A stretch of 64,000 nucleotides of DNA from Spongiibacter nanhainus (GTDB taxonomy: Bacteria; Pseudomonadota; Gammaproteobacteria; Pseudomonadales; Spongiibacteraceae). The notes beneath the pieces are model-generated. The model saw nothing but the letters and a program-made list of their open reading frames with translations. It made no database searches and was not told the DNA's origin. Position 1 is the stretch's first letter; each line of letters begins with the position of its first letter. A program made the position numbers and the translations under genes. The stretch spans positions 2,755,001 to 2,819,000 of the forward strand of contig NZ_CP066167.1 in the NCBI RefSeq assembly GCF_016132545.1. Reading direction: 5' to 3'. Of the stretch, positions 1 to 64,000 are shown one piece after another.

Positions 1-73
1 CTTCTGACATAGACTCTGTCCGTTACCACTGAAGTGCATCGGGACGCATCAAGCGCGCCCCGGCGTCTTCTCT

Positions 74-895
74 TTAGCCGCCCATCATCGCCGCCAAGGC
101 AGACAGATCCACCTGACCAGTCATCATGCCCGCCATAAAGCCGCCATCAACCGGCAGCGCAAGGCCGTTCAGGTAGCTGGCCGGTGCACTGTTCAAAAAG
201 ATGAGCGCTGCCGCTTGCTCTTCCGGTGTGGAACGACGACCAATAGGCTGGATAAAGGTGTTGAGGACTTTGTCGTCGGTGGCTTCTTCAAAGTGACTCA
301 TCATTGGCGTCTGGGTCGGACCAGGCAGGGTGCAGTTGATGCGGATGCCCTGTTTGATCAACTTGGGTGCCATCATCAGCGTCCAGACACAGACCGCTTC
401 TTTGGAGAAGGAATAGCCCTCTTTGACGTGCTCTTCTTTATGCTCTTCACACCACTTAACAGCAGCGTCGTAGCCTTCGTTAGCCAGGAACTGACCGTGC
501 AACTCCATCTTGCGGGGATAGCCCATACCGCCGTTGGAGGAGATGGTCACAATGCAGCTGCCTTCGCTCATCAGGGGCAGCACTTTCTCGGTGAGGTGAC
601 GCATGCCGATGAAGTTCACTTTCATTACGTCCATCGGCGGCGCAGTTTGCGGCAAGCCGGCGCAGTTAAATAGCGCATCGACCTTGCCACCGATTTTTTC
701 GATGGCGGCGTCGATAGTCGCCGGGTCGCGCAAATCGACTTGGTGGAACGAGGCGAGGTCCAGGCTGGATTCTTTGAAATCCAGGCCATGCACTTCCGCA
801 CCCAGCTCCAGCAATTGCCGGGCAGTCGCCTCCCCCATACCGGAGTAACAACCGCTAACAATGACACGTTTATTCTCATAACCGAGAAAGCTCAT
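74..895 (-). CDS. SDR-family dehydrogenase resembling 3alpha-hydroxysteroid dehydrogenase/carbonyl reductase
   Basis: 273-aa classical short-chain dehydrogenase, cytosolic, expected to interconvert an alcohol and a ketone with NAD(P). The N-terminal nucleotide motif GCYSGMG is at residues 15-21, an NCAG variant of the NNAG motif at 77-80, the serine in SS at 119-120, and the catalytic YSFSK at 161-165. Between the serine and the tyrosine is a roughly 30-residue insertion (about 130-158). From memory, Comamonas 3alpha-HSD/carbonyl reductase has a similar insertion, and the C-terminal ASYLNGLALPVDGG stretch also recalls that enzyme. A hydroxysteroid or similar bulky alcohol is therefore a plausible substrate, but this is inference. 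It lies 89 bp downstream of the ferredoxin gene on the same strand and may share its transcript. The SDR assignment is secure; the substrate is not. Confidence 0.85.
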   Translation of the reverse strand: MSFLGYENKRVIVSGCYSGMGEATARQLLELGAEVHGLDFKESSLDLASFHQVDLRDPATIDAAIEKIGGKVDALFNCAGLPQTAPPMDVMKVNFIGMRHLTEKVLPLMSEGSCIVTISSNGGMGYPRKMELHGQFLANEGYDAAVKWCEEHKEEHVKEGYSFSKEAVCVWTLMMAPKLIKQGIRINCTLPGPTQTPMMSHFEEATDDKVLNTFIQPIGRRSTPEEQAAALIFLNSAPASYLNGLALPVDGGFMAGMMTGQVDLSALAAMMGG

Positions 896-984
896 TTCTT
901 ATCCTCTTTATTCGCTATGTTGCCGTGGCAATGAGGGCATCAGGACCGCCCGACCAAGGCCGAAAGATTAAATTTCGATTACAA

Positions 985-1185
985 CTAGTCTTCATCATCG
1001 ATAATGTGGATGACTCGCTCGGGGCAGGCCCGGGCACCACGGCGGGCTAGCTGCTCCATACCCTCCGGCACATCCACCTCGACAACACTGATATAGCCAT
1101 CGTCGTCCAGTGGGAATAATTCTTCAGACACATTGGCACATCGGGCATTGCCTACACAGGCGTCTTTATCGATCCGAATCTTCAT
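985..1185 (-). CDS. Small 3Fe-4S/4Fe-4S type ferredoxin
   Basis: 66-aa acidic ferredoxin, a soluble one-electron carrier. Cluster ligands are Cys10 and Cys16 (CVGNARC) and Cys54 followed by Pro. The middle position of the first motif is Asn13 instead of Cys, the pattern of bacterial 3Fe-4S ferredoxins that feed cytochrome P450s. The frame is open 19 codons further upstream, but the ATG at 1185 has GGGGAGGACTTA immediately before it and gives the usual family length, so this start was chosen. The likely electron acceptor is a P450 or another oxygenase. One P450 exists at 32.5 kb, but that gene has its own 2Fe-2S ferredoxin, so the partner is unknown. No ferredoxin reductase is visible in the window. 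Confidence 0.85.
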   Translation of the reverse strand: MKIRIDKDACVGNARCANVSEELFPLDDDGYISVVEVDVPEGMEQLARRGARACPERVIHIIDDED

Positions 1186-1297
1186 TAAGTCCTCCCCGAT
1201 TTTGCAGCTGGCGCTGCCTTCGTTTTTTGCGTTAGTATACATCAGTGCTGTTCAATAGCAACATAACAGAACGCGCGACAGACCGCACCATCAACAC

Positions 1298-1320
1298 CGC
1301 TGAAATGCGCTCATTTCGCG
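1298..1320. promoter_or_regulatory. Imperfect inverted repeat in a divergent promoter region
   Basis: Between the ferredoxin gene (leftward) and the EthD-like gene (rightward), GAAATG at 1302-1307 faces CATTTC at 1312-1317. The arms extend to CGC/GCG if one T is bulged. It is placed where an operator for either divergent unit would sit. The arms are short, so chance is possible. Confidence 0.25.
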
Positions 1321-1358
1321 TACTCGGACGGTCAAAGTCGCCCTAACAGGACAATAAG

Positions 1359-2129
1359 ATGACGCTTTATACAACGGTGCACTTTCACAATGTGACGGCG
1401 GGACGGGAGCTGGAATACGCCACCTGGTTTGACGGCGCCCACCGGGAGGAACTGGCCAAACTGCGGGGCTTTAAAGGCGCTGAGCGCTATGAGGTCGCCG
1501 AGCAGCAAATCATGCCGGACATCCTGCAACCCTGGCGCTACGTCAGCGTTTACGACTTCGAGACCGACACTCCGGAAATCGACATTCCCGCCCTGGGGCC
1601 ACTGCTGGCCAATGTCCGAGATAAAGGGCTCATCGCCGACGATAGCGCCGAGCGTATATACAGCTATCAGCTATTTGGCGACTGGAAATACAGCCCCAAC
1701 TATCAGCCGGATCAGCCGCTGTCCGGCGTCAGCATCATTCTCGGTAACTACGTGGCAGGGCACTATGAGGAATATCAGAAGTGGTATGAAGAAGTGCACA
1801 GTGTGGAGGTCATCAATGTCCCCGGCCATGTCGGTATGAAGCGCGGCGAACTCAGCAATTACCAGGTTGAGCCCCGCCACTACTGCCCCGGTGACCAGCT
1901 GGTGCTCTGCGCTCAGCAAACCGATGACCTGCTGTTTACCCTGCGGGACTTCAGCGCCCGGGCCCGTGGTGTTAGCCCCAGTGGTATTGCTATGGAGCCA
2001 CGCTCCCAAACCGGTTCTTTCGCCCGTACAGTGCACTACTTCAACAAGATTAGCGGCGATAAATTCTGGCCCGGCGGTATCGCCTATGGCGGCGATCTGT
2101 CGGCCTACCAGCAAAGCGACGATGAATAA
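1359..2129 (+). CDS. EthD-like dimeric alpha/beta-barrel protein
   Basis: 256-aa protein that appears to contain two copies of a ferredoxin-like alpha/beta-barrel unit. The first (about 1-110) begins TLYTTVHFHNV and contains YATWFDGAHREEL. The second (about 120-230) begins SGVSIILGNYV and contains YQKWYEEVHSVEV. The W-(F/Y)-x-x-x-H pattern in both halves is typical of EthD/DUF4286-like proteins found beside oxidative degradation genes, usually without a defined reaction. The SD AGGACAATAAG precedes the ATG at 1359. It is the first gene of a tight plus-strand operon (27 bp to the next gene), so it probably acts as an accessory or isomerase-like protein in the same pathway. No catalytic residue can be assigned. 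Confidence 0.65.
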   Translation: MTLYTTVHFHNVTAGRELEYATWFDGAHREELAKLRGFKGAERYEVAEQQIMPDILQPWRYVSVYDFETDTPEIDIPALGPLLANVRDKGLIADDSAERIYSYQLFGDWKYSPNYQPDQPLSGVSIILGNYVAGHYEEYQKWYEEVHSVEVINVPGHVGMKRGELSNYQVEPRHYCPGDQLVLCAQQTDDLLFTLRDFSARARGVSPSGIAMEPRSQTGSFARTVHYFNKISGDKFWPGGIAYGGDLSAYQQSDDE

Positions 2130-2156
2130 CAATAGGCTGTAGAGACCTTCTTATTT

Positions 2157-2891
2157 ATGACAAAGACAATGGTAATTACCGGCGCTGGTGTAGGCCTCGG
2201 TCGCGCGCTGGCAAAACGCTTCGCCCAGGATGGTGATCAGGTGGTTTTGCTGGGCCGCACCAAATCCAAACTCGACGCGGTTGTCGATAGCATCGGCGAC
2301 AGGGCCACCGCTCTGGCCTGCGATGTCAGCTCTGCCGATTCAGTGCGGGAGACCTTTGCCGCAATAAAATCTCAGTTCGGCAAGGTCGATGTACTGATCA
2401 ATAACGCCGCTGTGTTCGAGCCCTACAAGATTGTCGACGCTAAAGATGAGCAGATCATCAGCGCGGTGATGACCAACCTCGCCGGTGCCATGTTCTGCGC
2501 CCGGGCAGCCATCCCACTGATGGAAAAAGGCAGCCATATCATTAATGTCACCAGCGAGTCGGTGGGCATGCCCTTTCCCCACTTATCGGTGTACCGCTCT
2601 AGCAAAGCCGGGCTGGAGCAGTTTACCGGCGCACTGGCCCAAGAGCTGGAACCGGAGGGCATACGGGTGACCAATGTCCGCGCTGGACAGATGTACGAGG
2701 AAGGTAAGTCCTGGGACGTGGACCCCGAGGCCCGGGCCGCCTTTGGCAAAGCCGCTATCGCCGCCGGTATCAATCTGTTGGAACGACCGCTGTCACAATT
2801 TGAGTCGGTGACTCAAGTGTTCCGCAATGTCATCGACCTGCCCGCGGACCTCCATATCGGCAGCGTCGGCCTCGGTGCCCGGCATCCCTAA
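2157..2891 (+). CDS. SDR-family oxidoreductase
   Basis: 244-aa classical short-chain dehydrogenase. The cofactor motif TGAGVGLG is at residues 8-15, NNAA follows near 81-84, the catalytic serine lies in NVTSES, and the catalytic YRSSK follows about 13 residues later. The basic residue after the second strand (GRTKSK) suggests NADP rather than NAD. The C-terminus lacks the usual substrate-loop glycine run and ends IGSVGLGARHP, so the substrate pocket is probably atypical. It is the second gene of the 1359-7043 operon and ends 28 bp before the FAD enzyme. A role in oxidising or reducing a ring or side-chain alcohol of the operon's substrate is inferred. Confidence 0.85.
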   Translation: MTKTMVITGAGVGLGRALAKRFAQDGDQVVLLGRTKSKLDAVVDSIGDRATALACDVSSADSVRETFAAIKSQFGKVDVLINNAAVFEPYKIVDAKDEQIISAVMTNLAGAMFCARAAIPLMEKGSHIINVTSESVGMPFPHLSVYRSSKAGLEQFTGALAQELEPEGIRVTNVRAGQMYEEGKSWDVDPEARAAFGKAAIAAGINLLERPLSQFESVTQVFRNVIDLPADLHIGSVGLGARHP

Positions 2892-2919
2892 TCTTACCCA
2901 CTGCGGAGACACTAATGTT

Positions 2920-4578
2920 ATGAAGCAGAACGTAGACTTTATCGTAGTGGGCAGCGGCGCCGGCTCGATGTGCGCCGCGCTTAAACTGCGCTCGGCGGGC
3001 AAGTCGGTGATGGTGCTGGAAAAAACTGACTTACTGGGGGGCACCACCGCCACCTCTGGCGGGGTAATGTGGATTCCCAACAACCGCTATATGAAAGAGG
3101 CTGGCGTTCCCGACAGCCGGGATGACGCCATTGCCTACCTGGCGGCTACTGCAGGCGCCGATGACGACGCCCCAGGTGCCAATGCCGAACGGCGAGCCAC
3201 CTATGTTGATCAAGCGCCGGCGATGCTGGAGTTTCTTATTTCCAAAGGCCTGCGCTTTCGCCGCATTCCCAGTTGGCCCGACTACTACGAGGCCCCCGGG
3301 GAGTCGGAGCTGGGCCGCACCGTGGTCTCGGAGCTATTCGATCTCAACACCCTTGGCAAAGAGTGGAAAGCCAAGCTGCGGCCGGGCTTTATTCCCCTGC
3401 CGGCCTATCTCGAAGAGGCCATGCAACTGCCCAATATGAAGCGCTCCAAAGCCGCCAAGAAAACCCTGTTCCGCATTCTGGGCCGGACGCTGAAAACCCG
3501 GCTGACCGGCAAGCACCTGGTTACCGCCGGCCACGCATTGCAGGGCCAATTGCTGCGGGCCGCGCTGGATGAGGGTGTCGACATCCATGTTAACGCCGCC
3601 GTGAAAAAGCTCCTTACCCACGGCGACCGGGTCTCCGGCGTCCTGGCCAACATCAACGGCAAGGATATGGAGATCAATGCCAGCGCCGGCGTGCTGATCA
3701 ATGCCGGCGGCTTTGCCCGCAACCAGGCCATGCTGGATCAGTATATTCCCGGCGCCAAGTCGGAGTGGACCAATGCCAACCCCGGCGACACCGGTGAAAT
3801 GATTCAGGAAGCCATGGCCCTCGGTGCCGCGGTGGCGCAAATGAACGAGCGGATGGGCTCTCCCACCACCCTGCCCCCCAACAACCCCGACATGAAGCCC
3901 GCCATGCAGGGCGACCTGGCCAAACCTCACAGTATTGTGGTGGACCAAAGCGGCCAGCGCTTTATGCGGGAGTCGGCGTCCTATATGGCGCTTTCCAAGG
4001 CCATTCTGGAACGCCAGGCGCAGTCACCGTCGATTCCCAGTTGGATGATTCTCGACAGCCAGTACATCGACAAATATTGGCTGGTAGGCGGCGGCGTTAA
4101 CAAGAAAAAGTTGCAGACCTGGCTCGACGCCGACTTTATCAAACAGGGCGACAGCCTTGAGGCACTGGCCCAAGCCTGTGACATTGATCCCGCCACGTTG
4201 TCCAACACAGTGACCCGCTTCAACGGTTTTGTAGACGCCGGCGAAGATAGCGACTTTGGTCGCGGCGGCCATATTTACGACCGCTGGCTGGGTGACGACC
4301 TGCACAAACCCAATGAAACACTGGGCAAAATCGACAGCGGACCGTTTTATGCACTGCGGGTTTACCCCGGCGATCTGGGTACCTTTGGCGGCCTGCTCAC
4401 CGACGAGCACGCCCGAGTACTGCGGGAAGACGGCAGCGTGATGGAGGGGCTCTACGCCACCGGCACCTCCACAGCTTCAGTAATGGGGCGAATTACCCCC
4501 GGCGCCGGCGGCAGCATAGGGCCCTCCATCACTTGGGCTTACGTTGCGGCTTGCCACGCCGCCGGTGACAGTAGTTAG
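2920..4578 (+). CDS. KstD-like FAD-dependent oxidoreductase (3-ketosteroid dehydrogenase/fumarate reductase flavoprotein family)
   Basis: 552-aa flavoprotein. The FAD dinucleotide motif GSGAGS is at residues 11-16 with VLEK near 34, followed by the GGTTATSGGVMWIPNN signature typical of 3-ketosteroid delta1-dehydrogenase-like enzymes. The C-terminal FAD-closing motif is TPGAGGSIG (526-534). KstD enzymes have a catalytic Tyr four residues before the Gly of this motif (Tyr487/Gly491 in the Rhodococcus enzyme); here that position is Thr526 while Gly530 is kept. The enzyme may therefore not be a true delta1-dehydrogenase. Start at 2920: the frame is open to 2827, but this ATG has GCGGAG upstream and begins just before the FAD fold. 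It is clearly paralogous to the protein at 26286-27962. Confidence 0.8.
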   Translation: MKQNVDFIVVGSGAGSMCAALKLRSAGKSVMVLEKTDLLGGTTATSGGVMWIPNNRYMKEAGVPDSRDDAIAYLAATAGADDDAPGANAERRATYVDQAPAMLEFLISKGLRFRRIPSWPDYYEAPGESELGRTVVSELFDLNTLGKEWKAKLRPGFIPLPAYLEEAMQLPNMKRSKAAKKTLFRILGRTLKTRLTGKHLVTAGHALQGQLLRAALDEGVDIHVNAAVKKLLTHGDRVSGVLANINGKDMEINASAGVLINAGGFARNQAMLDQYIPGAKSEWTNANPGDTGEMIQEAMALGAAVAQMNERMGSPTTLPPNNPDMKPAMQGDLAKPHSIVVDQSGQRFMRESASYMALSKAILERQAQSPSIPSWMILDSQYIDKYWLVGGGVNKKKLQTWLDADFIKQGDSLEALAQACDIDPATLSNTVTRFNGFVDAGEDSDFGRGGHIYDRWLGDDLHKPNETLGKIDSGPFYALRVYPGDLGTFGGLLTDEHARVLREDGSVMEGLYATGTSTASVMGRITPGAGGSIGPSITWAYVAACHAAGDSS

Positions 4579-4660
4579 CCAAAGACAGTACTTGAACAGC
4601 AACATAAACATAAACGCGACTAACAGCGCCCATAGGGCGCCAATCTTAGAGGAAAACACC

Positions 4661-6130
4661 ATGACCATGCTCGCTGATGCCAATCTCTATATTGATGGCG
4701 TTATCCGCCCCTCGGCGAACGGCAACACTTTTGATGTCATCAACCCCTGGACCGCGAAGCCCTGCGGTAAAGCAGCGGATGCCACTGAAGCCGATGTCGA
4801 GGAAGCCATCGCCGCCGCCCGGCGCGCCTTTGATGAAACCGACTGGTCGGTCAATCACGATCTGCGCTATGAGTTAGTGACCAAGTTCGTCGATGAAATG
4901 TTCGCGCGAAAAGACGAACTCACGCTGATCGCTCGGGTAGAGGCCGGCTCTGCTATCGGCGCTGCTAGCCGCGCTCAGATCGACGGCGCCCTGAATGGCG
5001 GTCGCGACCTGCTGGAGTGCTTTAAGAAAGTGACCTGGGAAGAAGACCGTGGCCGCAAAAACGATATGGGCATCGAGTCTGACCGTATAGTGATCCACCA
5101 ACCGCTGGGTGTCGTGGGCGCCATTACCCCGTGGAACGTGCCCCTTTACGTCAATGTGGGTAAGGTGGTGGCCGCGCTACTGGCTGGCTGCACGGTGATT
5201 CTAAAGCCAGCGCCCGACACCCCCCGTATGGGCTCTATCATGGGTGAGATCGCCGACAAGGTTGGATTGCCCAAGGGCGTATTTAACGTTATCACTTCTG
5301 CCGACCCGGCTATGGCGGGAGAAATGCTGACCAAAGACAAGCGGGTGGATGTCATTTCCTTTACCGGCTCGACGGTTGTGGGCAAGCGCATTATGGCCAA
5401 TGGCGCCGAGTCCCTGAAGCGCATCTTCCTGGAGCTGGGAGGCAAGTCGGTGAATATTATTTTGGAAGACGCCCCCGACTTCCAAATCTGTTGCATGATG
5501 GGTATGGCGGTCTTCCACGCTGGCCAGGGTTGCGCGATGCCCACCCGGATGCTGGTCCCCAGAAGCCGCTATGACGAAGCGATCGAAGCGCTAAAAATTT
5601 CCTACGGTAGCTTCTCGCAAAAATGGGGTGAGTTCGACAACCCCGAACATATCATGGGCCCGGTGATTTCCCAGAAGCAGTACGAGCGGGTGTTGGAATA
5701 CATCGAGATCGGTAAAAAAGAAGGCGCCGAGGTCATTGCCGGTGGTGGTCCCGCCAAAGAAAAAGGCGATGGCTACTTTATCCAGCCCACTTGCTTTGCC
5801 AACGTCACCAACGACATGCGCATCGCCCGGGAGGAGATCTTTGGTCCGGTACTGGTGGTCATTCCCTTTGATGATGACGAAGACGCCATTCGCATTGCCA
5901 ATGATAACGACTACGCCCTGGGTGGCGCGGTAATGTCCGCCGACAAGGAGCGTGCCACCAAGATTGCCCGACGCATCAATGCCGGCGCAGTGAGTGTTAA
6001 CGGCGGCATGAGCATTACCGGCGACCTGCCCTTTGGTGGTTTTAAAGGCAGCGGTATGGGCCGGGAATGGGGCGTGGAAGGCATCGAGGAATTCCTCGAC
6101 ACCAAGGCCATAGCTTTCAAAGCAGAGTAG
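4661..6130 (+). CDS. Aldehyde dehydrogenase, NAD(P)-dependent
   Basis: 489-aa ALDH-superfamily enzyme, cytosolic, oxidising an aldehyde to a carboxylate. The active-site Cys291 is in AGQGCAMPTR, the general base Glu258 in LELGGKS, and the GST(V) cofactor turn in SFTGSTVVGK (about 233-242). Oxyanion Asn159 is in ITPWNVPLY, where PWN is the family standard. Length matches the family. The start at 4661 has AGAGG at 4648-4652 and aligns with normal ALDH N-termini (LYIDG); the frame is open further upstream but overlaps the previous gene. It lies 82 bp after the KstD-like gene and 100 bp before the next SDR. A role in oxidising a side-chain aldehyde of the pathway is likely. Confidence 0.92.
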   Translation: MTMLADANLYIDGVIRPSANGNTFDVINPWTAKPCGKAADATEADVEEAIAAARRAFDETDWSVNHDLRYELVTKFVDEMFARKDELTLIARVEAGSAIGAASRAQIDGALNGGRDLLECFKKVTWEEDRGRKNDMGIESDRIVIHQPLGVVGAITPWNVPLYVNVGKVVAALLAGCTVILKPAPDTPRMGSIMGEIADKVGLPKGVFNVITSADPAMAGEMLTKDKRVDVISFTGSTVVGKRIMANGAESLKRIFLELGGKSVNIILEDAPDFQICCMMGMAVFHAGQGCAMPTRMLVPRSRYDEAIEALKISYGSFSQKWGEFDNPEHIMGPVISQKQYERVLEYIEIGKKEGAEVIAGGGPAKEKGDGYFIQPTCFANVTNDMRIAREEIFGPVLVVIPFDDDEDAIRIANDNDYALGGAVMSADKERATKIARRINAGAVSVNGGMSITGDLPFGGFKGSGMGREWGVEGIEEFLDTKAIAFKAE

Positions 6131-6144
6131 TAGCTGAAGCAGCT

Positions 6145-6168
6145 GCGGTGGCCCGCAAGGGTCACCGC
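6145..6168. terminator. Stem-loop after aldehyde dehydrogenase gene
   Basis: GCGGTGGCCC and GGGTCACCGC pair (one G-T position) around a GCAA tetraloop, 15 bp after the ALDH stop codon. No T-run follows, so it may be an mRNA stabiliser or weak attenuator in front of the next SDR gene instead of a strict terminator. Confidence 0.4.
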
Positions 6169-6230
6169 CTGTACATTCCATCCCGGTAGACGCGCTTACA
6201 AACTACAACCTTGCGGACAGCGGCGGTGCC

Positions 6231-7043
6231 ATGACCTTCTTACAACAGTACGGACCCTGGGCTATTATTGCCGGTGCATCCGAGGGCGTCGGTCAACACT
6301 TTGCTGAGGTCTTGGCCGAGCGCGGGCTTAACCTGGTTCTGGTAGCCAGACGCCAAGCGCCGCTGGACAGCCTTGCTGCAGATCTCCAACAGCGCTTCGG
6401 TATTGAGACCCGGGCCGTAACCATGGACCTGTCGGCGCCGGACGCCAGTGCAAGACTGCTGGCACAGCTTGAGGATATCGACGTCGGACTGCTGGTGTAT
6501 TGCGCCGGTGCAGATGCCAATTACCGAGGTTTTCTGGATGCCCCCCTCACCGAAGCTGAATCCATAGTGCAACGCAATTGCCTGGTTCCCATGCAACTGT
6601 GCCATCACCTGGGCCGATCGATGGCCGACCGCGGTCGCGGCGGCATTATCCTGTTCGGTTCAGGGGCCGGCCTGGCTGGCGCCCGCAACATGGTGGCCTA
6701 CGGTGCATCCAAGGCCTTTGACATGGTCTTTGCCGAAGCGCTGTGGTGCGAACTTAAACCCTTGGGGGTCAATGTACTGGGGCTGATGCTGGGCGAAACC
6801 GACACACCGGCGTTGCGTCGCCTGCGCTTTCAGCGGGGTTTAAGTAAAAGCCCTAACCAGCCCGTTAAAGGCGCCGAATCGGTGGATTATGTGGTGCGGG
6901 ATGCCCTCGCCAATCTCGGCAAAGGCCCTACCCGCCTGGCCAATCGAAAAATGCGCCTGGGACTGAGGCTGTTATTCCCACTCTCCCGCAATACCCTGGT
7001 GGCCATCATGGCCAAGGGCAATGAAAAGGTGATGGGTAAGTAG
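6231..7043 (+). CDS. SDR-family oxidoreductase
   Basis: 270-aa classical short-chain dehydrogenase. GASEGVG at 15-21 is the nucleotide motif, VARR follows the second strand (suggesting NADP), YCAG replaces NNAG, and FGSGAG provides the serine with YGASK as the catalytic Tyr/Lys. The C-terminal 40 residues are basic and hydrophobic (RKMRLGLRLLFPLSRNTLVAIM), a possible membrane-associating tail as in some sterol or fatty-acyl SDRs. It is the last gene of the rightward operon starting at 1359, and its end faces the GH79 gene. Reaction unknown beyond alcohol/ketone chemistry. Confidence 0.85.
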   Translation: MTFLQQYGPWAIIAGASEGVGQHFAEVLAERGLNLVLVARRQAPLDSLAADLQQRFGIETRAVTMDLSAPDASARLLAQLEDIDVGLLVYCAGADANYRGFLDAPLTEAESIVQRNCLVPMQLCHHLGRSMADRGRGGIILFGSGAGLAGARNMVAYGASKAFDMVFAEALWCELKPLGVNVLGLMLGETDTPALRRLRFQRGLSKSPNQPVKGAESVDYVVRDALANLGKGPTRLANRKMRLGLRLLFPLSRNTLVAIMAKGNEKVMGK

Positions 7044-7082
7044 GCCTTATCTTAGGCCAGACTCTGGACGCTATGCCCTGAT

Positions 7083-8624
7083 TCAGCAGCACCAAAAGCT
7101 GATGCTGTTAGGGGCCAAAGCTCCGGGAAAGGGGATTGCTTCAAAGTGCGCTAATTTTACCCTGCCCTTTTTAAAGCGCAGCTTTTTGCCATTTAGCCTC
7201 ACCTTGCGGCTGGTAAGCGACTTTGCTGTGAGCTCATATCCCCCGGTGATACGATCGCCAATCTCCGGTGGCAGCACCACCTCCACACGACGAGCCGTAA
7301 GATTAATCAGCAACAATACTCGGCCCTCTTCCTTGGCCGAGTGCAGATAACAGCGAATATAGGGCGTATTGCTGTCGATAGCGTACACGCGCTGCCCCAT
7401 CAACTGCCCCCACAGCCAGCTCACCCAGTAATCCGGCCGAGGTTTTAAGGTAAGGCGGCTTATCATGCCGTAGTCACCGCCAATCAGCGATTGCCTAACC
7501 ATCACCCCTTGTCCCTGCCGAGCCCCCATGCCCAGTTGATCGGCCCACCAAAAGCTCGATACCCAGCGGTCGGATAGCTCAGGCTGTCCGCCGCACTGGG
7601 CCGAGCCCGTTTCCCCGGTCCACAACATGGCATTGGGTTGATAGCGATCACGCAATACCCGCAGCCGTTGACTATAGCTGCGGAAATACTCAAAGGACTT
7701 GGGGTCAAGCAAATGACGGATACGGGCCCGCCGGGTGCGAACCGGACTGCGATCGCTTTGAAAGGGATAGTAATGCCAGTCGACTATATCCAGATCAAAG
7801 CCCAAGTGAGATAAAAATTTGGGGGTAATATTGGAGATAGGCCGCACGGTCTCCCCCAGCCTAGGCCAAAAGGCGCTGCCAGGGCCGGAGATCTTCGCCC
7901 CGGGATAGTACGAGAGCACACTCTGCCGAAATTGACTGTAGTCCCTGGCGAGATTGACCGCCCTGGGCTGGGACATTAAGCCGTGGAAGGCCCAATAGGC
8001 GTTCAGCTCATTACCCAACTCAAAGACGTCGATATGGTAACCCCGATCCCGGCTGTAATTTAGCAAGGCCTCAAGTTCAGTGCCCAGCCATCGCCCGTGG
8101 TGCTCGCGCTTAAAGAGGCCATATTTGCAGGTAAATACCAGCTTTAAGTCATTGCGATCCAGAAAGGCATGCAGGTCATCCCACTGCTCCCGGGTCAACA
8201 CCAGAGCATTGGCATCGCCGGCGGGTCTTTCAAAGTAGTGAATTTTATCCGCCTCGGACCCACCAACCCGCAGATAGGCCGGACCCAATAACTGCACCAG
8301 CCGATCCAGCTTCTCGGAGTCGAGAGCCAGCGGAGGTGTACGCAGGGTGCCCAGACCCCGGCGGGTATTCAGGGCGCCCTCCCACCAAAAGCCACCGGCA
8401 AGCACCGAGATATCAACGGAGAAAGACAAATAGCGCCGATCGATTTCAGCCACTATATTGTTGCCAGGCAGGGTCAAGTTGGCGCGGGTGAGAGGCGGCG
8501 CTGACGGAGCCCAGCACACAGCCACTAACTGGCGTAAAAGCCGCCCGCAATAAGTGTAAACGAGCCACACATTGCGTTTCAGCTGTATCGCGTTAATACC
8601 GTCTCTCCTGTTTGGGCCACCCAT
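7083..8624 (-). CDS. GH79-like glycoside hydrolase (heparanase/beta-glucuronidase family)
   Basis: 513-aa (beta/alpha)8-barrel glycosidase. It has the heparanase-type strand LRVGGSEADKIHYF (118-131), the acid/base motif ELGNELNAYW with Glu206, the nucleophile motif LWTGETGSAQCGG with Glu338, then VMVRQSLIGGDYGMI and PDYWVSWLWGQLMG as in GH79 proteins. Both catalytic glutamates are present. Family members cleave beta-linked glucuronides (heparan sulfate, plant glucuronides, 4-O-methyl-glucuronosyl chains). The N-terminus has a short hydrophobic stretch (about 29-40) but no clear signal peptide, so location is uncertain; a GTG near 8570 is an alternative start. A second family member lies at 57128-58708. 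It could remove a sugar acid from the substrate of the surrounding catabolic genes (inference). Confidence 0.75.
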   Translation of the reverse strand: MGGPNRRDGINAIQLKRNVWLVYTYCGRLLRQLVAVCWAPSAPPLTRANLTLPGNNIVAEIDRRYLSFSVDISVLAGGFWWEGALNTRRGLGTLRTPPLALDSEKLDRLVQLLGPAYLRVGGSEADKIHYFERPAGDANALVLTREQWDDLHAFLDRNDLKLVFTCKYGLFKREHHGRWLGTELEALLNYSRDRGYHIDVFELGNELNAYWAFHGLMSQPRAVNLARDYSQFRQSVLSYYPGAKISGPGSAFWPRLGETVRPISNITPKFLSHLGFDLDIVDWHYYPFQSDRSPVRTRRARIRHLLDPKSFEYFRSYSQRLRVLRDRYQPNAMLWTGETGSAQCGGQPELSDRWVSSFWWADQLGMGARQGQGVMVRQSLIGGDYGMISRLTLKPRPDYWVSWLWGQLMGQRVYAIDSNTPYIRCYLHSAKEEGRVLLLINLTARRVEVVLPPEIGDRITGGYELTAKSLTSRKVRLNGKKLRFKKGRVKLAHFEAIPFPGALAPNSISFWCC

Positions 8625-8859
8625 GTATCCAACAATGTCGTGTTTACAGGCATGTTACAGCTGCGGTGTCAGGCTAGACTTTCTACACTGCTGCCCTGCC
8701 AAAATAAAAAGGGTGTCAACCACAGGTGAGTGTTCGGCGCTAGGGATGGGCACGCAAAAACGCCGTCCACAATGGGCTATGATAGGTGTTTATTGCTGAT
8801 CGCAAGACCGGGCTTTGGTTCTACAAGGGGACTGTGAGAGGGCGCTGTGAGGAGACGAT

Positions 8860-9384
8860 ATGCGTGACAAAGACCAAATAACTGCAGTGCTGACTAATTA
8901 TGCCACGGGGATTGATCAGCGGGACTGGACGTTATTTCGCAGCTGCTTCACCGAGGACTGTCAGTGCGACTACAGCGAAATGGGTGCCTGGCGAGATAGA
9001 GAAAGCATTACCCGCTATATGATCCACGCCCACTCAGGCCCATCCTTGCACCGCTTAAGCAATGCCAGCATTCACATTGAGGGCGATAGCGCCAACTCAC
9101 GGGTTTATGTCGATGCCCTGGTCACCGGCCCCAAGGGCATTGGAGGAGCCCAGACACTGGGATACTACGAGGATACCTGGCAGCGCCGAGATGAGGGCTG
9201 GAAGATCAGCGCACGACGTTTTGTACCAGTGCGCCTAAAATTCCTCGGCCTGCTGGGGCTTATTCCCTCTTTTCTAGCTCTACCTATCGCCGCTCTGGCA
9301 TCACGGCGGGTGAATGCCGCCCTCAATACCAAAAACCAGAATACCAAAAACCAGAATGCCAAAAACCAAAATACCAACCACTAA
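8860..9384 (+). CDS. SnoaL/NTF2-like protein with hydrophobic and repeat tail
   Basis: 174-aa protein. Residues about 1-125 form an NTF2/SnoaL-like fold (ITAVLTNYATGIDQRDWTLFRSCFTEDC, later RRDEGWKISARRFVPVR), the family that includes ketosteroid isomerase-like and ring-hydroxylating beta-subunit-like enzymes. After it come a hydrophobic segment (LLGLIPSFLALPIAALA, about 128-146) and a low-complexity tail of NTKNQ repeats encoded by a 15-bp tandem repeat. The stop codon interlocks with that of the MSMEG_0569-type gene on the other strand. The tail probably arose by repeat expansion. Function unknown; a small isomerase, dehydratase or binding role is possible. Confidence 0.7.
   Translation: MRDKDQITAVLTNYATGIDQRDWTLFRSCFTEDCQCDYSEMGAWRDRESITRYMIHAHSGPSLHRLSNASIHIEGDSANSRVYVDALVTGPKGIGGAQTLGYYEDTWQRRDEGWKISARRFVPVRLKFLGLLGLIPSFLALPIAALASRRVNAALNTKNQNTKNQNAKNQNTNH
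9325..9384. repeat. 15-bp coding tandem repeat (four copies, last one decayed)
   Basis: AATACCAAAAACCAG occurs exactly at 9325-9339 and 9340-9354, as AATGCCAAAAACCAA at 9355-9369 and as a degraded copy at 9370-9384 that contains the stop codon. It encodes (N-T/A-K-N-Q)n at the end of the SnoaL-like protein. Copy number is likely to vary between strains. Confidence 0.9.
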
Positions 9385-10643
9385 GCACTCACGGCATCGG
9401 CCACTTCGGCGGACTCGTATTCGGCAATTTTTTGTCCCAGGTATTCAGCATCTCTGGCTACCCCGGAGAAGCGCCCGGAACCCCAGGTATGCAGCCAGGG
9501 CAGACCGATAAAGTACAAGCCCGGCTGGGGCGATACGCCGCGACGGTGTTTGGGTTGCCCCATGCCATTGAACACCGGCGCATCCAACCAGCCAAAGTCG
9601 GGTTTAAAGCCGATGCACCAGATAATGCTGGCAATGCCTGCTTCTGCAAGCTTCAAGCGAGTCCGCTCCTGTTGAGGTGCCCACACCGGTGTATAGGGCT
9701 CTGCTGGCGGCGCATCGATACCGGCCTTGGCAATATAGTCATCGATACGGGCATTGATATTGCGATAGGTGTCATCGGCCTGATCCAGGTTAGATGTCAG
9801 GTTATCGCGAAATAACAGCTCGCCGTCCTCAAAGTCCTCCAGTGCGCCAAACAGCTCCATTCCCTCAAGGGCAAAGCGCCGCAGGTCGATCTCCCGGCCG
9901 CCATCGCGACCGGTAACATAGTGGTTGGTATTGTCCCGAACGCCCTCTCTTAAGGGGTGGTCCTCCACCGAGATATCGTAATAACCCATCTCATGCAGCC
10001 ACTCCACCACATCTTTGCCACGATACTGACGGGCTACTCGTGGCGCGTTTCCGGTAGCCAGATAAACCTGTCGACCCGCCAAATGCAAATCCTCGGCTAT
10101 CTGCGCGCCGGACTGTCCCGAGCCCACCACCAGCACCGGCCCTTCCGGCAGCTGTTGTGGATTTTTGTACTGGGCAGAATGCATTTGAAATGTCTGTGCC
10201 GGCAGCTTCTCCGCCATGCGGGGAATAATAGGGCTGTGGTATCCCCCGGAGGCTACCACCACCTGCTGACAGCGGTAGTTGCCCTCAGACGTTTGGACGG
10301 TATAGCCGCCGTCATCGTCGATACTCACTTGCTCCACCGCCACCCCCTCCCGGATGGGTGCTTGGACTTTATCGGCAAAACGCTGCAAGTAATCGAGAAT
10401 CTCCTCCCGGCGCATAAAGCCAAAGGGGTCATCACCATCGTAGGGATGGCCGGGCAGCTCGCACTGCCAGTTGGGAGTCACCAGGGTAAAGGAATCCCAG
10501 CGTTGGCTGGCCCAGCTGTGCATCTTGGTGCGGCGTTCAAACACCAGGTGCTCAATGCCCCGCTGTTTCAAGTAGTAACTTACGGACAGCCCTGCCTGTC
10601 CACCGCCGACAATAATCACAGGGATTTGCTTTGACACAGTCAT
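9381..10643 (-). CDS. MSMEG_0569-family flavin-dependent oxidoreductase (Nit1C cluster)
   Basis: 420-aa flavin monooxygenase-like protein. The FAD motif GGGQAG is at 13-18, the NADPH-site motif GSGQSG lies near residue 166, and a C-terminal GLPWLHTWGSGRFSGVARDA closes the FAD domain. The family is known as the flavoprotein of the Nit1C nitrilase cluster and probably oxidises a nitrogen compound before or after nitrile hydrolysis; the exact reaction is not established. The ATG at 10643 follows AAGGAAATACGGTT; a GTG six codons upstream is less likely. It is the last gene of the leftward Nit1C operon, 65 bp after the MSMEG_0570-type gene. Confidence 0.85.
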   Translation of the reverse strand: MTVSKQIPVIIVGGGQAGLSVSYYLKQRGIEHLVFERRTKMHSWASQRWDSFTLVTPNWQCELPGHPYDGDDPFGFMRREEILDYLQRFADKVQAPIREGVAVEQVSIDDDGGYTVQTSEGNYRCQQVVVASGGYHSPIIPRMAEKLPAQTFQMHSAQYKNPQQLPEGPVLVVGSGQSGAQIAEDLHLAGRQVYLATGNAPRVARQYRGKDVVEWLHEMGYYDISVEDHPLREGVRDNTNHYVTGRDGGREIDLRRFALEGMELFGALEDFEDGELLFRDNLTSNLDQADDTYRNINARIDDYIAKAGIDAPPAEPYTPVWAPQQERTRLKLAEAGIASIIWCIGFKPDFGWLDAPVFNGMGQPKHRRGVSPQPGLYFIGLPWLHTWGSGRFSGVARDAEYLGQKIAEYESAEVADAVSA

Positions 10644-10708
10644 AACCGTATTTCCTTGCACTGATCAGTAAAGCAGCGCCCCAGGCACTGCCTCTAAAGT
10701 TGAATCAA

Positions 10709-10993
10709 TTAGCGGATCTCGAGGATTTCCACTTTCCTGTCTGGGCTGCTTAAAAAGCGCTGAGCCTTGTGTTCAATTTGCGCCAGTTGATCTATGGCGC
10801 TACTGCAGTAATAGCCGTACTTTTTTTGCACCCTCTCACTGGCCTCGTTCAGGGCCAATCGGGCCTGCTGAACAAATTCCTCCAGGTCGTAGCTTTGTTT
10901 TTCCTGCAAGTGCTCGTGCAACACGGTGGAGGGGGAGTAACAATTGTCGACGCTGCCGTCGGGCCAGCGCACGGTAAAATTTAAAGCGGGCAT
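10709..10993 (-). CDS. MSMEG_0570-family nitrogen starvation response protein
   Basis: 94-aa soluble protein of unknown biochemical role. The start FTVRWPDGSVDNCYSPSTV and the helix with EFVQQARLALNEASERV match the small conserved Nit1C partner called MSMEG_0570 family. The ATG at 10993 lies inside the end of the AIR-synthase-like gene (13-bp overlap) and has GAGGATGCTTACCC upstream, so the two are translationally coupled. The C-terminal half contains SSAIDQLAQIEHKAQ, also family-like. Assignment rests on sequence character plus its exact place in the cluster. Confidence 0.8.
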   Translation of the reverse strand: MPALNFTVRWPDGSVDNCYSPSTVLHEHLQEKQSYDLEEFVQQARLALNEASERVQKKYGYYCSSAIDQLAQIEHKAQRFLSSPDRKVEILEIR

Positions 10994-12036
10994 GGGTAAG
11001 CATCCTCTAAAGTCTGTATGGCTGTATAAGGGCTATAACCTTCGGCTTGGGAACGGGACTTGACTTGGAACTTGGCTTGAGACTTGCCACCAAGGCCCAT
11101 CAGGGGCTGCTCGAGCAAATCCCAGAACAGGTCCTCCTCTAACCCCTCTCTGACGGTGAGCTGCAAACTAGTGTTGAGGGTACCGATGGGTGCTGCATCG
11201 ATGCCCCGCGCTGCAAATAACGACAGCAGTGTCGGCAGATAGCGGCTGTCACAACTCAGCACATAGCCAAAGCTGGGGAAGCTGCACAGCCAATCGCTGT
11301 GGCTAATACCCGCCGGACGTGGAATGGCCGCCAGATCCACATCGGCGCCAAGCTGAGAACACTCCAGAAGCATGAGCAGTGTGCCCAGCAATCCGGCCTG
11401 GCTAATGTCTTTGGCGGCACTGGCCAGGCCCCGCTCCGCGATGTGTGGCAGCAGTTCGATATCACCCCGCAAGCGCGCCGGCTCGGCACCGGTGGCCGCA
11501 TTCCAATTGAGGTAGGGCCGCCGATACTCGCCCCGCAGATCAATAGCGGCCACCAGTGTCTGCCCGTCTTTGGCGGCAAAGCTGCTCAATAAGGCCTCGG
11601 CCTGTCCAACAATGGCCACTGCCAATTGGGGCCCGCTGGCGTGAAGGTTGGTATGCCCCCCCACCACCGGAACATTGAAGGTCCGGGCGGCGTCGGCCAT
11701 GCCCTGCATCATCAACTTGGCGCTGTCATGACCCTGGTCCCAGATGGCATTCACCACGGCTGTGGGGCGCCCACCCATCGCGGCAATATCGCTGACATTG
11801 ACCATGACCCCACACCAACCGGCAAACCACGGATCGCTTTCGACGAACTCCGTGATAAAGCCCTCCATAGCCAGCAGGGTCCAACCCTGGCCGCCGGGAA
11901 TCACTGACGCATCATCACCGTTGCGACAAAAGCCCTTGGGCAGCTCCGGCATCAGCGGCGCCAGATCGGCAATGTCCCGCTTGTGGTCAATACCTGCATA
12001 ACGACGAACGCTACTAACGAGATCAGCAAGGCTCAT
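10981..12036 (-). CDS. Sll0787-family AIR synthase-like protein (Nit1C cluster)
   Basis: 351-aa protein of the PurM/AIR-synthase/hydrogenase-maturation HypE/thiamine-monophosphate kinase superfamily, ATP-using. N-terminal residues GDDASVIP (about 34-41) form the metal/ATP-binding GDDA motif, with MVNVSDIAAMGGRPTAVVNAIW and PVVGGHTNLHASGPQLAVAIVG as later family motifs. The reaction in the Nit1C pathway is unknown; ATP-dependent activation of an amide or thiocarboxylate is typical of the fold. The ATG at 12036 overlaps the TGA of the acetyltransferase (ATGA); the frame is open 26 codons upstream inside that gene, so the coupled start was preferred. Confidence 0.85.
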   Translation of the reverse strand: MSLADLVSSVRRYAGIDHKRDIADLAPLMPELPKGFCRNGDDASVIPGGQGWTLLAMEGFITEFVESDPWFAGWCGVMVNVSDIAAMGGRPTAVVNAIWDQGHDSAKLMMQGMADAARTFNVPVVGGHTNLHASGPQLAVAIVGQAEALLSSFAAKDGQTLVAAIDLRGEYRRPYLNWNAATGAEPARLRGDIELLPHIAERGLASAAKDISQAGLLGTLLMLLECSQLGADVDLAAIPRPAGISHSDWLCSFPSFGYVLSCDSRYLPTLLSLFAARGIDAAPIGTLNTSLQLTVREGLEEDLFWDLLEQPLMGLGGKSQAKFQVKSRSQAEGYSPYTAIQTLEDAYPCPL

Positions 12037-12668
12037 TTGCCGCCCTCCCCGTGCACGGCCAGCAAGCTGGGGAACAGCTCTCCGGCAGCCCGGCGTGACG
12101 GCCGCCGATTGCACACCATAAAGCCCTGATAGGGTTTATCGATGGGTGGATAGCGGCGCAAATCCGCTTGCATCAACGCGTGCTCCTGCCCACATACCCA
12201 GTTGCTGCCAATCCGCCGCCAATGCAGACGACGAAACAGCGGCTCGTTGCGCAACTGGACATTGGCAAGAAAACACTCGCAGCCCAGCGCGTGGGCGCTG
12301 GATACCGCCAGCTTGATCAGGCTGGCTCCCAGCTGGCCCTGCCGTCGATAGGCACTATCGACAGCCAGCCGGGAGCCATACCAGGTTCCCGGCGCTTCCT
12401 GGTGGATACGCACCGTAGCCACCACTTCCTGTGGGCAGCCACAGACACTGCCCAGCGCTACCAAGACCTGTGCCTGTCGGTCTACCGCATCAATATCGTC
12501 ATCGACAAACAGACCCTGCTCGCCGCAAAAAACCCGGCGGCGCAGATCATGGGCGGCGTCCACCTCCCAGGGCGCGCTTGCCCATTTAATGGTGTAACCG
12601 GTGTAGGGCAGCTCGCCCGTAGTCCGTCCGATCTCACTTCGCGGCGCCTCTGGCAATGGCATCGACAT
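12033..12668 (-). CDS. MSMEG_0567/Sll0786-family GNAT N-acetyltransferase (Nit1C cluster)
   Basis: 211-aa GNAT-fold acyltransferase. The region IKWASAPWEVDAAHDLRRRVFCGEQGLF followed by VVATVRIHQEAPGTWYGSRLAVDSAYRRQGQLGASLI contains the acetyl-CoA-binding RRQGQLG loop (Q/RxxGxG/A type). The family is the Nit1C acetyltransferase, thought to act with the radical SAM enzyme in nitrogen-starved cells. The start at 12668 has GAGGAGCCGCTA in front and lies 10 bp after the radical SAM stop; the longer open frame overlaps that gene. Substrate unknown. Confidence 0.85.
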   Translation of the reverse strand: MSMPLPEAPRSEIGRTTGELPYTGYTIKWASAPWEVDAAHDLRRRVFCGEQGLFVDDDIDAVDRQAQVLVALGSVCGCPQEVVATVRIHQEAPGTWYGSRLAVDSAYRRQGQLGASLIKLAVSSAHALGCECFLANVQLRNEPLFRRLHWRRIGSNWVCGQEHALMQADLRRYPPIDKPYQGFMVCNRRPSRRAAGELFPSLLAVHGEGGK

Positions 12669-12678
12669 TAGCGGCTCC

Positions 12679-13773
12679 TCACACTTCGTATTTAGATTGA
12701 CTGGAGCAGGCACCGCAGCGCCCACAGCCGGCTTTGATATCGGTGGAGCGCAAATTACCCGCCTTTAGCAGTGCGCCAACGCCCCGCAGTAACCCATCCA
12801 TAAACTCGCTGCTGGGTGCCGGATGGTCCTCCAGGGGCGTACCCCGAATAGGTACGAAGGGCACGACAAAGGGGTAAACCCCCAGCTCCACCAGCTCTTT
12901 GCAACAGTTCACAATCGCCTCGTGGCTGTCCCCCAGTCCAGCGAGGATATAGGTGCTGACTTGCCCGCGACCAAACACCGACACGGCATCGGCAAAAGCC
13001 TGCATGTAAACCGGCACTGGCAATTCCGACTTACCGGGCATCAATTCGTCTCGCAGCGACGGCGTCACGACCTCGAGGTGCATACCCAGTGCATCGATAC
13101 CGGCGTCTTTCATACGCTGATACCAAATGGGATCTCGCGGCGGCTCGCACTGCCCCTGAATGGGAATATCGACGGCAGCTTTAACCGCTTTGGCGCTATC
13201 ACACAGGACCGACGCCCCCCGGTCAGCGCTCGCCGGCGTGCCGGTGGTCATCACCATGTGCTTGATGCCATCCAACTTCACCGCCGCGGCGGCAACTTCC
13301 GCCAACTGCTCGGGGGTTTTGTGGGCAATGGTTCGACCGGCCCGAAGCGACTGGCCGATTGAGCAAAACTTGCAGGCTTTGCGGCGGCTCTCGTAGCGAA
13401 TGCAGGTTTGCAGCACCGTCGTCGCCAACACATCGGCGCTGTGCAAGGTGGCGATATGTGAATACGGCACGCCGTCGGCGGTGCTCAGGTCATAGAAGCT
13501 GGGCGTATGCACAAAGGTGATATCGGCGACCGGGATACCATCCTTATGTAGCGCCGGACCGCTGTCTTCGTCGCCAATGGAATAGGGGGACTGCCAGGCC
13601 TCATCGCTGTAGATGGGCACCATCACCGTGCTGTCGCCCACTTGCACTGCCTGGTGATCGCTGGGACCAGCGCCGCCGCGCCGCGTTAGGTGATCACCGC
13701 GCTTGCCATTAAGCCGTAGGCCCCGGGTCTGCAGATCAGTGATCAGCTGCTGTGTCGGCACGTTCGCATTCAT
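12679..13773 (-). CDS. MSMEG_0568-family radical SAM protein (Nit1C cluster)
   Basis: 364-aa radical SAM enzyme. Cluster ligands are Cys124, Cys134 and Cys137 (CX9CX2C, wider than the usual CX3CX2C), in [19 protein letters not shown] second cysteine group, Cys350, Cys353 and Cys356 ([10 protein letters not shown]), lies at the C-terminus and may bind an auxiliary Fe-S cluster. The middle follows a TIM-barrel pattern ([36 protein letters not shown]) resembling biotin-synthase-like enzymes. AGGAGAATACAGCG precedes the ATG, which overlaps the nitrilase gene by 38 bp. In Nit1C it presumably makes or modifies the substrate or product of the nitrilase, an inference from invariant gene order. Confidence 0.88.
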
Positions 13774-14743
13774 CGCTGTATTCTCCTGTGGGCATGTCCG
13801 GCGCGCGGCCGGCCATGGTGTGGCTGCAGTGACTGGGCTGGTCGTTGATGGCCAGGCTCAGCAGTTCCGGCCGGGCGTAATGGCCCACGCTGTCCATCAT
13901 GCGTTTTCGTTTGGTAATCAGGCGCATATCGAGGTCGGCTACCACTAGCCCCTCTCCCTCCCGCAGTGGCTCGGCAAGATTGACGCCCTCCGGTGAGACA
14001 ATCGCGGTGTGGCAGCCACTGCGCAGGCCTTTCTGCAGGGCCGGGTCCGAGGTAATAGAGGCGATCTGCTCGTCGCTGAGCCAGCCGGTGGCATTCACCA
14101 CAAAGCAGCCGGACTCCAGTGCGTGGTGACGTATGGTCACATCGATCTGCTCGGCAAAGATCGGCCCCACCATTGAGCCGGGAAACTGGCTACAGTGGAT
14201 TTGCTCGTGCTGGGTCATCAGCGCGTAGCGGGCCAGGGGGTTGTAGTGCTCCCAACAGGCCAGAGCACCAATTCGCCCTACCCGGCTGTCCACCACTTTC
14301 AAACCCGAGGCATCACCCTGCCCCCACACCATGCGTTCGTGAAAGGTGGGGGTGATTTTGCGACGCTTCAGCAGCAGTTCTCCGTCGGCGTCAAAGATCA
14401 ATTGAGCGTTATAGAGACTGCCGTGATCGCGCTCATTGACCCCCAGCACCACGACAATGCCTCGGGCCCGGGCGCGCTCAGCCACTGCCGCTGTGACTGG
14501 CCCCGGCACTACCACCGCCTCTTCATAAAGGCGCATATGCTCGGCACCGCTGGCCACCGGGGGAGTAACAAAGGAATAGTATGGGTAGTAAGGCAACAGG
14601 GTTTCCGGAAACACGATCAGCGCCGCCCCGCCGGCAGCAGCCTGATCGATAGTTGCCAGCACCTTGGCCAGCGTCCCCTCACCACTACTCAGATCGGGGG
14701 CGATCTGAGCAGCGGCAACGCGGATGGTTTGAGAGTCAGACAT
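13736..14743 (-). CDS. nit1: Nitrilase Nit1 of the Nit1C cluster
   Basis: 335-aa member of nitrilase branch 1, cytosolic, hydrolysing a nitrile to a carboxylate and ammonia. Numbered from the ATG at 14743, the catalytic triad is Glu47 (VFPETLLP), Lys129 ([12 protein letters not shown]) and Cys163 ([11 protein letters not shown]). GAGAGGCGGTG directly precedes that ATG; a GTG one codon upstream is less likely. It follows the MSMEG_0572-type gene by 9 bp. In Pseudomonas pseudoalcaligenes a Nit1C cluster is needed for growth on cyanide through formation of nitriles, so assimilation of cyanide-derived or natural nitriles as a nitrogen source is the best guess here. Confidence 0.92.
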
Positions 14744-14752
14744 CACCGCCTC

Positions 14753-15235
14753 TCACACCGTCCAGGTATCAACAATAATGGCATTGTCTTTGATATGCAG
14801 TAGCTTAAGGTCCAGCACATCTAGGGGGTTAATGGGACGAATCCCTTCCACCAGCGAGGGCTCACCGTGACCGTAAAGGGCTTGCAATGCGAAGCGACAG
14901 GCATAGACCTTGCCGCCCTCAGCCATAAACTTGGTCAGCTGATTGTTGAAATTTAAATGACCTGGGAAGGCCTCATCGCCGATGGTGGGAAAGCCCCGCA
15001 TCAAACCCAGAGTCACACCGGGGCCATACAAGAGAATCGACGTTTCAAAGCCTTTGCGAAGCAGGCGGGTCGCCTGAAGCATATTGACCAGTCCGATAGA
15101 TCCCTCAAAGGCGACGGTATGAAAGGTCACCAGTGCTTTTTGGCCGGGCTCCGCCTTAACGTCCTCAAAAACTTTCTCTTCATAATCAACAAAGTAGTCA
15201 CCAGCTTTGTGTTGGGCATGGGTTACGCTTGGCAT
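14753..15235 (-). CDS. MSMEG_0572/Sll0783-family nitrogen starvation response protein (Nit1C cluster)
   Basis: 160-aa protein with a DsrE-like fold signature: [41 protein letters not shown] resembles sulfur-relay proteins, with [16 protein letters not shown] carrying a conserved Cys near residue 120. It is the first gene of the Nit1C operon and is preceded by GGAGACAAACC. The cyanobacterial relative Sll0783 is known to be strongly induced on nitrogen starvation. Biochemical role unknown; the fold suggests handling of a small molecule or transfer of a group on the Cys. Confidence 0.88.
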
Positions 15236-15286
15236 GGTTTGTCTCCATAAGTATGGCTAAAAATGTTGTGTTGCCATACGAATAGA

Positions 15287-15332
15287 GCAATCAATATGCC
15301 ATCTAACTTGTCATTGATTGCAATCAATATGC
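15287..15332. promoter_or_regulatory. Operator-like direct repeats and 16-bp perfect palindrome
   Basis: GCAATCAATATGC occurs at 15287-15299 and again at 15320-15332 (33 bp apart, about three helical turns). The second copy lies partly inside the perfect palindrome ATTGATTGCAATCAAT at 15313-15328. The position is 52-97 bp upstream of the first Nit1C gene. Likely binding site of the adjacent MocR-type protein. Confidence 0.6.
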
Positions 15333-15495
15333 GATCAAGCACGTCGCTCTAAATAAAATTTTTATTGCCGCTCAACTTCCCGTAAAACACCACAAATAAC
15401 GCACTTCGCCTATCAAATAGGTTTATGCACAGCGCTTGTGCGACAAAATGGAGAATGCAAAGAAATGGAGCACGAGAGTCATCGATCAATTTTAC

Positions 15496-15539
15496 ATGCA
15501 ATCAATTTTCTGGTTATATGCAATCAATTGCTGGTTATA
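15496..15539. promoter_or_regulatory. 22-bp spaced direct repeats upstream of the MocR gene
   Basis: ATGCAATCAATT occurs at 15496-15507 and 15518-15529, each followed by a CTGGTTAT sequence, with a one-base difference in spacing. Direct repeats two helical turns apart are the usual form of MocR-protein operators. The same core recurs on the Nit1C side, which suggests one regulator controls both directions. Confidence 0.6.
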
Positions 15540-15644
15540 AAACTATCAACCCAATAGCATGACCCAAGACGTCATACACCCAGAGCCACAGCAGACGGAG
15601 TCGAAATCCCGAGTGCGTCGACCTCGCCGTAATGGAACAACTGC

Positions 15645-17045
15645 ATGAATCAAGTAGAGTTAAAACGCTGGGCCAAAACCCTGGCGCAAGAAACGGGGCG
15701 CCCGGCCTATTTGTTGATCGCCGACCTTATTGCCGAAGACGTGGAATCGGGCCGACTCCAGGCCCGGGACCGCCTGCCTACCCTTCGCGATCTCGCCGCC
15801 GCAGTAAATATCAATTACACCACGGCCGCACGGGCCTACAGCGAGGCCAAGCGCCGCGGCTTGATTGAATCCCACCCCGGTTCCGGTAGCTATGTGAAGG
15901 GCAAGCCGGTCTCCCTCGGCCCGGTTGCCGGCGGCTACGAAATGACAATGAACCTGATGATCGAGCCGGCCATCCCGACCCTGGTCGAGTCGATACGAGA
16001 CAGCGCCATCGCGGTACTCGCTCAGCAGGATATTTACGCCCTGCTGCGCTACCAGTCATTTGGTGGCAGCCAGCACGACAAAGAGGCAGCGCTGCTGTGG
16101 CTGGATCGACGTCTCCGTCACGCCAGCCTGGAGCAAACACTGATTTGCCCCGGCATTCACAGCACCCTGGTTGGCTTGCTGAGCCTGCTGGCGCCCAAAG
16201 GCAAAGCTATCGCGGTGGAAAGTTTGGTTTACCCGGGTATCAAGGCCATCGCCGCGCAGCTTGGTCTGACCCTTCACGCACTGGAGCGGGATATGTACGG
16301 CCCACTCCCCCACGCCTTTGAAGAGGCCTGCAAAAGCGGCAAGATCGCCGCGTTTTATATCAACCCCACCATCGCCAACCCCACCGCCGCCACGATTCCC
16401 TACAAGCGCCGCGAAAACTTGGCCGATATCGCCCTGCGCTACAGCATTCCCATTATTGAGGACGATGCTTACACCATGCTCTGCACCGACGACATTACGC
16501 CCTTTGCAGAGCTGGCCCCGGAGCTGACCTACTATATCACCGGCACCGCCAAGTGCTTTGGCCCGGGGCTGCGCTCGGCCTTTTTACATGCGCCATCAAA
16601 ACGCCAGGCCCAGCGCGCCGCCGGTGCAATGCGCGCGCTCTCAGTGATGTCCAGCCCCTTGACCGATGCCCTGGTCAGCGCCTGGATTTTGGATGGCACT
16701 GCCGACGCTATGCTTAAGGCCATCCGCAACGAGGGCAATGCGCGCCTTAAACTGGCCGAACAGCACCTGGGGAGAACTTTGATAACGGGCGCAAATGGCG
16801 CCTTCCATCTTTGGCTTAAATTGCCCAAAGCCTCCAACTGGAATCCATCTGAATTGGCAGTGGAGTTGCGCTCACAAGGGGTTAGCGCCGTGGCCAGTGC
16901 GGTCTTTAGCACCGACAACAATCCACCAGACGGACTGCGGCTATGTTACGGTGGTCCAATCTCCCGGGGTAATTGGGAACAGAGCCTGCAACAGGTCGCG
17001 GACATTATCGAACAGCCGGCGTTTTTATCCTCCAACGCCCATTGA
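15645..17045 (+). CDS. MocR-type GntR/aminotransferase fusion regulator
   Basis: 466-aa transcription factor with an N-terminal winged-helix GntR domain (about 10-85; LPTLRDLAAAVNINYTTAARAYSEAKRRGLIES is the helix-turn-helix) joined to a fold-type I aminotransferase domain. PLP-binding features are retained: Lys303 in TGTAKCFGPGLR, Asp273 in IIEDDAY, Asn245 in the NPT motif and Arg310. The amino-acceptor domain therefore probably binds PLP and senses an amine or amino acid. It is transcribed away from the Nit1C genes, and the shared upstream region holds repeated CAATCAAT boxes, so control of nitrile/cyanide nitrogen use is the natural inference. No enzymatic neighbour suggests a metabolic aminotransferase instead. 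Confidence 0.88.
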   Translation: MNQVELKRWAKTLAQETGRPAYLLIADLIAEDVESGRLQARDRLPTLRDLAAAVNINYTTAARAYSEAKRRGLIESHPGSGSYVKGKPVSLGPVAGGYEMTMNLMIEPAIPTLVESIRDSAIAVLAQQDIYALLRYQSFGGSQHDKEAALLWLDRRLRHASLEQTLICPGIHSTLVGLLSLLAPKGKAIAVESLVYPGIKAIAAQLGLTLHALERDMYGPLPHAFEEACKSGKIAAFYINPTIANPTAATIPYKRRENLADIALRYSIPIIEDDAYTMLCTDDITPFAELAPELTYYITGTAKCFGPGLRSAFLHAPSKRQAQRAAGAMRALSVMSSPLTDALVSAWILDGTADAMLKAIRNEGNARLKLAEQHLGRTLITGANGAFHLWLKLPKASNWNPSELAVELRSQGVSAVASAVFSTDNNPPDGLRLCYGGPISRGNWEQSLQQVADIIEQPAFLSSNAH

Positions 17046-17247
17046 TTAATGTAACTTCCCTTAACGCTTACAGTCATTGATGCCGAGATCACCGGTGAAT
17101 AGCGCGCATTGCGTAATGCATCAAGGATGTTTGCTCGATTCGTTTTGTACCTTCATCCAAATTTAGTTAAAGTGCCGCTTCGTCAGCGCCATAATTGCTA
17201 CCTGCGGATCTTCCGCTAACGGTTGGTAACAGGGTTTCTATGAATTC

Positions 17248-17904
17248 ATGCCAAAACCTTCTGTAAAATCATCTCCTGCACCACTAAGAGGCCGAGGCCG
17301 GCCGAGTTCCAAAGTCGCTGCCGAACTCGAAGAGCATATTCTCAATGTAGCACTCAATGAGTTTCTTCAACACGGTTACGGTGGTTCGTCGTTGAGTAAC
17401 ATCATCTCATCGGCGGGCATCTCCAAAACCACCCTCTATTCCCGCTTTGCATCAAAGAGCGAGCTTTTCTCCGCCGTCTTACAGCTTCAGATTGATAGTC
17501 TCGCCCCAGAGGCTATACTCCCGGTCAAAGCCAGAAGTTATTCTATTGAGAAAGGGTTAACGGCCTACGCCGAGCACATGCTGCGCCGCAGTTTACAACC
17601 CGACATGGTGGGCATAAACCGTTTGATGCAGAGTGAAGCGGCACGTTTTCCCGAGTTGGGTATCGCCGCGTCTGACCGGACACAGCGCGGGATCAAGCGC
17701 ATTGCTGAGTTTATAGAGCAATGCGCTACCGCCGATAGTCTGCCATGCCGAAATCCAGAGAGCGTCGCCGAAGTATTTATTTATATGATTCGCGGCTGGT
17801 ACATGAATATTCTACTCACCGGTAGAAAAGTCAGCCCCGCTGCCCGAAAAAAATGGATTAAACAATCAATCCATGTTTTATTGTCGTCTCGCGACGAATG
17901 GTAA
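17248..17904 (+). CDS. TetR-family transcriptional regulator
   Basis: 218-aa regulator. After a basic N-terminal arm (LRGRGRPSSK) comes the TetR DNA-binding domain (about 24-75) with helix-turn-helix SLSNIISSAGISKTTLYSRFASKSELF. The C-terminal ligand domain contains the AefR-like stretch FIYMIRGWYMNILLTGR. It converges with the acyl-CoA ligase gene, with only 3 bp between stops. A 13-bp perfect inverted repeat lies in the promoter region between that ligase and the TfdA-type dioxygenase, and this TetR is the nearest candidate to bind it. The ligand is unknown but is plausibly an acyl-CoA or the pathway substrate. Confidence 0.88.
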   Translation: MPKPSVKSSPAPLRGRGRPSSKVAAELEEHILNVALNEFLQHGYGGSSLSNIISSAGISKTTLYSRFASKSELFSAVLQLQIDSLAPEAILPVKARSYSIEKGLTAYAEHMLRRSLQPDMVGINRLMQSEAARFPELGIAASDRTQRGIKRIAEFIEQCATADSLPCRNPESVAEVFIYMIRGWYMNILLTGRKVSPAARKKWIKQSIHVLLSSRDEW

Positions 17905-17907
17905 TAA

Positions 17908-19599
17908 CTAGCCCGACTCTGCCAGCAAAGTTTCGGTCGCGAGTTCCCGTAATTCCGACGTTTTAACTTTTGCAGAAGACGTCATTCCCAAATCTTCAGC
18001 ACTAAAGAAGAGTACGCGACGCGGCACTTTGTAGCTGGCCAGGCTTTGCTTGGCAAACTGTCTGACCTCATCCTCACTGAGCTTCGCGTCACTCAGTGGC
18101 ACAATACAGGCCACCACCACTTCGCCAAGCAGTTCATCCGGCACACCGACAGTCTGCGATACCTTTACCCCCGGGCAGCGTGCCAGAACGGAGTCAACCT
18201 CCACAGGTGACACGTTGGCACCGCCGGTCTTGATGATGTCATTCAATCGCCCGGTCCAGAACAGACGCCCCTCTTCATCCACATATCCGCCATCGCCAGT
18301 GGCGAAGAAACCCTGGCTATCCAGCACCTCATCCAGCGGAATACCCACATAACCCAACATCAAAGTCGGTCCCTTGACGGCGATTTCGCCATGCTCACCC
18401 AGAGGCACAATGTCGCCGGAAAGCGGGTCGACAATCTTGATGGTATTGCCTGCAAGCGGCTTGCCGTGGCTGCCTACGCTGACATCTTCAGGAGTGTAGG
18501 CGGGATACACACTGCTCAAGGTGAAAGTCTCGGTGTTGCCGTAGGCATGGGTCGGCTCGACATAATCGGTATTTACGGTCGGATGAGACGCAATGGGGGA
18601 TTTCACATCAATGTAGTAAAGTGAAGACAGGTCGACATTCAACCAATTCGTCGCATCCGTCAATTGCTTCCATTGATGGGGCCAGGCAAAGAGGTAGGAG
18701 ACCCGCTCTTTTTCCATCAGCGACAACGCTTCTTCCGCCTGGAAGGTCTGTTGCAACACCAACGTCCCCCCCGCAGAAAGGGCGCCGCCGATCCCGATGG
18801 CGAAATTCCCTGACCAGAAAAAGCCATTTGCCGACCAACTGCGAACGCCCTCCTCCAAGGCCAGCCATTTTCTCCAGCGCCACAATTGCAGGCAGACACC
18901 ACGGTGGGCACTGAGTATTCCCTTGGGCTTACCGGTGGAGCCCGATGAGAAAAACAACACACCGGGATCGGCAGGTGCCACGGCCTCATGGGTTTGTGCC
19001 ACCAATGCCGGGGCTATTGACTCACCGCGGGCGATAAACCGGCGCCAGCTTTCGATGGCACCATTTTCAGCATCGTTGTCTACAACTGCTAGGTATCGCA
19101 GGAAGGGAAAGACAGTGGAATGCAAAGCCCCTGCAGACGCTTCAGTAATACGAGGCTCGAGAGACACCAGCAATTCACTGAAATTTTTCTTCAGAATCTC
19201 GCTCTCAAACAGCAGCAGGCTGCAGCAGGATTGCTTCAGTATTTGACCCAGTTCGTCCGCTGTAGAGAAGGTGCTGATCGTGGTTGCCACCCCCCCGGCC
19301 AGCGCGATGCCAAACACACTGGAGAGAAATTCGGGACGATTGGTCATCATCACGCCAACCCGTGTCCCCTTACCCACACCCAGCGCCAGCAGTGAACGAG
19401 CGACGTCATTGGCCTGCTCCCAAAGGTGCTGGTAGCTCCACCGCTCCACATTACCATCCGGGTAGTGGATCACTGCCGCTTCGTTAGCCCCGTAGCGCTG
19501 GCACACCTCCTCGAGGTAGCTGCCCAGCGTCAAGGACCCAATCCCCTCCTCACTGTCGAGCGCGGGCCCATGGATGATAGAGGGTATGCCATTGATCAT
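17908..19599 (-). CDS. AMP-forming acyl-CoA ligase
   Basis: 563-aa adenylate-forming enzyme that activates a carboxylate to its CoA thioester with ATP. Motifs in order: FFSSGSTGKPKG (P-loop), YGNTETFT (A5), GEIAVKGPTLMLGY, FATGDGGYVDEEGRLFWTGRLNDIIKTGG (A7-A8) and TSSAKVKTSE, which carries the C-terminal catalytic Lys. The N-terminal half lacks features of acetyl-CoA synthetase; the overall pattern resembles ligases for bulky or alicyclic acids. It is paralogous to the ligase at 29629-31311. It is divergent from the TfdA-type dioxygenase operon, and both share the intergenic palindrome. The acid substrate is unknown. Confidence 0.88.
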   Translation of the reverse strand: MINGIPSIIHGPALDSEEGIGSLTLGSYLEEVCQRYGANEAAVIHYPDGNVERWSYQHLWEQANDVARSLLALGVGKGTRVGVMMTNRPEFLSSVFGIALAGGVATTISTFSTADELGQILKQSCCSLLLFESEILKKNFSELLVSLEPRITEASAGALHSTVFPFLRYLAVVDNDAENGAIESWRRFIARGESIAPALVAQTHEAVAPADPGVLFFSSGSTGKPKGILSAHRGVCLQLWRWRKWLALEEGVRSWSANGFFWSGNFAIGIGGALSAGGTLVLQQTFQAEEALSLMEKERVSYLFAWPHQWKQLTDATNWLNVDLSSLYYIDVKSPIASHPTVNTDYVEPTHAYGNTETFTLSSVYPAYTPEDVSVGSHGKPLAGNTIKIVDPLSGDIVPLGEHGEIAVKGPTLMLGYVGIPLDEVLDSQGFFATGDGGYVDEEGRLFWTGRLNDIIKTGGANVSPVEVDSVLARCPGVKVSQTVGVPDELLGEVVVACIVPLSDAKLSEDEVRQFAKQSLASYKVPRRVLFFSAEDLGMTSSAKVKTSELRELATETLLAESG

Positions 19600-19779
19600 T
19601 ATTTAGCCTCAGAATTCCAAAACAGATTTATGGGTACTATCAAGTATTAATTCAAAATAACTGAAATCAATCTACACCACCGGAGCGGTGCTCCTGACGT
19701 CATAATTTACTGGATATAACAAGCTGATAAATCGGTATGGATGACGATACCAACAGATTGAGCAGAGACAACCGCTTGC

Positions 19780-19811
19780 AAATTAATAGTACCCACATGT
19801 ACTATTAATTT
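19780..19811. promoter_or_regulatory. 13-bp perfect inverted repeat, probable TetR operator
   Basis: AAATTAATAGTAC (19780-19792) and GTACTATTAATTT (19799-19811) are exact complements around a 6-bp spacer, in the 266-bp divergent region between the ligase (leftward) and the dioxygenase (rightward). A related degraded copy, GGTACTAT...TATTAATTC, lies near 19632-19653 on the ligase side. This size and symmetry fit a TetR dimer site. Confidence 0.65.
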
Positions 19812-19865
19812 CAATTTTTGCAGGCACAATATCGAAATATCGATTTCATCAACGAGTTACTCATC

Positions 19866-20678
19866 ATGACCTTCGAAGCCATCCCCCTCAAGGAAGACAT
19901 CGGTTCCCAGATCCACGCCAGCGTCGATGCCATTCTTAGCCCTGAAAACGGCGCGGAACTGCGCCAGCTCCTGATAGAACGCGGCGTTTTAGTCTTTCGT
20001 GAGCTCAACCCGAACGACGACCAGCAACTGACCCTGGCCGGCCATATAGGCACCGTGCGCATGGAAGGAGGCAGGGGAATTTACAAGATCACACTTGATA
20101 AAAACTTGAATGAAAACGCGGACTATTTGAAGGGGTCCTGGCTATGGCACCTTGATGGCACCCACGACAAGGTTCCCCCTTTTGCCACCATGCTGAGTGG
20201 CAAGGTACTGTCCAAATCCGGCGGCCAAACCGAGTTCGCCAACTCCTACGCTGCCTACGAAAGCCTCTCTGAAGACATGAAAGCACGCATTGAGAACATG
20301 GAGGTCGTTCACAGCGTGGAAACCTCCATGCGCCGCGCGGGTATTGAAGCCACCGAACGCAACCTCGCTATCTGGCGTTCCAATCCCGACACCACCCACC
20401 GCCTGGTATGGCAGCATGCAAACGGTCGCAAGTCTCTAGTGATCGGTTGTCACGCCGATCATATCGTGGGCCTGGAGCGCGCTGAAAGCGACGCGTTACT
20501 AAAGGAACTGATCGACTGGGCCACCCAGCCGCGTTTTGTGTATCGTCACGAGTGGAAGGTCGGCGACTTGCTGATATGGGATAACACCGGCGTACTGCAC
20601 CGCGCCGAACCCTACCCGCTGGACAGTGGCCGCGTTATGCATCGCTGCACATTGGTCGGCGAGGAAGCCTTTAGCTAG
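19866..20678 (+). CDS. TauD/TfdA-family Fe(II)/2-oxoglutarate-dependent dioxygenase
   Basis: 270-aa oxygenase that couples 2-oxoglutarate decarboxylation to substrate hydroxylation. Iron ligands are His95 and Asp97 (WHLDGT) and His245 (TGVLHRAEPY); Arg256 and Arg260, spaced 11 and 15 residues after the last His as in TauD, bind 2-oxoglutarate. ATG 19866 was chosen by comparison with the related protein at 55567, although the frame opens earlier at a TTG. The SD is weak. It is the first gene of a rightward operon with a KstD-like flavoprotein, a fusion protein, a MaoC-like protein and an SDR. Substrate unknown; hydroxylation or ether cleavage of the pathway compound is inferred. Confidence 0.88.
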   Translation: MTFEAIPLKEDIGSQIHASVDAILSPENGAELRQLLIERGVLVFRELNPNDDQQLTLAGHIGTVRMEGGRGIYKITLDKNLNENADYLKGSWLWHLDGTHDKVPPFATMLSGKVLSKSGGQTEFANSYAAYESLSEDMKARIENMEVVHSVETSMRRAGIEATERNLAIWRSNPDTTHRLVWQHANGRKSLVIGCHADHIVGLERAESDALLKELIDWATQPRFVYRHEWKVGDLLIWDNTGVLHRAEPYPLDSGRVMHRCTLVGEEAFS

Positions 20679-20773
20679 CTAAAGAGCACTCAGCCATATA
20701 CAGAGCAAAACCATAATTTAATCTGGGTGCACTTAAGCCCCTAAACAATTTTCTGTTTTTGAGGTATCGACAA

Positions 20774-22474
20774 ATGATAAAAACACCACCGACAAAATGG
20801 GATATGGAAGCAGACGTCGTTTGTATCGGCTCCGGTGCCAGCGGGCTGGGTGCAGCAATAACCGCTCACGATCACGGCGCCAGCGCACTGGTATTGGAAA
20901 AATCCGACCAGGTTGGCGGCGTCACCGCCTTCTCCATGGGCGAAGTGTGGATACCGGGCAACCATTACGAAAAAGAACTGGGCCTGGACGATTCCATCGA
21001 AAAAGGCATTGAGTACATCACCAATCTGGCAATGGGCTACAGCGAGGCCTGGGCCGTGCAGAATCAGGCTATCCACGCCCCGGTGGCACTGGAATACTTC
21101 GAAAAAACCATTGGCCTGAAAATGATTCTGGTGCGTCACCTGCCGGATTATTACTACCCTTACATCGAAGGCAGCACGCCGGAAGGCCGTTGTCTGGAAG
21201 CCGAACCCTTCCCCGCTGAAACCCTGGGGGAGTGGCAGCATAAAACCCGCGTCTCGCCCCACGTGCCCTACTCCATGACCCACGACGATATCTTCAGCAA
21301 CGGCGGCATGGCCAATATGGTGAATTGGGATTACAGCGTGATGGGTGAGCGTATGGCCAAGGACGAGCGCTGCGCTGGTCCCGGTCTGGCCGCTTATTTT
21401 GTGAAAGGTGCGCTGGATCGCAATATCCCCCTGCACACCAATACCTCCGCTGAAGAACTGGTAATGGATGGCGACACGGTGGTTGGTCTGCGCGCCATTC
21501 AGAACGGAAAGGACATTTTCGTCAAAGCCAATCGCGGCGTTGTGCTGGGTGTCAGCAGTTTTGAACGCAAAAAGGAATTGAGCCGTCGTATCGGCACGAT
21601 GCTCGACCCGGTATCGATGGTAATGGATTCGATCCAGGGCATGCACCTGCGCATGGCCGGTGAAGCCGGCGCACAGATAGCACGGGTCCCCGATGTCAGC
21701 ATGCTGGGCTTTCACGTACCCGGGGAAGAACAGGAAGAAGGCGTGCCACTGTGGCGTGGCGCCCTGCCCTTTATGGGCCTACCCCGTTCACTGGTGGTGA
21801 ATAATGCCGGCAAGCGCTTTGCCAATGAAGCTTTTTATCGCTCGGTGTACTTCGGCCTGGAAGAAATCGACGCCATGACCCAGACCTATAAAAACTATCC
21901 CTGCTGGGTGGTAATGGACAATCAGTGCCGCCAAAAATATCCCTTCGGTTCCGTGATGCCCGGCGAAGCCATGCCCGCCGAGTTGGGTGTAACCGCCGAC
22001 ACGCTGGAAAAACTGGCCGAAAAAACCGGCATCGATGCCGCCGGCTTGAAGGAAACTATCAACACCTACAACGGCTATTGCGAAACCGGCGAAGACCCGG
22101 ACTTCAAACGCGGCACATTTCCCTGGGGCGCGATGATGGCGGGTGACCCCAATAACAAACCCAATCCGAATATGGGGCCACTCAATCAGGGCCCTTACTA
22201 CGCGGTGCGCTTGCATCGCATGGCCGGTGGCGGCATTACCGGTAGCGGCATACTGGCCGATCAGCACTGCCGCGCCATGGGGTGGGACAATCAGCCGATT
22301 AAAGGCCTGTACGTCACCGGCAACTCACAAGTACGTATCGATAATGGCGCCCTGATGCAAAGCGGCATCACCAACGCCCGCGGCATTACCCACGGTTACC
22401 TCGCTGGCCTGCACGCGGCAGGGAAACCCAGCAATTTGCTGCAAAATGCGATAGAAGGTGGAGCGTTCAAATGA
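20774..22474 (+). CDS. FAD-dependent oxidoreductase (KstD/fumarate reductase flavoprotein family)
   Basis: 566-aa flavoprotein. The FAD motif GSGASGLGAA lies at about 19-28, and GGVTAFSMGEVWIPGNHY replaces the more standard GGTT-SGG-WIPNN seen in its two paralogues. The C-terminus reads YVTGNSQVRIDNGALMQSGITNARGITHGYLAG and lacks the YPGxG motif of KstD, so delta1-dehydrogenation is not supported; a reductase or different dehydrogenation is possible. GAGG at 20761 supports ATG 20774 over the earlier in-frame start. Its stop overlaps the next start (ATGA). It is the second gene of the dioxygenase operon. Confidence 0.8.
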   Translation: MIKTPPTKWDMEADVVCIGSGASGLGAAITAHDHGASALVLEKSDQVGGVTAFSMGEVWIPGNHYEKELGLDDSIEKGIEYITNLAMGYSEAWAVQNQAIHAPVALEYFEKTIGLKMILVRHLPDYYYPYIEGSTPEGRCLEAEPFPAETLGEWQHKTRVSPHVPYSMTHDDIFSNGGMANMVNWDYSVMGERMAKDERCAGPGLAAYFVKGALDRNIPLHTNTSAEELVMDGDTVVGLRAIQNGKDIFVKANRGVVLGVSSFERKKELSRRIGTMLDPVSMVMDSIQGMHLRMAGEAGAQIARVPDVSMLGFHVPGEEQEEGVPLWRGALPFMGLPRSLVVNNAGKRFANEAFYRSVYFGLEEIDAMTQTYKNYPCWVVMDNQCRQKYPFGSVMPGEAMPAELGVTADTLEKLAEKTGIDAAGLKETINTYNGYCETGEDPDFKRGTFPWGAMMAGDPNNKPNPNMGPLNQGPYYAVRLHRMAGGGITGSGILADQHCRAMGWDNQPIKGLYVTGNSQVRIDNGALMQSGITNARGITHGYLAGLHAAGKPSNLLQNAIEGGAFK

Positions 22475-23436
22475 TCGATGCCCAACACAGCATCTGCATT
22501 GATGCCTCCATCAACGCCGTCTGGAACTATGTAAAAGACATTGAAAAATGGGCCAACCTGTTTCCCGGCTGCCAGGATTGTCAAGTCATTAGTGACAATG
22601 AATCCCAATGGGTGATCAAGGTCGGCGCTGGTGGCATGGTCAAAACCGTGAACGTGATGGTGGATGTCACCGAGTGGGCCGGACCGGAGGTGGTGAACTT
22701 CTCCTTCAAACTGCAAAACGAGCCCGTCACCGGCACCGGTCGGTACCGCGCCAGCAAAGTCAGTGCAGGACAGACCGAAATCACTCTGGAGGTTGAAGTC
22801 ACCGGCAGCGGTTCCATGGCGCCGATGTGGGAGGCGATGAGCAAACCCCTGCTGCCGCAACTGGCAAAATCATTTGCTTCCAGCCTGAAAGCGGAAATCG
22901 AACAAACCGCCGCCGTCACACCGCAATTGAGCCTGACCGAAAAAATGCTCAATTATCTGCATACCCTGTGGCTGGCCCTGCGCGGCATCAGCAAAACCGA
23001 GGAGCAACACACGATGTTGGATGAAAACAAAGCACTGGTTTTAAAATTTATTAAAGCCATGGGCGCAGGCGACCGCGACACCGCTGCCGTCTGTCTGAAC
23101 AGCGATGCCATCACTGTTGCCAAGGGCTATGGCAATTTCTCCGGGGTACGTGAGTACGACACCATCGTCGGGACCATTGAGGCCTTCACCCAGATCTTCC
23201 CGGAGGGACTGCAACCTGAAATTCAGACGGTGACGGCGGAAGGAGAACGCGTAATCGTCGAATTTGACGGCAAGGGCAAGACCTTTAACGGCGACGATTA
23301 TCACAATCAGTATTGCATGGTGTTCACCCTCAGAAACGGCAAGATTTCCCAGGTCAACGAATACTTCTGCAACAAGCTTGCCGATGAAGTGCTTTGGCCT
23401 TTGATCGCCAATGCCAGCTCAGAGCAAACGTCATAA
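22471..23436 (+). CDS. SRPBCC (CoxG-like) - SnoaL/NTF2-like fusion protein
   Basis: 321-aa two-domain protein. Residues about 1-150 look like a CoxG/polyketide-cyclase SRPBCC domain (INAVWNYVKDIEKWANLFPGCQDCQVI, then GTGRYRASKVSAGQTEITLEVEVTGSG, ending in an amphipathic helix). After a linker (about 155-180) residues 185-310 form an NTF2/SnoaL-like domain (LDENKALVLKFIKAMGAGDRDTAAVCLNSDAI ... MVFTLRNGKISQVNEYF). Each family binds hydrophobic small molecules or acts in lyase/isomerase chemistry, but I do not know this pairing as a standard architecture. The start codon overlaps the flavoprotein stop by 4 bp, so it is translationally coupled. No catalytic residues can be assigned. Confidence 0.75.
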   Translation: MIDAQHSICIDASINAVWNYVKDIEKWANLFPGCQDCQVISDNESQWVIKVGAGGMVKTVNVMVDVTEWAGPEVVNFSFKLQNEPVTGTGRYRASKVSAGQTEITLEVEVTGSGSMAPMWEAMSKPLLPQLAKSFASSLKAEIEQTAAVTPQLSLTEKMLNYLHTLWLALRGISKTEEQHTMLDENKALVLKFIKAMGAGDRDTAAVCLNSDAITVAKGYGNFSGVREYDTIVGTIEAFTQIFPEGLQPEIQTVTAEGERVIVEFDGKGKTFNGDDYHNQYCMVFTLRNGKISQVNEYFCNKLADEVLWPLIANASSEQTS

Positions 23437-23458
23437 CTCACGAATACGGGAAAAAGCC

Positions 23459-24634
23459 ATGAGTAGCACCGAGCTGGATTGTTCCGATCTCGACAATTAC
23501 CTAGGCAAACTCATGCACGCCCCGGCGCGCATGAAAGAGCCCTTGCACAACAACGATTTCCGGCGCTGGGTGCAGGCCATGCACTACCCCAATCTGCTGC
23601 ACTACGACCACGATTTTGCCGCCAAGGGTCGCTACGGCCGACTGGTCGCCCCGCAATCCTTCGCCATTGCAACCGATAACGGTCACGGAGCATGGCCCGC
23701 CAGTGCCGGATTTATCCCCGACTCCCACTTGATATTTGGCGGCGACGAGTGGTGGTTCTACGGCCCACGTATTTTTGCCGGCGATGATATCTGTAACGAG
23801 CAGATTCCCTACGACTACACCATCAAGGAAACGGGTTTTGCCGGCCCCACTTGCTTTCAAAGGGGCGATAACAACTACTACAACCAGCACGGCGACTTTG
23901 TCGCCAAACAGCGCTCCACCGCGATCCGCTATCGTCGCGATGCCGCCATTGAAAAAGGCGCCATGGAAGCCAGCGAGGCCCCGGCGTGGAGTGAGACGGA
24001 AATTGCAGAATTGCAGGAGCGCAAATACGACTACATCAAGATGATGCACGAGTTGGGTCACGGCAAACGCTACTGGGACGATGTAAACATCGGCGACGCA
24101 CTGCCCGGCCGCGTTATCGGCCCCCACAGCGTGGCCAGCTTGACCACCGAATGGCGCGCCTACCTGTTCAGCATTTGGGGCAGCACCCATCGCCCCGGTG
24201 TAGATATGGAATCCATGGGCTATACCAAGGAGTTTGCCGGTCACGAAAATGATCCGGTGATGGAACGCGACAACCCGGAGTTGACCGACGGCGCCTACTT
24301 CGGTCCATCCCGTGGTCACCTGTTCGGCGACTGGGCACGCCGGATAGGCATGCCCCGCGAATACGGCTACGGCGCTTCCATGGGCGCCTGGATTCTCGAC
24401 TATCTAGCTGGCTGGGCTGGAGAATGGGGGCAAGTCGTGCACTCAAAGGCCAACTATCGCGCGCCAGCCCTGGTGGGCGATATCACTCTCTTCAAAGCTA
24501 CCGTGGTCGACAAGCTGAAGGACGATGAAGGCCGCCACCTGATTCAGGTCGACCTCAAAATGAACAATCAACTCGGGGCGGTTATGGCTACCGCGAAGGC
24601 GGAAATCGAGTTGCCCACTAAAGTCACTAACTAG
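23459..24634 (+). CDS. MaoC-like/FAS1-type dehydratase-domain protein
   Basis: 391-aa protein that reads as two hot-dog domains. The N-terminal part (about 45-165; HYDHDFAAKGRYGRLVAPQSFAIAT...DEWWFYGPRIFAGDDI) resembles the FAS1-like dehydratase domain. The C-terminal part (about 200-385; WDDVNIGDALPGRVIGPHSVASL...YGYGASMGAWILDYLAGWAG...VVHSKANYRAPALVGDITLFKATVV) resembles a MaoC/acyl-dehydratase domain. Such proteins hydrate enoyl-CoA thioesters in side-chain or ring degradation. The classic D-x4-H hydratase dyad is not obvious in the last domain. Start 23459 has an ACGGG stretch upstream; the frame opens earlier inside the fusion gene. Fourth gene of its operon. Confidence 0.75.
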   Translation: MSSTELDCSDLDNYLGKLMHAPARMKEPLHNNDFRRWVQAMHYPNLLHYDHDFAAKGRYGRLVAPQSFAIATDNGHGAWPASAGFIPDSHLIFGGDEWWFYGPRIFAGDDICNEQIPYDYTIKETGFAGPTCFQRGDNNYYNQHGDFVAKQRSTAIRYRRDAAIEKGAMEASEAPAWSETEIAELQERKYDYIKMMHELGHGKRYWDDVNIGDALPGRVIGPHSVASLTTEWRAYLFSIWGSTHRPGVDMESMGYTKEFAGHENDPVMERDNPELTDGAYFGPSRGHLFGDWARRIGMPREYGYGASMGAWILDYLAGWAGEWGQVVHSKANYRAPALVGDITLFKATVVDKLKDDEGRHLIQVDLKMNNQLGAVMATAKAEIELPTKVTN

Positions 24635-24649
24635 CCTGGACTGACCGCG

Positions 24650-25417
24650 ATGAAATCGTTGCTTAAGGGCAAAGTTGCCATCATCACCGGCGCAGCCGGC
24701 GGCTTGGGCAGCGCGACGGCGAGGCGCTTTATCGACGAAGGCGCTCAAGTCGTGGTTGCCGACATCAATGACCAGGTCGGTGAGGAATTAACATCCGAGC
24801 TAGGTGCTAACGCCCGCTACAAGCGAACCGACGTATCAATTGAAGCGCAAATGCGTGAACTGGTGGACTATGCGGTCGACGAGTTTGGCCAACTGGACAT
24901 CATGTTCAACAACGCTGGCTTTTCCGGTGCCGTCCACCCGCGCCTATTCGATGATGATTTTGCCGATTTCGACAAGGTCATGTCGGTCAATTTATTCAGT
25001 GTTATGACTGGAAGCCGCTATGCAGCGATGGCGATGAAAAAGCAGGGGGCCGGTTCAATCATTAACACTACTTCCCTGGGTGCACTGAACCCGGGCCCGC
25101 CCATATTGACTTACCGCGCCGCCAAGGCCGGGATAATCCAGTTTAGTCAATCCATTGCTCGTGATGTCGCTGAGTACGGTATTCGTGTCAACTGTATCGC
25201 TCCAGGTCGAATCCCCGCCGGTATGACCTTCTACGACATGTCTGCGGCTATTGCTAAACACCAACCGCTTCAGCGCCAAGGTACCCCAGTTGACGTTGCC
25301 TGGGCAGCACTGTATCTGGCCAGCGATATGTCGTTACAAGTCACCGGGCTAGTTATCCCAGTCGATGGTGGTGCCAACCTAGGCGGCGTGCTGGATAACA
25401 CAAACAGAAAGGTTTAA
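24650..25417 (+). CDS. SDR-family dehydrogenase
   Basis: 255-aa classical SDR. TGAAGGLG is at 13-20, DIND after strand two favours NAD, NNAG is near 90, the active-site serine is in TTSLGALN and TYRAAKAG carries Tyr/Lys. The C-terminus LVIPVDGGANLGG is standard for beta-hydroxy or cyclic alcohol dehydrogenases. It lies 15 bp after the MaoC-like gene, so dehydrogenation of the hydroxyacyl product of that enzyme is a reasonable inference. Confidence 0.88.
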   Translation: MKSLLKGKVAIITGAAGGLGSATARRFIDEGAQVVVADINDQVGEELTSELGANARYKRTDVSIEAQMRELVDYAVDEFGQLDIMFNNAGFSGAVHPRLFDDDFADFDKVMSVNLFSVMTGSRYAAMAMKKQGAGSIINTTSLGALNPGPPILTYRAAKAGIIQFSQSIARDVAEYGIRVNCIAPGRIPAGMTFYDMSAAIAKHQPLQRQGTPVDVAWAALYLASDMSLQVTGLVIPVDGGANLGGVLDNTNRKV

Positions 25418-25640
25418 GCAGCCAATCATGACTGCTCTAAGCCCTCCGAAGACACGCATTCCCATAAGCTAACGCCTGTGATTACCGAGAGGTTTACAGT
25501 CTATGTTCAATTTGTCTTCTTTGATAAATCATTACCTCACCGGTAAGCCTGCAGCCCTTCTTTTTTATTGCACAGTGCTGTTTAATAGTCAGTCGCCTGC
25601 AGCCTCAGAGTCAGATGTCGACAATTACGGAATAGAGCCA

Positions 25641-26282
25641 ATGTCAGCGGAAATTACCCCAACAATCGCCCCCATTCCACCGCAAGCATGGACCGAGGAG
25701 ATTCTCGACGCTCTGGGCGCCTTTCCCTCCAGCCTGAATTTTGTATACAGCAAGTGGCAAGAAAACAGTGATGACCATCGAGGTCGCGCTATTCTTGGTT
25801 TTCTTGCCCACTACCCAGAGCTGGCAAAAGCGTTTTTAACGCTTAATAAACATGTCGCCATCGACACCTTGCTGTCCACTCGAGACAAAGAACTCATCAT
25901 TCTTCGCACCACCTGGTTAAGGCGCGCTGACAACGAGTTTGCTCAGCATATTATTTTAGGCAAACGGGCGGGGCTTGTCAGCGAGGACATCGAGCGAGTT
26001 ACACAGGGCCCTGAAGCCCCAGGTTGGCAACACAACGACGCCGCACTGGTGCAGGCCGTAGACGACATTGTAGAAAAAGACCGTGTCTGCCCAAGCACAA
26101 TGGCGGCGCTCGCTGAGTCTTACAGCAACAAAGAAATCATGGATATGATTTTTCTGGTGGGTAACTACAGCGTACTGGGTTCAGCGGTAAACAGTTTTGA
26201 TATCCCACTGGACCCGGGCCTGGAAGCCCACGATCCCCAGATCAGCGAGTTTCTGAATCACTGGCGGCACCAGCGACACTAA
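25641..26282 (+). CDS. Carboxymuconolactone decarboxylase-like (AhpD-fold) protein
   Basis: 213-aa all-helical protein of the CMD/AhpD superfamily (LLSTRDKELIILRTTWLRRADNEFAQHIILGKRAGLVSEDIERV). The redox CXXC of AhpD is absent, which places it with the non-redox CMD proteins found in aromatic and steroid gene clusters, where the function is usually undefined. The frame stays open upstream to 25503 and would add a hydrophobic signal-like leader, but ATG 25641 begins at the conserved part and is preceded by an AGAG stretch, so the short form was chosen with moderate certainty. It is 223 bp after the SDR and may have its own promoter; its end faces the KstD-like gene with a 3-bp gap. Confidence 0.75.
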   Translation: MSAEITPTIAPIPPQAWTEEILDALGAFPSSLNFVYSKWQENSDDHRGRAILGFLAHYPELAKAFLTLNKHVAIDTLLSTRDKELIILRTTWLRRADNEFAQHIILGKRAGLVSEDIERVTQGPEAPGWQHNDAALVQAVDDIVEKDRVCPSTMAALAESYSNKEIMDMIFLVGNYSVLGSAVNSFDIPLDPGLEAHDPQISEFLNHWRHQRH

Positions 26283-26285
26283 GCG

Positions 26286-27962
26286 TTACTGCGGCGCTGC
26301 ACCCAGCGCCTCTTGGGCAGCGATATATCCCCAGGTCAAAGACGGCCCCACACTGGCTCCCGCTCCCGGGTAACACCGCCCCATCATAGAGGCGGTAGAC
26401 ACGCCGCAGGCATAAAGTCCCTCGATAACCGAGCCATCGCCACGCAGCACTCTGGCTTTGTCGTCGGTAACCACACCGCCATAGGTACTGACGTCCCCTG
26501 GATACACCGCCACAGCGTAGAACGGCCCCTGCTCTATTTTACCCAGCGCCGGGTTTGGCTGTTGCAGGGGGTCCCCCAGCCAGCGATCGTAAGCCCTGGC
26601 ACCGCGACCAAAATCAGCGTCGTGATTGGCATCGACAAAGCCGTTGAAGCGCTCCACAGAGGCTCGCAAGGTATCGGGATCGATATCGATCATCGCTGCC
26701 AAGTCGCCAATGGACTCTGCCTTTTTGAGGAAGCCCGATTCAAACCAGTGGTCGGGCTTTTTCTTGCCGGGCATGGTCCCGGCCAACATATATTTGGCCA
26801 AGAACTGGCTGTCCATAATGGCCCAGCTCGGCACCGCCGGCGTTTCGGCATGGTGGCGCAGCATGTTTTTGCAGTAGGCCATATAGGAGCCACCCTCGTT
26901 CATGTAACGACGGCCTGATTGGTCCACTAATATGGCGTGTGGCTTGGCGGTAATCCCCTGGGCACCAAATTGGATTTCTCCCTCTTGGCTATCGGGAGAC
27001 AGCACACACTGGTTGCCCACCATCTCTTCCATCTGAGCGATTGCGGCACCGCAGCGCTGCATCTCCACAATCATTTCACCGGTATCGCTGGGCAGAGCGC
27101 TGGACCAACGGGTTGAGGTGCCCGGCTGGTATCGATCCCGCATGGCCTGGTTATGGGAGAAGCCACCTGCTCCAACCAATACACCCTGGGCAGCAGCAAT
27201 CCGCCAGGGCTGGCCATTTTGCTCAGTGACCACGCCAACAATCTTATCGCCTTCCACCATCAGTTCTTTTACCGGGCTGGAGGTGCGGATATCGGCACCG
27301 GCTTCCAGCGCCGCCAACAGCATCCGTCCCTGCAGGGCCTTCCCGGCTGAAACATAACGCTTACCCGTCAGTCGCGACCATATTGTTCTGGCAACCACTT
27401 TAAACAGCGTTTTACGAGCCTTGGACCAGCGCTTGAAATAGGGAATCACCAGCGCCTCTTCCAGGGTCGCCGGCATTTCCAGAAAGCCTGGACGCATGCG
27501 CTCTCTCCAGGGTCCGAGTTGATTAATATTAAACGGGGCGGCAACCAAACAACGGCCCTGCTCCAAAGCGCCGGGCCGTTCGTCGTAGTAATCCGGCCAG
27601 TAGCTAACCCGGTCCAACTGGATGCCCTGTTGGGTCAGATAATCCACCATCGCCGGCGCTTCCCGCAGGTAACGGTCACGGCGCGCAGGTGTTGATCCCG
27701 GCGCATCGGATTCATCGGCCACCAACGAATCGAGATAGCGCCGCGCCTTTTCAAGACTGTCTTCAATGCCATCCCTGGCCAAAAAGGGATTGTTTGGAAT
27801 CCACATCACGCCACCGGAGCGGGCGGTGGTGCCGCCGACAAACTCGGTTTTTTCCAATACTACGACTCGCTTCCCCGCCGCCGCCATCACCAGCGCGGCG
27901 CACAGTGAACCGCCGCCGCTACCCGCCACAACAAAGTCCACCTGTTCATCAAACTGGCTCAT
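26286..27962 (-). CDS. KstD-like FAD-dependent dehydrogenase (3-ketosteroid delta1-dehydrogenase family)
   Basis: 558-aa flavoprotein. GSGGGS at 14-19 binds FAD and GGTTARSGGVMWIPNN follows at about 43-58. The C-terminal motif is CYPGAGASVGPSLTWGYIAA, in which Tyr531 and Gly535 correspond in spacing to the Tyr487/Gly491 pair that polarises the 3-keto group in Rhodococcus KstD1. A dehydrogenase of a 3-keto alicyclic ring is thus well supported at family level, though the actual substrate could be another steroid- or terpenoid-like ketone. It is the last gene of a leftward operon (SDR, ligase, extended SDR, SnoaL, this) and is paralogous to 2920-4578, which lacks the Tyr. Confidence 0.85.
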   Translation of the reverse strand: MSQFDEQVDFVVAGSGGGSLCAALVMAAAGKRVVVLEKTEFVGGTTARSGGVMWIPNNPFLARDGIEDSLEKARRYLDSLVADESDAPGSTPARRDRYLREAPAMVDYLTQQGIQLDRVSYWPDYYDERPGALEQGRCLVAAPFNINQLGPWRERMRPGFLEMPATLEEALVIPYFKRWSKARKTLFKVVARTIWSRLTGKRYVSAGKALQGRMLLAALEAGADIRTSSPVKELMVEGDKIVGVVTEQNGQPWRIAAAQGVLVGAGGFSHNQAMRDRYQPGTSTRWSSALPSDTGEMIVEMQRCGAAIAQMEEMVGNQCVLSPDSQEGEIQFGAQGITAKPHAILVDQSGRRYMNEGGSYMAYCKNMLRHHAETPAVPSWAIMDSQFLAKYMLAGTMPGKKKPDHWFESGFLKKAESIGDLAAMIDIDPDTLRASVERFNGFVDANHDADFGRGARAYDRWLGDPLQQPNPALGKIEQGPFYAVAVYPGDVSTYGGVVTDDKARVLRGDGSVIEGLYACGVSTASMMGRCYPGAGASVGPSLTWGYIAAQEALGAAPQ

Positions 27963-28038
27963 GGGATTCTCTCGTTTATTATTTCGGGCCGTGCTCTCTT
28001 GAAGATTTGTTTACCATCGGCACCGTATTAGTTGTCGA

Positions 28039-28434
28039 CTAGGACTGTTGGCTCATCAGCTTCTGCATCAGTGGCGCCACTTTTTCCGCCACCACATACT
28101 GGTTCATAAATTCCCTGACTTCAGCGATCCGCCCTTGCCGCAGGGTGAACAAAAAAACATGCTGATTTTCCAGACTACTGCCGTCGATCAGAGTGCCTTC
28201 GGAACTCACTTCGGCGACCAGTCTATCTCCGTCAACAATCAGGGAGTCTAGGTGATAAACAATACTGTTATTGGCAACCTGAGCCAGCAGTGCAATACCC
28301 TGCTTAAAGCGGGCTTTTTCGGATTGTCCAGAGTTGACGCTCCAAAACACCATATCGTCACTCAGCAGAGCATCATCCACTGTGCCCTCGGACAGACCCG
28401 CCAAAAACTGTTCAACCAATTGGCTGTTAGTCAT
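28039..28434 (-). CDS. SnoaL/NTF2-like protein
   Basis: 131-aa single-domain NTF2-like protein. It begins LVEQFLAGLSEGTVDDALLSDDMVFWSVNSG and ends VFLFTLRQGRIAEVREFMNQYVVAEKVAP, the helix-strand pattern of SnoaL-like cyclases and isomerases. Its C-terminal half is reminiscent of the NTF2 half of the fusion at 22471-23436. It sits between an extended SDR and the KstD-like gene in the leftward operon. A role as small isomerase, dehydratase or binding protein for the same substrate is inferred; no catalytic residue is certain. Confidence 0.75.
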   Translation of the reverse strand: MTNSQLVEQFLAGLSEGTVDDALLSDDMVFWSVNSGQSEKARFKQGIALLAQVANNSIVYHLDSLIVDGDRLVAEVSSEGTLIDGSSLENQHVFLFTLRQGRIAEVREFMNQYVVAEKVAPLMQKLMSQQS

Positions 28435-28501
28435 ATCTCATGCCTTATCGTTTTTTCTTTTTATCGCAAATCAAGCAGCTTCAGATTAGAAAACCCCGTT
28501 G

Positions 28502-29542
28502 CTAATGACCCGACGAATCCAGTATGGATTCATTGGCCTGATACCAGGCCACGGCATCCTTGACGGTCTGTGCGACCGGGCGCGGGTGCCAATCCAGATC
28601 CCGGGTGGCCTTACTGTGATCCATCTCGCGAAACACTTCGGACAAATACACCGCGTCCTTGCGCACCAGGTAGTCTTTTTTCCGCAGCAACTTCAAGATG
28701 CTTTCAATTACCGTCGCGGCGATATAGCCCACCCACATTGGGATAATTTTTGGCGGTGGCTGACCGCCCTCTGCAGCCGCCAAGGTGTAAAAGTCTCGAT
28801 TGCTGATGTATTCATTGGCAATAATGTATCGCTCGCCGAGCCGCCCCTTTTCCTCAGCGGCGACCGCCGCTTCCGCCACATCCCGAATGTCCACTGTTGG
28901 AGCACCGGCATCCAGCGCGGCTTTGACCCGGCCACAAGACATATCCCACACCATTTTGCCGTGGGGGGTGGGCTGATAATCCTGAGGGCCATAGGTATTG
29001 GCTACACACAGTGCCACGCCGGGCAGTTTCTTTTCAGCACAATACTTGAGGAAGACATTTTCCGCTTCCAGTCGGGCACGGATGTAAGGGGGCGCCTTGT
29101 CCAACCAGTTAAAGGGGATATCTTCCGTGACAGGGCCGTTGGGATTTACCCCCAAGGTGCCCATGGTACTGGTGAAGATAAAGCGCTCGACACCCAGCTC
29201 CAAGGCAACGTCCATGGCGTTGACCAGGCCATCGACATTATTGCGATACAGGGGCTTGGTATCGGTGAGCCAAAAGCGCGGATCGACAACGCTGTAAAAG
29301 ACAGTGGCGCAGCCCCCCATGGCGTCGCGCAGGGATTGCGGGTCAAGAACGTCGCCGTAATGAATATCCACCGGAAGCCCATCCAGAGCACGAGTATTAC
29401 TGGACTTACGCAACAGTACCCGCACCTTGCGCCCCTGCTCGGTAAGCAAGCGGGCCGTGTGACTACCAACAAATCCGCTGGCGCCGGTGACCAGCACCGG
29501 CTTGGTTTTGTCGACAGCGTGCTTAGACTCCTGGTCACTCAT
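28502..29542 (-). CDS. Extended SDR (NAD-dependent epimerase/3beta-HSD-like)
   Basis: 346-aa extended short-chain dehydrogenase. GASGFVG at 20-26 binds NAD(P), and FTSTMGT (about 123-129) supplies the serine/threonine. The usual YxxxK is replaced by Tyr153-Ile-Arg-Ala-Arg157 in PPYIRARLEAE, so the catalytic Lys position is Arg. NNVDGLVNAMDVALELGVER is typical of 3beta-hydroxysteroid dehydrogenase and dihydroflavonol reductase relatives. ATG 29542 has AAGGAGAAAATA directly upstream. Oxidation of a hydroxyl group next to a ring is plausible from context; the Arg substitution makes activity uncertain. Confidence 0.8.
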   Translation of the reverse strand: MSDQESKHAVDKTKPVLVTGASGFVGSHTARLLTEQGRKVRVLLRKSSNTRALDGLPVDIHYGDVLDPQSLRDAMGGCATVFYSVVDPRFWLTDTKPLYRNNVDGLVNAMDVALELGVERFIFTSTMGTLGVNPNGPVTEDIPFNWLDKAPPYIRARLEAENVFLKYCAEKKLPGVALCVANTYGPQDYQPTPHGKMVWDMSCGRVKAALDAGAPTVDIRDVAEAAVAAEEKGRLGERYIIANEYISNRDFYTLAAAEGGQPPPKIIPMWVGYIAATVIESILKLLRKKDYLVRKDAVYLSEVFREMDHSKATRDLDWHPRPVAQTVKDAVAWYQANESILDSSGH

Positions 29543-29628
29543 TATTTTCTCCTTGTGTTGACGCAATCATGGGCGCTATCGCCACCTAAGTTTTATGGTG
29601 TTTTTACCTTGGGGCTAAACAACCGCAG

Positions 29629-31311
29629 CTAAACTTCAAGCCGCGCTTGAGCCATTTTTTTCAGTTCCGGGCGCTGAATCTTGTTGCTGCCGGTCATGGG
29701 TAACTCTTCCTCATCGAAGAACAACACTTCCCTGGGCACTTTGTAACTGGCGAGGTATTGCTTGGCATAGGCACGCAGCTCGTCAACTTCCAGTGTTTTG
29801 CCATCCCTCACCAGCACACAAGACACAACGATTTCACCGAGAGTGTCGTGGGGCACACCGACGGTGAAGGTACTTTGCACAGCAGGATGTTTGCACAGCA
29901 CCGCGTCGATTTCGGTGGGGGAGACATTGGCGCCACCCGTTTTGATGGTATCGCTCAGGCGCCCTTCCCAAACCAAAAAGCCGTCCTCAGTGAAGTGGCC
30001 GCAGTCACCACTGCGCATAAAACCGTCTTCATCAAAGGTGGTTTCCGGAGCAATCTTCAAGTAACCGGGAGACAGGGTCGGTCCCTTCACCGTAATTTCA
30101 CCGGACTGCCCCACCGGCAGCAGCTCGCCGCTGTCCGGGTTAATGATCCGCACGGTGTTACCGGGTAATACCGGGCCATGGGTGCCCGCCGGCACACGGT
30201 CGCCACAATCGCCGACAATGAAGGTAAAGGTTTCAGTCATGCCGTAACCATTGGGTTGACGCCAGCTGGACTTAATCGCGGGATGGGTCGCCAAAACCAG
30301 ATTGGCGTCGACATATTTCATCGCCGACAGGTCGGCATCATTCCAGGCAGGGCACTCTGTCAAACGCGCTTCCTGGTGGGGCCAGGCAATGGGTAGCGAT
30401 ACCTTCTCATCGACAAATAACTGCACTGCTTCATCGGGATCGAAGAAGCGCTGCAATACCAAACACCCACCCACAGTCAGCGTGCTGCCAAAGGCCATGG
30501 CAAAGTTGCCCGACCAGAAAAAGCCGTTGGCGCTCCAGGTGCGCACGTCTTTATCAACGCCGTACCATTGGCCAAAGCGCCAGCACTGCATCATCGCCGC
30601 ACGCTGAGTTTGCTGAATTGCTTTGGGTAAGGCCGTCGACCCGGAAGAAAAGAAAATCAATCCTCGATCCAGGGCATCGGCGGCCTGACTGGCGGCATCC
30701 ACCAGTTCGTCGCCAAGCCCGTCGCCGCCATTGAGAAACTGGGACCAGGCCTGGATGCCCTCCCGAGCTTGATCATCGTCTATGCAAACCACTCTGCGTA
30801 AAAACGGATAGTCAGGATTACTATAGCGCCCATCCCCACCCGGCAAACCGGGACAGAGACTGAGTACGTCGCCAATAAAGTCTTTGGAGGCCACGCCGGC
30901 TTCGATAATCAAAAACTCAATATCGGCGTGTTGCAGCTGATACTGCAGCTCAGACTGTGTAGAGAAGGTATTCATCGCCACACAGGTGGCCCCCGCCATG
31001 GCGGCACCGAAAGCTGAGAACAGCCATTCGGGGCGATTACTCACCAGCACACCAACCCGACTGCCGCGACCGCAACCCGCCGCGATCAGGGCCTTGGCAA
31101 CTTTACGGCACTGGGCATGCATGTCCGCGTAGCTCCAGCGTTGCACCTGCCCCTGCAAGTCACGCCAGCACAGCGCTTCCCGTTCCCCGAAACGCTCGGC
31201 AATCTCAGTCATAAAACCGGGCAAAGTCAACGATCCCAGGCCCTGCTCCGTTTCCAACGCCGGGCCCTGCAGGCTCGACAACCCCGAGGGAAATATCGCT
31301 GTCTCAGACAT
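29629..31311 (-). CDS. AMP-forming acyl-CoA ligase
   Basis: 560-aa adenylate-forming CoA ligase. FFSSGSTALPKA is the P-loop, YGMTETFTF is A5, GEITVKGPTLSPGYL precedes MRSGDCGHFTEDGFLVWEGRLSDTIKTGGANVSP (A7-A8), and the C-terminus holds MTGSNKIQRPEL with the catalytic Lys. The P-loop has Leu in place of the usual Lys/Arg at the variable position. Sequence and length closely parallel the ligase at 17908-19599, so the two are paralogues from duplication. It is second gene in the leftward operon, 86 bp before the extended SDR. It probably activates a bulky or cyclic carboxylic acid. Confidence 0.88.
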   Translation of the reverse strand: MSETAIFPSGLSSLQGPALETEQGLGSLTLPGFMTEIAERFGEREALCWRDLQGQVQRWSYADMHAQCRKVAKALIAAGCGRGSRVGVLVSNRPEWLFSAFGAAMAGATCVAMNTFSTQSELQYQLQHADIEFLIIEAGVASKDFIGDVLSLCPGLPGGDGRYSNPDYPFLRRVVCIDDDQAREGIQAWSQFLNGGDGLGDELVDAASQAADALDRGLIFFSSGSTALPKAIQQTQRAAMMQCWRFGQWYGVDKDVRTWSANGFFWSGNFAMAFGSTLTVGGCLVLQRFFDPDEAVQLFVDEKVSLPIAWPHQEARLTECPAWNDADLSAMKYVDANLVLATHPAIKSSWRQPNGYGMTETFTFIVGDCGDRVPAGTHGPVLPGNTVRIINPDSGELLPVGQSGEITVKGPTLSPGYLKIAPETTFDEDGFMRSGDCGHFTEDGFLVWEGRLSDTIKTGGANVSPTEIDAVLCKHPAVQSTFTVGVPHDTLGEIVVSCVLVRDGKTLEVDELRAYAKQYLASYKVPREVLFFDEEELPMTGSNKIQRPELKKMAQARLEV

Positions 31312-31410
31312 AGATCAACCCAACCTGTTTACAGTGTAAATTATTGTTTTGCACCAACACCTTTAGCGCCAGCACCATGGTGGCGTGGCGCCGTGAGGGT
31401 GACTTTGCGA

Positions 31411-32169
31411 TTAGTTAAAGTAGCGGCCGCCATTAACGCTCAAGGTGTGCCCGGTGATATAGCCCGCTTTGTCCGAGGCCAAAAAAGCCACTGCCGCAGC
31501 CATATCCTCAGGCTGACCTATACGTTTAACCGGGTTGCGGGCAGCAATGGCCTCCACGCCGCCGGGCAGACCACCCTTCGCTTCCAGATCCCGCAGCATT
31601 GGCGTATCCACCGATCCCGGGGGAACGTTATTGACGGTGATACCCTTGCCGCCCAGCTCCACAGCTAAGGCCTTGGTAAAACCAATCACGCCGGCTTTGG
31701 AGGCGACGTAGTGAGACATATTGGGTGAACCCGTCTGGGTGCTAGAGGAAGAGATATTAATAATCCGCCCCCAATTGGCAGCAACCATGTCTGGAACCAA
31801 AACCTGGGTGCAGATAAAGGTGCCATTGAGGTTTATATTAATGACCCGATTCCACTCTTCGTCGCTCAAATCCAGCAGCGCGCCAGTGGCGTGAACACCG
31901 GCACTGTTAACCAATACCGTCACCGGACCCAAGGTATTCCGGGCTTGTTCGGCGGCCGCCTCAACAGAAGCGCGATCAGCCACGTTGACCTTGCTGCAAA
32001 CCACCCGGCGCCCCAATGCTTCCAAGTCGGCAGCCACATTGGTCATGGCTGCTTCGTTGAGATCCCAAATGGCGATATCCATGCCGTCCTCGGCAAGCGC
32101 GCGGCAAATGGCCGCCCCTATTCCGGACGCACCACCAGTGACTACCGCGACTTTGTTTTGACTGGTCAT
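31411..32169 (-). CDS. SDR-family dehydrogenase
   Basis: 252-aa classical SDR. TGGASGIG is at 11-18, DLN after strand two suggests NAD, VNSAG replaces NNAG, ISSSSTQTG carries the serine and HYVASKAG the Tyr/Lys. The end is standard (GYITGHTLSVNGGRYFN), as in 3-oxoacyl-ACP reductase/3-hydroxyacyl-CoA-type enzymes. ATG 32169 has GAGGAAAAATACG before it, so the extra 26 codons upstream are not used. It is the first gene of the leftward operon ending at 26286, with a 349-bp divergent region to the P450 gene. Confidence 0.88.
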   Translation of the reverse strand: MTSQNKVAVVTGGASGIGAAICRALAEDGMDIAIWDLNEAAMTNVAADLEALGRRVVCSKVNVADRASVEAAAEQARNTLGPVTVLVNSAGVHATGALLDLSDEEWNRVININLNGTFICTQVLVPDMVAANWGRIINISSSSTQTGSPNMSHYVASKAGVIGFTKALAVELGGKGITVNNVPPGSVDTPMLRDLEAKGGLPGGVEAIAARNPVKRIGQPEDMAAAVAFLASDKAGYITGHTLSVNGGRYFN

Positions 32170-32518
32170 CGTATTTTTCCTCACAACGCAATTATCGTTA
32201 TTAAATGCAGCTTGCCGACAATGCAGATCGCCCGACATCGCGCACACAGCGTGTACAGCAACAGCTGATTTCTCATTCTCTGTTTATCAACAATGTTGTA
32301 TACTATACTGCCATTGATTTGAGATTCCCAGACACCGGGGAGCAGAAAATGCGCTGCAGTGGCACCGGGGCCCGCAAGCACTGATGCAATGCCGATCGGA
32401 TCACAAATCTGACATAGCTGTAATGTTGGCGACTTGACACCAAACCCAGCACTTACCTATTGTGAACCACGATATTTCATAAAAACCCCTTGGGGACATA
32501 CACACAACGGTGAGCAAC
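32170..32518. promoter_or_regulatory. Divergent control region between SDR operon and P450 gene
   Basis: 349 bp without a gene. A short palindrome CAACAATGTTG is at 32288-32298 in an AT-rich tract (TATACTATA follows at about 32299-32307) suited to a leftward promoter. A rightward sigma70-like promoter is at 32434-32463. No other clear elements were seen. Confidence 0.5.
32434..32463 (+). promoter_or_regulatory. Predicted sigma70-type promoter of the P450 gene
   Basis: TTGACA at 32434-32439 and TATTGT at 32458-32463, separated by 18 bp, lie 56 bp before the P450 start. The -35 matches consensus exactly; the -10 matches four of six positions. Confidence 0.5.
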
Positions 32519-33706
32519 ATGACAACAGACCCACTCTACTGGGACCCCTATCGCCCAGATCTCAATCAAAACCCCTATCCCTACTACAAGCGGATGCGGG
32601 AAGAAGCGCCGCTTTACTACAACAAAGAGTACGATTTCTACGCGCTGAGCCGTTACGATGACATCGACAAGCTGTTTGGGGACACCAGCACTTTCAGCTC
32701 TGCCCGCAGCGATATCATGGAGTTTATCCGGGAAGATATTGAAGTTCCGGATGGCATGTTTATCTGGCACGATCCCCCGATGCACACCGCTTACCGCTCC
32801 GTGGTCGCGCGTGTGTTTACGCCCCGCCGCATGAATCAGCTGGAGCAGCAGATTCGCGACTACACGGCGAAGTGCCTGGACGAAAAGATTGGCGCCGAGA
32901 AGTTCGACTTCATCGAAGACCTGGGTGACAAACTGCCCGGCGGCGTGATTGGCATGCTGTTGGGGATTCCCGACGAGGATCGGGACGAAGTTCGCGAGCG
33001 CATCGACGCCTCACTGCGTACCGAAGAAGGCAAGCCGATGTCCCACGACCAAGCGTCCTATACTGGCGAGGGCTTCGAGGACTATATCGACTGGCGGGAA
33101 AACAACCCCTCCGACGACCTGATGACTGAGCTGCTGAATGTCGAGTTCACCGACCCCACCGGTACCAAGCGCAAGCTCACGAAAGACGAAATTCTAATCT
33201 TTGTGAACGTTATTGCCGGTGCGGGTAACGAAACCACAGCCAAATTGATTGGCTGGACCGGAAAGCTGCTAGGCGACAATCCCGATCAGCGCCGTGCGCT
33301 GGCCAAGGACCCCAGCCTGACTTCCGCTGCCATTGAAGAAATCCTGCGCTGCGAACCCCCCGGTCCATCGGTGGCGCGCCACGTCACCAAAGACGTCGAG
33401 ATTCACGGCCAGATCGTCCCTGCCGGCGCCGTAATGCTGTTCCTACTGGCCTCGGCCAACCGCGACGAAGCTCGCTTTGAAAACGGGGAGAAGTTCGACA
33501 TCCTGCGCGGCCACCCTCCCCACATCACCTTTGGCCGCGGCGTGCACGCCTGTCTGGGCGCTGCACTGGCGCGGGTTGAGGGCCGCGTAGCCCTGGAGGA
33601 AATCATGAAGCGCTTCCCCGACTGGACCATTGACGCAGAGAATGCAGAACTGGCCTCTTCCTCCACCACCCGCGGTTGGGAGACCTTGCCAGCCTTTATC
33701 GGCTGA
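32519..33706 (+). CDS. Cytochrome P450
   Basis: 395-aa soluble bacterial P450. The heme-binding loop FGRGVHACLG carries the thiolate Cys345, the I-helix motif AGAGNETT (about 236-243) holds the acid/alcohol pair region for oxygen activation (here Asn-Glu-Thr), and EEILRCE is the ExxR helix. GGTGAGCAAC precedes ATG 32519; a GTG three codons upstream is an alternative. The following 2Fe-2S ferredoxin gene is the natural electron donor; a ferredoxin reductase is not in the window. Placement beside the KstD-like/SDR operon suggests hydroxylation of a steroid- or terpenoid-like substrate. A predicted promoter lies 56 bp upstream. Confidence 0.93.
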   Translation: MTTDPLYWDPYRPDLNQNPYPYYKRMREEAPLYYNKEYDFYALSRYDDIDKLFGDTSTFSSARSDIMEFIREDIEVPDGMFIWHDPPMHTAYRSVVARVFTPRRMNQLEQQIRDYTAKCLDEKIGAEKFDFIEDLGDKLPGGVIGMLLGIPDEDRDEVRERIDASLRTEEGKPMSHDQASYTGEGFEDYIDWRENNPSDDLMTELLNVEFTDPTGTKRKLTKDEILIFVNVIAGAGNETTAKLIGWTGKLLGDNPDQRRALAKDPSLTSAAIEEILRCEPPGPSVARHVTKDVEIHGQIVPAGAVMLFLLASANRDEARFENGEKFDILRGHPPHITFGRGVHACLGAALARVEGRVALEEIMKRFPDWTIDAENAELASSSTTRGWETLPAFIG

Positions 33707-33743
33707 GCAGAGAAGGGCTGACAATATTTAGGTATTATGCCCC

Positions 33744-33762
33744 GCCCGACCGGCGGTCGGGC
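33744..33762. terminator. Perfect GC-rich hairpin between P450 and ferredoxin genes
   Basis: GCCCGACC and GGTCGGGC pair perfectly around a 3-nt loop, 37 bp after the P450 stop and 27 bp before the ferredoxin start. Only a short AACGTTT follows, so partial termination or mRNA-end protection that sets different levels of the two proteins is likelier than a full stop. Confidence 0.5.
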
Positions 33763-33789
33763 AACGTTTGATTAAGTAGAGATTGAGTT

Positions 33790-34110
33790 ATGGCAACCAT
33801 TAAATACATTGAGCACAACGGCGAAGAGCACGACGTGGAAGTCGCGTCTGGTACCACCGTGATGCAGGCCGCGATGGACAACAACATCCGCGGCATCGTC
33901 GCCGACTGCGGCGGCTCCTGCTCCTGCGCCACCTGCCACGTCTACGTTGACGAAAGCTGGCTGGGCAAGCTGGAAGAGCAGAATGACATGGAAGAAGTGC
34001 TGCTGGAGGAGGTTTTCGACCCCCAGGACAACAGCCGCCTGTCCTGCCAAATCATCGTCACTGACGATCTCGACGGCATGGTCATCCGTATCCCGGAGCG
34101 CCAGTTCTAA
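33790..34110 (+). CDS. 2Fe-2S ferredoxin (putidaredoxin/adrenodoxin type)
   Basis: 106-aa vertebrate-type [2Fe-2S] ferredoxin. Ligands are Cys40, Cys46, Cys49 (CX5CX2C in ADCGGSCSCATCHVYVD) and Cys86 (RLSCQI). Cys44 is an extra cysteine next to the cluster. The acidic helix EEQNDMEEVLLEEVFD is the usual P450-docking surface. It is 83 bp downstream of the P450 gene and is almost certainly that enzyme's electron donor. The unit is closed by a strong terminator at 34170-34198. Confidence 0.93.
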   Translation: MATIKYIEHNGEEHDVEVASGTTVMQAAMDNNIRGIVADCGGSCSCATCHVYVDESWLGKLEEQNDMEEVLLEEVFDPQDNSRLSCQIIVTDDLDGMVIRIPERQF

Positions 34111-34169
34111 GTACGGCAACAGCCGGGGAAGCTGCAGGATAGGCCGCCGCCCAGCTCGCCTTTCCTGGT

Positions 34170-34198
34170 AATCCGGGTATAAACCACCCGGATTTTTT
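34170..34198 (+). terminator. Rho-independent terminator after ferredoxin gene
   Basis: AATCCGGGT (34170-34178) and ACCCGGATT (34186-34194) pair perfectly with a 7-nt loop and run into a T-tract through 34198. It separates the P450 unit from the liu operon. Confidence 0.85.
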
Positions 34199-34210
34199 AC
34201 TGGCCCCAAG

Positions 34211-34231
34211 TTGACGTTTACGTAAAGGTCA
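34211..34231. promoter_or_regulatory. Probable LiuR (MerR-family) operator
   Basis: TTGACGTTTACGTAAAGGTC followed by A forms an imperfect palindrome (TTTACGTAAA core, TTGAC/GTCA ends). This resembles the LiuR site known from proteobacterial leucine operons and lies 17 bp before the MerR start. It overlaps a TTGACG -35-like hexamer, as is usual for MerR regulators. Confidence 0.7.
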
Positions 34232-34247
34232 TTTAGCGTATAGGCAC

Positions 34248-34718
34248 ATGCGGGTTATTGAGGAAAGCCACGTGGCTCCAACTAAAGCGGTAAAAGCGAA
34301 CAAACCGGCTGGCAAAAGCGGGACGGCAAAGGCAGCGGTGTCTTACTCCATCTCCGAACTGGCGGCAGAGTTTGATATCACCACCCGCACCATCCGCTTT
34401 TATGAAGAGAAAGGCTTGCTCAAGCCGACCCGTCAGGGTCAAAGCCGTGTGTACAGTGCCGCCGATCGCACCCGCCTGAAGCTGATTCTGCGGGGCAAGC
34501 GGTTAGGGCTGTCACTGGAAGAGAGCCGGGACATCATCGAGATGTACGAGCCCAACCACGACAACAGCAAGCAGTTAACTACGCTGATAAAAGCAATTCA
34601 GGATAAGCGCCGACAGTTGGAGCACCAGCTGCGGGATATCGAGATCATGATGCAGGACCTCGATGAGTCGGAACGGCGCTTGGTGGAAGCCCTCGAACAA
34701 CGTCAGCAAGCCAGCTAA
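34248..34718 (+). CDS. liuR: MerR-family regulator of leucine/isovalerate catabolism (LiuR)
   Basis: 156-aa MerR-type regulator. After a basic N-terminal extension ([15 protein letters not shown]), the winged helix-turn-helix [26 protein letters not shown] spans about 33-58 and the [19 protein letters not shown] wing follows. A coiled-coil dimerisation helix ([32 protein letters not shown]) ends the protein. No cysteine metal site is present, as expected for LiuR, which probably senses a CoA thioester. It is the first gene of the liu operon (14 bp to the next gene) and the operator-like palindrome lies just upstream, suggesting autoregulation. Confidence 0.85.
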
Positions 34719-34732
34719 GCCGGGAGATAACA

Positions 34733-35902
34733 ATGAACACACCTTACCCCACTCTCAATTTCGGTCTCGGTGAAGAGATCGACATGCTGCGAGATATGAC
34801 CTACAACCTCGCCAAAACTGAACTGGCGCCCCGAGCGGAGGAGATCGACCGGGACAACGCCTTCCCCATGGATATGTGGAAGAAGTTCGGCGACCTCGGT
34901 TTGCTGGGTATCACCGTTAGCGAGGAATACGGGGGCAGCGACATGGGCTACCTGGCCCACTGCGTGGCAATGGAAGAAATTAGCCGTGCCTCAGCGTCGG
35001 TGGGCCTGTCTTACGGCGCGCACTCCAATCTGTGCGTTAACCAGATTTATAAAAACGGCAACGACGCCCAGCGCAGTCAATACCTGCCCAAGCTGTGCAG
35101 CGGCGAGCACATTGGCGCCCTGGCGATGTCCGAACCCAATGCCGGCTCGGACGTAGTGAGCATGAAACTGCGGGCCGAGAAAAAGGGCGATCGCTACATC
35201 CTCAACGGCAACAAAATGTGGATCACTAACGGCCCAGATGCCCATGTGTATGTGATCTACGCCAAGACTGACCCAGAGGCCGGCCCCCGGGGCATGACCG
35301 CCTTTATTGTCGAGCGGGACTTCCCCGGTTTTTCTCGGGCGCAGAAGCTGGACAAGCTGGGAATGCGGGGTTCCAACACCTGTGAGCTGGTGTTTGAGAA
35401 CTGCGAAGTGCCGGAAGAAAACGTATTGGGCGAAGTGGGTCGCGGCGTCAATGTACTGATGAGCGGTTTGGACTATGAGCGCACCGTGTTATCCGGTGGG
35501 CCGGTGGGCATTATGCAGGCTTGCCTGGACGTGGTGGTGCCCTACCTCCACGACCGCAAACAGTTTGGTCAGAGCATCGGTGAATTCCAACTGATGCAGG
35601 GCAAAGTGGCCGACATGTACACCGAATTGAATGCCAGCCGCGCCTATCTCTATGCGGTAGCCCGGGCTTGCGATCGCGGCGAAGAGAGCCGCAAGGACGC
35701 CGCTGCGGTCATCCTGTACACCGCAGAGCGCGCCACCCAAACCGCATTGCAAGCGATTCAAACACTGGGCGGCAACGGCTATATCAACGAATACCCCACT
35801 GGCCGCTTGCTGCGAGATGCCAAGCTTTACGAGATTGGCGCCGGCACCTCGGAAATTCGCCGAATGCTGATCGGTCGCGAGCTGTTTAAAGAGACAGCCT
35901 AG
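34733..35902 (+). CDS. liuA: Isovaleryl-CoA dehydrogenase
   Basis: 389-aa FAD-dependent acyl-CoA dehydrogenase that oxidises isovaleryl-CoA to 3-methylcrotonyl-CoA in leucine breakdown. The catalytic base position is Glu249 in [14 protein letters not shown], the helix location specific to isovaleryl-CoA dehydrogenase; straight-chain enzymes use a later Glu. [20 protein letters not shown] and [11 protein letters not shown] are family signatures, and the C-terminus has [19 protein letters not shown]. It follows liuR by 14 bp and precedes the carboxylase genes, matching the standard liu order. Confidence 0.93.
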
Positions 35903-35978
35903 ATCACCGCAAGCCAGGAAGAAACTGCATAAGAAAGCGGTTTAAGCAGAATAAAACGCCAACAGGACTGAAAACCTC

Positions 35979-37586
35979 ATGCCCGTTCTAAAAAGCACGA
36001 TTAACACACAGAGCGAGGAGTTTCTCGCCAACGCCGAGGCGATGCGGGAGCAGAATGACGCTCTGCATGATGCCTGTGCCCATATCCGCAACGGCGGCGG
36101 TGAAAAAGCCCGGGAGCGGCACCTGTCCCGGGGTAAATTACTGCCCCGCCAACGTATCGACGCCCTCCTGGACCCCGGCTCGCCGTTTTTAGAAATTTCC
36201 CAGTTGGCCGCCTGGAAGGTCTATGGCGAGGATGTTCCCGCCGCTGGCGTGGTGGCCGGCATCGGTCAGGTCAGTGGCGTGGAGTGCATGATTGTCGCCA
36301 ACGACGCCACGGTGAAAGGCGGCTCTTACTATCCCCTCACCGTTAAAAAGCACCTGCGCGCCCAGACCATCGCCGAGCAGAACCGCCTGCCCTGCATTTA
36401 CCTGGTGGACTCCGGCGGCGCCAACCTGCCTCAGCAGGATGAGGTGTTTCCCGACCGGGATCACTTTGGCCGCATCTTTTTCAATCAGGCCAATATGTCC
36501 GCCAAAGGTATCCCCCAAATCGCTGTGGTGATGGGTTCCTGCACCGCCGGCGGCGCTTACGTGCCCGCCATGGCGGACGAGACCATTATCGTCAAGGAAC
36601 AGGGCACCATCTTTCTCGCCGGGCCGCCCCTGGTGCGAGCAGCCACTGGCGAGGTAGTCACCGCCGAAGAGCTGGGCGGCGCCGATGTGCACTGCCGCCA
36701 GTCCGGTGTGGCCGACCACTACGCCCAAAACGACGAGCACGCTATTCAGATGGCCCGCGCCTCAGTTGCGCGTCTCAATTGGAAAAAACCCCAACAACTG
36801 GAGGTTACCGAGGCCAAGCCACCTCGCTACGCCGCCGAGGAAGTCTACGGCATCATTCCTGCCGACACTCGCAAACCATTTGATGTCAGGGACATTATTG
36901 CCCGCATTGTCGATGGTTCCGAGTTCGACGAATTTAAAGCGTTGTACGGCACCACCCTGGTCTGCGGTTTCGCCCGACTGTACGGCTATCCGGTGGGCAT
37001 CGTTGCCAACAACGGCATCCTGTTCAGCGAGTCGGCGCAAAAAGGCGCCCACTTTATCGAGCTGTGCGCCCAGCGCAAAATTCCGCTGATATTCCTGCAA
37101 AACATCACCGGTTTTATGGTGGGCAAGCAATACGAAGCCGGCGGCATAGCGCGTAACGGCGCCAAAATGGTCATGGCGGTCGCCTGTGCCAAGGTCCCCA
37201 AGTTCACCGTGGTCATTGGCGGTTCCTATGGCGCCGGCAACTACGGCATGTGTGGCCGCGCCTACGAGCCCCGTTTTATGTATATGTGGCCCAATGCCCG
37301 CATCGCAGTAATGGGCGGCGAGCAGGCCGCCGGTGTGTTGGCCCAGATCAAGCGGGAGCAGTACCAGCGCAATAAACAGGAGTGGTCAGAGGAAGAGGAG
37401 CAGGCCTTTAAGCAGCCCATCCTCGATAAGTTCGAGGAGCAGAGCCATCCCTTTTACGCCTCGGCCCGGCTCTGGGATGACGGTGTCATCGACCCCGCCG
37501 ACACACGCCGGGTACTCGGACTCAGTCTGTCCGCCAGCCTTAACGCCGATATCCCCGACAGCCAGTTTGGCGTGTTCCGGATGTAA
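35979..37586 (+). CDS. liuB: Methylcrotonyl-CoA carboxylase beta (carboxyltransferase) subunit
   Basis: 535-aa carboxyltransferase subunit that transfers CO2 from carboxybiotin to 3-methylcrotonyl-CoA. Both crotonase-like carboxyltransferase halves are present (N-terminal half with [17 protein letters not shown]-terminal half with [24 protein letters not shown] and [19 protein letters not shown]). Length fits MCC-beta. The same fold serves geranyl-CoA carboxylase, so that substrate cannot be excluded, but LiuR, isovaleryl-CoA dehydrogenase and the MCC-alpha neighbour favour leucine breakdown. Intergenic gap to liuA is 76 bp. Confidence 0.92.
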
Positions 37587-37609
37587 TCACAGCGGATTGG
37601 AGAGAGATC

Positions 37610-39616
37610 ATGTTTAACAGTGTATTAATAGCCAACCGCGGTGAAATTGCCTGTCGGGTTATTCGCACCCTGCGTCGCCTGGGTATACGCAGCATAGCCG
37701 TTTACAGCGATGCCGACCGCAACGCTCTGCATGTGGAAATGGCCGACGACGCCATCTACCTGGGCGGTGCCGCTGCCAGCGAGTCCTACCTGGATGTCGA
37801 TAAAGTCATTGCCGCTGCGAAGCAAAGCGGCGCCGATGCCATTCACCCCGGCTACGGTTTTCTGTCGGAGAATGCCGGCTTCTGCCAGCGCTGTGACGAA
37901 GCGGGCATCGTGTTTATCGGCCCGCCGGTAGGCGCCATTGAGGCCATGGGCTCCAAGTCCATGTCCAAACGCATTATGGCCGAGGCCGGCGTCCCACTGC
38001 TGCCCGGTTATCACGGCGACGATCAGGATGAGGCCTTGCTGCGCAATACCGCAGCCGACATCGGCTACCCGGTGCTGCTCAAAGCCAGCGCCGGCGGCGG
38101 CGGTAAAGGCATGCGCATCATCTGGTCGGAAAGCGAATTCAGCGATGCCCTGGCCGGCGCCAAGCGGGAGGCCACCAAGGCTTTCGGCGACGACAAAATG
38201 TTGGTGGAAAAATACCTCACTGGCCCCCGGCATGTTGAAGTCCAAGTCTTTTGCGACAGCCACGGCAACGGTGTGCACCTCTTTGAACGGGACTGCTCAT
38301 TGCAACGCCGCCACCAAAAAGTCATCGAAGAAGCGCCGGCCCCCAAAATGACCGACACGCTGCGTCAGACCATGGGTGATGCCGCAGTTCAGGCCGCCAA
38401 GGCGATCAATTACTGCGGCGCTGGCACGGTAGAGTTCCTGCTGGCTGACAGCGGCGAGTTCTACTTTATGGAGATGAACACCCGGCTGCAGGTAGAACAC
38501 CCGGTCACCGAAATGATTACCGGTCAGGATCTAGTGGAATGGCAGCTTCAGGTTGCCAGTGGCGGCGAGCTGCCCAAAAACCAAGAGCAGCTGGCCATCA
38601 ATGGTCACGCCTTTGAAGCCCGGATCTATGCCGAAGACACCGACAATCAATTTTTGCCCCAAACTGGCCGTGTGGATCACTTTCAGCTTCCCGAACTTAG
38701 CGATCATGTACGCATCGATTCCGGCGTGCGCGCCGGCGATGATATATCGGTGTACTACGACCCGATGATTGCCAAACTGGTGGTATGGGGTCCGGATCGC
38801 CGCAGTGCTCTGCGACGCTTGGGCAAGGCGCTGTCGGAATACCACATTGGTGGTGTCACCACCAACCGCCGCTTCTTGCAGCAACTGGCTGCCAGCGAGG
38901 ACTTTGCCGCCGAGCAGTTCGATACCGGCTTTATCGACAGCCACCTGGAAACCCTGCACAGCGAAGCGGCCGCACAGCGCGACACAGATCGGCAGCGGGA
39001 TATGGCCCTGGCGGCGCTGGTATTACTAAGCGAACAACACAGCCACTCATTAGACGCCAACACGGCCTCGCCCTGGGCCAGCCAATTTGGCTGGCGGCTC
39101 AATGCGCCGGCCCAGCAAACCCTGCGCATGCATTTTGGCGAAGACGCCATCAACCTGGTGGCCGAGTTTAATCGAGACGAGTCGTTAAGCTGCGTTTATA
39201 TCGATGGTATCACTGTGAATATCAGCGGCCACTGCGCCGATAACACCGTATTTGCAGAAGTAGATGGCCGCCGCTACCAGTTTGCCTACTGCCGGGAAGC
39301 CGGCAGCGAGCAAGATGGCTATTGCCTGTTCACCGATCGGGCCGACGTTAAATTCAGCGCTGTCGATGTCGACTTCCTCCACGCCGAGGACAGCGCCGGC
39401 GAGCTGACCGCCCCCATGAATGGCACTATAGTCAGCCTGTTAGTCGAGCCCGGGACAGCGGTTAAGAAAGGCACGCCGCTGCTGGTGATGGAGGCCATGA
39501 AGATGGAGCACAGCATCGCCGCACCTGAAGATGGCGCCGTCGCGGAGTTTTTCTTTGCGGCCGGCCAGCTGGTAGAAGGTGGTGCCGAGCTACTGCGCTT
39601 TGAGGAGCAGAGCTAA
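37610..39616 (+). CDS. liuD: Methylcrotonyl-CoA carboxylase alpha (biotin carboxylase) subunit
   Basis: 668-aa biotin-dependent carboxylase subunit. The N-terminal biotin carboxylase part (about 1-450) has the ATP-grasp loop KASAGGGGKGM and the EMNTRLQVEHPVTE motif. A middle domain links to the C-terminal biotinyl domain, in which Lys631 of VMEAMKMEHS is the biotin attachment site. Partner of the preceding carboxyltransferase. The stop (TAA) overlaps the next ATG by one base, so translation of the hydratase is coupled. AGAGAGATC precedes the start. Confidence 0.93.
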   Translation: MFNSVLIANRGEIACRVIRTLRRLGIRSIAVYSDADRNALHVEMADDAIYLGGAAASESYLDVDKVIAAAKQSGADAIHPGYGFLSENAGFCQRCDEAGIVFIGPPVGAIEAMGSKSMSKRIMAEAGVPLLPGYHGDDQDEALLRNTAADIGYPVLLKASAGGGGKGMRIIWSESEFSDALAGAKREATKAFGDDKMLVEKYLTGPRHVEVQVFCDSHGNGVHLFERDCSLQRRHQKVIEEAPAPKMTDTLRQTMGDAAVQAAKAINYCGAGTVEFLLADSGEFYFMEMNTRLQVEHPVTEMITGQDLVEWQLQVASGGELPKNQEQLAINGHAFEARIYAEDTDNQFLPQTGRVDHFQLPELSDHVRIDSGVRAGDDISVYYDPMIAKLVVWGPDRRSALRRLGKALSEYHIGGVTTNRRFLQQLAASEDFAAEQFDTGFIDSHLETLHSEAAAQRDTDRQRDMALAALVLLSEQHSHSLDANTASPWASQFGWRLNAPAQQTLRMHFGEDAINLVAEFNRDESLSCVYIDGITVNISGHCADNTVFAEVDGRRYQFAYCREAGSEQDGYCLFTDRADVKFSAVDVDFLHAEDSAGELTAPMNGTIVSLLVEPGTAVKKGTPLLVMEAMKMEHSIAAPEDGAVAEFFFAAGQLVEGGAELLRFEEQS

Positions 39617-40398
39617 TGTCGACGCCTCTTTACACTGTTGATGATCGCGGCGTCGCCACCGTAACCTTGTCTCAGCCCGAAATACACAACGCCTTCGACG
39701 ACGCCGTGATCGCGACCTTGAGCGAGGCCTTTGCCGGGATTGCCGAAGACCGGCGGGTAAAGGCTATGGTGCTGGCCTCCACCGGCAAGAGTTTTAGCGC
39801 TGGTGCCGACCTTAACTGGATGCGGCGCATGGCCTCCTACAACGTGGAGCAAAATAACGCCGATGCCAGCAAGTTGGCGGAGATGCTGCGACGGCTTAAT
39901 ACTTTGCCGGTGGTCACCATCGCTCGGGTTCAGGGCGCGGCCTTTGGTGGTGGTGTCGGCTTGGTCAGTTGTTGCGATATCGCCGTGGCCGCGCCAGAAG
40001 CAAGCTTCTGCCTGAGCGAAGTTAAAATCGGCTTGATCCCCGCCACCATCAGCCCCTATGTAATCAATGCAATTGGCGAGCGAGCGGCCCGGCGCTACTT
40101 CACCACCGCCGAAGTGATCAGCGCCGACAAGGCCTTGGAGCTGGGCTTGGTTTCAGAGCGAGTAGACAGCGCCGAGCAACTCGACGAGGCTGTCGAACAG
40201 ATTCTAAAGAGCGTACTGCGCAACGGCCCCGATGCCATGGCCGCGGCAAAATCACTGGTATTGGATTATGCCAACCGCCAGATAGACGACGCACTGATCG
40301 CCGACAGCAGCCGGCGCATAGCCGAAACCCGGGTTAGCTCAGAAGGCCAGGAAGGCTTGACCGCTTTCCTGGAAAAACGCCGACCCGACTGGAGATAA
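39616..40398 (+). CDS. liuC: Methylglutaconyl-CoA hydratase (enoyl-CoA hydratase family)
   Basis: 260-aa crotonase-fold enzyme expected to hydrate 3-methylglutaconyl-CoA to HMG-CoA. The oxyanion hole lies in STGKSFSAGADLNWM and VQGAAFGGGVGLVSCCDIAVA. SEVKIGLIPATISPYVINAIGERAARRYFTTAEVI is typical of the liuC group. It starts at the stop of the biotin carboxylase gene. The C-terminal EGQEGLTAFLEKRRPDW is common in crotonases. Confidence 0.92.
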   Translation: MSTPLYTVDDRGVATVTLSQPEIHNAFDDAVIATLSEAFAGIAEDRRVKAMVLASTGKSFSAGADLNWMRRMASYNVEQNNADASKLAEMLRRLNTLPVVTIARVQGAAFGGGVGLVSCCDIAVAAPEASFCLSEVKIGLIPATISPYVINAIGERAARRYFTTAEVISADKALELGLVSERVDSAEQLDEAVEQILKSVLRNGPDAMAAAKSLVLDYANRQIDDALIADSSRRIAETRVSSEGQEGLTAFLEKRRPDWR

Positions 40399-40475
40399 AC
40401 CTGCCCGGTCGAGCTTTTATAGCGTCCGGTGCAACCATTCACCAATAACACACCACTGACAAATAGGTAGCGATT

Positions 40476-41843
40476 ATGAGCGATAAAACAGTATTGATCG
40501 CCAACGGCCAGGGCTTCTGGGGCGACAGCCTCCTCGGCCCAAAACGCCTGGTGGAGGAAGGCCCCCTCGACTACTTGACCTTGGACTATCTGGCCGAGGT
40601 CACCATGAGCATTATGCAGAAGCAAAAACTGCGCAATCCGGAGGCCGGTTACGCCACCGATTTTGTCGCCATGCTCAAGGAGATTCTGCCTACCTGTAAA
40701 GAGAAAGGCATTAAAGTGATCGCCAACGCCGGCGGCGTTAACCCCAAGGGCTGCATGAAGGCCATTCAGGGTGTTATCAAGGAGCTGGGCCTCACTGGTT
40801 TAAAAATCGGCGTGGTGGAAGGCGACGATATCCTCGACCAACTTCCCGAGTTAATGAAGTCCGGCGAGCAATTTAAAAATCTGGATAACGGCGAAGCGGT
40901 GGAAACCATCCTCGACCGTATCTCCAGCGCCAATGTCTACATCGGTGCCAAGCCCATCGTCGAAGCCCTGGACCAGGGCGCCGATATTGTGGTCACCGGC
41001 CGCGCCACTGACCCGTCGCTGGTGGTCGCGCCCCTGATTCACGAATTCGGTTGGTCCTTCGACGACTACGACAAACTCGCTGCCGGCACAGTGATGGGCC
41101 ATATACTCGAGTGCGGCGCCCAGTGCACCGGCGGTAACTACTGCGACTGGCGGGCAGTTCCCGATTTTGCCCGCATCGGCTACCCGGTGGTAGAGGCGAA
41201 AGCCGACGGCACCTTTACCGTCACCAAGCACGAAGGTACCGGCGGTCTGGTTAACGTCGATACTGTCACTTCTCAGTTGCTCTATGAACTGGGTGACCCC
41301 AAAGGTTATCTGGGTCCCGACTGCCAATCTGATTTCACTACTATCCACCTGGAACAGGACGGCGACAATCGGGTGAAAGTGTCCGGCATCAAGGGCAGCG
41401 CGCCAACGCCCACCTACAAAGTCTCCATGTCTTACGAGAACGGCTACAAAGTGCTGGGGCAGTTGACCTACACCGGCCCCGACGCTGTGGCCAAAGCCGA
41501 ACTGGCGGCGCAGATTCTGTTTGACCGGGTCGCCCTCTACGGCGAGGCGATTCCTGAGAAAGACCGCTTTGTGGAAATCTTCGGAACCAACGTGTGCTAC
41601 AAGGGCATCGTCAAGCAGAGCGAAGAACCTTCAGAAGTATTGCTCCGGGTGGGCGCCAAAAGCTACAACAAGAACCTGCTCAATTTATTGGGCCGGGAAG
41701 TCGCACCGCTGATTACCAGCGGCCCCGTTGGCGTGACCGGCTTTGCCGGTGGCCGCCCCCGCCCCACCGAGATCGTGGGCTACTGGCCGGCGCTGATCGA
41801 CAAAACCAAAGTCTCTACCACTGTCACCGTTGAGGAGGTCTGA
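40476..41843 (+). CDS. AtuA-type protein (acyclic terpene utilization family, DUF1446)
   Basis: 455-aa protein of the DUF1446/AtuA family. VLIANGQGFWGDSLLGPKRLVEEGPLDYLTLDYLAEVTMSI at the start, VIANAGGVNPKGC and DIVVTGRATDPSLVVAPLIHEFGW in the middle are family signatures. AtuA is required for acyclic terpene use in Pseudomonas, but its reaction is unknown; the family is also common in leucine and branched-acyl-CoA clusters, as here. The family's full-length members carry a C-terminal ~100-aa domain, which here is encoded as the separate next gene (2 bp gap). It may replace or assist a step after the HMG-CoA branch. Confidence 0.85.
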   Translation: MSDKTVLIANGQGFWGDSLLGPKRLVEEGPLDYLTLDYLAEVTMSIMQKQKLRNPEAGYATDFVAMLKEILPTCKEKGIKVIANAGGVNPKGCMKAIQGVIKELGLTGLKIGVVEGDDILDQLPELMKSGEQFKNLDNGEAVETILDRISSANVYIGAKPIVEALDQGADIVVTGRATDPSLVVAPLIHEFGWSFDDYDKLAAGTVMGHILECGAQCTGGNYCDWRAVPDFARIGYPVVEAKADGTFTVTKHEGTGGLVNVDTVTSQLLYELGDPKGYLGPDCQSDFTTIHLEQDGDNRVKVSGIKGSAPTPTYKVSMSYENGYKVLGQLTYTGPDAVAKAELAAQILFDRVALYGEAIPEKDRFVEIFGTNVCYKGIVKQSEEPSEVLLRVGAKSYNKNLLNLLGREVAPLITSGPVGVTGFAGGRPRPTEIVGYWPALIDKTKVSTTVTVEEV

Positions 41844-41845
41844 TC

Positions 41846-42178
41846 ATGGCTAAGGTAAAACTGATGGACATCGCCATTGCCCGCAGCGGCGACAAGGGCG
41901 ATGGCTCCAACGTGGGCATCAAAGCCAACACCCCCGAGCTGTATGAGTTCCTGAAAAAAGAACTGACTACCGCCAAGGTGAAAGCGCATTTTAAAGAGAT
42001 CTGCTTTGGCGACGTAACCCGCTATGAGCTGGATAACCTCAATGCGCTGAACTTTATCCTGGAAGATTCCCTGGGCGGTGGTGGCACCGAAACCCTGATC
42101 ATGGACGCCCAGGGCAAAGTGCACAGCCTGGCGTTGTTGCATATGGAAATGGACGTCCCCGACGCGTTGCTGGCCTGA
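41846..42178 (+). CDS. AtuA C-terminal-like small subunit
   Basis: 110-aa protein, last gene of the liu operon. It begins MAKVKLMDIAIARSGDKGDGSNVGIKANTPELYEFLKKEL, the typical beginning of the AtuA-like C-terminal domain, and ends FILEDSLGGGGTETLIMDAQGKVHSLALLHMEMDVP. In Pseudomonas AtuA the homologous region is fused to DUF1446. It is separated from the preceding AtuA gene by 2 bp, so the two probably form one complex. Function unknown. Confidence 0.85.
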   Translation: MAKVKLMDIAIARSGDKGDGSNVGIKANTPELYEFLKKELTTAKVKAHFKEICFGDVTRYELDNLNALNFILEDSLGGGGTETLIMDAQGKVHSLALLHMEMDVPDALLA

Positions 42179-42189
42179 TGCCGAAAGTG

Positions 42190-42213
42190 GTGGACAGATA
42201 CAGCGCTGTCCAC
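42190..42213. terminator. Stem-loop at end of liu operon
   Basis: GTGGACAG and CTGTCCAC pair around an 8-nt loop, 11 bp after the last liu stop. It lacks a T-run and may belong to the repeat element that follows at 42226-42305. Confidence 0.4.
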
Positions 42214-42225
42214 CCAGGCATTCAC

Positions 42226-42305
42226 GTAGGTTGGGTTGATAAACCCAACAGCCGGAGCGGCGTAGAGCCCACATGTGTTGGGTTTTATTCTTCAACCCAA
42301 CCTAC
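42226..42305. repeat. 80-bp REP/MITE-like element with inverted ends
   Basis: GTAGGTTGGGTT at the left end mirrors AACCCAACCTAC at the right end, and AACCCAACA/TGTTGGGTT form an inner pair, so the element folds into a long hairpin. This kind of short GTAGGTTGGGTT repeat is dispersed in many bacterial genomes. A further CGGACA/TGTCCG hairpin lies just downstream (about 42317-42337). It sits between the liu operon and a TetR gene. Confidence 0.75.
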
Positions 42306-42429
42306 AAAGTTGCGGCGGACAAATAAAACGATGTCCGTCCTACTCTTCACGGTCATCGGTATGGCCGAAGCGATATCATCGCATTTTCGCTATAATCGAC
42401 CGCATTGATACCCAGAGTAAGCGAAGTTA

Positions 42430-43014
42430 ATGGCGCAAAATAAAATTCTACGGCCTCACTACTCCACCACCACCGATGCCCGCGTGTTGCAAACTCGAGA
42501 AGCCTTGCGCACCGCGTTTCTCAAATTACTCGACGAAAAGTCTTTGGAAGAGATCACCATCCGACAGATCACCAATGTCGCTGGCATCGGCTATACCACC
42601 TTTTTCCGTCATCACCCCGGTAAAGAAGAGCTGCTGGAGGAAATCGCCTCAGAGGAAATTAGTCGCTTAATTGAACTGGCCATCGAAGCACTGGGCTCCA
42701 GTGATACCCACGGTGCGGCCACCGCAATGTGCAGCTATATCTGGGACCATCGTACGCTGTGGTCGACGCTGCTTACCGGCGGTGCGGCCAGCCGATTGCG
42801 GGAGGAATTTATACGCCTTGCCAGGGAAGTCGCCGCATCGTGGAATAGAGAGCCAAATTGGCTACCGGCAGAGGTCGGGGTCATTCTGGTGTCCAGCGGC
42901 ACGATCGAATTGCTGGCATGGTGGCTGGGCCAGAAAAAACCCATCCCGGTGGAGCAAGTCGCGACTATTTATGAGCGGGTGCTAATCGATCCGGTGATTA
43001 AATCGAATCGCTAG
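42430..43014 (+). CDS. TetR-family transcriptional regulator
   Basis: 194-aa TetR regulator. The DNA-binding domain spans about 20-65 with ITIRQITNVAGIGYTTFFRHHPGKEELL as the helix-turn-helix. The TTFFRH spelling is of the type seen in TetR proteins of oxygenase clusters. TATAAT at 42391-42396 lies 34 bp upstream and could be its -10 box. The 3' end overlaps the end of the opposite TetR gene by 17 bp. It may control the Rieske operon beginning at 44935, but an operator cannot be assigned. Confidence 0.88.
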   Translation: MAQNKILRPHYSTTTDARVLQTREALRTAFLKLLDEKSLEEITIRQITNVAGIGYTTFFRHHPGKEELLEEIASEEISRLIELAIEALGSSDTHGAATAMCSYIWDHRTLWSTLLTGGAASRLREEFIRLAREVAASWNREPNWLPAEVGVILVSSGTIELLAWWLGQKKPIPVEQVATIYERVLIDPVIKSNR

Positions 43015-43675
43015 TTTCTTCCCGGGTTTTGCGGATTTGTTCCAACGAGCGCTGTAAGTGAGGAAAATCGCTGCCCTCAAGCACGCCGTTTAACAGTAGC
43101 CGCACGACTTCGTGGCGCATACGATCCGCCATTTCCCGGCGCTGACGCTTGGTATTGGCATGGGCATCCACCCACAGCGGCCACACAAAATACCCCGCCA
43201 ACATCATCACCGACAATGCTTCCACATCAATGCCGGGCTTGGCTGATGTGGACTCAGACAGCTCTTGGGTCGATTCTTTAAACTGGCGAAAAAACTGGTC
43301 ATCGCTGGGGTTTTCCGAGGAAAGCACCTCGAACAACCAAATCCGGCACAATACCGGGTTTTCCACCGCGAAATTCACCAGACGGCTGACCACCTCATCA
43401 ACGGGTCGCTCATCGCTCCCCGACCAATGTCCATCCTCGTCCAATTCAATGTCACCAAATATGCAGGACGACATATACTGCCCGACAGACTCCACCGACG
43501 CTTTGACCAGCTCGTCCCGGGTTTCAAAATGCTGATAGGCTGTACCGCGATTGATACCGGCGAGGTTTGCTACTTTGGATAAACTCAGTGCGTCTGGTCC
43601 GGAGGTCGCCAGGACCTGTCTGGCCGCTTCTAGAATGGCTTCTCTGGTTGCAGCTTTGTTTCTTACCCGCGCCAC
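42998..43675 (-). CDS. TetR-family transcriptional regulator
   Basis: 225-aa TetR regulator with helix-turn-helix ALSLSKVANLAGINRGTAYQHFETRDEL near 30-57. GTAYQHF replaces the commoner TLYYHF. The C-terminal ligand domain contains VNFAVENPVLCRIWLFEVLSSENPSDDQFF. It is convergent with and overlaps the preceding TetR gene by 17 bp. An inverted repeat upstream (43793-43809) may be its own operator. Ligand unknown. Confidence 0.88.
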   Translation of the reverse strand: MARVRNKAATREAILEAARQVLATSGPDALSLSKVANLAGINRGTAYQHFETRDELVKASVESVGQYMSSCIFGDIELDEDGHWSGSDERPVDEVVSRLVNFAVENPVLCRIWLFEVLSSENPSDDQFFRQFKESTQELSESTSAKPGIDVEALSVMMLAGYFVWPLWVDAHANTKRQRREMADRMRHEVVRLLLNGVLEGSDFPHLQRSLEQIRKTREETSDSI

Positions 43676-43792
43676 GATACCTCCATACCCTACTCCCTGT
43701 TCTTATCTACTTATTGTTTCTTTGTTTTTCTTCGTCATTGTGTTGTTCACTAGCCAGCGGCAGCCAAATCAAACAGATGATCATCATTGTTG

Positions 43793-43818
43793 ATCTATAA
43801 TCAATAGATGTCAATTGA
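43793..43818. promoter_or_regulatory. Inverted repeat and degenerate copy of a shared motif upstream of TetR gene
   Basis: ATCTAT (43793-43798) faces ATAGAT (43804-43809). The overlapping AATCAATAGATGTCAATT resembles the motif found at 44862 and 50596 with a 2-bp deletion. Chance similarity is possible. Confidence 0.35.
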
Positions 43819-43882
43819 GTATACGCCGCACTAACGCCCCTGCCATTACCAACACCAGGAGCAAGCAGCACCGGAGGCAGGG

Positions 43883-44665
43883 TTACGCTCTGACCCGTCG
43901 CATGGTCATGGCGTGTTTGAAACGGGAGGCGGGATGGGTATTCACCGTGACCTGTATCACCCTGCCATTTGCAGCTTTATAGGCCCGGCGGACTTCAAGC
44001 GCTGCACTGCCAGGCTCCGCCTGCAGGGCCTGGGCCAAGTCGTCGTTCAATAGCACGGCGGATACTTGTTGAGAGACCTCCACTACCCGCAGGCCGTAAA
44101 GACTTTCCAATAGGGGGAAAACAGGGCCGTGGTGCTTGGGCAGTATCCGGCCTACCGAGGCGTAGTCGCGGTGAATATAGTAATCGGTTCGGCACTGGGG
44201 CTCGCCGGTTGCCCGATCCAGTCGCAGACCGGAAACCCTCAACCACTGCTCACCCTGCCCCAAGCCGGTTTGCGCCGCCAAGTCGCTGCCCAATGTCTGC
44301 ATCCCGACATCATCGATGTTGAACTCCACATCGGCGGCAAAGGCCAGCAGGTCGTTAATCGACATCACTTGGTGAATATCGGATTCGGTGTCCAGTGGTT
44401 GCGCGACGGTGGTCCCCGCCCCTTGCTTTGATGTCACCAGCCCGTCGCTGCGCAGCACCCGCAACGCTTCCCTGACGGTATGGCGGCTCACTCCGTACTG
44501 CTTGCCGAGATCGCCTTCGGTGGGTAAGCGTGCCCCAACAGGGAAGATGCCTTGAAGAATCGCTCGCTTCAGTTGCTTGGCCAGTTGCAGGTACAGCGGG
44601 CTTTCGTCGCCCTCTTCCCGCCCAAGGGGAGCCTTAAGGTCGTTTTTCTGTGCTTGCGTAACCAC
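43883..44665 (-). CDS. GntR-family (HutC-type, UTRA) regulator
   Basis: 260-aa regulator. The N-terminal winged helix (about 20-90; LPTEGDLGKQYGVSRHTVREALRVLRSDGLVTSKQGAGTTVA) is followed by a UTRA ligand-binding domain (RLDRATGEPQCRTDYYIHRDYASVGRILPKHHGPVFPLLES). It is transcribed away from the Rieske operon, and the 269-bp region between them has three copies of a GTACGGA box, the probable binding sites. The effector is probably the substrate or a product of the 44.9-50.5 kb operon. Confidence 0.9.
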   Translation of the reverse strand: MVTQAQKNDLKAPLGREEGDESPLYLQLAKQLKRAILQGIFPVGARLPTEGDLGKQYGVSRHTVREALRVLRSDGLVTSKQGAGTTVAQPLDTESDIHQVMSINDLLAFAADVEFNIDDVGMQTLGSDLAAQTGLGQGEQWLRVSGLRLDRATGEPQCRTDYYIHRDYASVGRILPKHHGPVFPLLESLYGLRVVEVSQQVSAVLLNDDLAQALQAEPGSAALEVRRAYKAANGRVIQVTVNTHPASRFKHAMTMRRVRA

Positions 44666-44741
44666 TCAACTCTCCACATCCCGTTTTTCCGCCGGCTTGC
44701 CCCCGGGAGGATGGCAACCATACTCTAACCACCCACCTATT

Positions 44742-44829
44742 TGTACGGACATATTTGCATATAAGCAGATTAAAAGCGATAAATCCGTACTAAAATAGCA
44801 TTGCGGCTATTTTTATGTACGGACATATT
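44742..44829. promoter_or_regulatory. Three GTACGGA boxes, probable GntR operators
   Basis: TGTACGGACATATT occurs exactly twice, at 44742-44755 and 44816-44829 (74 bp apart). An inverted TCCGTAC lies at 44784-44790 between them. The arrangement is centred in the promoter region shared by the GntR gene and the Rieske operon, which points to binding by the adjacent GntR protein. Confidence 0.65.
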
Positions 44830-44861
44830 GAAAATCACCAGCAAAACTGCGATGCTATTTT

Positions 44862-44883
44862 TAATCAACATCGATGTTTATTA
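44862..44883. promoter_or_regulatory. Shared motif copy 1, next to the Rieske start
   Basis: TAATCAACATCGATGTTTAT, with a palindromic AACATCGATGTT core at 44867-44878, lies about 50 bp upstream of the Rieske gene. A near copy occurs before the enoyl-CoA hydratase at 50596. It overlaps a TATTAT -10-like sequence (44879-44884), so repression is likely. Confidence 0.55.
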
Positions 44884-44934
44884 TAGATTAACAACAGACG
44901 CACCCCCACCCCCAAATCAACGATGGAGAGCGGC

Positions 44935-46293
44935 GTGAACAACGATAATAGCGACCAAGCAGACATCCTCACCCAGCCGGCACGCATTCCCGTGGAAGCC
45001 TACCTCAGTGAAGACTACGCCCGCGCCGAGCAGAATAAGCTGTGGCGGCAGGTCTGGCTGCAGGCGGGAAGGGTGGAAGAAATCCCCGACAACGGCGACT
45101 ACATCACCTTTGATATCAAAAGCGACTCGGTGGTCATTCTCCGGGATGGCGAACAGATACGCGCCTTCCACAACGTCTGCCCCCACCGTGGCCGCAAATT
45201 GGTGGACACTCCTGCCGGAGCCCGCAACGCCCAGGGTAGGCGCGACGGATTCAAATGCGGCTTTCACGGCTGGCGTTTTAACCTTGAGGGGGAAAACACC
45301 TTCATCCCCCACGTCGAAGACTGGCAGGGCGCACTGGACAACACCTGCACCAGCATGAAGGCGGTCAATCTCGACACCTGGGGCGGCTGGATCTGGATCA
45401 ACCTCAACCCCGATTGCGAGCCGCTGCGGGAGTTTCTCGGTGTGATTCCCGAAATGCTGGAACCCTACGAACTGCACAATATGCGTTACCGCTGGCGCAA
45501 ATGGGGCGTATTCAACTGCAACTGGAAGGTCGCCATGGAGGCCTTCAACGAGACCTACCACGTGCAGACCACCCACCCCGAGTTTAACCAGTATGGCCAG
45601 TTCCGGGGCTGGGCCAAGGCCCATGGTCTGCACAGCAATATCGGTTACGAACGCCCCAAAGATATGGACGCTAACCAGTCCGGCAAGCTGCGTATCGGCA
45701 CCGAAAAGGACCCCCGGGTCGCCACCGCTGAAATGCAACGCTATACCTGGGAAAACGCCAATACCAACACCACCCAAACCCTGGTGGACGCGGCCCAACG
45801 ATTGGCCAGCGAACTGCCAGAGGGCACACCGCCCACCGAAGTACTGCAACACTGGCTCAAAACGGCGCGAGAAGTCGACGAGGCCCGGGGCGTTATCTGG
45901 CCTACTGTAGACCCGGAGCACGCCAGCGAAGCCGGCACGGCCTGGCAAGTCTTTCCCAATTTCCAAATCGGTCACGCTGTTAACAATATGCTCTGCTACA
46001 GCGCTCGCCCCTACGGCGACGACCCCGATAAATGTATTTTTGAGGCGGCAGTCTACGAGCTTTTCCCCAAAGGCGCCGAGCCCAAAACCCAGTGGGAGTT
46101 TTGTCCACCGACAGAGGAAGCCTGGTGCTATGTGCTGTCTCAGGACTTCTCCAATATGGAAGCGGTACAACAGGGCATGAAATCCCCCGGTTTTCTCGGC
46201 CCCCAACCCAACCCTTATATGGAGCGCGCCACCGTGAATCTGCATCGCAATTTAGCGCGCTATATGGGCACTGGCGAGCCGGAAAAAATCTAA
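44935..46293 (+). CDS. Rieske-type ring-hydroxylating oxygenase, alpha subunit
   Basis: 452-aa oxygenase component. The Rieske [2Fe-2S] centre is Cys82-His84 (CPHRG) and Cys108-His111 (CGFHGW). The mononuclear iron site has His209 and His214 in NETYHVQTTHPEF. The GTG at 44935 follows GGAGAGCGGC; an ATG at 44923 is also possible but lacks an SD. No small subunit, ferredoxin or reductase is adjacent, so electrons must come from elsewhere. It is the first gene of the operon with a ThDP enzyme, a CoA transferase and an acyl-CoA dehydrogenase. Hydroxylation or demethylation of an acid or quaternary compound are both conceivable. Confidence 0.85.
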   Translation: MNNDNSDQADILTQPARIPVEAYLSEDYARAEQNKLWRQVWLQAGRVEEIPDNGDYITFDIKSDSVVILRDGEQIRAFHNVCPHRGRKLVDTPAGARNAQGRRDGFKCGFHGWRFNLEGENTFIPHVEDWQGALDNTCTSMKAVNLDTWGGWIWINLNPDCEPLREFLGVIPEMLEPYELHNMRYRWRKWGVFNCNWKVAMEAFNETYHVQTTHPEFNQYGQFRGWAKAHGLHSNIGYERPKDMDANQSGKLRIGTEKDPRVATAEMQRYTWENANTNTTQTLVDAAQRLASELPEGTPPTEVLQHWLKTAREVDEARGVIWPTVDPEHASEAGTAWQVFPNFQIGHAVNNMLCYSARPYGDDPDKCIFEAAVYELFPKGAEPKTQWEFCPPTEEAWCYVLSQDFSNMEAVQQGMKSPGFLGPQPNPYMERATVNLHRNLARYMGTGEPEKI

Positions 46294-46323
46294 TCATAAC
46301 GATCCACAATAAAGGCATAGACA

Positions 46324-48105
46324 ATGTATTCAGACGACACCTCTGCAGCGGCCGAATCCAGCGCCAGCAAAAACGGCAGCACTACACCGGTATACGAGCG
46401 CATTCTCGAACTGTTTGAGCAAGAAGGGGTAAAGGCCATCTTCGGCATTCCCGACCCCAACTTTGTGCACATGTTTGTAGCGGCGGAAAAACGCGGCTGG
46501 AAGGTGGTTACCCCCCACCACGAACTGGCCGCCGGGATGATGGCGGAAGCCTACGCCCGCATGAACGGCACTCCAGCGCTGTGTATTTCTACCTTGGGTC
46601 CCGGTATCTCGCTGACCTCTGGCTCAATGATGAACTCGCTGGTAGAAAATTCGCCAGTCATCTACCTGGGTGGGCAGCGGGCGCGGATCACTGAGCGCCG
46701 GGTGCGCCGAGGACGCATCCAATTTATCCAGCAGGAAGATTTGTTTAAAAATTCGGTGAAGTGGAGCGCCAGCATCGAGTATGCCGACCAGACCGATGAG
46801 ATCATCCGCCATGCATTACGGGTATGTCAGTCCGGCACTCCCGGCCCGGTCTACATTGAGTATCCCGGCCACGTCATTCTGGAAGAGCTGGACGTGCCCC
46901 CCGCTCTGCCGCCCCGGGACTACCGCTTAGTCGAGCCGGGCGCCGACGCCGACATGGTGGCCAGGGCCGCCGAGCTAATTAAAAATGCCGACTGCCCGAT
47001 CCTGCTAGTGGGCCACGCCGTCCAGTGCACCCGGGCCGGTGCCAAGGTCAAAGAGCTGGCCCAACTGATGGGCTGCCCGGTACTGCAAACTTCGGGCGGC
47101 ACCGCCTTTATTGAGGGCATTGAGGAGCGCACCTTCCCCTATCTGTTTGCCGAAGTGGCCGACGAGATTGTCGCCAAATCTGATGTGGTGGTTGCCATCG
47201 GCACCGAGATCGGCGAGCCGGTGCACTACGGGCGCGGCTATCTGTGGGCGGAAGGCAACACCGACCGCAAGTGGGTGAATATCGAGCTGGACCCTGAAGC
47301 CATCGGCCAGAACCGCCCCATTGATGTACCGTTAGTGGGGGACCTGCGCACCGTGGTACCGCAACTCTCCGCGGCCCTGAAAGACAGCCCGCGCAGCGAA
47401 CACCCCGACCTGCAACGCTGGATCAAAGAAGACAAGGATCGCCTGGAATCTCTGGCCAACGAAGACTTCTCCACCGACAGTGGTCGAGTGCACACCGGGC
47501 AGTGGGTGATAGAAACCACCAAGGCCATGCCAGAGAATGCCATTCATGTGCGGGACGGTGGCTGTACTGTCATCTTTACCTGGACCTACCTACAGAGCAA
47601 ACCCCGTGACGTCATCTGGAACCAAAATTTTGGCTGTCTGGGCACCGGCTTGCCCTATGCCGTTGGCGCCTCTATCGCCGACGGCGGTCAGCGCCCGGTA
47701 CTGTTTACCACCAGCGACTCTTCGTTCCTCTACCACATTGGCGAACTGGAAGTGGTGCAACGCTTCAATCTGCCTATGGTCATTGTGGTGGCGGTAGATA
47801 ATGCCTGGGGCCTGGAAGTTGGCGTCTATAAGCGCACCTTCGGTCACGGCAACACCAACGAGCCCGGCGTCCATTGGAGCAAAAATGTGCGCTTCGACAA
47901 GATGGCCGAGGCCTTGGGTTGCGAGGGCATGTACGTAGAAAAAGGTGAGGATATCGGCAAGGCTGTAAGCGAGGCCTTTGCCAGCGGCAAGCCCACGGTC
48001 ATTCATGTCCCCATCGACCCGGTCATCAACCACGGCGGTAATGAAAACCTCAATACCCCCAACTACGATCGCTTCCGGACCTGGTACGCCGAAGGGCAAC
48101 AATAA
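46324..48105 (+). CDS. ThDP-dependent enzyme of the acetolactate synthase/2-hydroxyacyl-CoA lyase family
   Basis: 593-aa thiamine-diphosphate enzyme. Pyr domain: HHELAAGMMAEAYAR with Glu67 as the ThDP-activating glutamate. The central domain has GCPVLQTSGGTAF. The PP-domain metal-binding motif is changed from GDG to Ser464-Asp465-Ser466 (TSDSSFLYHIGELEVVQ), with the Asn pair as Asp492-Asn493 (DNAWG). The Mg/ThDP Asp and the second Asn are kept. The pairing with a CaiB-type CoA transferase recalls oxalyl-CoA decarboxylase/formyl-CoA transferase gene pairs, but the sequence is not a clear oxalyl-CoA enzyme. A C-C lyase or decarboxylase reaction on an acyl-CoA or 2-oxo acid is likely. Confidence 0.8.
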   Translation: MYSDDTSAAAESSASKNGSTTPVYERILELFEQEGVKAIFGIPDPNFVHMFVAAEKRGWKVVTPHHELAAGMMAEAYARMNGTPALCISTLGPGISLTSGSMMNSLVENSPVIYLGGQRARITERRVRRGRIQFIQQEDLFKNSVKWSASIEYADQTDEIIRHALRVCQSGTPGPVYIEYPGHVILEELDVPPALPPRDYRLVEPGADADMVARAAELIKNADCPILLVGHAVQCTRAGAKVKELAQLMGCPVLQTSGGTAFIEGIEERTFPYLFAEVADEIVAKSDVVVAIGTEIGEPVHYGRGYLWAEGNTDRKWVNIELDPEAIGQNRPIDVPLVGDLRTVVPQLSAALKDSPRSEHPDLQRWIKEDKDRLESLANEDFSTDSGRVHTGQWVIETTKAMPENAIHVRDGGCTVIFTWTYLQSKPRDVIWNQNFGCLGTGLPYAVGASIADGGQRPVLFTTSDSSFLYHIGELEVVQRFNLPMVIVVAVDNAWGLEVGVYKRTFGHGNTNEPGVHWSKNVRFDKMAEALGCEGMYVEKGEDIGKAVSEAFASGKPTVIHVPIDPVINHGGNENLNTPNYDRFRTWYAEGQQ

Positions 48106-48128
48106 TCGGAGCCGGAGAGAACGAGTCA

Positions 48129-49304
48129 ATGAATAATAAAGGTCCCTTAAAGGGCATCCGCGTTGTCGACCTGACCTCCATGGTCATGGGCCCCTACTCC
48201 ACCCAAATCATGGCGGATATGGGTGCCGAGGTCATCAAAGTGGAGCCGCCAACTGGTGACAATACCCGCTTTGTGTCCAAGGGGCCGGTGCCGGGCATGA
48301 GCGGTGTGTACGTCAATGTTAATCGTGGTAAACGCAGTATCGTGCTGGACCTGCGCAGTGATGAGGGCAAACAAGCACTGGAAAAGCTGATCGCCACCGC
48401 CGACGTGTTTATCCACTCCATGCGGGGCAAGGCCATCAATAAGTTGGGCTTTAGTTACGATGCGGTTTCCGCCATTAAACCCGATATTATCTACACCAAT
48501 TGCTACGGCTACAGCCGCCGCGGCCCCAACGCCGATCAGCCAGCCTACGACGACACCATCCAGGCCGACTGCGGCCTACCCCATGTACAGCAATTGCTCA
48601 CCGGCAAAGCCAACTTTGTCGGCACCATTATGGCGGACAAAGTCGCGGGCATGACCGCCCTTTATGCCACGGTGATGGCACTGTTCCACCGCGAGCGCAC
48701 AGGCGAAGGCCAGGAAGTGGAGGTGGGAATGTTCGAAACCATGGCGTCCTTTATGTTGGTGGAGCACGCCAATGGCGCCTTGTTTGACCCACCCCTGGGA
48801 CCGGCCAACTACCACCGTGCCGTCGCCCCCAATCGGGCGCCCTACCAAACCAAGGATGGCCATATCGCCGCGTTGGTTTACAACGACAAGCACTGGGCCG
48901 CCTTTATGGACGCGGTACAACCCGAGTGGCAAAGCGAGGAGTTCGACACCCTCGAGCAGCGCGCCAATCGCATCAATGAGGTCTACGGTTTATTGGCCGA
49001 AACCTTTAAAACCCGCACTACCGCCGAGTGGCTGGAGTTATTAAAGGAGCTGCATATCCCTGCCGCGCCACTGCGCACTCCCGATGAACTGTTTGACAAC
49101 GAACACCTCAACGCCATCGACTTTTTCGAAACCGTGGACGCGCCTTACGGCACAGTGCGCTTTCCCGGTGTGCCGACGTGGTTCTCCAAAAGCCCCGGCA
49201 AAGTGGCAGGCCCGACCCAGGCTCTAGGAGAAGACACAGACGCGGTATTGGCTGAGCTGGGACTGGACACCCCGGTCGTAAAAACCGGCAGCGACACTAT
49301 TTAA
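48129..49304 (+). CDS. CaiB/BaiF-family (class III) CoA transferase
   Basis: 391-aa type III CoA transferase. The start GIRVVDLTSMVMGPYSTQIMADMGAEVIKVEPPTGDNTR is the family signature. NVNRGKRSIVLDLRSDEGKQALEKLIATADVFIHSMR and YDDTIQADCGL follow, the latter including the probable catalytic Asp region. GTMRFPGVPTWFSKSPGK-type C-terminal motifs are also present. It moves CoA between two carboxylic acids, so the product would be an acyl-CoA for the acyl-CoA dehydrogenase encoded 57 bp downstream. It follows the ThDP gene by 23 bp. Confidence 0.9.
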   Translation: MNNKGPLKGIRVVDLTSMVMGPYSTQIMADMGAEVIKVEPPTGDNTRFVSKGPVPGMSGVYVNVNRGKRSIVLDLRSDEGKQALEKLIATADVFIHSMRGKAINKLGFSYDAVSAIKPDIIYTNCYGYSRRGPNADQPAYDDTIQADCGLPHVQQLLTGKANFVGTIMADKVAGMTALYATVMALFHRERTGEGQEVEVGMFETMASFMLVEHANGALFDPPLGPANYHRAVAPNRAPYQTKDGHIAALVYNDKHWAAFMDAVQPEWQSEEFDTLEQRANRINEVYGLLAETFKTRTTAEWLELLKELHIPAAPLRTPDELFDNEHLNAIDFFETVDAPYGTVRFPGVPTWFSKSPGKVAGPTQALGEDTDAVLAELGLDTPVVKTGSDTI

Positions 49305-49361
49305 TCCAATACTACCTAGTCGAATATGGCGCCAATCAGATAAATAACGAGGAGAGGTAGC

Positions 49362-50528
49362 GTGGATTTCTCGCTTACCGAAGATCAGCAAAACATCCGT
49401 GACGCGGTGCTCAAGCATTGCTCGCAATTTTCCGACGACTACTGGCTGGAACAGGACCGCAAGGGCGAGTTCCCCTTTGAGTTCCATAAATCCATGGCCG
49501 AAGCCGGCTGGCTGGGCATTGCCATGCCCGAGTCGGTGGGTGGCGCCGGGCTGGGCATTACAGAGGCCGCCATTATGATGCAGGCGGTAGCGGAAGCGGG
49601 CGGTGGCATGACCGCCGCCTCCAGCATTCACGGCCCGGTCTTCAGCCTTGAGCCCATCGAGCAATTTGGCACTGCCGAGCAACAGCAGCGAATGATCCCA
49701 CCCATTCTCTCCGGCCAGCAAAAAATGTGTTTTGCGGTAACCGAGCCCAATGTCGGTCTAGATACCACCAAGCTAAAAACCCGCGCCGAGCGCTGCCAGG
49801 GCGGCTACAAGGTGACCGGTGAAAAAATCTGGATCACCAATGCCCATGTCGCCGACAAAATGATGCTGTTGGCGCGCACTACGCCATTGGAAGACGTTAA
49901 GCGCAAAACACAAGGATTGTCGCTGTTCTTCACCGATATTGATCGCGACAAAATTGAAACCCAGTTAATACCTAAAATGGGCCGTCATGCGGTGGGCTCA
50001 AACATGGTGTTTGTGGACGACTTTTTCGTCCCTGAAGAAGACCGTATTGGCGAAGAAGGCGACGGCTTCAAAATAATTCTCCAGGGCCTCAACCCGGAAC
50101 GCGTACTTTTGGGCGCAGAAGCCATCGGACTCGGCCGGGCCGCTATCCAACGAGCGGCACAGTACGCCAGAGAGCGGGTGGTTTTCGACCGCCCTATCGG
50201 CATGAACCAGGGTATTCAACACCCCCTGGCCAAATGCTGGGCCCAGGTGGAAGCTGCCAATTTGATGGTAATGAAGGCGGCTAATTTGTTTGATAAAGGC
50301 GCGGAGTGCGGCGTTGAGGCCAACACCGGCAAATACCTGGCTGCCGAGGCCGGGTTTGAGGCCTGCCACACCGCCATGTTGACACTGGGAGGCATGGGCT
50401 ACGCCCAGGAGTACCACGTGGAGCGCTATTTACGAGAGGTGCTGATCCCCCGCACCGCGCCGGTCAGCCCCCATATGATTCTTAACTTTATCGCCGAGCG
50501 GGTATTGGAGTTACCCAAATCCTACTAA
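49362..50528 (+). CDS. Acyl-CoA dehydrogenase-family flavoprotein
   Basis: 388-aa ACAD-fold enzyme starting at GTG 49362 after a purine-rich GAGGAGAGGTAGC. It has FAVTEPNVGLDTTKLKTRAER, KIWITNAHVADKMMLLARTT and TLGGMGYAQEYHVERYLREVLIPRTAPVS. The last motif replaces the usual YEGT(S/A) region, so the catalytic Glu found there in short- and medium-chain enzymes is absent. The Glu position of isovaleryl-type enzymes is not clear either: NPERVLLGAEAIG carries an Arg-preceding Glu that could serve. It probably acts on an unusual, perhaps branched or aryl, acyl-CoA. Confidence 0.85.
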   Translation: MDFSLTEDQQNIRDAVLKHCSQFSDDYWLEQDRKGEFPFEFHKSMAEAGWLGIAMPESVGGAGLGITEAAIMMQAVAEAGGGMTAASSIHGPVFSLEPIEQFGTAEQQQRMIPPILSGQQKMCFAVTEPNVGLDTTKLKTRAERCQGGYKVTGEKIWITNAHVADKMMLLARTTPLEDVKRKTQGLSLFFTDIDRDKIETQLIPKMGRHAVGSNMVFVDDFFVPEEDRIGEEGDGFKIILQGLNPERVLLGAEAIGLGRAAIQRAAQYARERVVFDRPIGMNQGIQHPLAKCWAQVEAANLMVMKAANLFDKGAECGVEANTGKYLAAEAGFEACHTAMLTLGGMGYAQEYHVERYLREVLIPRTAPVSPHMILNFIAERVLELPKSY

Positions 50529-50595
50529 AACTTATATCCGCGGTGGAGTTTGCCGGGATACAGACACCCGGGTAAAAATTGCATCAGGCAGTTGC

Positions 50596-50617
50596 TAATC
50601 AACACCGATGTCTATTA
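50596..50617. promoter_or_regulatory. Shared motif copy 2, upstream of enoyl-CoA hydratase
   Basis: TAATCAACACCGATGTCTAT matches the 44862 copy at 18 of 20 positions and overlaps a TTGCTA/TAATAT promoter-like pair (50592-50621, 18-bp spacing). It lies in the 247-bp gap before the hydratase gene, suggesting that this gene shares a repressor with the Rieske operon. Confidence 0.55.
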
Positions 50618-50775
50618 ATATACTCTAAGGTATTACACTTTTCTGCGTCTGGTCTTATTTAACTATAGCTGGATGCCGAAGAGCACTGCGACAAGTCAAC
50701 AATAATGATTCAGAGGCCGGCAGTCGTCTCACCATAGATAGGGTAGACGAGTGGCGCCCCTGCCGAGTAAGGCTT

Positions 50776-51543
50776 ATGAAAGACGCGGTAAAGTTTGACA
50801 CCACCGATGACGGCATCGCCATCATCACCATAGACCGCCCGGAAACCCGCAATGCGCTCTCCGCCGAAGTGCGGGCGGGTTTGTTTGCCGCCTGGGAACG
50901 CTTCGAAAACGACGATGCCCTGAGGGTCGCGATTCTTACTGGCGCGGGTGAGAAAGCGTTCTGCGCTGGCGGCGACCTCAAAGAGATGGTCGATAAAGGC
51001 TTGAAGGTCCCTCCCCGGGACATGTTTCCCGTTCCCTACGACAACATCGAGCTCTCCAAACCCACCATCGCGGCGGTGAACGGCGTCGCCTTTGCCGGTG
51101 GCTGGATGATCGCCCAAGCCTGCGACCTGTGCGTGGCCTCAGTGGAAGCGCGCTTTGCCGTCACCGAGGTCAAAGTCGGTCGGTCGTCGCCCTGGGCGTC
51201 GCCGCTGATCCATATGATTCCGCAGCGCATCATGATGGAAATTCTGTTGACCGGTAAGCCCATCAGCGCCCAACGGGCCTATGAAATCGGGCTGGTCAAC
51301 CGCCTAACACAACCGGAGGAACTTATTGACACCGCCCTGCAGCTGGCCAGAGACATCCTCGACGGTGCTCCGCTGTCGGTGAAAGCGGCGCGGGAGACCG
51401 TGATGCTGTCCACAGAGATGGGCCGCTCGGCGGCACTACAAGCTGCCCGACATTCCTCGGAACACTGTTACAACAGCCACGACGCCCAGGAAGGGCCGCG
51501 GGCATTCGCAGAAAAACGCAAGCCAGATTGGCAATCAAAGTAA
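50776..51543 (+). CDS. Enoyl-CoA hydratase/isomerase family protein
   Basis: 255-aa crotonase-fold protein. GAGEKAFCAGGDLKEM and VNGVAFAGGWMIAQACDLCVAS form the oxyanion hole, and FAVTEVKVGRSSPWASPLIHMIPQR is the third signature. The first Glu of the hydratase pair is replaced by the Trp-Met region, so lyase or isomerase activity is possible as well as hydration. It probably belongs to the preceding operon's pathway through the shared upstream motif, but has a separate promoter region. The C-terminal AFAEKRKPDW is standard. Confidence 0.88.
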   Translation: MKDAVKFDTTDDGIAIITIDRPETRNALSAEVRAGLFAAWERFENDDALRVAILTGAGEKAFCAGGDLKEMVDKGLKVPPRDMFPVPYDNIELSKPTIAAVNGVAFAGGWMIAQACDLCVASVEARFAVTEVKVGRSSPWASPLIHMIPQRIMMEILLTGKPISAQRAYEIGLVNRLTQPEELIDTALQLARDILDGAPLSVKAARETVMLSTEMGRSAALQAARHSSEHCYNSHDAQEGPRAFAEKRKPDWQSK

Positions 51544-51604
51544 TAACAACTGAAGGGATTAGAAATCTCTCAAATTAACAATAAAGGGATAAAGGTATAA
51601 CAGT

Positions 51605-54112
51605 ATGCGCTATGGAAACGGTCCACTTAAACTAGGCACACTCGCTCTTGGGGTGTTATTGGCATCAAATCTGACAGCGGCACAGCAGACCCAAACTGAG
51701 GGCAGCGAACCGCGCCGCGCCACGGTACTCGAGGAAGTGACCGTGACCGCCCAGCGGAAGCAGGAAAACGCTCAAGACGTCGCCATCTCAATGACGGTGT
51801 TTTCCCAAGAGCAAATCGCTAACGCCAACATGGCAAACTCCAACGACATCGCTACCTACACCCCGTCGATGACCACCAACACCCGCTTCGGGCCGGAGAA
51901 TGCCACCTTTTCTATTCGCGGTTTTACTCGCTCACTGCGCACCACGGCCTCGGTTGGCGTCTATCTGGCAGAAGTAATCGCTCCCCGTGGACAAACCTCA
52001 CAGACCTCTGGTGATGGCGCCGGTCCCGGCACGCTGTTCGACCTGGCCAATGTACAGGTACTCAAAGGCCCCCAAGGCACACTGTTCGGCCGCAACACCA
52101 CCGGTGGTTCAATCCTGCTAACGCCGCAGCAGCCCACCCAGGAATTTGAGGGCTATCTGGAGGCCTCGGCGGGCAACTATTCCTCCCAGCGATTGCAAGG
52201 TGTCATCAATCTGCCGATTACCGACAATCTGGCAATACGTGCCGGGATCGATGCCAATGAACGCAACGGCCATTTGAACAATATCGCCAAAGTCGGTGGC
52301 GATGAGCTGGGTAACGTTAACTATGTTGCGGGCCGCTTTAGCGTACTGTGGGACATTACCGACAACGTCTCCAACTACACGCTGATCACCGCTTCGGATT
52401 CCGACACCAACGGCTACACCTCCCGTTTGTTTGCCTGTAATAACCAACCCTCGGAGTTTTTTACCGTCGCCATTGGCCTATTTACCAACGCCGGTTGTAA
52501 CCAGCAGCTGGAGAACCAAGCCGCCAATGGTCAGGACGGGTACTACGATATTGTCAGTACTGTCCCCGACGCCATTTCGGTTATCGAAGAGAAACGATTT
52601 ATCAATACCACCACCTGGCAAGTCAACGAAAACCTGACCTTCAAGAATATTTTTGCCTACGCTCATCTGCTCACCGAAAACGGGTCCGATGTATTCGGCA
52701 CAGACTTTCCCGAAATCACCTACAATTTGCTGGGCCCGGTCGTCGACCTGCTGCCCCTGGATCTGATCACCGATGCCATTGCCGACCCCGACCGTGAGTT
52801 TGGTGTTGGCCTGTCGATCGCCCACCCCGACTACCCTGTCACCGACCAGTCCACCTGGGTTGAAGAGATACAACTGCAAGGCGTGAGCTTTGACAGTCGC
52901 CTGGAGTGGCAGGCCGGTCTCTACTACGAAGAAAGTCTGCCGGAGGGCCCGTCAGGTAACATTTCGGCGGGAACGATTTCCTGTGATTTTGAAACCTTGA
53001 CCGGTGATCCATCCCAGTACAATTGCTTTGACATCAGTGCGGGCCAGCTGGGTAGCGTGCTACTGAATGACTTCCGCACCGAGTACAAAAACCAAGCCAT
53101 TTACGCCCAAGGCTCCTACGATTTTTCCGAGAGTATTACCCTGACTGCGGGTCTGCGCTATACCCGCGACGAAACCCAGGCTCGCGGTAAAAAAATTCGT
53201 TATGCCTACGTCGGCACAATCCAACAGGCACCTACTGTTCAAATCTCCAAGCCCCGCCAGGTCAGTGAGGCCCCAACGGGTGTACTAGAGGTGCAGTACC
53301 GCCCTATTCCCGACGCCGTCATGCTCTACGCCAAGTACTCACGCGGCTACCGCCAAGGCAGTGTTAACCCCGCGGCGGACCCCGGCGTGGATGTGTTTGA
53401 CCAGGAAGAGGTGGACACCTACGAAGTCGGCGCAAAAACCCAGTTTGGCGGCCCCATTCCCGGACGCTTTAACATCGCCGTATTCGATAATGACTTTACT
53501 GATATGCAGTTACAGACCGGCTATATCTCCTCTGGCGCTGCTCAGACGGTTGCTATCTTCAACGCCGGTAGCTCAAAAATCACTGGTGTGGAGGCAGATC
53601 TTAGCTTGCAGCTGACCAGCAGTTTGCTAGCGAACATCTCCTACTCCTACCTCGATACCGAGCTATTGGAGCAAGACGAAAACTCGCAAAAGATCCAGGA
53701 CGCCGCAGGCGGTATCGCCGGCTTTAGCGCCACCCCCATCGCCGATGTTGGGGATGAGCTACCCTTTGCGCCAGATCAATCGGTTGTTGCCTCTCTGCTC
53801 TATCAGATTCCAGTTCCGGCAAAGTACGGCTTGGTGGATTTCTCAACCACCTATGTCTACACCGGTCAGCAACGAGCGGGCGCTTCCAGCGGTTCTCCGT
53901 TCTCCATGCTGGATGCGTTTGAACTTTGGAACTTCAATTTAAGCTGGGCCGGCGTTATGGGAACAAATCTGGACTTTTCAGCCTTTCTGACCAACGCCTT
54001 CGACGAGGAGTACGAGACTTATGTGTCGGCGACCTTCAACGTGCTGGGCTTTGATTCCCGCATGAGCGGCATGCCCAAAATGTACGGTGCCCGCCTGCGC
54101 TGGAATTTCTAG
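51605..54112 (+). CDS. TonB-dependent outer-membrane receptor
   Basis: 835-aa receptor with an N-terminal signal peptide (MRYGNGPLKLGTLALGVLLASNLTAA), then EEVTVTAQRKQENAQDVAISMTVFS as the plug start. The plug continues through VQVLKGPQGTLFGRNTTGGSILLTPQQPTQEFEG. The remaining about 600 residues form alternating beta-strands ending in DEEYETYVSATFNVLGFDSRMSGMPKMYGARLRWNF with a terminal aromatic Phe. This group of the CirA/Fiu-like or Sphingomonas-style receptors imports siderophores, vitamins, or plant- and steroid-derived compounds. Position before the Rieske and TfdA-type genes suggests uptake of their substrate. No periplasmic TonB partner is in the window. Confidence 0.92.
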   Translation: MRYGNGPLKLGTLALGVLLASNLTAAQQTQTEGSEPRRATVLEEVTVTAQRKQENAQDVAISMTVFSQEQIANANMANSNDIATYTPSMTTNTRFGPENATFSIRGFTRSLRTTASVGVYLAEVIAPRGQTSQTSGDGAGPGTLFDLANVQVLKGPQGTLFGRNTTGGSILLTPQQPTQEFEGYLEASAGNYSSQRLQGVINLPITDNLAIRAGIDANERNGHLNNIAKVGGDELGNVNYVAGRFSVLWDITDNVSNYTLITASDSDTNGYTSRLFACNNQPSEFFTVAIGLFTNAGCNQQLENQAANGQDGYYDIVSTVPDAISVIEEKRFINTTTWQVNENLTFKNIFAYAHLLTENGSDVFGTDFPEITYNLLGPVVDLLPLDLITDAIADPDREFGVGLSIAHPDYPVTDQSTWVEEIQLQGVSFDSRLEWQAGLYYEESLPEGPSGNISAGTISCDFETLTGDPSQYNCFDISAGQLGSVLLNDFRTEYKNQAIYAQGSYDFSESITLTAGLRYTRDETQARGKKIRYAYVGTIQQAPTVQISKPRQVSEAPTGVLEVQYRPIPDAVMLYAKYSRGYRQGSVNPAADPGVDVFDQEEVDTYEVGAKTQFGGPIPGRFNIAVFDNDFTDMQLQTGYISSGAAQTVAIFNAGSSKITGVEADLSLQLTSSLLANISYSYLDTELLEQDENSQKIQDAAGGIAGFSATPIADVGDELPFAPDQSVVASLLYQIPVPAKYGLVDFSTTYVYTGQQRAGASSGSPFSMLDAFELWNFNLSWAGVMGTNLDFSAFLTNAFDEEYETYVSATFNVLGFDSRMSGMPKMYGARLRWNF

Positions 54113-54145
54113 TAACGCATTGATGACTTTCTCAGGAGCCGATAG

Positions 54146-55528
54146 ATGATCGACCACAAGCAAGATACATGGCCCGATAGCTGGAAGCTGCTGGAGCACG
54201 GCATTCGCACTGGACGCTATACCGACCCGGAATTCTGCAAACTGGAGCACGAGAAACTGTGGCTGAACGTATGGCAAATGGCGACCCGGGTCGACGCGGT
54301 CGCCGAGCCGGGCGACTATGCCGTCTACGATATCGGCCATCAGTCGGTCATTGTCGTTCGCAATGAGCACGGTGAGATCAAGGCCTTTAACAATGCCTGC
54401 CCCCACCGCGGCACGGCATTGGCCGAAGGCAATGGTCAGTTCGAGAAGTGCCGCATCATCTGCCCGTTTCACGGTTGGCGCTGGGATGTCGACGGCAACA
54501 ACCAATACGTACTGGAAGAGCAGCAGTTCCGCGATGGCAAGCTCACCAAAGACGATGTAGCGCTGCGGGAAGTCGCCGTGGAAGTTTACGCCGGCTTTGT
54601 GTTCGTGAATTTCAGTAAAGACCCGGCGCCTTTTGCCGACTTTATCTCCCCTTTCGCCGACCTGCTAGACGACTTGGCCACAGGGGAAATGCGCCACTAC
54701 TGGTGGAAATCCGTCGAGGTGCCGGCCAACTGGAAAGTCGCCGTAGAGGCTTTCCTGGAGGGCTACCATGTCCCGGCAACCCACCCACAGCTAGAGACCA
54801 CTTCTGCCGACTTCATCTATGGTGACGACGTCTCGGGTCAGCCGCCGCAATATAGCCACCTGGACCATATCTACGAGACCTTCGAGCACGGCCACGGCCG
54901 TTTCCTGGGCGGCGAAAAAACCCCCATGGCCGGCCATACCCGCTATGAGGGCGATCCGGTAGACCTGATGGCGGATCGACTCAACCTGTTGGTTGAAGGG
55001 ATGGATGCCATGGTACTCGCCGAGGACGTCGCCCTGGTCCGATCACTTAAAGGCAAAGAGATTCCCGAGGGCTCGACCCTGGGCGCCGAATACGTCAAAT
55101 TGCTCTACGCCACCGCCGCCGAGCAGGGGCGCCCCATGCCCAAACCCGAAAAGCACGTATTGAATATGTGGGGCGGCGAGCTGTTTATTTTCCCCAACCT
55201 GCTGGTATTGCCCCAGGCCGGAAACACGATGATTTACCGGGTACGCCCCAATGGCTTCAATCCCGACTCCTGTATCTTTGAAATTCTTTCCACCAAGACC
55301 TATCCCAAGGATCAGCAGCCACCGCGCACCGAAATTCAAGAAATGACCGACGTGGATGACCCCGAGCAATTCCGTCAGATCCCCAGGCAGGACTTTTCCA
55401 ATATCCCCCGCATTCAAAAAGGCCTTCACACCCAAGGCTGTAAGCAGGTGTGGATGGCGGATTATTACGAAAAAATCATCATGAATATGCATCAGGAACT
55501 GGACCGCTACCTAAGCGATCAAAAATAG
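54146..55528 (+). CDS. Rieske-type oxygenase, alpha subunit
   Basis: 460-aa oxygenase. Rieske ligands are Cys85-His87 (CPHRG) and Cys106-His109 (CPFHGW); mononuclear iron ligands include His208 and His213 in EGYHVPATHPQ. GAGCCGATAG precedes ATG 54146. It is related in plan to the Rieske protein at 44935, but the sequences differ clearly. It is followed after 38 bp by a TfdA-type dioxygenase, so the substrate may be attacked by two oxygenases in turn. No reductase is encoded nearby; electron transfer partners must be elsewhere. Confidence 0.88.
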   Translation: MIDHKQDTWPDSWKLLEHGIRTGRYTDPEFCKLEHEKLWLNVWQMATRVDAVAEPGDYAVYDIGHQSVIVVRNEHGEIKAFNNACPHRGTALAEGNGQFEKCRIICPFHGWRWDVDGNNQYVLEEQQFRDGKLTKDDVALREVAVEVYAGFVFVNFSKDPAPFADFISPFADLLDDLATGEMRHYWWKSVEVPANWKVAVEAFLEGYHVPATHPQLETTSADFIYGDDVSGQPPQYSHLDHIYETFEHGHGRFLGGEKTPMAGHTRYEGDPVDLMADRLNLLVEGMDAMVLAEDVALVRSLKGKEIPEGSTLGAEYVKLLYATAAEQGRPMPKPEKHVLNMWGGELFIFPNLLVLPQAGNTMIYRVRPNGFNPDSCIFEILSTKTYPKDQQPPRTEIQEMTDVDDPEQFRQIPRQDFSNIPRIQKGLHTQGCKQVWMADYYEKIIMNMHQELDRYLSDQK

Positions 55529-55566
55529 AACTACACCCTCTACAGGTATTACACAGGACAAGGGCT

Positions 55567-56397
55567 ATGAGTGAATTACATCAAAGACTGAACGCTGAAG
55601 ATATCAACGAATACATCGGCGCCAATGTCCGCCTAGGCAAAGACGATTTGCTCAGCGGCAAATTTGCCAACGACATTCGCGAACTATTAGAACAACGCGG
55701 TGTACTGGTATTTCCCAAAATTGATCTCAGTGAAGACGAGCAAATTGCCTTCACAAAAACTCTGGGTGAACTAGCGCCTGAAATGGCGGGCGAGCTGGTT
55801 TACAAAGTCACCCTGGACACCAGCGCCAACGCCAAGGCCGACTATCTCAAGGGCTCCTGGTACTGGCACCTGGACGGCACGATGAACAAAGTGCCCATCC
55901 TGGCGTCGATTCTCACCGGTAAAGTCCTCTCTCCCGAGGGGGGCAACACCGAGTTCTGTAACACCTACGCCGCCTACGACCTGTTGTCCGACGAGGATAA
56001 AAAGGCCTTTGAGAAACTGCGGGTAGAGCACTCCGCCTGGAACTCCCTGCTTTACTACGACCCCGAGCCCAGCCATCAAAAAATCAAAGAGATGATGAGC
56101 ATTGGCGAAAACGAACTGCCGCTGGTATGGAATCACCAATCCGGTCGCAAATCCCTGGTTATTGGCTGCACCGCCAACCACGTGCTGGGCATGTCATCCC
56201 GGGAAAGCACCGAGCTGCTGGTCCGCCTACGGGAATGGGCCACCCAGGACAAACTCACCTACAGCCACAAGTGGTCAGTGGGCGACATGGTGATGTGGGA
56301 CAACACCGGCACCATGCACCGCGCCACCCCCTATGATCCCGCCTCCGGTCGGATGATGATCCGCACTAAATTGCAGGGTGAAGAACCGTTTGAATAA
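55567..56397 (+). CDS. TauD/TfdA-family Fe(II)/2-oxoglutarate-dependent dioxygenase
   Basis: 276-aa dioxygenase. His101 and Asp103 (WHLDGTMNK) plus His251 (TGTMHRATPY) bind iron; Arg262 and Arg266 bind 2-oxoglutarate. ATG 55567 follows GGACAAGGGCT; the frame is open upstream inside the Rieske gene. It is similar along its length to the enzyme at 19866-20678 (LVYKVTLDTSAN...ADYLKGSWYWHLDGT, SGRKSLVIGCTANHVLGM), so the two are paralogues. It is the last gene of the TonB-Rieske-TfdA unit; a hairpin follows. Confidence 0.9.
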   Translation: MSELHQRLNAEDINEYIGANVRLGKDDLLSGKFANDIRELLEQRGVLVFPKIDLSEDEQIAFTKTLGELAPEMAGELVYKVTLDTSANAKADYLKGSWYWHLDGTMNKVPILASILTGKVLSPEGGNTEFCNTYAAYDLLSDEDKKAFEKLRVEHSAWNSLLYYDPEPSHQKIKEMMSIGENELPLVWNHQSGRKSLVIGCTANHVLGMSSRESTELLVRLREWATQDKLTYSHKWSVGDMVMWDNTGTMHRATPYDPASGRMMIRTKLQGEEPFE

Positions 56398-56422
56398 GGG
56401 CTCACTCAAATCATCCTACGAC

Positions 56423-56449
56423 TGCTCCGCCCATGGAAGGGCCGGAGCA
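56423..56449. terminator. Hairpin between convergent genes
   Basis: TGCTCCG and CGGAGCA pair around a 13-nt loop, 26 bp past the dioxygenase stop and 20 bp before the stop of the opposite small gene. No T-run; a shared bidirectional weak terminator is possible. Confidence 0.4.
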
Positions 56450-56468
56450 ATGACGTCGCACAATGTAA

Positions 56469-56888
56469 TTAAACGCAATCAATAGCCTTTAAAAAGCCCT
56501 CCACATCCCTAGGTGACACCAGCAAGCGCCGGTTGTTGCCATAGGTGACTTCCAGACGATTCAATGACAATGCCGGAGAAGAAAGCCAGGATCGCGATGC
56601 GCGGACTGAGCGGATTTCGGCGAGCTTAATCTTCCAACAAAGCAAGCCAGCCCTAACCACCAGCAGGTTGCCTTTGACTTCATAGAAAGTCGAGAACAAC
56701 AGCCAAACAGGTAATGCGGCAACTAGCGCCAAGAACAATCCGGCAAGTGGCGACAATTCACCGGAAGCGACAGAGGGTAATAGCGCCCCAAAAATGGCCA
56801 GTAAAGACGCAGCGATGGTTAGGTAGTACCAAGGGTCGACGGCAGACTTAAATTTCATTGGGTCGTCCATTCTTTTTCCAGGGGCCAT
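56469..56888 (-). CDS. Small membrane protein with PH-like domain
   Basis: 139-aa protein. Two membrane segments lie near residues 20-40 (YLTIAASLLAIFGALLP) and 47-65 (LAGLFLALVAALPVWLLF), followed by a soluble C-terminal part (TFYEVKGNLLVVRAGLLCWKIKLAEIRSVRASRSW...VTYGNNRRLLVSPRDVEGFLKAI) that matches the bacterial PH/DUF1200 pattern. ATG 56888 was chosen for its GGGAGGAAAGTG SD; the frame remains open further upstream. The function of such proteins is generally unknown. It is convergent with the dioxygenase gene and divergent from the GH79 operon. Confidence 0.65.
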   Translation of the reverse strand: MAPGKRMDDPMKFKSAVDPWYYLTIAASLLAIFGALLPSVASGELSPLAGLFLALVAALPVWLLFSTFYEVKGNLLVVRAGLLCWKIKLAEIRSVRASRSWLSSPALSLNRLEVTYGNNRRLLVSPRDVEGFLKAIDCV

Positions 56889-56972
56889 CACTTTCCTCCC
56901 ATTCTTGGCTTCGGTCATACGCCCACTATGGGGTGAATCCGGCATGTGGCTGTGCCGCAATAACACCTCTGA

Positions 56973-56994
56973 ATTTCAGGTTCACTTAAGCTTG
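56973..56994. promoter_or_regulatory. Shared 22-bp motif upstream of GH79-like gene
   Basis: ATTTCAGGTTCACTTAAG followed by CTTG, 134 bp before the GH79 start and just upstream of a weak promoter-like pair (TTGCTT 57011, TATAGT 57035, 18-bp spacing). It recurs at 58835-58856 with 19 of 22 identical positions, in front of the cytochrome gene. Confidence 0.55.
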
Positions 56995-57127
56995 ACCAGT
57001 AAAACTGACTTTGCTTGAGCCGAACCTCAGTGGCTATAGTGCATAGCGATAATAAAACTACAGCAGTGCACTAAGCGTTGGTATGACGGTTCCCACCACG
57101 GACTAGACAATAACAAAGGCCTCAGCT

Positions 57128-58708
57128 GTGAAATCACGCGCTTTTCTCAAAACTGGTGCTGCTGCACTCGCTTTATTGATACAGAATTCAGCGTCCGCTA
57201 TGTCCACTCCTCCGCAGGAACAACAGGGTCATACTCAGCTTGATGTGACGAACATACCACTGGTGCGAACCGTGGACGAGCGCTATCAGTCATTCCAAAT
57301 TGGCATGTCACACCTAACCGGTGGCGAAACTTGGCGTACTTATGACGACAGCAAAGGCGAGGGCGAAGTAGGACAAGCGGAGCAGTTTGAGGCGGTCCGC
57401 GAAGCCCGATCACCTGCCAACCTGGCTCATCCGCGATTGCGAACATTGGCAGGCGCACTAGGGCCTTTTTACGTCCGCTTTGGAGGAACAACAACAAATG
57501 CGGTCTACTTTCAAAACAATGACGAGCCCAGGCTGGAAACACCCCCAAAGGGATTTCTGACCGTGTTAACACGAAAGTCGTGGAAAGGCGCACTGGAGTT
57601 TGCCGAGGCAGTAGACGCCAAAATCGTTACTGGCTTTACCGTCAGTGACGGTGTGCGTGACGAAGACGGCACCTGGACACCCAGACACGCGGCTCCCTGG
57701 CTAAACTACACTCACTCCGAGGGCGGCGCCATCTATGCGGCAGAACTATTCAATGAGCCCAATGCTCCAGAACCAGGCCGGATGCCAGAGGGGGAAAGCG
57801 CCAAACACTATGCCAGAGATTTCGCTATTTTCAGTCAATTTATGGCGAAACATGCCCCTGATGTGAAGCTGGCGGGACCCGGTGTGGCAACATTGGGAGT
57901 GCCAGTAAAAGTGCCTTCATTGGAGCACACCTCCCCAGAACAGTACATGACGGCAAACCCTCGCCCAAATTTCGATATTGTGTCATACCACTTCTATGGC
58001 GCAATTGCAGAACGATGCGCGCCCCCGGATTCCCCTGCCGGTGTTAGTGCCGACCAGGCTCTCACTGAGTCGTGGCTGGCGCGACCAGACCAGAAATTTC
58101 AAGAGCATAAATCACTTAGAGACACCTACGCTGCCAATGCCCCGATTTGGCTGACTGAAACAGGGGCCGCTGCATGCGGAGGGACACGCTGGCAACCAAC
58201 CTTCCTGGATAGCTTTCGTTATCTGGATACCCTTGCTCGCCTGGCCAAACAGGGACTGGACGCCATCATCACCCACGCACTGATCAGCGGTAGCAATGGC
58301 ATCATCGACGAAAAGACCTTCCAACCCAATGCCAGTTACTGGGCTGCTCTACTGTGGCGCCGGCTAATGGGTACCCGCATCTTGGATGCGGGGTCAGGCA
58401 GTGATGGCCTACATATTTATGCACACTGTCAGCGGAACAATACTGGTGGCGTCACTGTGCTGGCAATTAATCTGCAAAAGACCGAGGCCAAGCTGTCGCT
58501 GTCTGGGTATCCACATCACTATGCGCTTACCGCCAGGGAATTGAACAGCAAAACTGTGATGCTCAATAATCGTGCGCTGCTGCTGGATCAACACGATTCA
58601 CTCCCTGCCATAAATGGCGTGGAGCGAAAGACAAAGCAGGTGAGCCTCTCTCCCAGCAGCATTAACTTCCTGGTTATTCCAGAAGCAGCGAACCCCGCCT
58701 GCCAATAG
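57128..58708 (+). CDS. GH79-like secreted glycoside hydrolase (heparanase/glucuronidase family)
   Basis: 526-aa protein starting at GTG 57128. It has a clear Sec signal (MKSRAFLKTGAAALALLIQNSASA, cleavage after about residue 24), then a TIM-barrel GH79 pattern. FYVRFGGTTTNAVYF (114-128), ELFNEPNAPE with acid/base Glu210, and WLTETGAAACGG with nucleophile Glu344 are the active-site regions, and SYWAALLWRRLMGTRIL follows. It is paralogous to 7083-8624 in the same motifs but strongly diverged. Expected location is the periplasm or outside the cell. It precedes the cytochrome/DUF1592/DUF1552 operon and shares an upstream motif with it; the combination suggests sugar-acid release linked to an extracytoplasmic oxidation. 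Confidence 0.78.
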   Translation: MKSRAFLKTGAAALALLIQNSASAMSTPPQEQQGHTQLDVTNIPLVRTVDERYQSFQIGMSHLTGGETWRTYDDSKGEGEVGQAEQFEAVREARSPANLAHPRLRTLAGALGPFYVRFGGTTTNAVYFQNNDEPRLETPPKGFLTVLTRKSWKGALEFAEAVDAKIVTGFTVSDGVRDEDGTWTPRHAAPWLNYTHSEGGAIYAAELFNEPNAPEPGRMPEGESAKHYARDFAIFSQFMAKHAPDVKLAGPGVATLGVPVKVPSLEHTSPEQYMTANPRPNFDIVSYHFYGAIAERCAPPDSPAGVSADQALTESWLARPDQKFQEHKSLRDTYAANAPIWLTETGAAACGGTRWQPTFLDSFRYLDTLARLAKQGLDAIITHALISGSNGIIDEKTFQPNASYWAALLWRRLMGTRILDAGSGSDGLHIYAHCQRNNTGGVTVLAINLQKTEAKLSLSGYPHHYALTARELNSKTVMLNNRALLLDQHDSLPAINGVERKTKQVSLSPSSINFLVIPEAANPACQ

Positions 58709-58834
58709 AAATCGGCAGCTTGCGCCACTACTGTTCGCGTCAACCCGATGCATCTTAATCGGCACCACCCCCTACCTCGGTGCCTCCGTCCTGTTATTAG
58801 GGCGACCGTGGAAATTAGGTACTTCAACCTGTCC

Positions 58835-58856
58835 ATTTCAGGTTCCTTTAAGCCTG
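58835..58856. promoter_or_regulatory. Shared 22-bp motif upstream of cytochrome operon
   Basis: ATTTCAGGTTCCTTTAAG followed by CCTG lies 33 bp before the cytochrome start and matches the copy at 56973-56994 at 19 of 22 positions. One factor probably controls both the GH79 gene and the redox operon. Confidence 0.55.
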
Positions 58857-58889
58857 GTGGTTTCTTATGGCCCCACTAATAACAAGAGA

Positions 58890-60182
58890 ATGGTTAATGT
58901 TGTGGGACTTTCGCGTCAACTGATATACGCGCTTTGCGGCGTCACAGCACTGCTGGTGGTGTTAAGCGCCTACGCGACGATGGGAGGCTTGCGCGCCGGT
59001 GATGCTCTTCCTGCGCCCCGGCTGGAGTCCCTCAATGCATCGGTCGAAAGCGGTCGTTATCTGGCGCGGGCCGGCAATTGCTACGCCTGCCATACCAGCG
59101 ACGGCAGCGAGCCCTATTCGGGCGGGGTAGCCTTTCACACACCTTTCGGTACGCTGTATTCCACCAACATTACTCCAGATCGACGCACCGGCCTGGGGGA
59201 GTGGAAGTTCGCGGATTTTTATCGGGCAATGAAGCTCGGTATTGGCAAAGAAGGCCAGCATCTCTATCCGGCTTTCCCCTACACCAACTACGCCAAGCTC
59301 AACGATGCCGACATCGGCTCTCTGTACCTATTTCTTCAAAGTAGAGAGCCTGTACATGCTCCGGCACGGCCCAATGAGCTGGACTTTCCCTTCAGCCAGC
59401 GGCAAATGCTGGCGGGGTGGAAATGGCTGTATCACGATGATAGCGCCTTCACCCCGGAGTCCAGCAAATCTGCCGTGTGGAATCGCGGTGCGTATTTGGT
59501 GGAGGGCCCAGGGCACTGTGGCGCCTGCCACACCCCCCGCAATGCCTTGGGCGCAGAGCAGACCGAGCTGGCGTTTAGCGGTGGCATACAAATGGCCAAG
59601 ACCAAACTCGGTCAGTACCGGCGCTGGTCTGCCGTCAACCTTACCAGTGACGGAAGCGGGCTAGCCAGCTGGTCAGTTAAGGATATCGTGGACTATCTCA
59701 AAACCGGGAAGTCTGACAAATCCATCGTCCATGGTCCGATGCGGGAAGTGGTGATGCACTCAACACGCTACCTGACTGAAAGTGACCTGCGTGCCATGGC
59801 CATTTATTTAAAAGATCTGCCTGCCCGCAGACTGGGTAGTGGCCCTAAAGCGACAGAGCAACAGTTGCAAAGCGGCGAGCTGGTGTACACCGTTCACTGT
59901 GGCTCCTGCCACTTGCCAACCGGCCTTGGGGCAGAAGGGCTCGGTGTGACCTTGCACCAAAACCCCATCATCCAGGCCGCCGATCCGTCATCCCTGATCA
60001 ACGTCATCCTGTATGGGCCCCACCTTCCCGGGCCACCGTTTTCAGTGGATCGAAGCCCCATGAAAATGTTCGGCAAGCGTCTGTCGGATGAGGATATTGC
60101 GGCGGTGGCAAGTTACCTTCGCGCTAACTTCAACAACGACGCTGGCGCCGTGACTAGCGAACAGGTGAATGTCCAGCGATGA
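58890..60182 (+). CDS. Membrane-anchored tri-heme cytochrome c
   Basis: 430-aa protein with one N-terminal membrane segment (about 11-31, LIYALCGVTALLVVLSAYATM) and a periplasmic part with three c-type heme motifs: CYACH (64-68), CGACH (210-214) and CGSCH (337-341). The layout resembles the cytochrome subunit of membrane alcohol/gluconate dehydrogenases, which passes electrons from a dehydrogenase to quinone or an oxidase. No PQQ- or FAD-dehydrogenase subunit is next to it; the next genes are of unknown type. Start 58890 is chosen over a GTG at 58857 with moderate certainty. The stop overlaps the next start (ATGA). Confidence 0.85.
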   Translation: MVNVVGLSRQLIYALCGVTALLVVLSAYATMGGLRAGDALPAPRLESLNASVESGRYLARAGNCYACHTSDGSEPYSGGVAFHTPFGTLYSTNITPDRRTGLGEWKFADFYRAMKLGIGKEGQHLYPAFPYTNYAKLNDADIGSLYLFLQSREPVHAPARPNELDFPFSQRQMLAGWKWLYHDDSAFTPESSKSAVWNRGAYLVEGPGHCGACHTPRNALGAEQTELAFSGGIQMAKTKLGQYRRWSAVNLTSDGSGLASWSVKDIVDYLKTGKSDKSIVHGPMREVVMHSTRYLTESDLRAMAIYLKDLPARRLGSGPKATEQQLQSGELVYTVHCGSCHLPTGLGAEGLGVTLHQNPIIQAADPSSLINVILYGPHLPGPPFSVDRSPMKMFGKRLSDEDIAAVASYLRANFNNDAGAVTSEQVNVQR

Positions 60183-61354
60183 AGCAGCCAACAACACATT
60201 TATCCCTACTCTCGGTTCTAGCCCTCAGCAGCTTTGCAGCGGTGGCCAGCCCGCCTTTTGTAAAGGATGGCACAGCGGGGTTTGTGATATCCGATTTCGC
60301 CTATGCTCTGGGCCCGGACGCCGCCGGAACCCCGTCCTGCCCCGACGGACTCAGCCGAAATCTGGAAGAAATTTACAGCATCCTCAACCAGGTGAAGCGT
60401 GGCCCCAACGAGACAGAACAGGCCTTCGACGAGCGATTAAAACAGGGAGCGAAAACCCTGGCTACCGGGGAGAATGGACAGCATTTGTGTATGCATCCCG
60501 AGGCGGGTAGTCCCGACCCTTTCTATAAAACCCTGCAGGGCTCTACCATTACCGCCGAGGGTATCGACCTCGACGGAAAAAATGACAAAGACGATTTCAC
60601 CGGGGCAGATGGTACGACCGGCATCGATAATCAGTTTTATCGAGCGGTGGGCTGCAGTCGATCGTTTCAGTCCTCGGGGCAATCCAACGGATTTGTCGTG
60701 GAGATGTTGACTGGTGCCTGGGGCATCGTCATTGAACTGCGAGGTGTCGATAACATTCGTAACGATGACCATGTCGAGGTCACCATTGCGGCAAATGCCG
60801 ACCCCATTCAGCTCAGCGCTTCTCGGCAAGCTCTCCCTTACGCGACTTACGCCATGGATCAAGACCCGCTTTATCGAGGTATTACCCGTGGACGCATCAA
60901 AGACGGGCGGCTTGTCACCGAACCTGTGACGCTGCGGTTTCACAGTTCGGTGAACAGTATGCAGCTGCAGCGGCCTTTGTTGGAGGGGCGGATTGATGCC
61001 CAACTGAGTGAAGACGGCACAATCAAAGGCATTCTGGCTGGCTACACACCGGTCGAGGCGCTGTACGATTTTCAGTACGGCTATCGCAATGGCACCACAC
61101 AAACGGGTGAACTGGCCCCTTTGGGCCTCAGACTTGGCTCGGCCAGCGGCGCTGCTGCGGTGCTCGGTCACACCTGTCACGGGGCCTACCACGCTTTGTA
61201 TCAACATGCCGACGCCATGCCGGACCCCGAAACAGGCGCCATGACAGCCGTGTCTACACAATACCGCTTTGAAGCCGTACCCGCATTTGTGGTGGACACT
61301 GAAACCTCAAGTCTAAATGCCCAGCTGGCACCAGCTTCGGGGAGGTATCAATGA
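60179..61354 (+). CDS. Exported protein of unknown function
   Basis: 391-aa protein with a Sec signal (about 1-24, cleaved after AVA|SP) and no further membrane segments. It has six or so cysteines, some beside His (HLCMHP near 100, HTCHGAYH near 341). GIDLDGKNDKDDFTGADGTTGIDNQFYRAVGCSRSF is a Ca-like acidic, Asp/Gly-rich stretch. I do not recognise the family. It starts inside the last codon of the cytochrome gene and ends overlapping the next start, so it is made in coupled fashion with both. It may be a substrate-binding or redox partner of the operon, but no function is assigned. Confidence 0.65.
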   Translation: MKQPTTHLSLLSVLALSSFAAVASPPFVKDGTAGFVISDFAYALGPDAAGTPSCPDGLSRNLEEIYSILNQVKRGPNETEQAFDERLKQGAKTLATGENGQHLCMHPEAGSPDPFYKTLQGSTITAEGIDLDGKNDKDDFTGADGTTGIDNQFYRAVGCSRSFQSSGQSNGFVVEMLTGAWGIVIELRGVDNIRNDDHVEVTIAANADPIQLSASRQALPYATYAMDQDPLYRGITRGRIKDGRLVTEPVTLRFHSSVNSMQLQRPLLEGRIDAQLSEDGTIKGILAGYTPVEALYDFQYGYRNGTTQTGELAPLGLRLGSASGAAAVLGHTCHGAYHALYQHADAMPDPETGAMTAVSTQYRFEAVPAFVVDTETSSLNAQLAPASGRYQ

Positions 61355-63015
61355 ACAGGCACATCTCAATCATCGCGACGCTAATCGCAGTCGCGTTGAT
61401 GATCACAGGCTGCGATAAAATTCCCACTGCAGTCGACCACCGGGCGGAACCCGACCCCGTCGGCGGGCCGCCGCTGTTACGGAGGCTCACCGAATCCCAA
61501 TATCGCGCCACCATCGCCGATATCTTCGGCCAGGAGGTCCCCATTGCGGCTCGCTTTGGCCGGGCTCTGCGCAGCGAGGGGCTGATCGCGATAGGCACTG
61601 GCCATGCCGGCGTGTCCCCCTACAGCATGGAGCAATATGACGTAGCAGCAAACGGTATCGCTGAATTCATAACCGCCGAACAGCGACGCGCTCAGTACCT
61701 TCCCTGCGCCCCTGAACCCAGCTCCGACTTTGATATGGCCTGTGCCACAGACATTATCACCCACTTTGGCTCAAGGCTGTTCAGGCGACCTCTGAGCAAC
61801 ACACAAGTCTCTCGCTATGTCAGCCAGGCGAAGCTCGGCGCAGAAAAGCTTGGGGATTTCTACCATGGACTTCACTTTGCCTTGGTGGGGTTACTGACTG
61901 CCCCAGAGTTTATTTTCCGCATCGAGCGTGTTGACCGCGCGCAGGGCGAGCTTGCCGAATTAGACGCCTACTCCAAAGCCTCGCGACTGAGCTACTTTCT
62001 TACCAATTCAACGCCGGACCCCGAACTGATGCATGCCGCCGAGTCCGGTGAACTAGACACTCAAGCTGGACTGGAAAAACATGTTGATCGACTGCTTTCA
62101 TCGGCGAAGTTCAATCAGGCTTTGCGCGCCTTTTTTGCAGACATGCTGGAATTTGAGCTATTCGATGACGTTGCCAAGGATGCGGCAATTTACCCCGCCT
62201 ATAATTCCACTGTTGCCATGGATGCCCAGGAGCAAACACTGCGAACCGTGCTGTATCACCTGGTAGAGAAGCATGGGGATTACCGGGAACTGTTTACCCT
62301 CAAGGAAACCTTCCTGACCCGTGCACTCGGTATTGTCTACCGCCTGCCAGTGCCAACTCGCAATGGCTGGGAAAAAACCCACTTTCCCGACGACAGTGAG
62401 CGCGCCGGTATTCAAAGCCATATTTCATTTCTCAGTCTGCACTCTCATCCGGGCCGCTCGTCCCCAACACTGAGGGGCATGGCAGTACGGGAGGTCTTCT
62501 TGTGTCAGGAGGTACCCGACCCTCCCCCCGACGTCGACTTCAGCGCGATAGATGATCCCGACGGCAACCCAATGCCCACCGCCAGAGATCGACTGTGGGC
62601 GCACAATAGCCAGCCTGCGTGTGCGGGTTGCCATAAAATCATGGATCCGCCAGGTCTAGCATTGGAAAACTTTGACGGTATTGGCACTTGGCGCAAGACA
62701 GAAAACGAGGCTGTGATAGATGCCAGCGGTACACTGGATGGCTTCGACTTCAGTAATCCTGTGGAATTTGGCGCGGCGCTGGCCAAGCACCCGGAAACAC
62801 CACGCTGCCTCACTGAAAAACTGTATCGCTTTGCCGTCGGTCGGGACACGGTGTGGGAGGAGCGAGCCTACATGGACTACCTCATCGACCAGTTTGCCCA
62901 GCACAACTATCGCGTTCCGGATCTAATGCGCACTATTGCGCTCAGCGACAATTTTTTTGCTATAAGCCAGCCGCAGCCCTCGCTGCCCCTCGCCCATCGG
63001 GAAGGAGTCAAATAA
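61351..63015 (+). CDS. DUF1592/DUF1588-type lipoprotein with heme motif
   Basis: 554-aa lipoprotein. The signal ends in the lipobox ITGC with Cys21. The rest follows the DUF1587-DUF1592-DUF1588-DUF1585 order: PLLRRLTESQYRATIADIFG (about 45-64), a helical middle, VFLCQEVPDPPPDVDFSAID, then a heme-like CAGCH at 424-428 in QPACAGCHKIMDPPGLALENFDGIGTWR, and a C-terminal EKLYRFAVGRD. Such proteins, frequent in Planctomycetes and some Proteobacteria, are of unknown function. ATGA overlap with the previous gene. The next gene is the usual companion, DUF1552. Confidence 0.85.
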   Translation: MNRHISIIATLIAVALMITGCDKIPTAVDHRAEPDPVGGPPLLRRLTESQYRATIADIFGQEVPIAARFGRALRSEGLIAIGTGHAGVSPYSMEQYDVAANGIAEFITAEQRRAQYLPCAPEPSSDFDMACATDIITHFGSRLFRRPLSNTQVSRYVSQAKLGAEKLGDFYHGLHFALVGLLTAPEFIFRIERVDRAQGELAELDAYSKASRLSYFLTNSTPDPELMHAAESGELDTQAGLEKHVDRLLSSAKFNQALRAFFADMLEFELFDDVAKDAAIYPAYNSTVAMDAQEQTLRTVLYHLVEKHGDYRELFTLKETFLTRALGIVYRLPVPTRNGWEKTHFPDDSERAGIQSHISFLSLHSHPGRSSPTLRGMAVREVFLCQEVPDPPPDVDFSAIDDPDGNPMPTARDRLWAHNSQPACAGCHKIMDPPGLALENFDGIGTWRKTENEAVIDASGTLDGFDFSNPVEFGAALAKHPETPRCLTEKLYRFAVGRDTVWEERAYMDYLIDQFAQHNYRVPDLMRTIALSDNFFAISQPQPSLPLAHREGVK

Positions 63016-64000
63016 TGAGTTTTCTGATTAAAAACTCCAAATCTGCCAACAACTCCACCAACACTGCAATCTCACGAAGGGGCTTCCTTCGGGGCACACT
63101 AAAAGGTGCCGCTGTGGGGATGGCATTACCGCTGCTGGACTGCTTTCTCAACGACTCTGGCCGCGTATTCGCCGCAACGGGCCAGCGCATTCCGCTGCGT
63201 TTCGGCACCTGGATTTGGGGCTGCGGTCATATCCCCGAGCTATGGGTACCCTCGCAAACGGGCCGGGATTACGTAATGCCTACACACTTGGCGCCGATTG
63301 CTCCGTACCGAGATAAAATTGCGTTATTGAGTGGATTTGATGTCAAGCTGGACGGCGTGCCCAACAAGCCCCATGTCACCGGTTGCTTCGGCCTTCGTAC
63401 CGGCATACCCGTCCCCAACCGTGAGGTTAAAGCCCCCACCTTTGATGTACTGATCGCTGATGCCATCGCCGACACCCGTTTTCGCTCCATTGAGATGTGC
63501 ACTTCGGCAAAGCAGGCCTCCTATTCCTACCGGGATGCAGGTTCGCCCAATCCCAGTGAAACATCGCCACTGGCGCTTTATCAGCGCTTGTTTGGCGAGG
63601 GCTTTCGGAATCCCAACGATGCTGTTTTTACTCCAGACCCAGGCTATATGGTACACAAGAGCGTACTGTCAGCAGTGCAGGAAGAACGCCGGGCCCTGCT
63701 CCAGGTTGTGGGCGCGGAGGACCGCCACAGACTGGATGAGTATTTCACTTCAGTTAGGGAGCTTGAACAAAAAATGGCCCTGCAGTTACAGCCCCCGGCC
63801 CCGGTTGAGAACTTTACCATGCCAACTCCCCCCTCCGCTTTCACTGTGGATGCTGAAATCGACAATGTAATGGAAAACCACCGGATTATGTCGCAACTGC
63901 TGGCAAGAGCCCTTCAGTGCAACCAAACCAAAGTATTCAATATGTTGTTTTCTGATACTGCCTCTAATTTACGACGTCCAGGGGTAACCTCTACCCACCA
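63015..64000 (+). CDS. Tat-exported DUF1552-family protein (truncated by window end)
   Basis: Reading frame open from ATG 63015 to the window end, 328 codons visible. The N-terminus has a twin-arginine signal (ISRRGFLRGTLKGAAVGMALPLLDCFL), then RIPLRFGTWIWGCGHIPELWVP, YVMPTHLAPIAPYRDKIALLSGFD, YMVHKSVLSAVQEERRALLQVVGAEDRHRLDEYFTSVRELEQKM and NHRIMSQLLARALQCNQTKVFNMLFSD, all typical of DUF1552. Members are often paired with DUF1588/1592 proteins and export folded, perhaps with a bound cofactor. GAAGGAGTCAAATA is the SD; the start overlaps the preceding stop by one base. Function unknown. Confidence 0.88.
   Translation, partial: MSFLIKNSKSANNSTNTAISRRGFLRGTLKGAAVGMALPLLDCFLNDSGRVFAATGQRIPLRFGTWIWGCGHIPELWVPSQTGRDYVMPTHLAPIAPYRDKIALLSGFDVKLDGVPNKPHVTGCFGLRTGIPVPNREVKAPTFDVLIADAIADTRFRSIEMCTSAKQASYSYRDAGSPNPSETSPLALYQRLFGEGFRNPNDAVFTPDPGYMVHKSVLSAVQEERRALLQVVGAEDRHRLDEYFTSVRELEQKMALQLQPPAPVENFTMPTPPSAFTVDAEIDNVMENHRIMSQLLARALQCNQTKVFNMLFSDTASNLRRPGVTSTH

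What the first reader, a model, noticed from the sequence alone, without database searches (positions are those of the whole stretch)
57128..64000. Uncharacterised extracytoplasmic redox operon next to a secreted GH79-like enzyme
Seen: a Sec-exported GH79-like protein, a membrane-anchored tri-heme cytochrome c, an unrecognised exported protein, a DUF1592/DUF1588 lipoprotein carrying its own CXXCH, and a Tat-exported DUF1552 protein. The last four are coupled by ATGA or TAATG overlaps. Known: DUF1592/DUF1552 pairs are common in Planctomycetes and lack a defined function. Inference: a periplasmic complex in which DUF1552/DUF1592 proteins oxidise or transform a sugar- or lipid-derived compound released by GH79 and pass electrons through the cytochrome to the respiratory chain.
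Basis: partly seen in the sequence, partly recalled or inferred. Interest (0 to 1): 0.8.

Follow-up and report, generated by a model that had tools for sequence, protein, structure and literature searches.

The report
Cytochrome-linked oxidation module near glycosidases
Overlapping genes in a marine bacterium encode exported proteins that look like one electron-passing machine built around two widespread protein families of unknown function, and relatives of it lie near genes that look like saponin-deglycosylating enzymes, which makes its role testable.

Summary
The genes are as described; the DUF1552 gene runs past the window end (63015 to about 64388). Genome: Zhongshania-like. The constant unit is X-DUF1592-DUF1552 with a c-type cytochrome nearby, X being an exported ~390-residue family without a Pfam or NCBIfam model. 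Of 25 X+DUF1592 loci examined, 24 have a cytochrome in the held stretch: tri-haem in 18, class II c' in 6 (three of these also cytochrome b561). A GH79 relative is near in 1 of 25 loci of the genome scan; GH2 or GH106 in six others. In Sphingobium sp. TomTYG73 the unit lies on a plasmid 12 kb from a GH3/GH106/GH78 set whose counterparts in strain RC1 deglycosylate steroid saponins, with a KshA-like gene on the other side. DUF1592 is the haem module called X132 in Cellvibrio Cbp2D, whose loss harms growth on cellulose. DUF1552 has a low-confidence alkaline-phosphatase-type predicted fold. Best reading: an extracytoplasmic, cytochrome-coupled oxidoreductase acting on glycosides or their aglycones, possibly saponin- or terpenoid-like. 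The electron-transfer link rests on genomics; substrate, chemistry and complex formation are inferred.

The parts
57128..58708 (+). GH79-like exported glycosidase (accessory, not part of the conserved unit); candidate catalytic Glu 210 (NEP) and 344 (TETG), motif reading from recall
   Evidence: PF03662 over cut-off; PDB heparanase/hyaluronoglucuronidase relatives; motif positions
58857..60182 (+). Tri-haem, probably membrane-anchored cytochrome c related to cytochrome subunits of glucose, alcohol and fructose dehydrogenases; only clear copy in the genome
   Evidence: Three CXXCH; 8hdd_B, 8gy2_B, 7w2j_C; the only other genome match is E 3.5e-4 over query residues 334-432
60179..61354 (+). X: exported protein of an unnamed family, predicted barrel-rich; Cys 54, 104, 159 and 333 conserved in the 120 listed relatives
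   Evidence: 574 homologues at E<=0.001, conservation, model pLDDT 88.7, no PDB fold match at E<=1e-3
61351..63015 (+). DUF1587-1595-1592-1588-1585 lipoprotein with one haem-binding CXXCH (the X132 module of Cbp2D)
   Evidence: Pfam; the two Cys and the His of CXXCH invariant in 17 of 17 aligned proteins
63015..64000 (+). DUF1552 (HXXSHH) Tat-exported protein; continues to about 64388 in the genome
   Evidence: PF07586 153 bits; full gene L005:10016-11389; alkaline-phosphatase-type predicted fold of the Z. aquimaris orthologue, low-confidence model

Best explanation
X, the haem-carrying DUF1592 lipoprotein and the Tat-exported DUF1552 protein form one extracytoplasmic oxidoreductase. X and DUF1552 (an alkaline-phosphatase-type fold with conserved histidines) bind and activate a substrate; the DUF1588 haem takes the electrons and hands them to the nearby cytochrome, which feeds the quinone pool or oxidases. 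The substrate is a glycoside or its freed aglycone, most likely saponin- or terpenoid-like; a neighbouring exported glycosidase (GH79 here; GH2, GH106, GH3 or GH78 elsewhere) removes sugars. Shown by sequence: the gene unit, haem motifs, export signals, a cytochrome nearby and its replacement by another cytochrome class, and the neighbourhood of saponin-type glycosidases in Sphingobium. Inferred: complex formation, direction of electron flow, which protein is catalytic, and the substrate.
For: DUF1592 follows X in 20 of 25 named loci, and DUF1552 follows in all 17 of these whose contig goes on. Cytochrome in the held stretch of 24 of 25 X+DUF1592 loci, with a class switch. Five of five non-X pairs have extra CXXCH motifs in the DUF1592 frame, one with a domain matching Cbp2D X183, PDB 7b21, E 1.3e-4. 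Seven of 120 listed proteins have CBM2 + YceI + cytochrome + DUF1587..1588, the Cbp2D layout (PMC8981238 passages). The tri-haem cytochrome belongs to the family of sugar and alcohol dehydrogenase complexes. pTomTYG73a: unit near GH78-GH106-GH3 and a KshA-like gene, the GH families and order matching those reported for saponin-degrading RC1. A KshA-like gene, one gene away, flanks the Z. aquimaris unit too. 4 of 15 GH2 matches of 18 genomes lie in the X stretches, 0.07 expected.
Against: No biochemistry. No redox cofactor besides haem c was recognised. L018 and L024 encode Gluconate_2-dh3 and a GMC dehydrogenase just downstream, and a gene annotated choline dehydrogenase is near the lone X of L067, so the cytochrome could serve such enzymes. 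X occurs without DUF1592 in L024, L032-L035 and L067. DUF1552 may be a hydrolase: a Ser/Thr at 142, next to Asp 144, is kept in the subtypes compared. Tomatine induction of the unit could not be checked (supplement not open to me). The Sphingobium GH3, GH106 and GH78 have no counterpart in the window, L005 or L059; the genome has no GH106 or GH2 match. The GH2 test was chosen after GH2 had been seen and the genomes are not independent. The 11 Tom plasmids are few lineages. 18 of 25 scanned loci showed no glycosidase in my calls, which did not cover every neighbour.
Confidence: 0.47

Rival explanations
1. The unit acts on a polysaccharide or on polysaccharide-cutting partners at the cell surface, as proposed for Cbp2D in Cellvibrio: DUF1592 carries electrons between membrane and a polymer-cutting enzyme, and the lipoprotein form is only a CBM-free variant.
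For: The DUF1592 module equals X132 of Cbp2D by architecture; loss of cbp2D or cbp2E harms growth on insoluble cellulose (PMC12542752 and PMC8981238 passages); a Cellvibrio CBM2 + DUF1592 protein is listed in a lignocellulose community table (PMC6004670 passage); glycosidases recur nearby.
Against: No carbohydrate-binding module was found in the window proteins; neighbours include KshA-like, Rieske and acyl-CoA dehydrogenase genes that point to aglycone-type catabolism. Whether LPMO genes lie near was not tested.
Confidence: 0.2
2. The tri-haem or c' cytochrome serves a separate dehydrogenase (GMC or PQQ type), and X, DUF1592 and DUF1552 are a carrier or chaperone set for hydrophobic ligands.
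Against: The window genome has no Gluconate_2-dh3 match and its three GMC matches lie elsewhere; Gluconate_2-dh3 was found in 2 of 114 neighbours scanned; DUF1592 has its own invariant haem motif. PQQ enzymes were not searched.
Confidence: 0.15
3. DUF1552 is a metal-dependent hydrolase (sulfate, phosphate or ester) of the alkaline phosphatase superfamily and the haem proteins have an unrelated or structural role.
Against: Model confidence is low (pLDDT 63.4) and Foldseek TM-scores are about 0.3; the family always travels with a haem protein in the loci examined.
Confidence: 0.15

Closest known systems
PSCyt3/DUF1592-DUF1552 pairs of Planctomycetes and Verrucomicrobia
   Same: Same two protein families side by side (PMC5615132, passages only: PSCyt2 and PSCyt3 genes usually next to two families of unknown genes, function unknown)
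   Different: Adds X and a separate cytochrome; the DUF1592 protein has a single haem motif and a lipobox
Cbp2D (X132 module) of Cellvibrio japonicus and TERTU_3803/2913 of Teredinibacter
   Same: DUF1587..1585 haem module, linked to other haem domains, exported, carbohydrate setting
   Different: No CBM, YceI or X183 domain; partners are X, DUF1552 and a membrane cytochrome
Cytochrome subunits of quinone-linked alcohol, glucose and fructose dehydrogenases (8gy2, 8hdd, 7w2j)
   Same: The tri-haem cytochrome is homologous over most of its length to 8hdd_B and 8gy2_B
   Different: No catalytic PQQ or FAD subunit was recognised next to it
Steroid-saponin catabolic plasmid region of Sphingobium (SpGH3-1, SpGH106-1, SpGH78-1; PMC10653915)
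   Same: The matching region of pTomTYG73a has X-DUF1592-DUF1552 with cytochrome c' and b561 within 12 kb of the GH set
   Different: Other glycosidase families and another cytochrome in the window; 36, 44 and 52% protein identity for X, DUF1592 and DUF1552

Membership tests
DUF1592/DUF1552 (PSD/PSCyt3 + HXXSHH) pair | PSD and PSCyt3 domains in one protein and PF07586 in the neighbour | tested here: met
DUF1592/DUF1552 (PSD/PSCyt3 + HXXSHH) pair | Haem c motif in DUF1588 | tested here: met
Quinone-linked dehydrogenase cytochrome subunit | Homology and three CXXCH | tested here: met
Quinone-linked dehydrogenase complex | GMC + Gluconate_2-dh3 subunits encoded with the cytochrome | tested here: not met
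   Not in the operon; no PF13618 match in the genome; GMC matches elsewhere; PQQ subunits not searched
Cbp2D-type protein | DUF1587..1585 (X132) module | tested here: met
   literature passages; Cbp2D's own sequence was not at hand
Cbp2D-type protein | CBM2, YceI (X158) and X183 in the same chain | tested here: not met
Alkaline phosphatase superfamily (DUF1552) | Fold | tested here: inconclusive
   Strong agreement among listed matches but a low-confidence model of the Z. aquimaris orthologue
Alkaline phosphatase superfamily (DUF1552) | Conserved Ser/Thr/Cys nucleophile at the usual place | tested here: inconclusive
   Ser/Thr 142 is a candidate; no superposition possible without coordinates
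Alkaline phosphatase superfamily (DUF1552) | Two-metal ligand set | tested here: inconclusive
   His 329, 333, 393 at frequency 1.0 and Asp 144, 377 at 0.99 in 137 sequences; no coordinates available
GH79 | PF03662 over cut-off | tested here: met
GH79 | Both catalytic glutamates | tested here: inconclusive
   Motifs at 209-211 and 343-346; no residue-level alignment made
Sphingobium-type saponin locus | GH3, GH106 and GH78 orthologues next to the unit | tested here: not met
   No hit in window, L005 or L059 at E<=1e-6

The most novel reading that the evidence does not exclude
X-DUF1592-DUF1552 is a new class of extracytoplasmic oxidoreductase, with a haem c relay and a metal centre in an alkaline-phosphatase-type fold, that oxidises steroid or triterpenoid glycosides or their aglycones (for example the sapogenin steps between deglycosylation and ring degradation) and plugs into whichever cytochrome the host offers.
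Probability: 0.25. Interest if true: 0.85.

Novelty: new variant of a known kind. Interest (0 to 1): 0.62.

Why it matters
DUF1592 and DUF1552 are common in bacteria and have no tested function in the papers I found (3369 DUF1552 relatives at E<=0.001, which scored 7997 candidates). This unit is a compact form with a fixed third partner and a nearby electron carrier, and it has a genetic setting (tomatine-degrading Sphingobium) in which deletion and substrate tests are direct. It also ties Cbp2D's X132 domain, whose role in cellulose use is open, to DUF1552.

Tried and rejected

An earlier version of this reading, that DUF1552 lacks a conserved nucleophile, did not stand: one search shows Ser/Thr 142 kept in all seven divergent sequences printed. 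I therefore raised the hydrolase rival from 0.10 to 0.15 and lowered the best explanation from 0.50 to 0.47 and the novel case from 0.27 to 0.25.

Literature: searches listed no paper that, by title, abstract start or the passages I opened, tests DUF1552 or the X unit. PMC2754498 was seen in listings only; PMC7789669 only names DUF1592 in a table; PMC5122149 passages discuss DUF1501/DUF1800 with chitin synthases.

Rows dropped before counts: L006 and L013 are the same Z. aquimaris locus and count once. Of 13 plasmid records with X I opened four (L064-L067; L068 is more of the L064 plasmid) and left nine unopened; L067 has X without DUF1592 beside it and is outside the 25. The neighbours scanned were 114 of 117 that passed length, codon-position GC and distance filters; the three longest were left out for the residue limit, two of them looked at later. 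One search shows 25 of 93 families.

Full report
Observation. The five genes are present at the stated places. The GH79-like gene (57128-58708) is followed after 148 bases by a tri-haem cytochrome c gene, X, a DUF1592 lipoprotein gene and a DUF1552 gene; the last three junctions are ATGA, ATGA and TAATG. DUF1552 ends outside the window, at about 64388 in window numbering. Downstream follow what reads as a two-component pair, a 719-residue exported protein, a TonB receptor and a lipoprotein with a weak GH39 match (24.3 bits, cut-off 26, on the part first held; no Pfam match at E<=1e-5 for the full gene).

Organism. The nearest named genome carrying the unit is Zhongshania aquimaris, which is G008 of the own genus. 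X was found in 2 of the 18 genomes of the genus group (G000-G017), the own one included, and DUF1552 in the same two, so the unit is patchy and may pass between lineages.

The constant unit. X has no Pfam match at E<=1, no NCBIfam match at E<=0.1 and 574 homologues at E<=0.001 (7997 candidates were scored). A scan of one genome per species gave 25 loci. DUF1592 follows X in 20 of 25 (broken across frames in L016 and L027). DUF1552 follows in all 17 of these whose contig goes on (in L023 only 58 residues of it are held; L015, L016 and L022 end before it). The other five: L024 keeps a DUF1552 remnant of 98 residues; L032-L035 have X without either. In nine loci a TetR-like gene lies between X and the divergent cytochrome (10 of 114 neighbours match TetR_N).

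The cytochrome. In the 20 named loci with DUF1592, a tri-haem cytochrome like that of the window lies within the held stretch in 16 (in L036 broken across frames), and three of the other four (L029, L030, L031) have two class II cytochromes c', one directly after DUF1552. L016 has none in its stretch. Adding the window, L007 and the plasmid loci L064-L066 gives 18 tri-haem, 6 class II and 1 without: 24 of 25. In L007 the cytochrome is near X but about 7 kb from DUF1592. The three plasmid loci also hold a cytochrome b561; in L066, an unannotated record, both cytochromes rest on tblastn at 41 and 55% identity. The tri-haem protein belongs to the family of cytochrome subunits of glucose, alcohol and fructose dehydrogenases and is the only clear copy in the genome; the genome has no Gluconate_2-dh3 match and three GMC matches, none at this locus. 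Replacement of one cytochrome class by another at the same place is the best sign that the unit needs an electron carrier.

The wider family. Five other gammaproteobacterial genomes in a sample of 369 have DUF1552. None matched X. In stretches of up to 19 kb around them tblastn found no cytochrome of the tri-haem type and no GH79, and the only frames over 150 codons with CXXCH were those of DUF1592 (one contig is 7.5 kb). All five of these frames contain further CXXCH motifs, two to four in all. L055 and L056 are long multidomain proteins; the L056 protein matches solved cellulose-binding domains, flavocytochrome c haem subunits (3vrd, E 1e-31) and, at 774-839, the X183 domain of Cbp2D (7b21, E 1.3e-4). 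Seven of 120 listed relatives of its DUF1592 part (of 544 found) carry CBM2, YceI, cytochrome and DUF1587..1588, the layout reported for Cbp2D: CBM2, X158/YceI, X183, X132, with a DUF1587 annotation (PMC8981238, passages). PMC10916295 prints DUF1687 at that place (passages), perhaps a slip. So X132 is, by architecture, the DUF1592 module. Loss of cbp2D or cbp2E harms growth on insoluble cellulose, and the authors propose direct cutting by a heterodimer, unproven (PMC12542752, passages).

Setting and substrate. Glycosidases recur but the family changes: GH2 in L014, L020, L021, L025; GH106 in L018 and L035 (the latter beside a lone X); a GH79 relative in L029; 7 of 25 loci, a lower bound because not every neighbour was scanned. 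L025 also has a GH3 gene 53% identical to that of pTomTYG73a. Of 15 GH2 matches in 18 genomes, 4 fall in the X stretches, which are 0.45% of the bases (0.07 expected, binomial P 5e-7); the test was chosen after seeing them. Of 15 relatives of the window's GH79 in the same genomes, 2 lie in the X stretches, the window's own and that of L029. Among plasmids X is found in 13 records, 12 of them Sphingobium, 11 of which bear Tom strain names; the same 13 are among the 15 plasmid records with DUF1552. On pTomTYG73a the order is GH78, alpha/beta hydrolase, GH106, GH3, then an efflux set, a TonB receptor, X, DUF1592, DUF1552, cytochrome c', cytochrome b561, acyl-CoA dehydrogenases and a KshA-like Rieske gene (GH78 and hydrolase identified against S. 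herbicidovorans). GH3 to X is 11.8 kb, b561 to the KshA-like gene 7.4 kb.

PMC10653915 (abstract and sections 5, 6, 9, 10 read, other passages by search) reports that its Sphingobium strains degraded alpha-tomatine, that SpGH3-1, SpGH106-1 and SpGH78-1, on a plasmid of RC1, remove sugars from steroid saponins, and that RC1 also degrades the sapogenins but not the oleanane-type saponins tested. That the TomTYG73 genes are the orthologues of these three rests on family and order, not on comparison with RC1, and that TomTYG73 is one of the paper's isolates rests on its name. In TomTYG65 a lone X lies beside a gene annotated beta-xylosidase and near one annotated 3-beta hydroxysteroid dehydrogenase. 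A KshA-like gene also flanks the Z. aquimaris unit, with one gene between it and the cytochrome. The paper's main text has no word beginning with cytochrome and its supplement was not open to me, so induction of the unit is unknown.

Conclusion. The unit is most likely an extracytoplasmic oxidoreductase coupled to cytochrome c that works alongside exported glycosidases. Saponin- or terpenoid-like glycosides are the favoured substrates on neighbourhood evidence; polysaccharides, as for Cbp2D, are the main rival, and a plain hydrolase role of DUF1552 is not excluded.

Noticed in passing
window 7083-8624 (-): A second GH79-like gene, 31% identical to the one in the finding and a stronger PF03662 match.
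   Followed up: partly
window 34733-41843 (+): Acyl-CoA dehydrogenase, carboxyltransferase, biotin carboxylase, enoyl-CoA hydratase and AtuA genes in a row: looks like an acyclic terpene utilisation (atu) cluster (cluster name recalled).
   Followed up: no
L005:13616-15775, also L014, L018, L026, L066: A ~700-residue exported protein, no Pfam match in the L005 copy except PKD, no PDB relative, recurs near X in five loci; a GGSGGG motif suggests an unclassified esterase-type hydrolase.
   Followed up: partly
L007:10590-15682: In G028 the X gene is duplicated, each copy preceded by a PF03640-type secreted-repeat protein (Pfam run on the first only); a PF03640-like stretch also precedes X in L066.
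   Followed up: no
L035:4659-16583: An X without DUF1592 beside a GH106 rhamnosidase and a glucuronoyl-esterase-like gene, with a second X about 4 kb further.
   Followed up: no
L018:10558-12936 and L024:11448-13877: Gluconate_2-dh3 and GMC dehydrogenase genes directly after DUF1552 (or its remnant), a possible further electron donor for the cytochrome.
   Followed up: partly
Sphingobium Tom plasmids (129 rows): Ten of the eleven Tom plasmids hold two places each matching X and two matching DUF1552; the second places were not opened.
   Followed up: no
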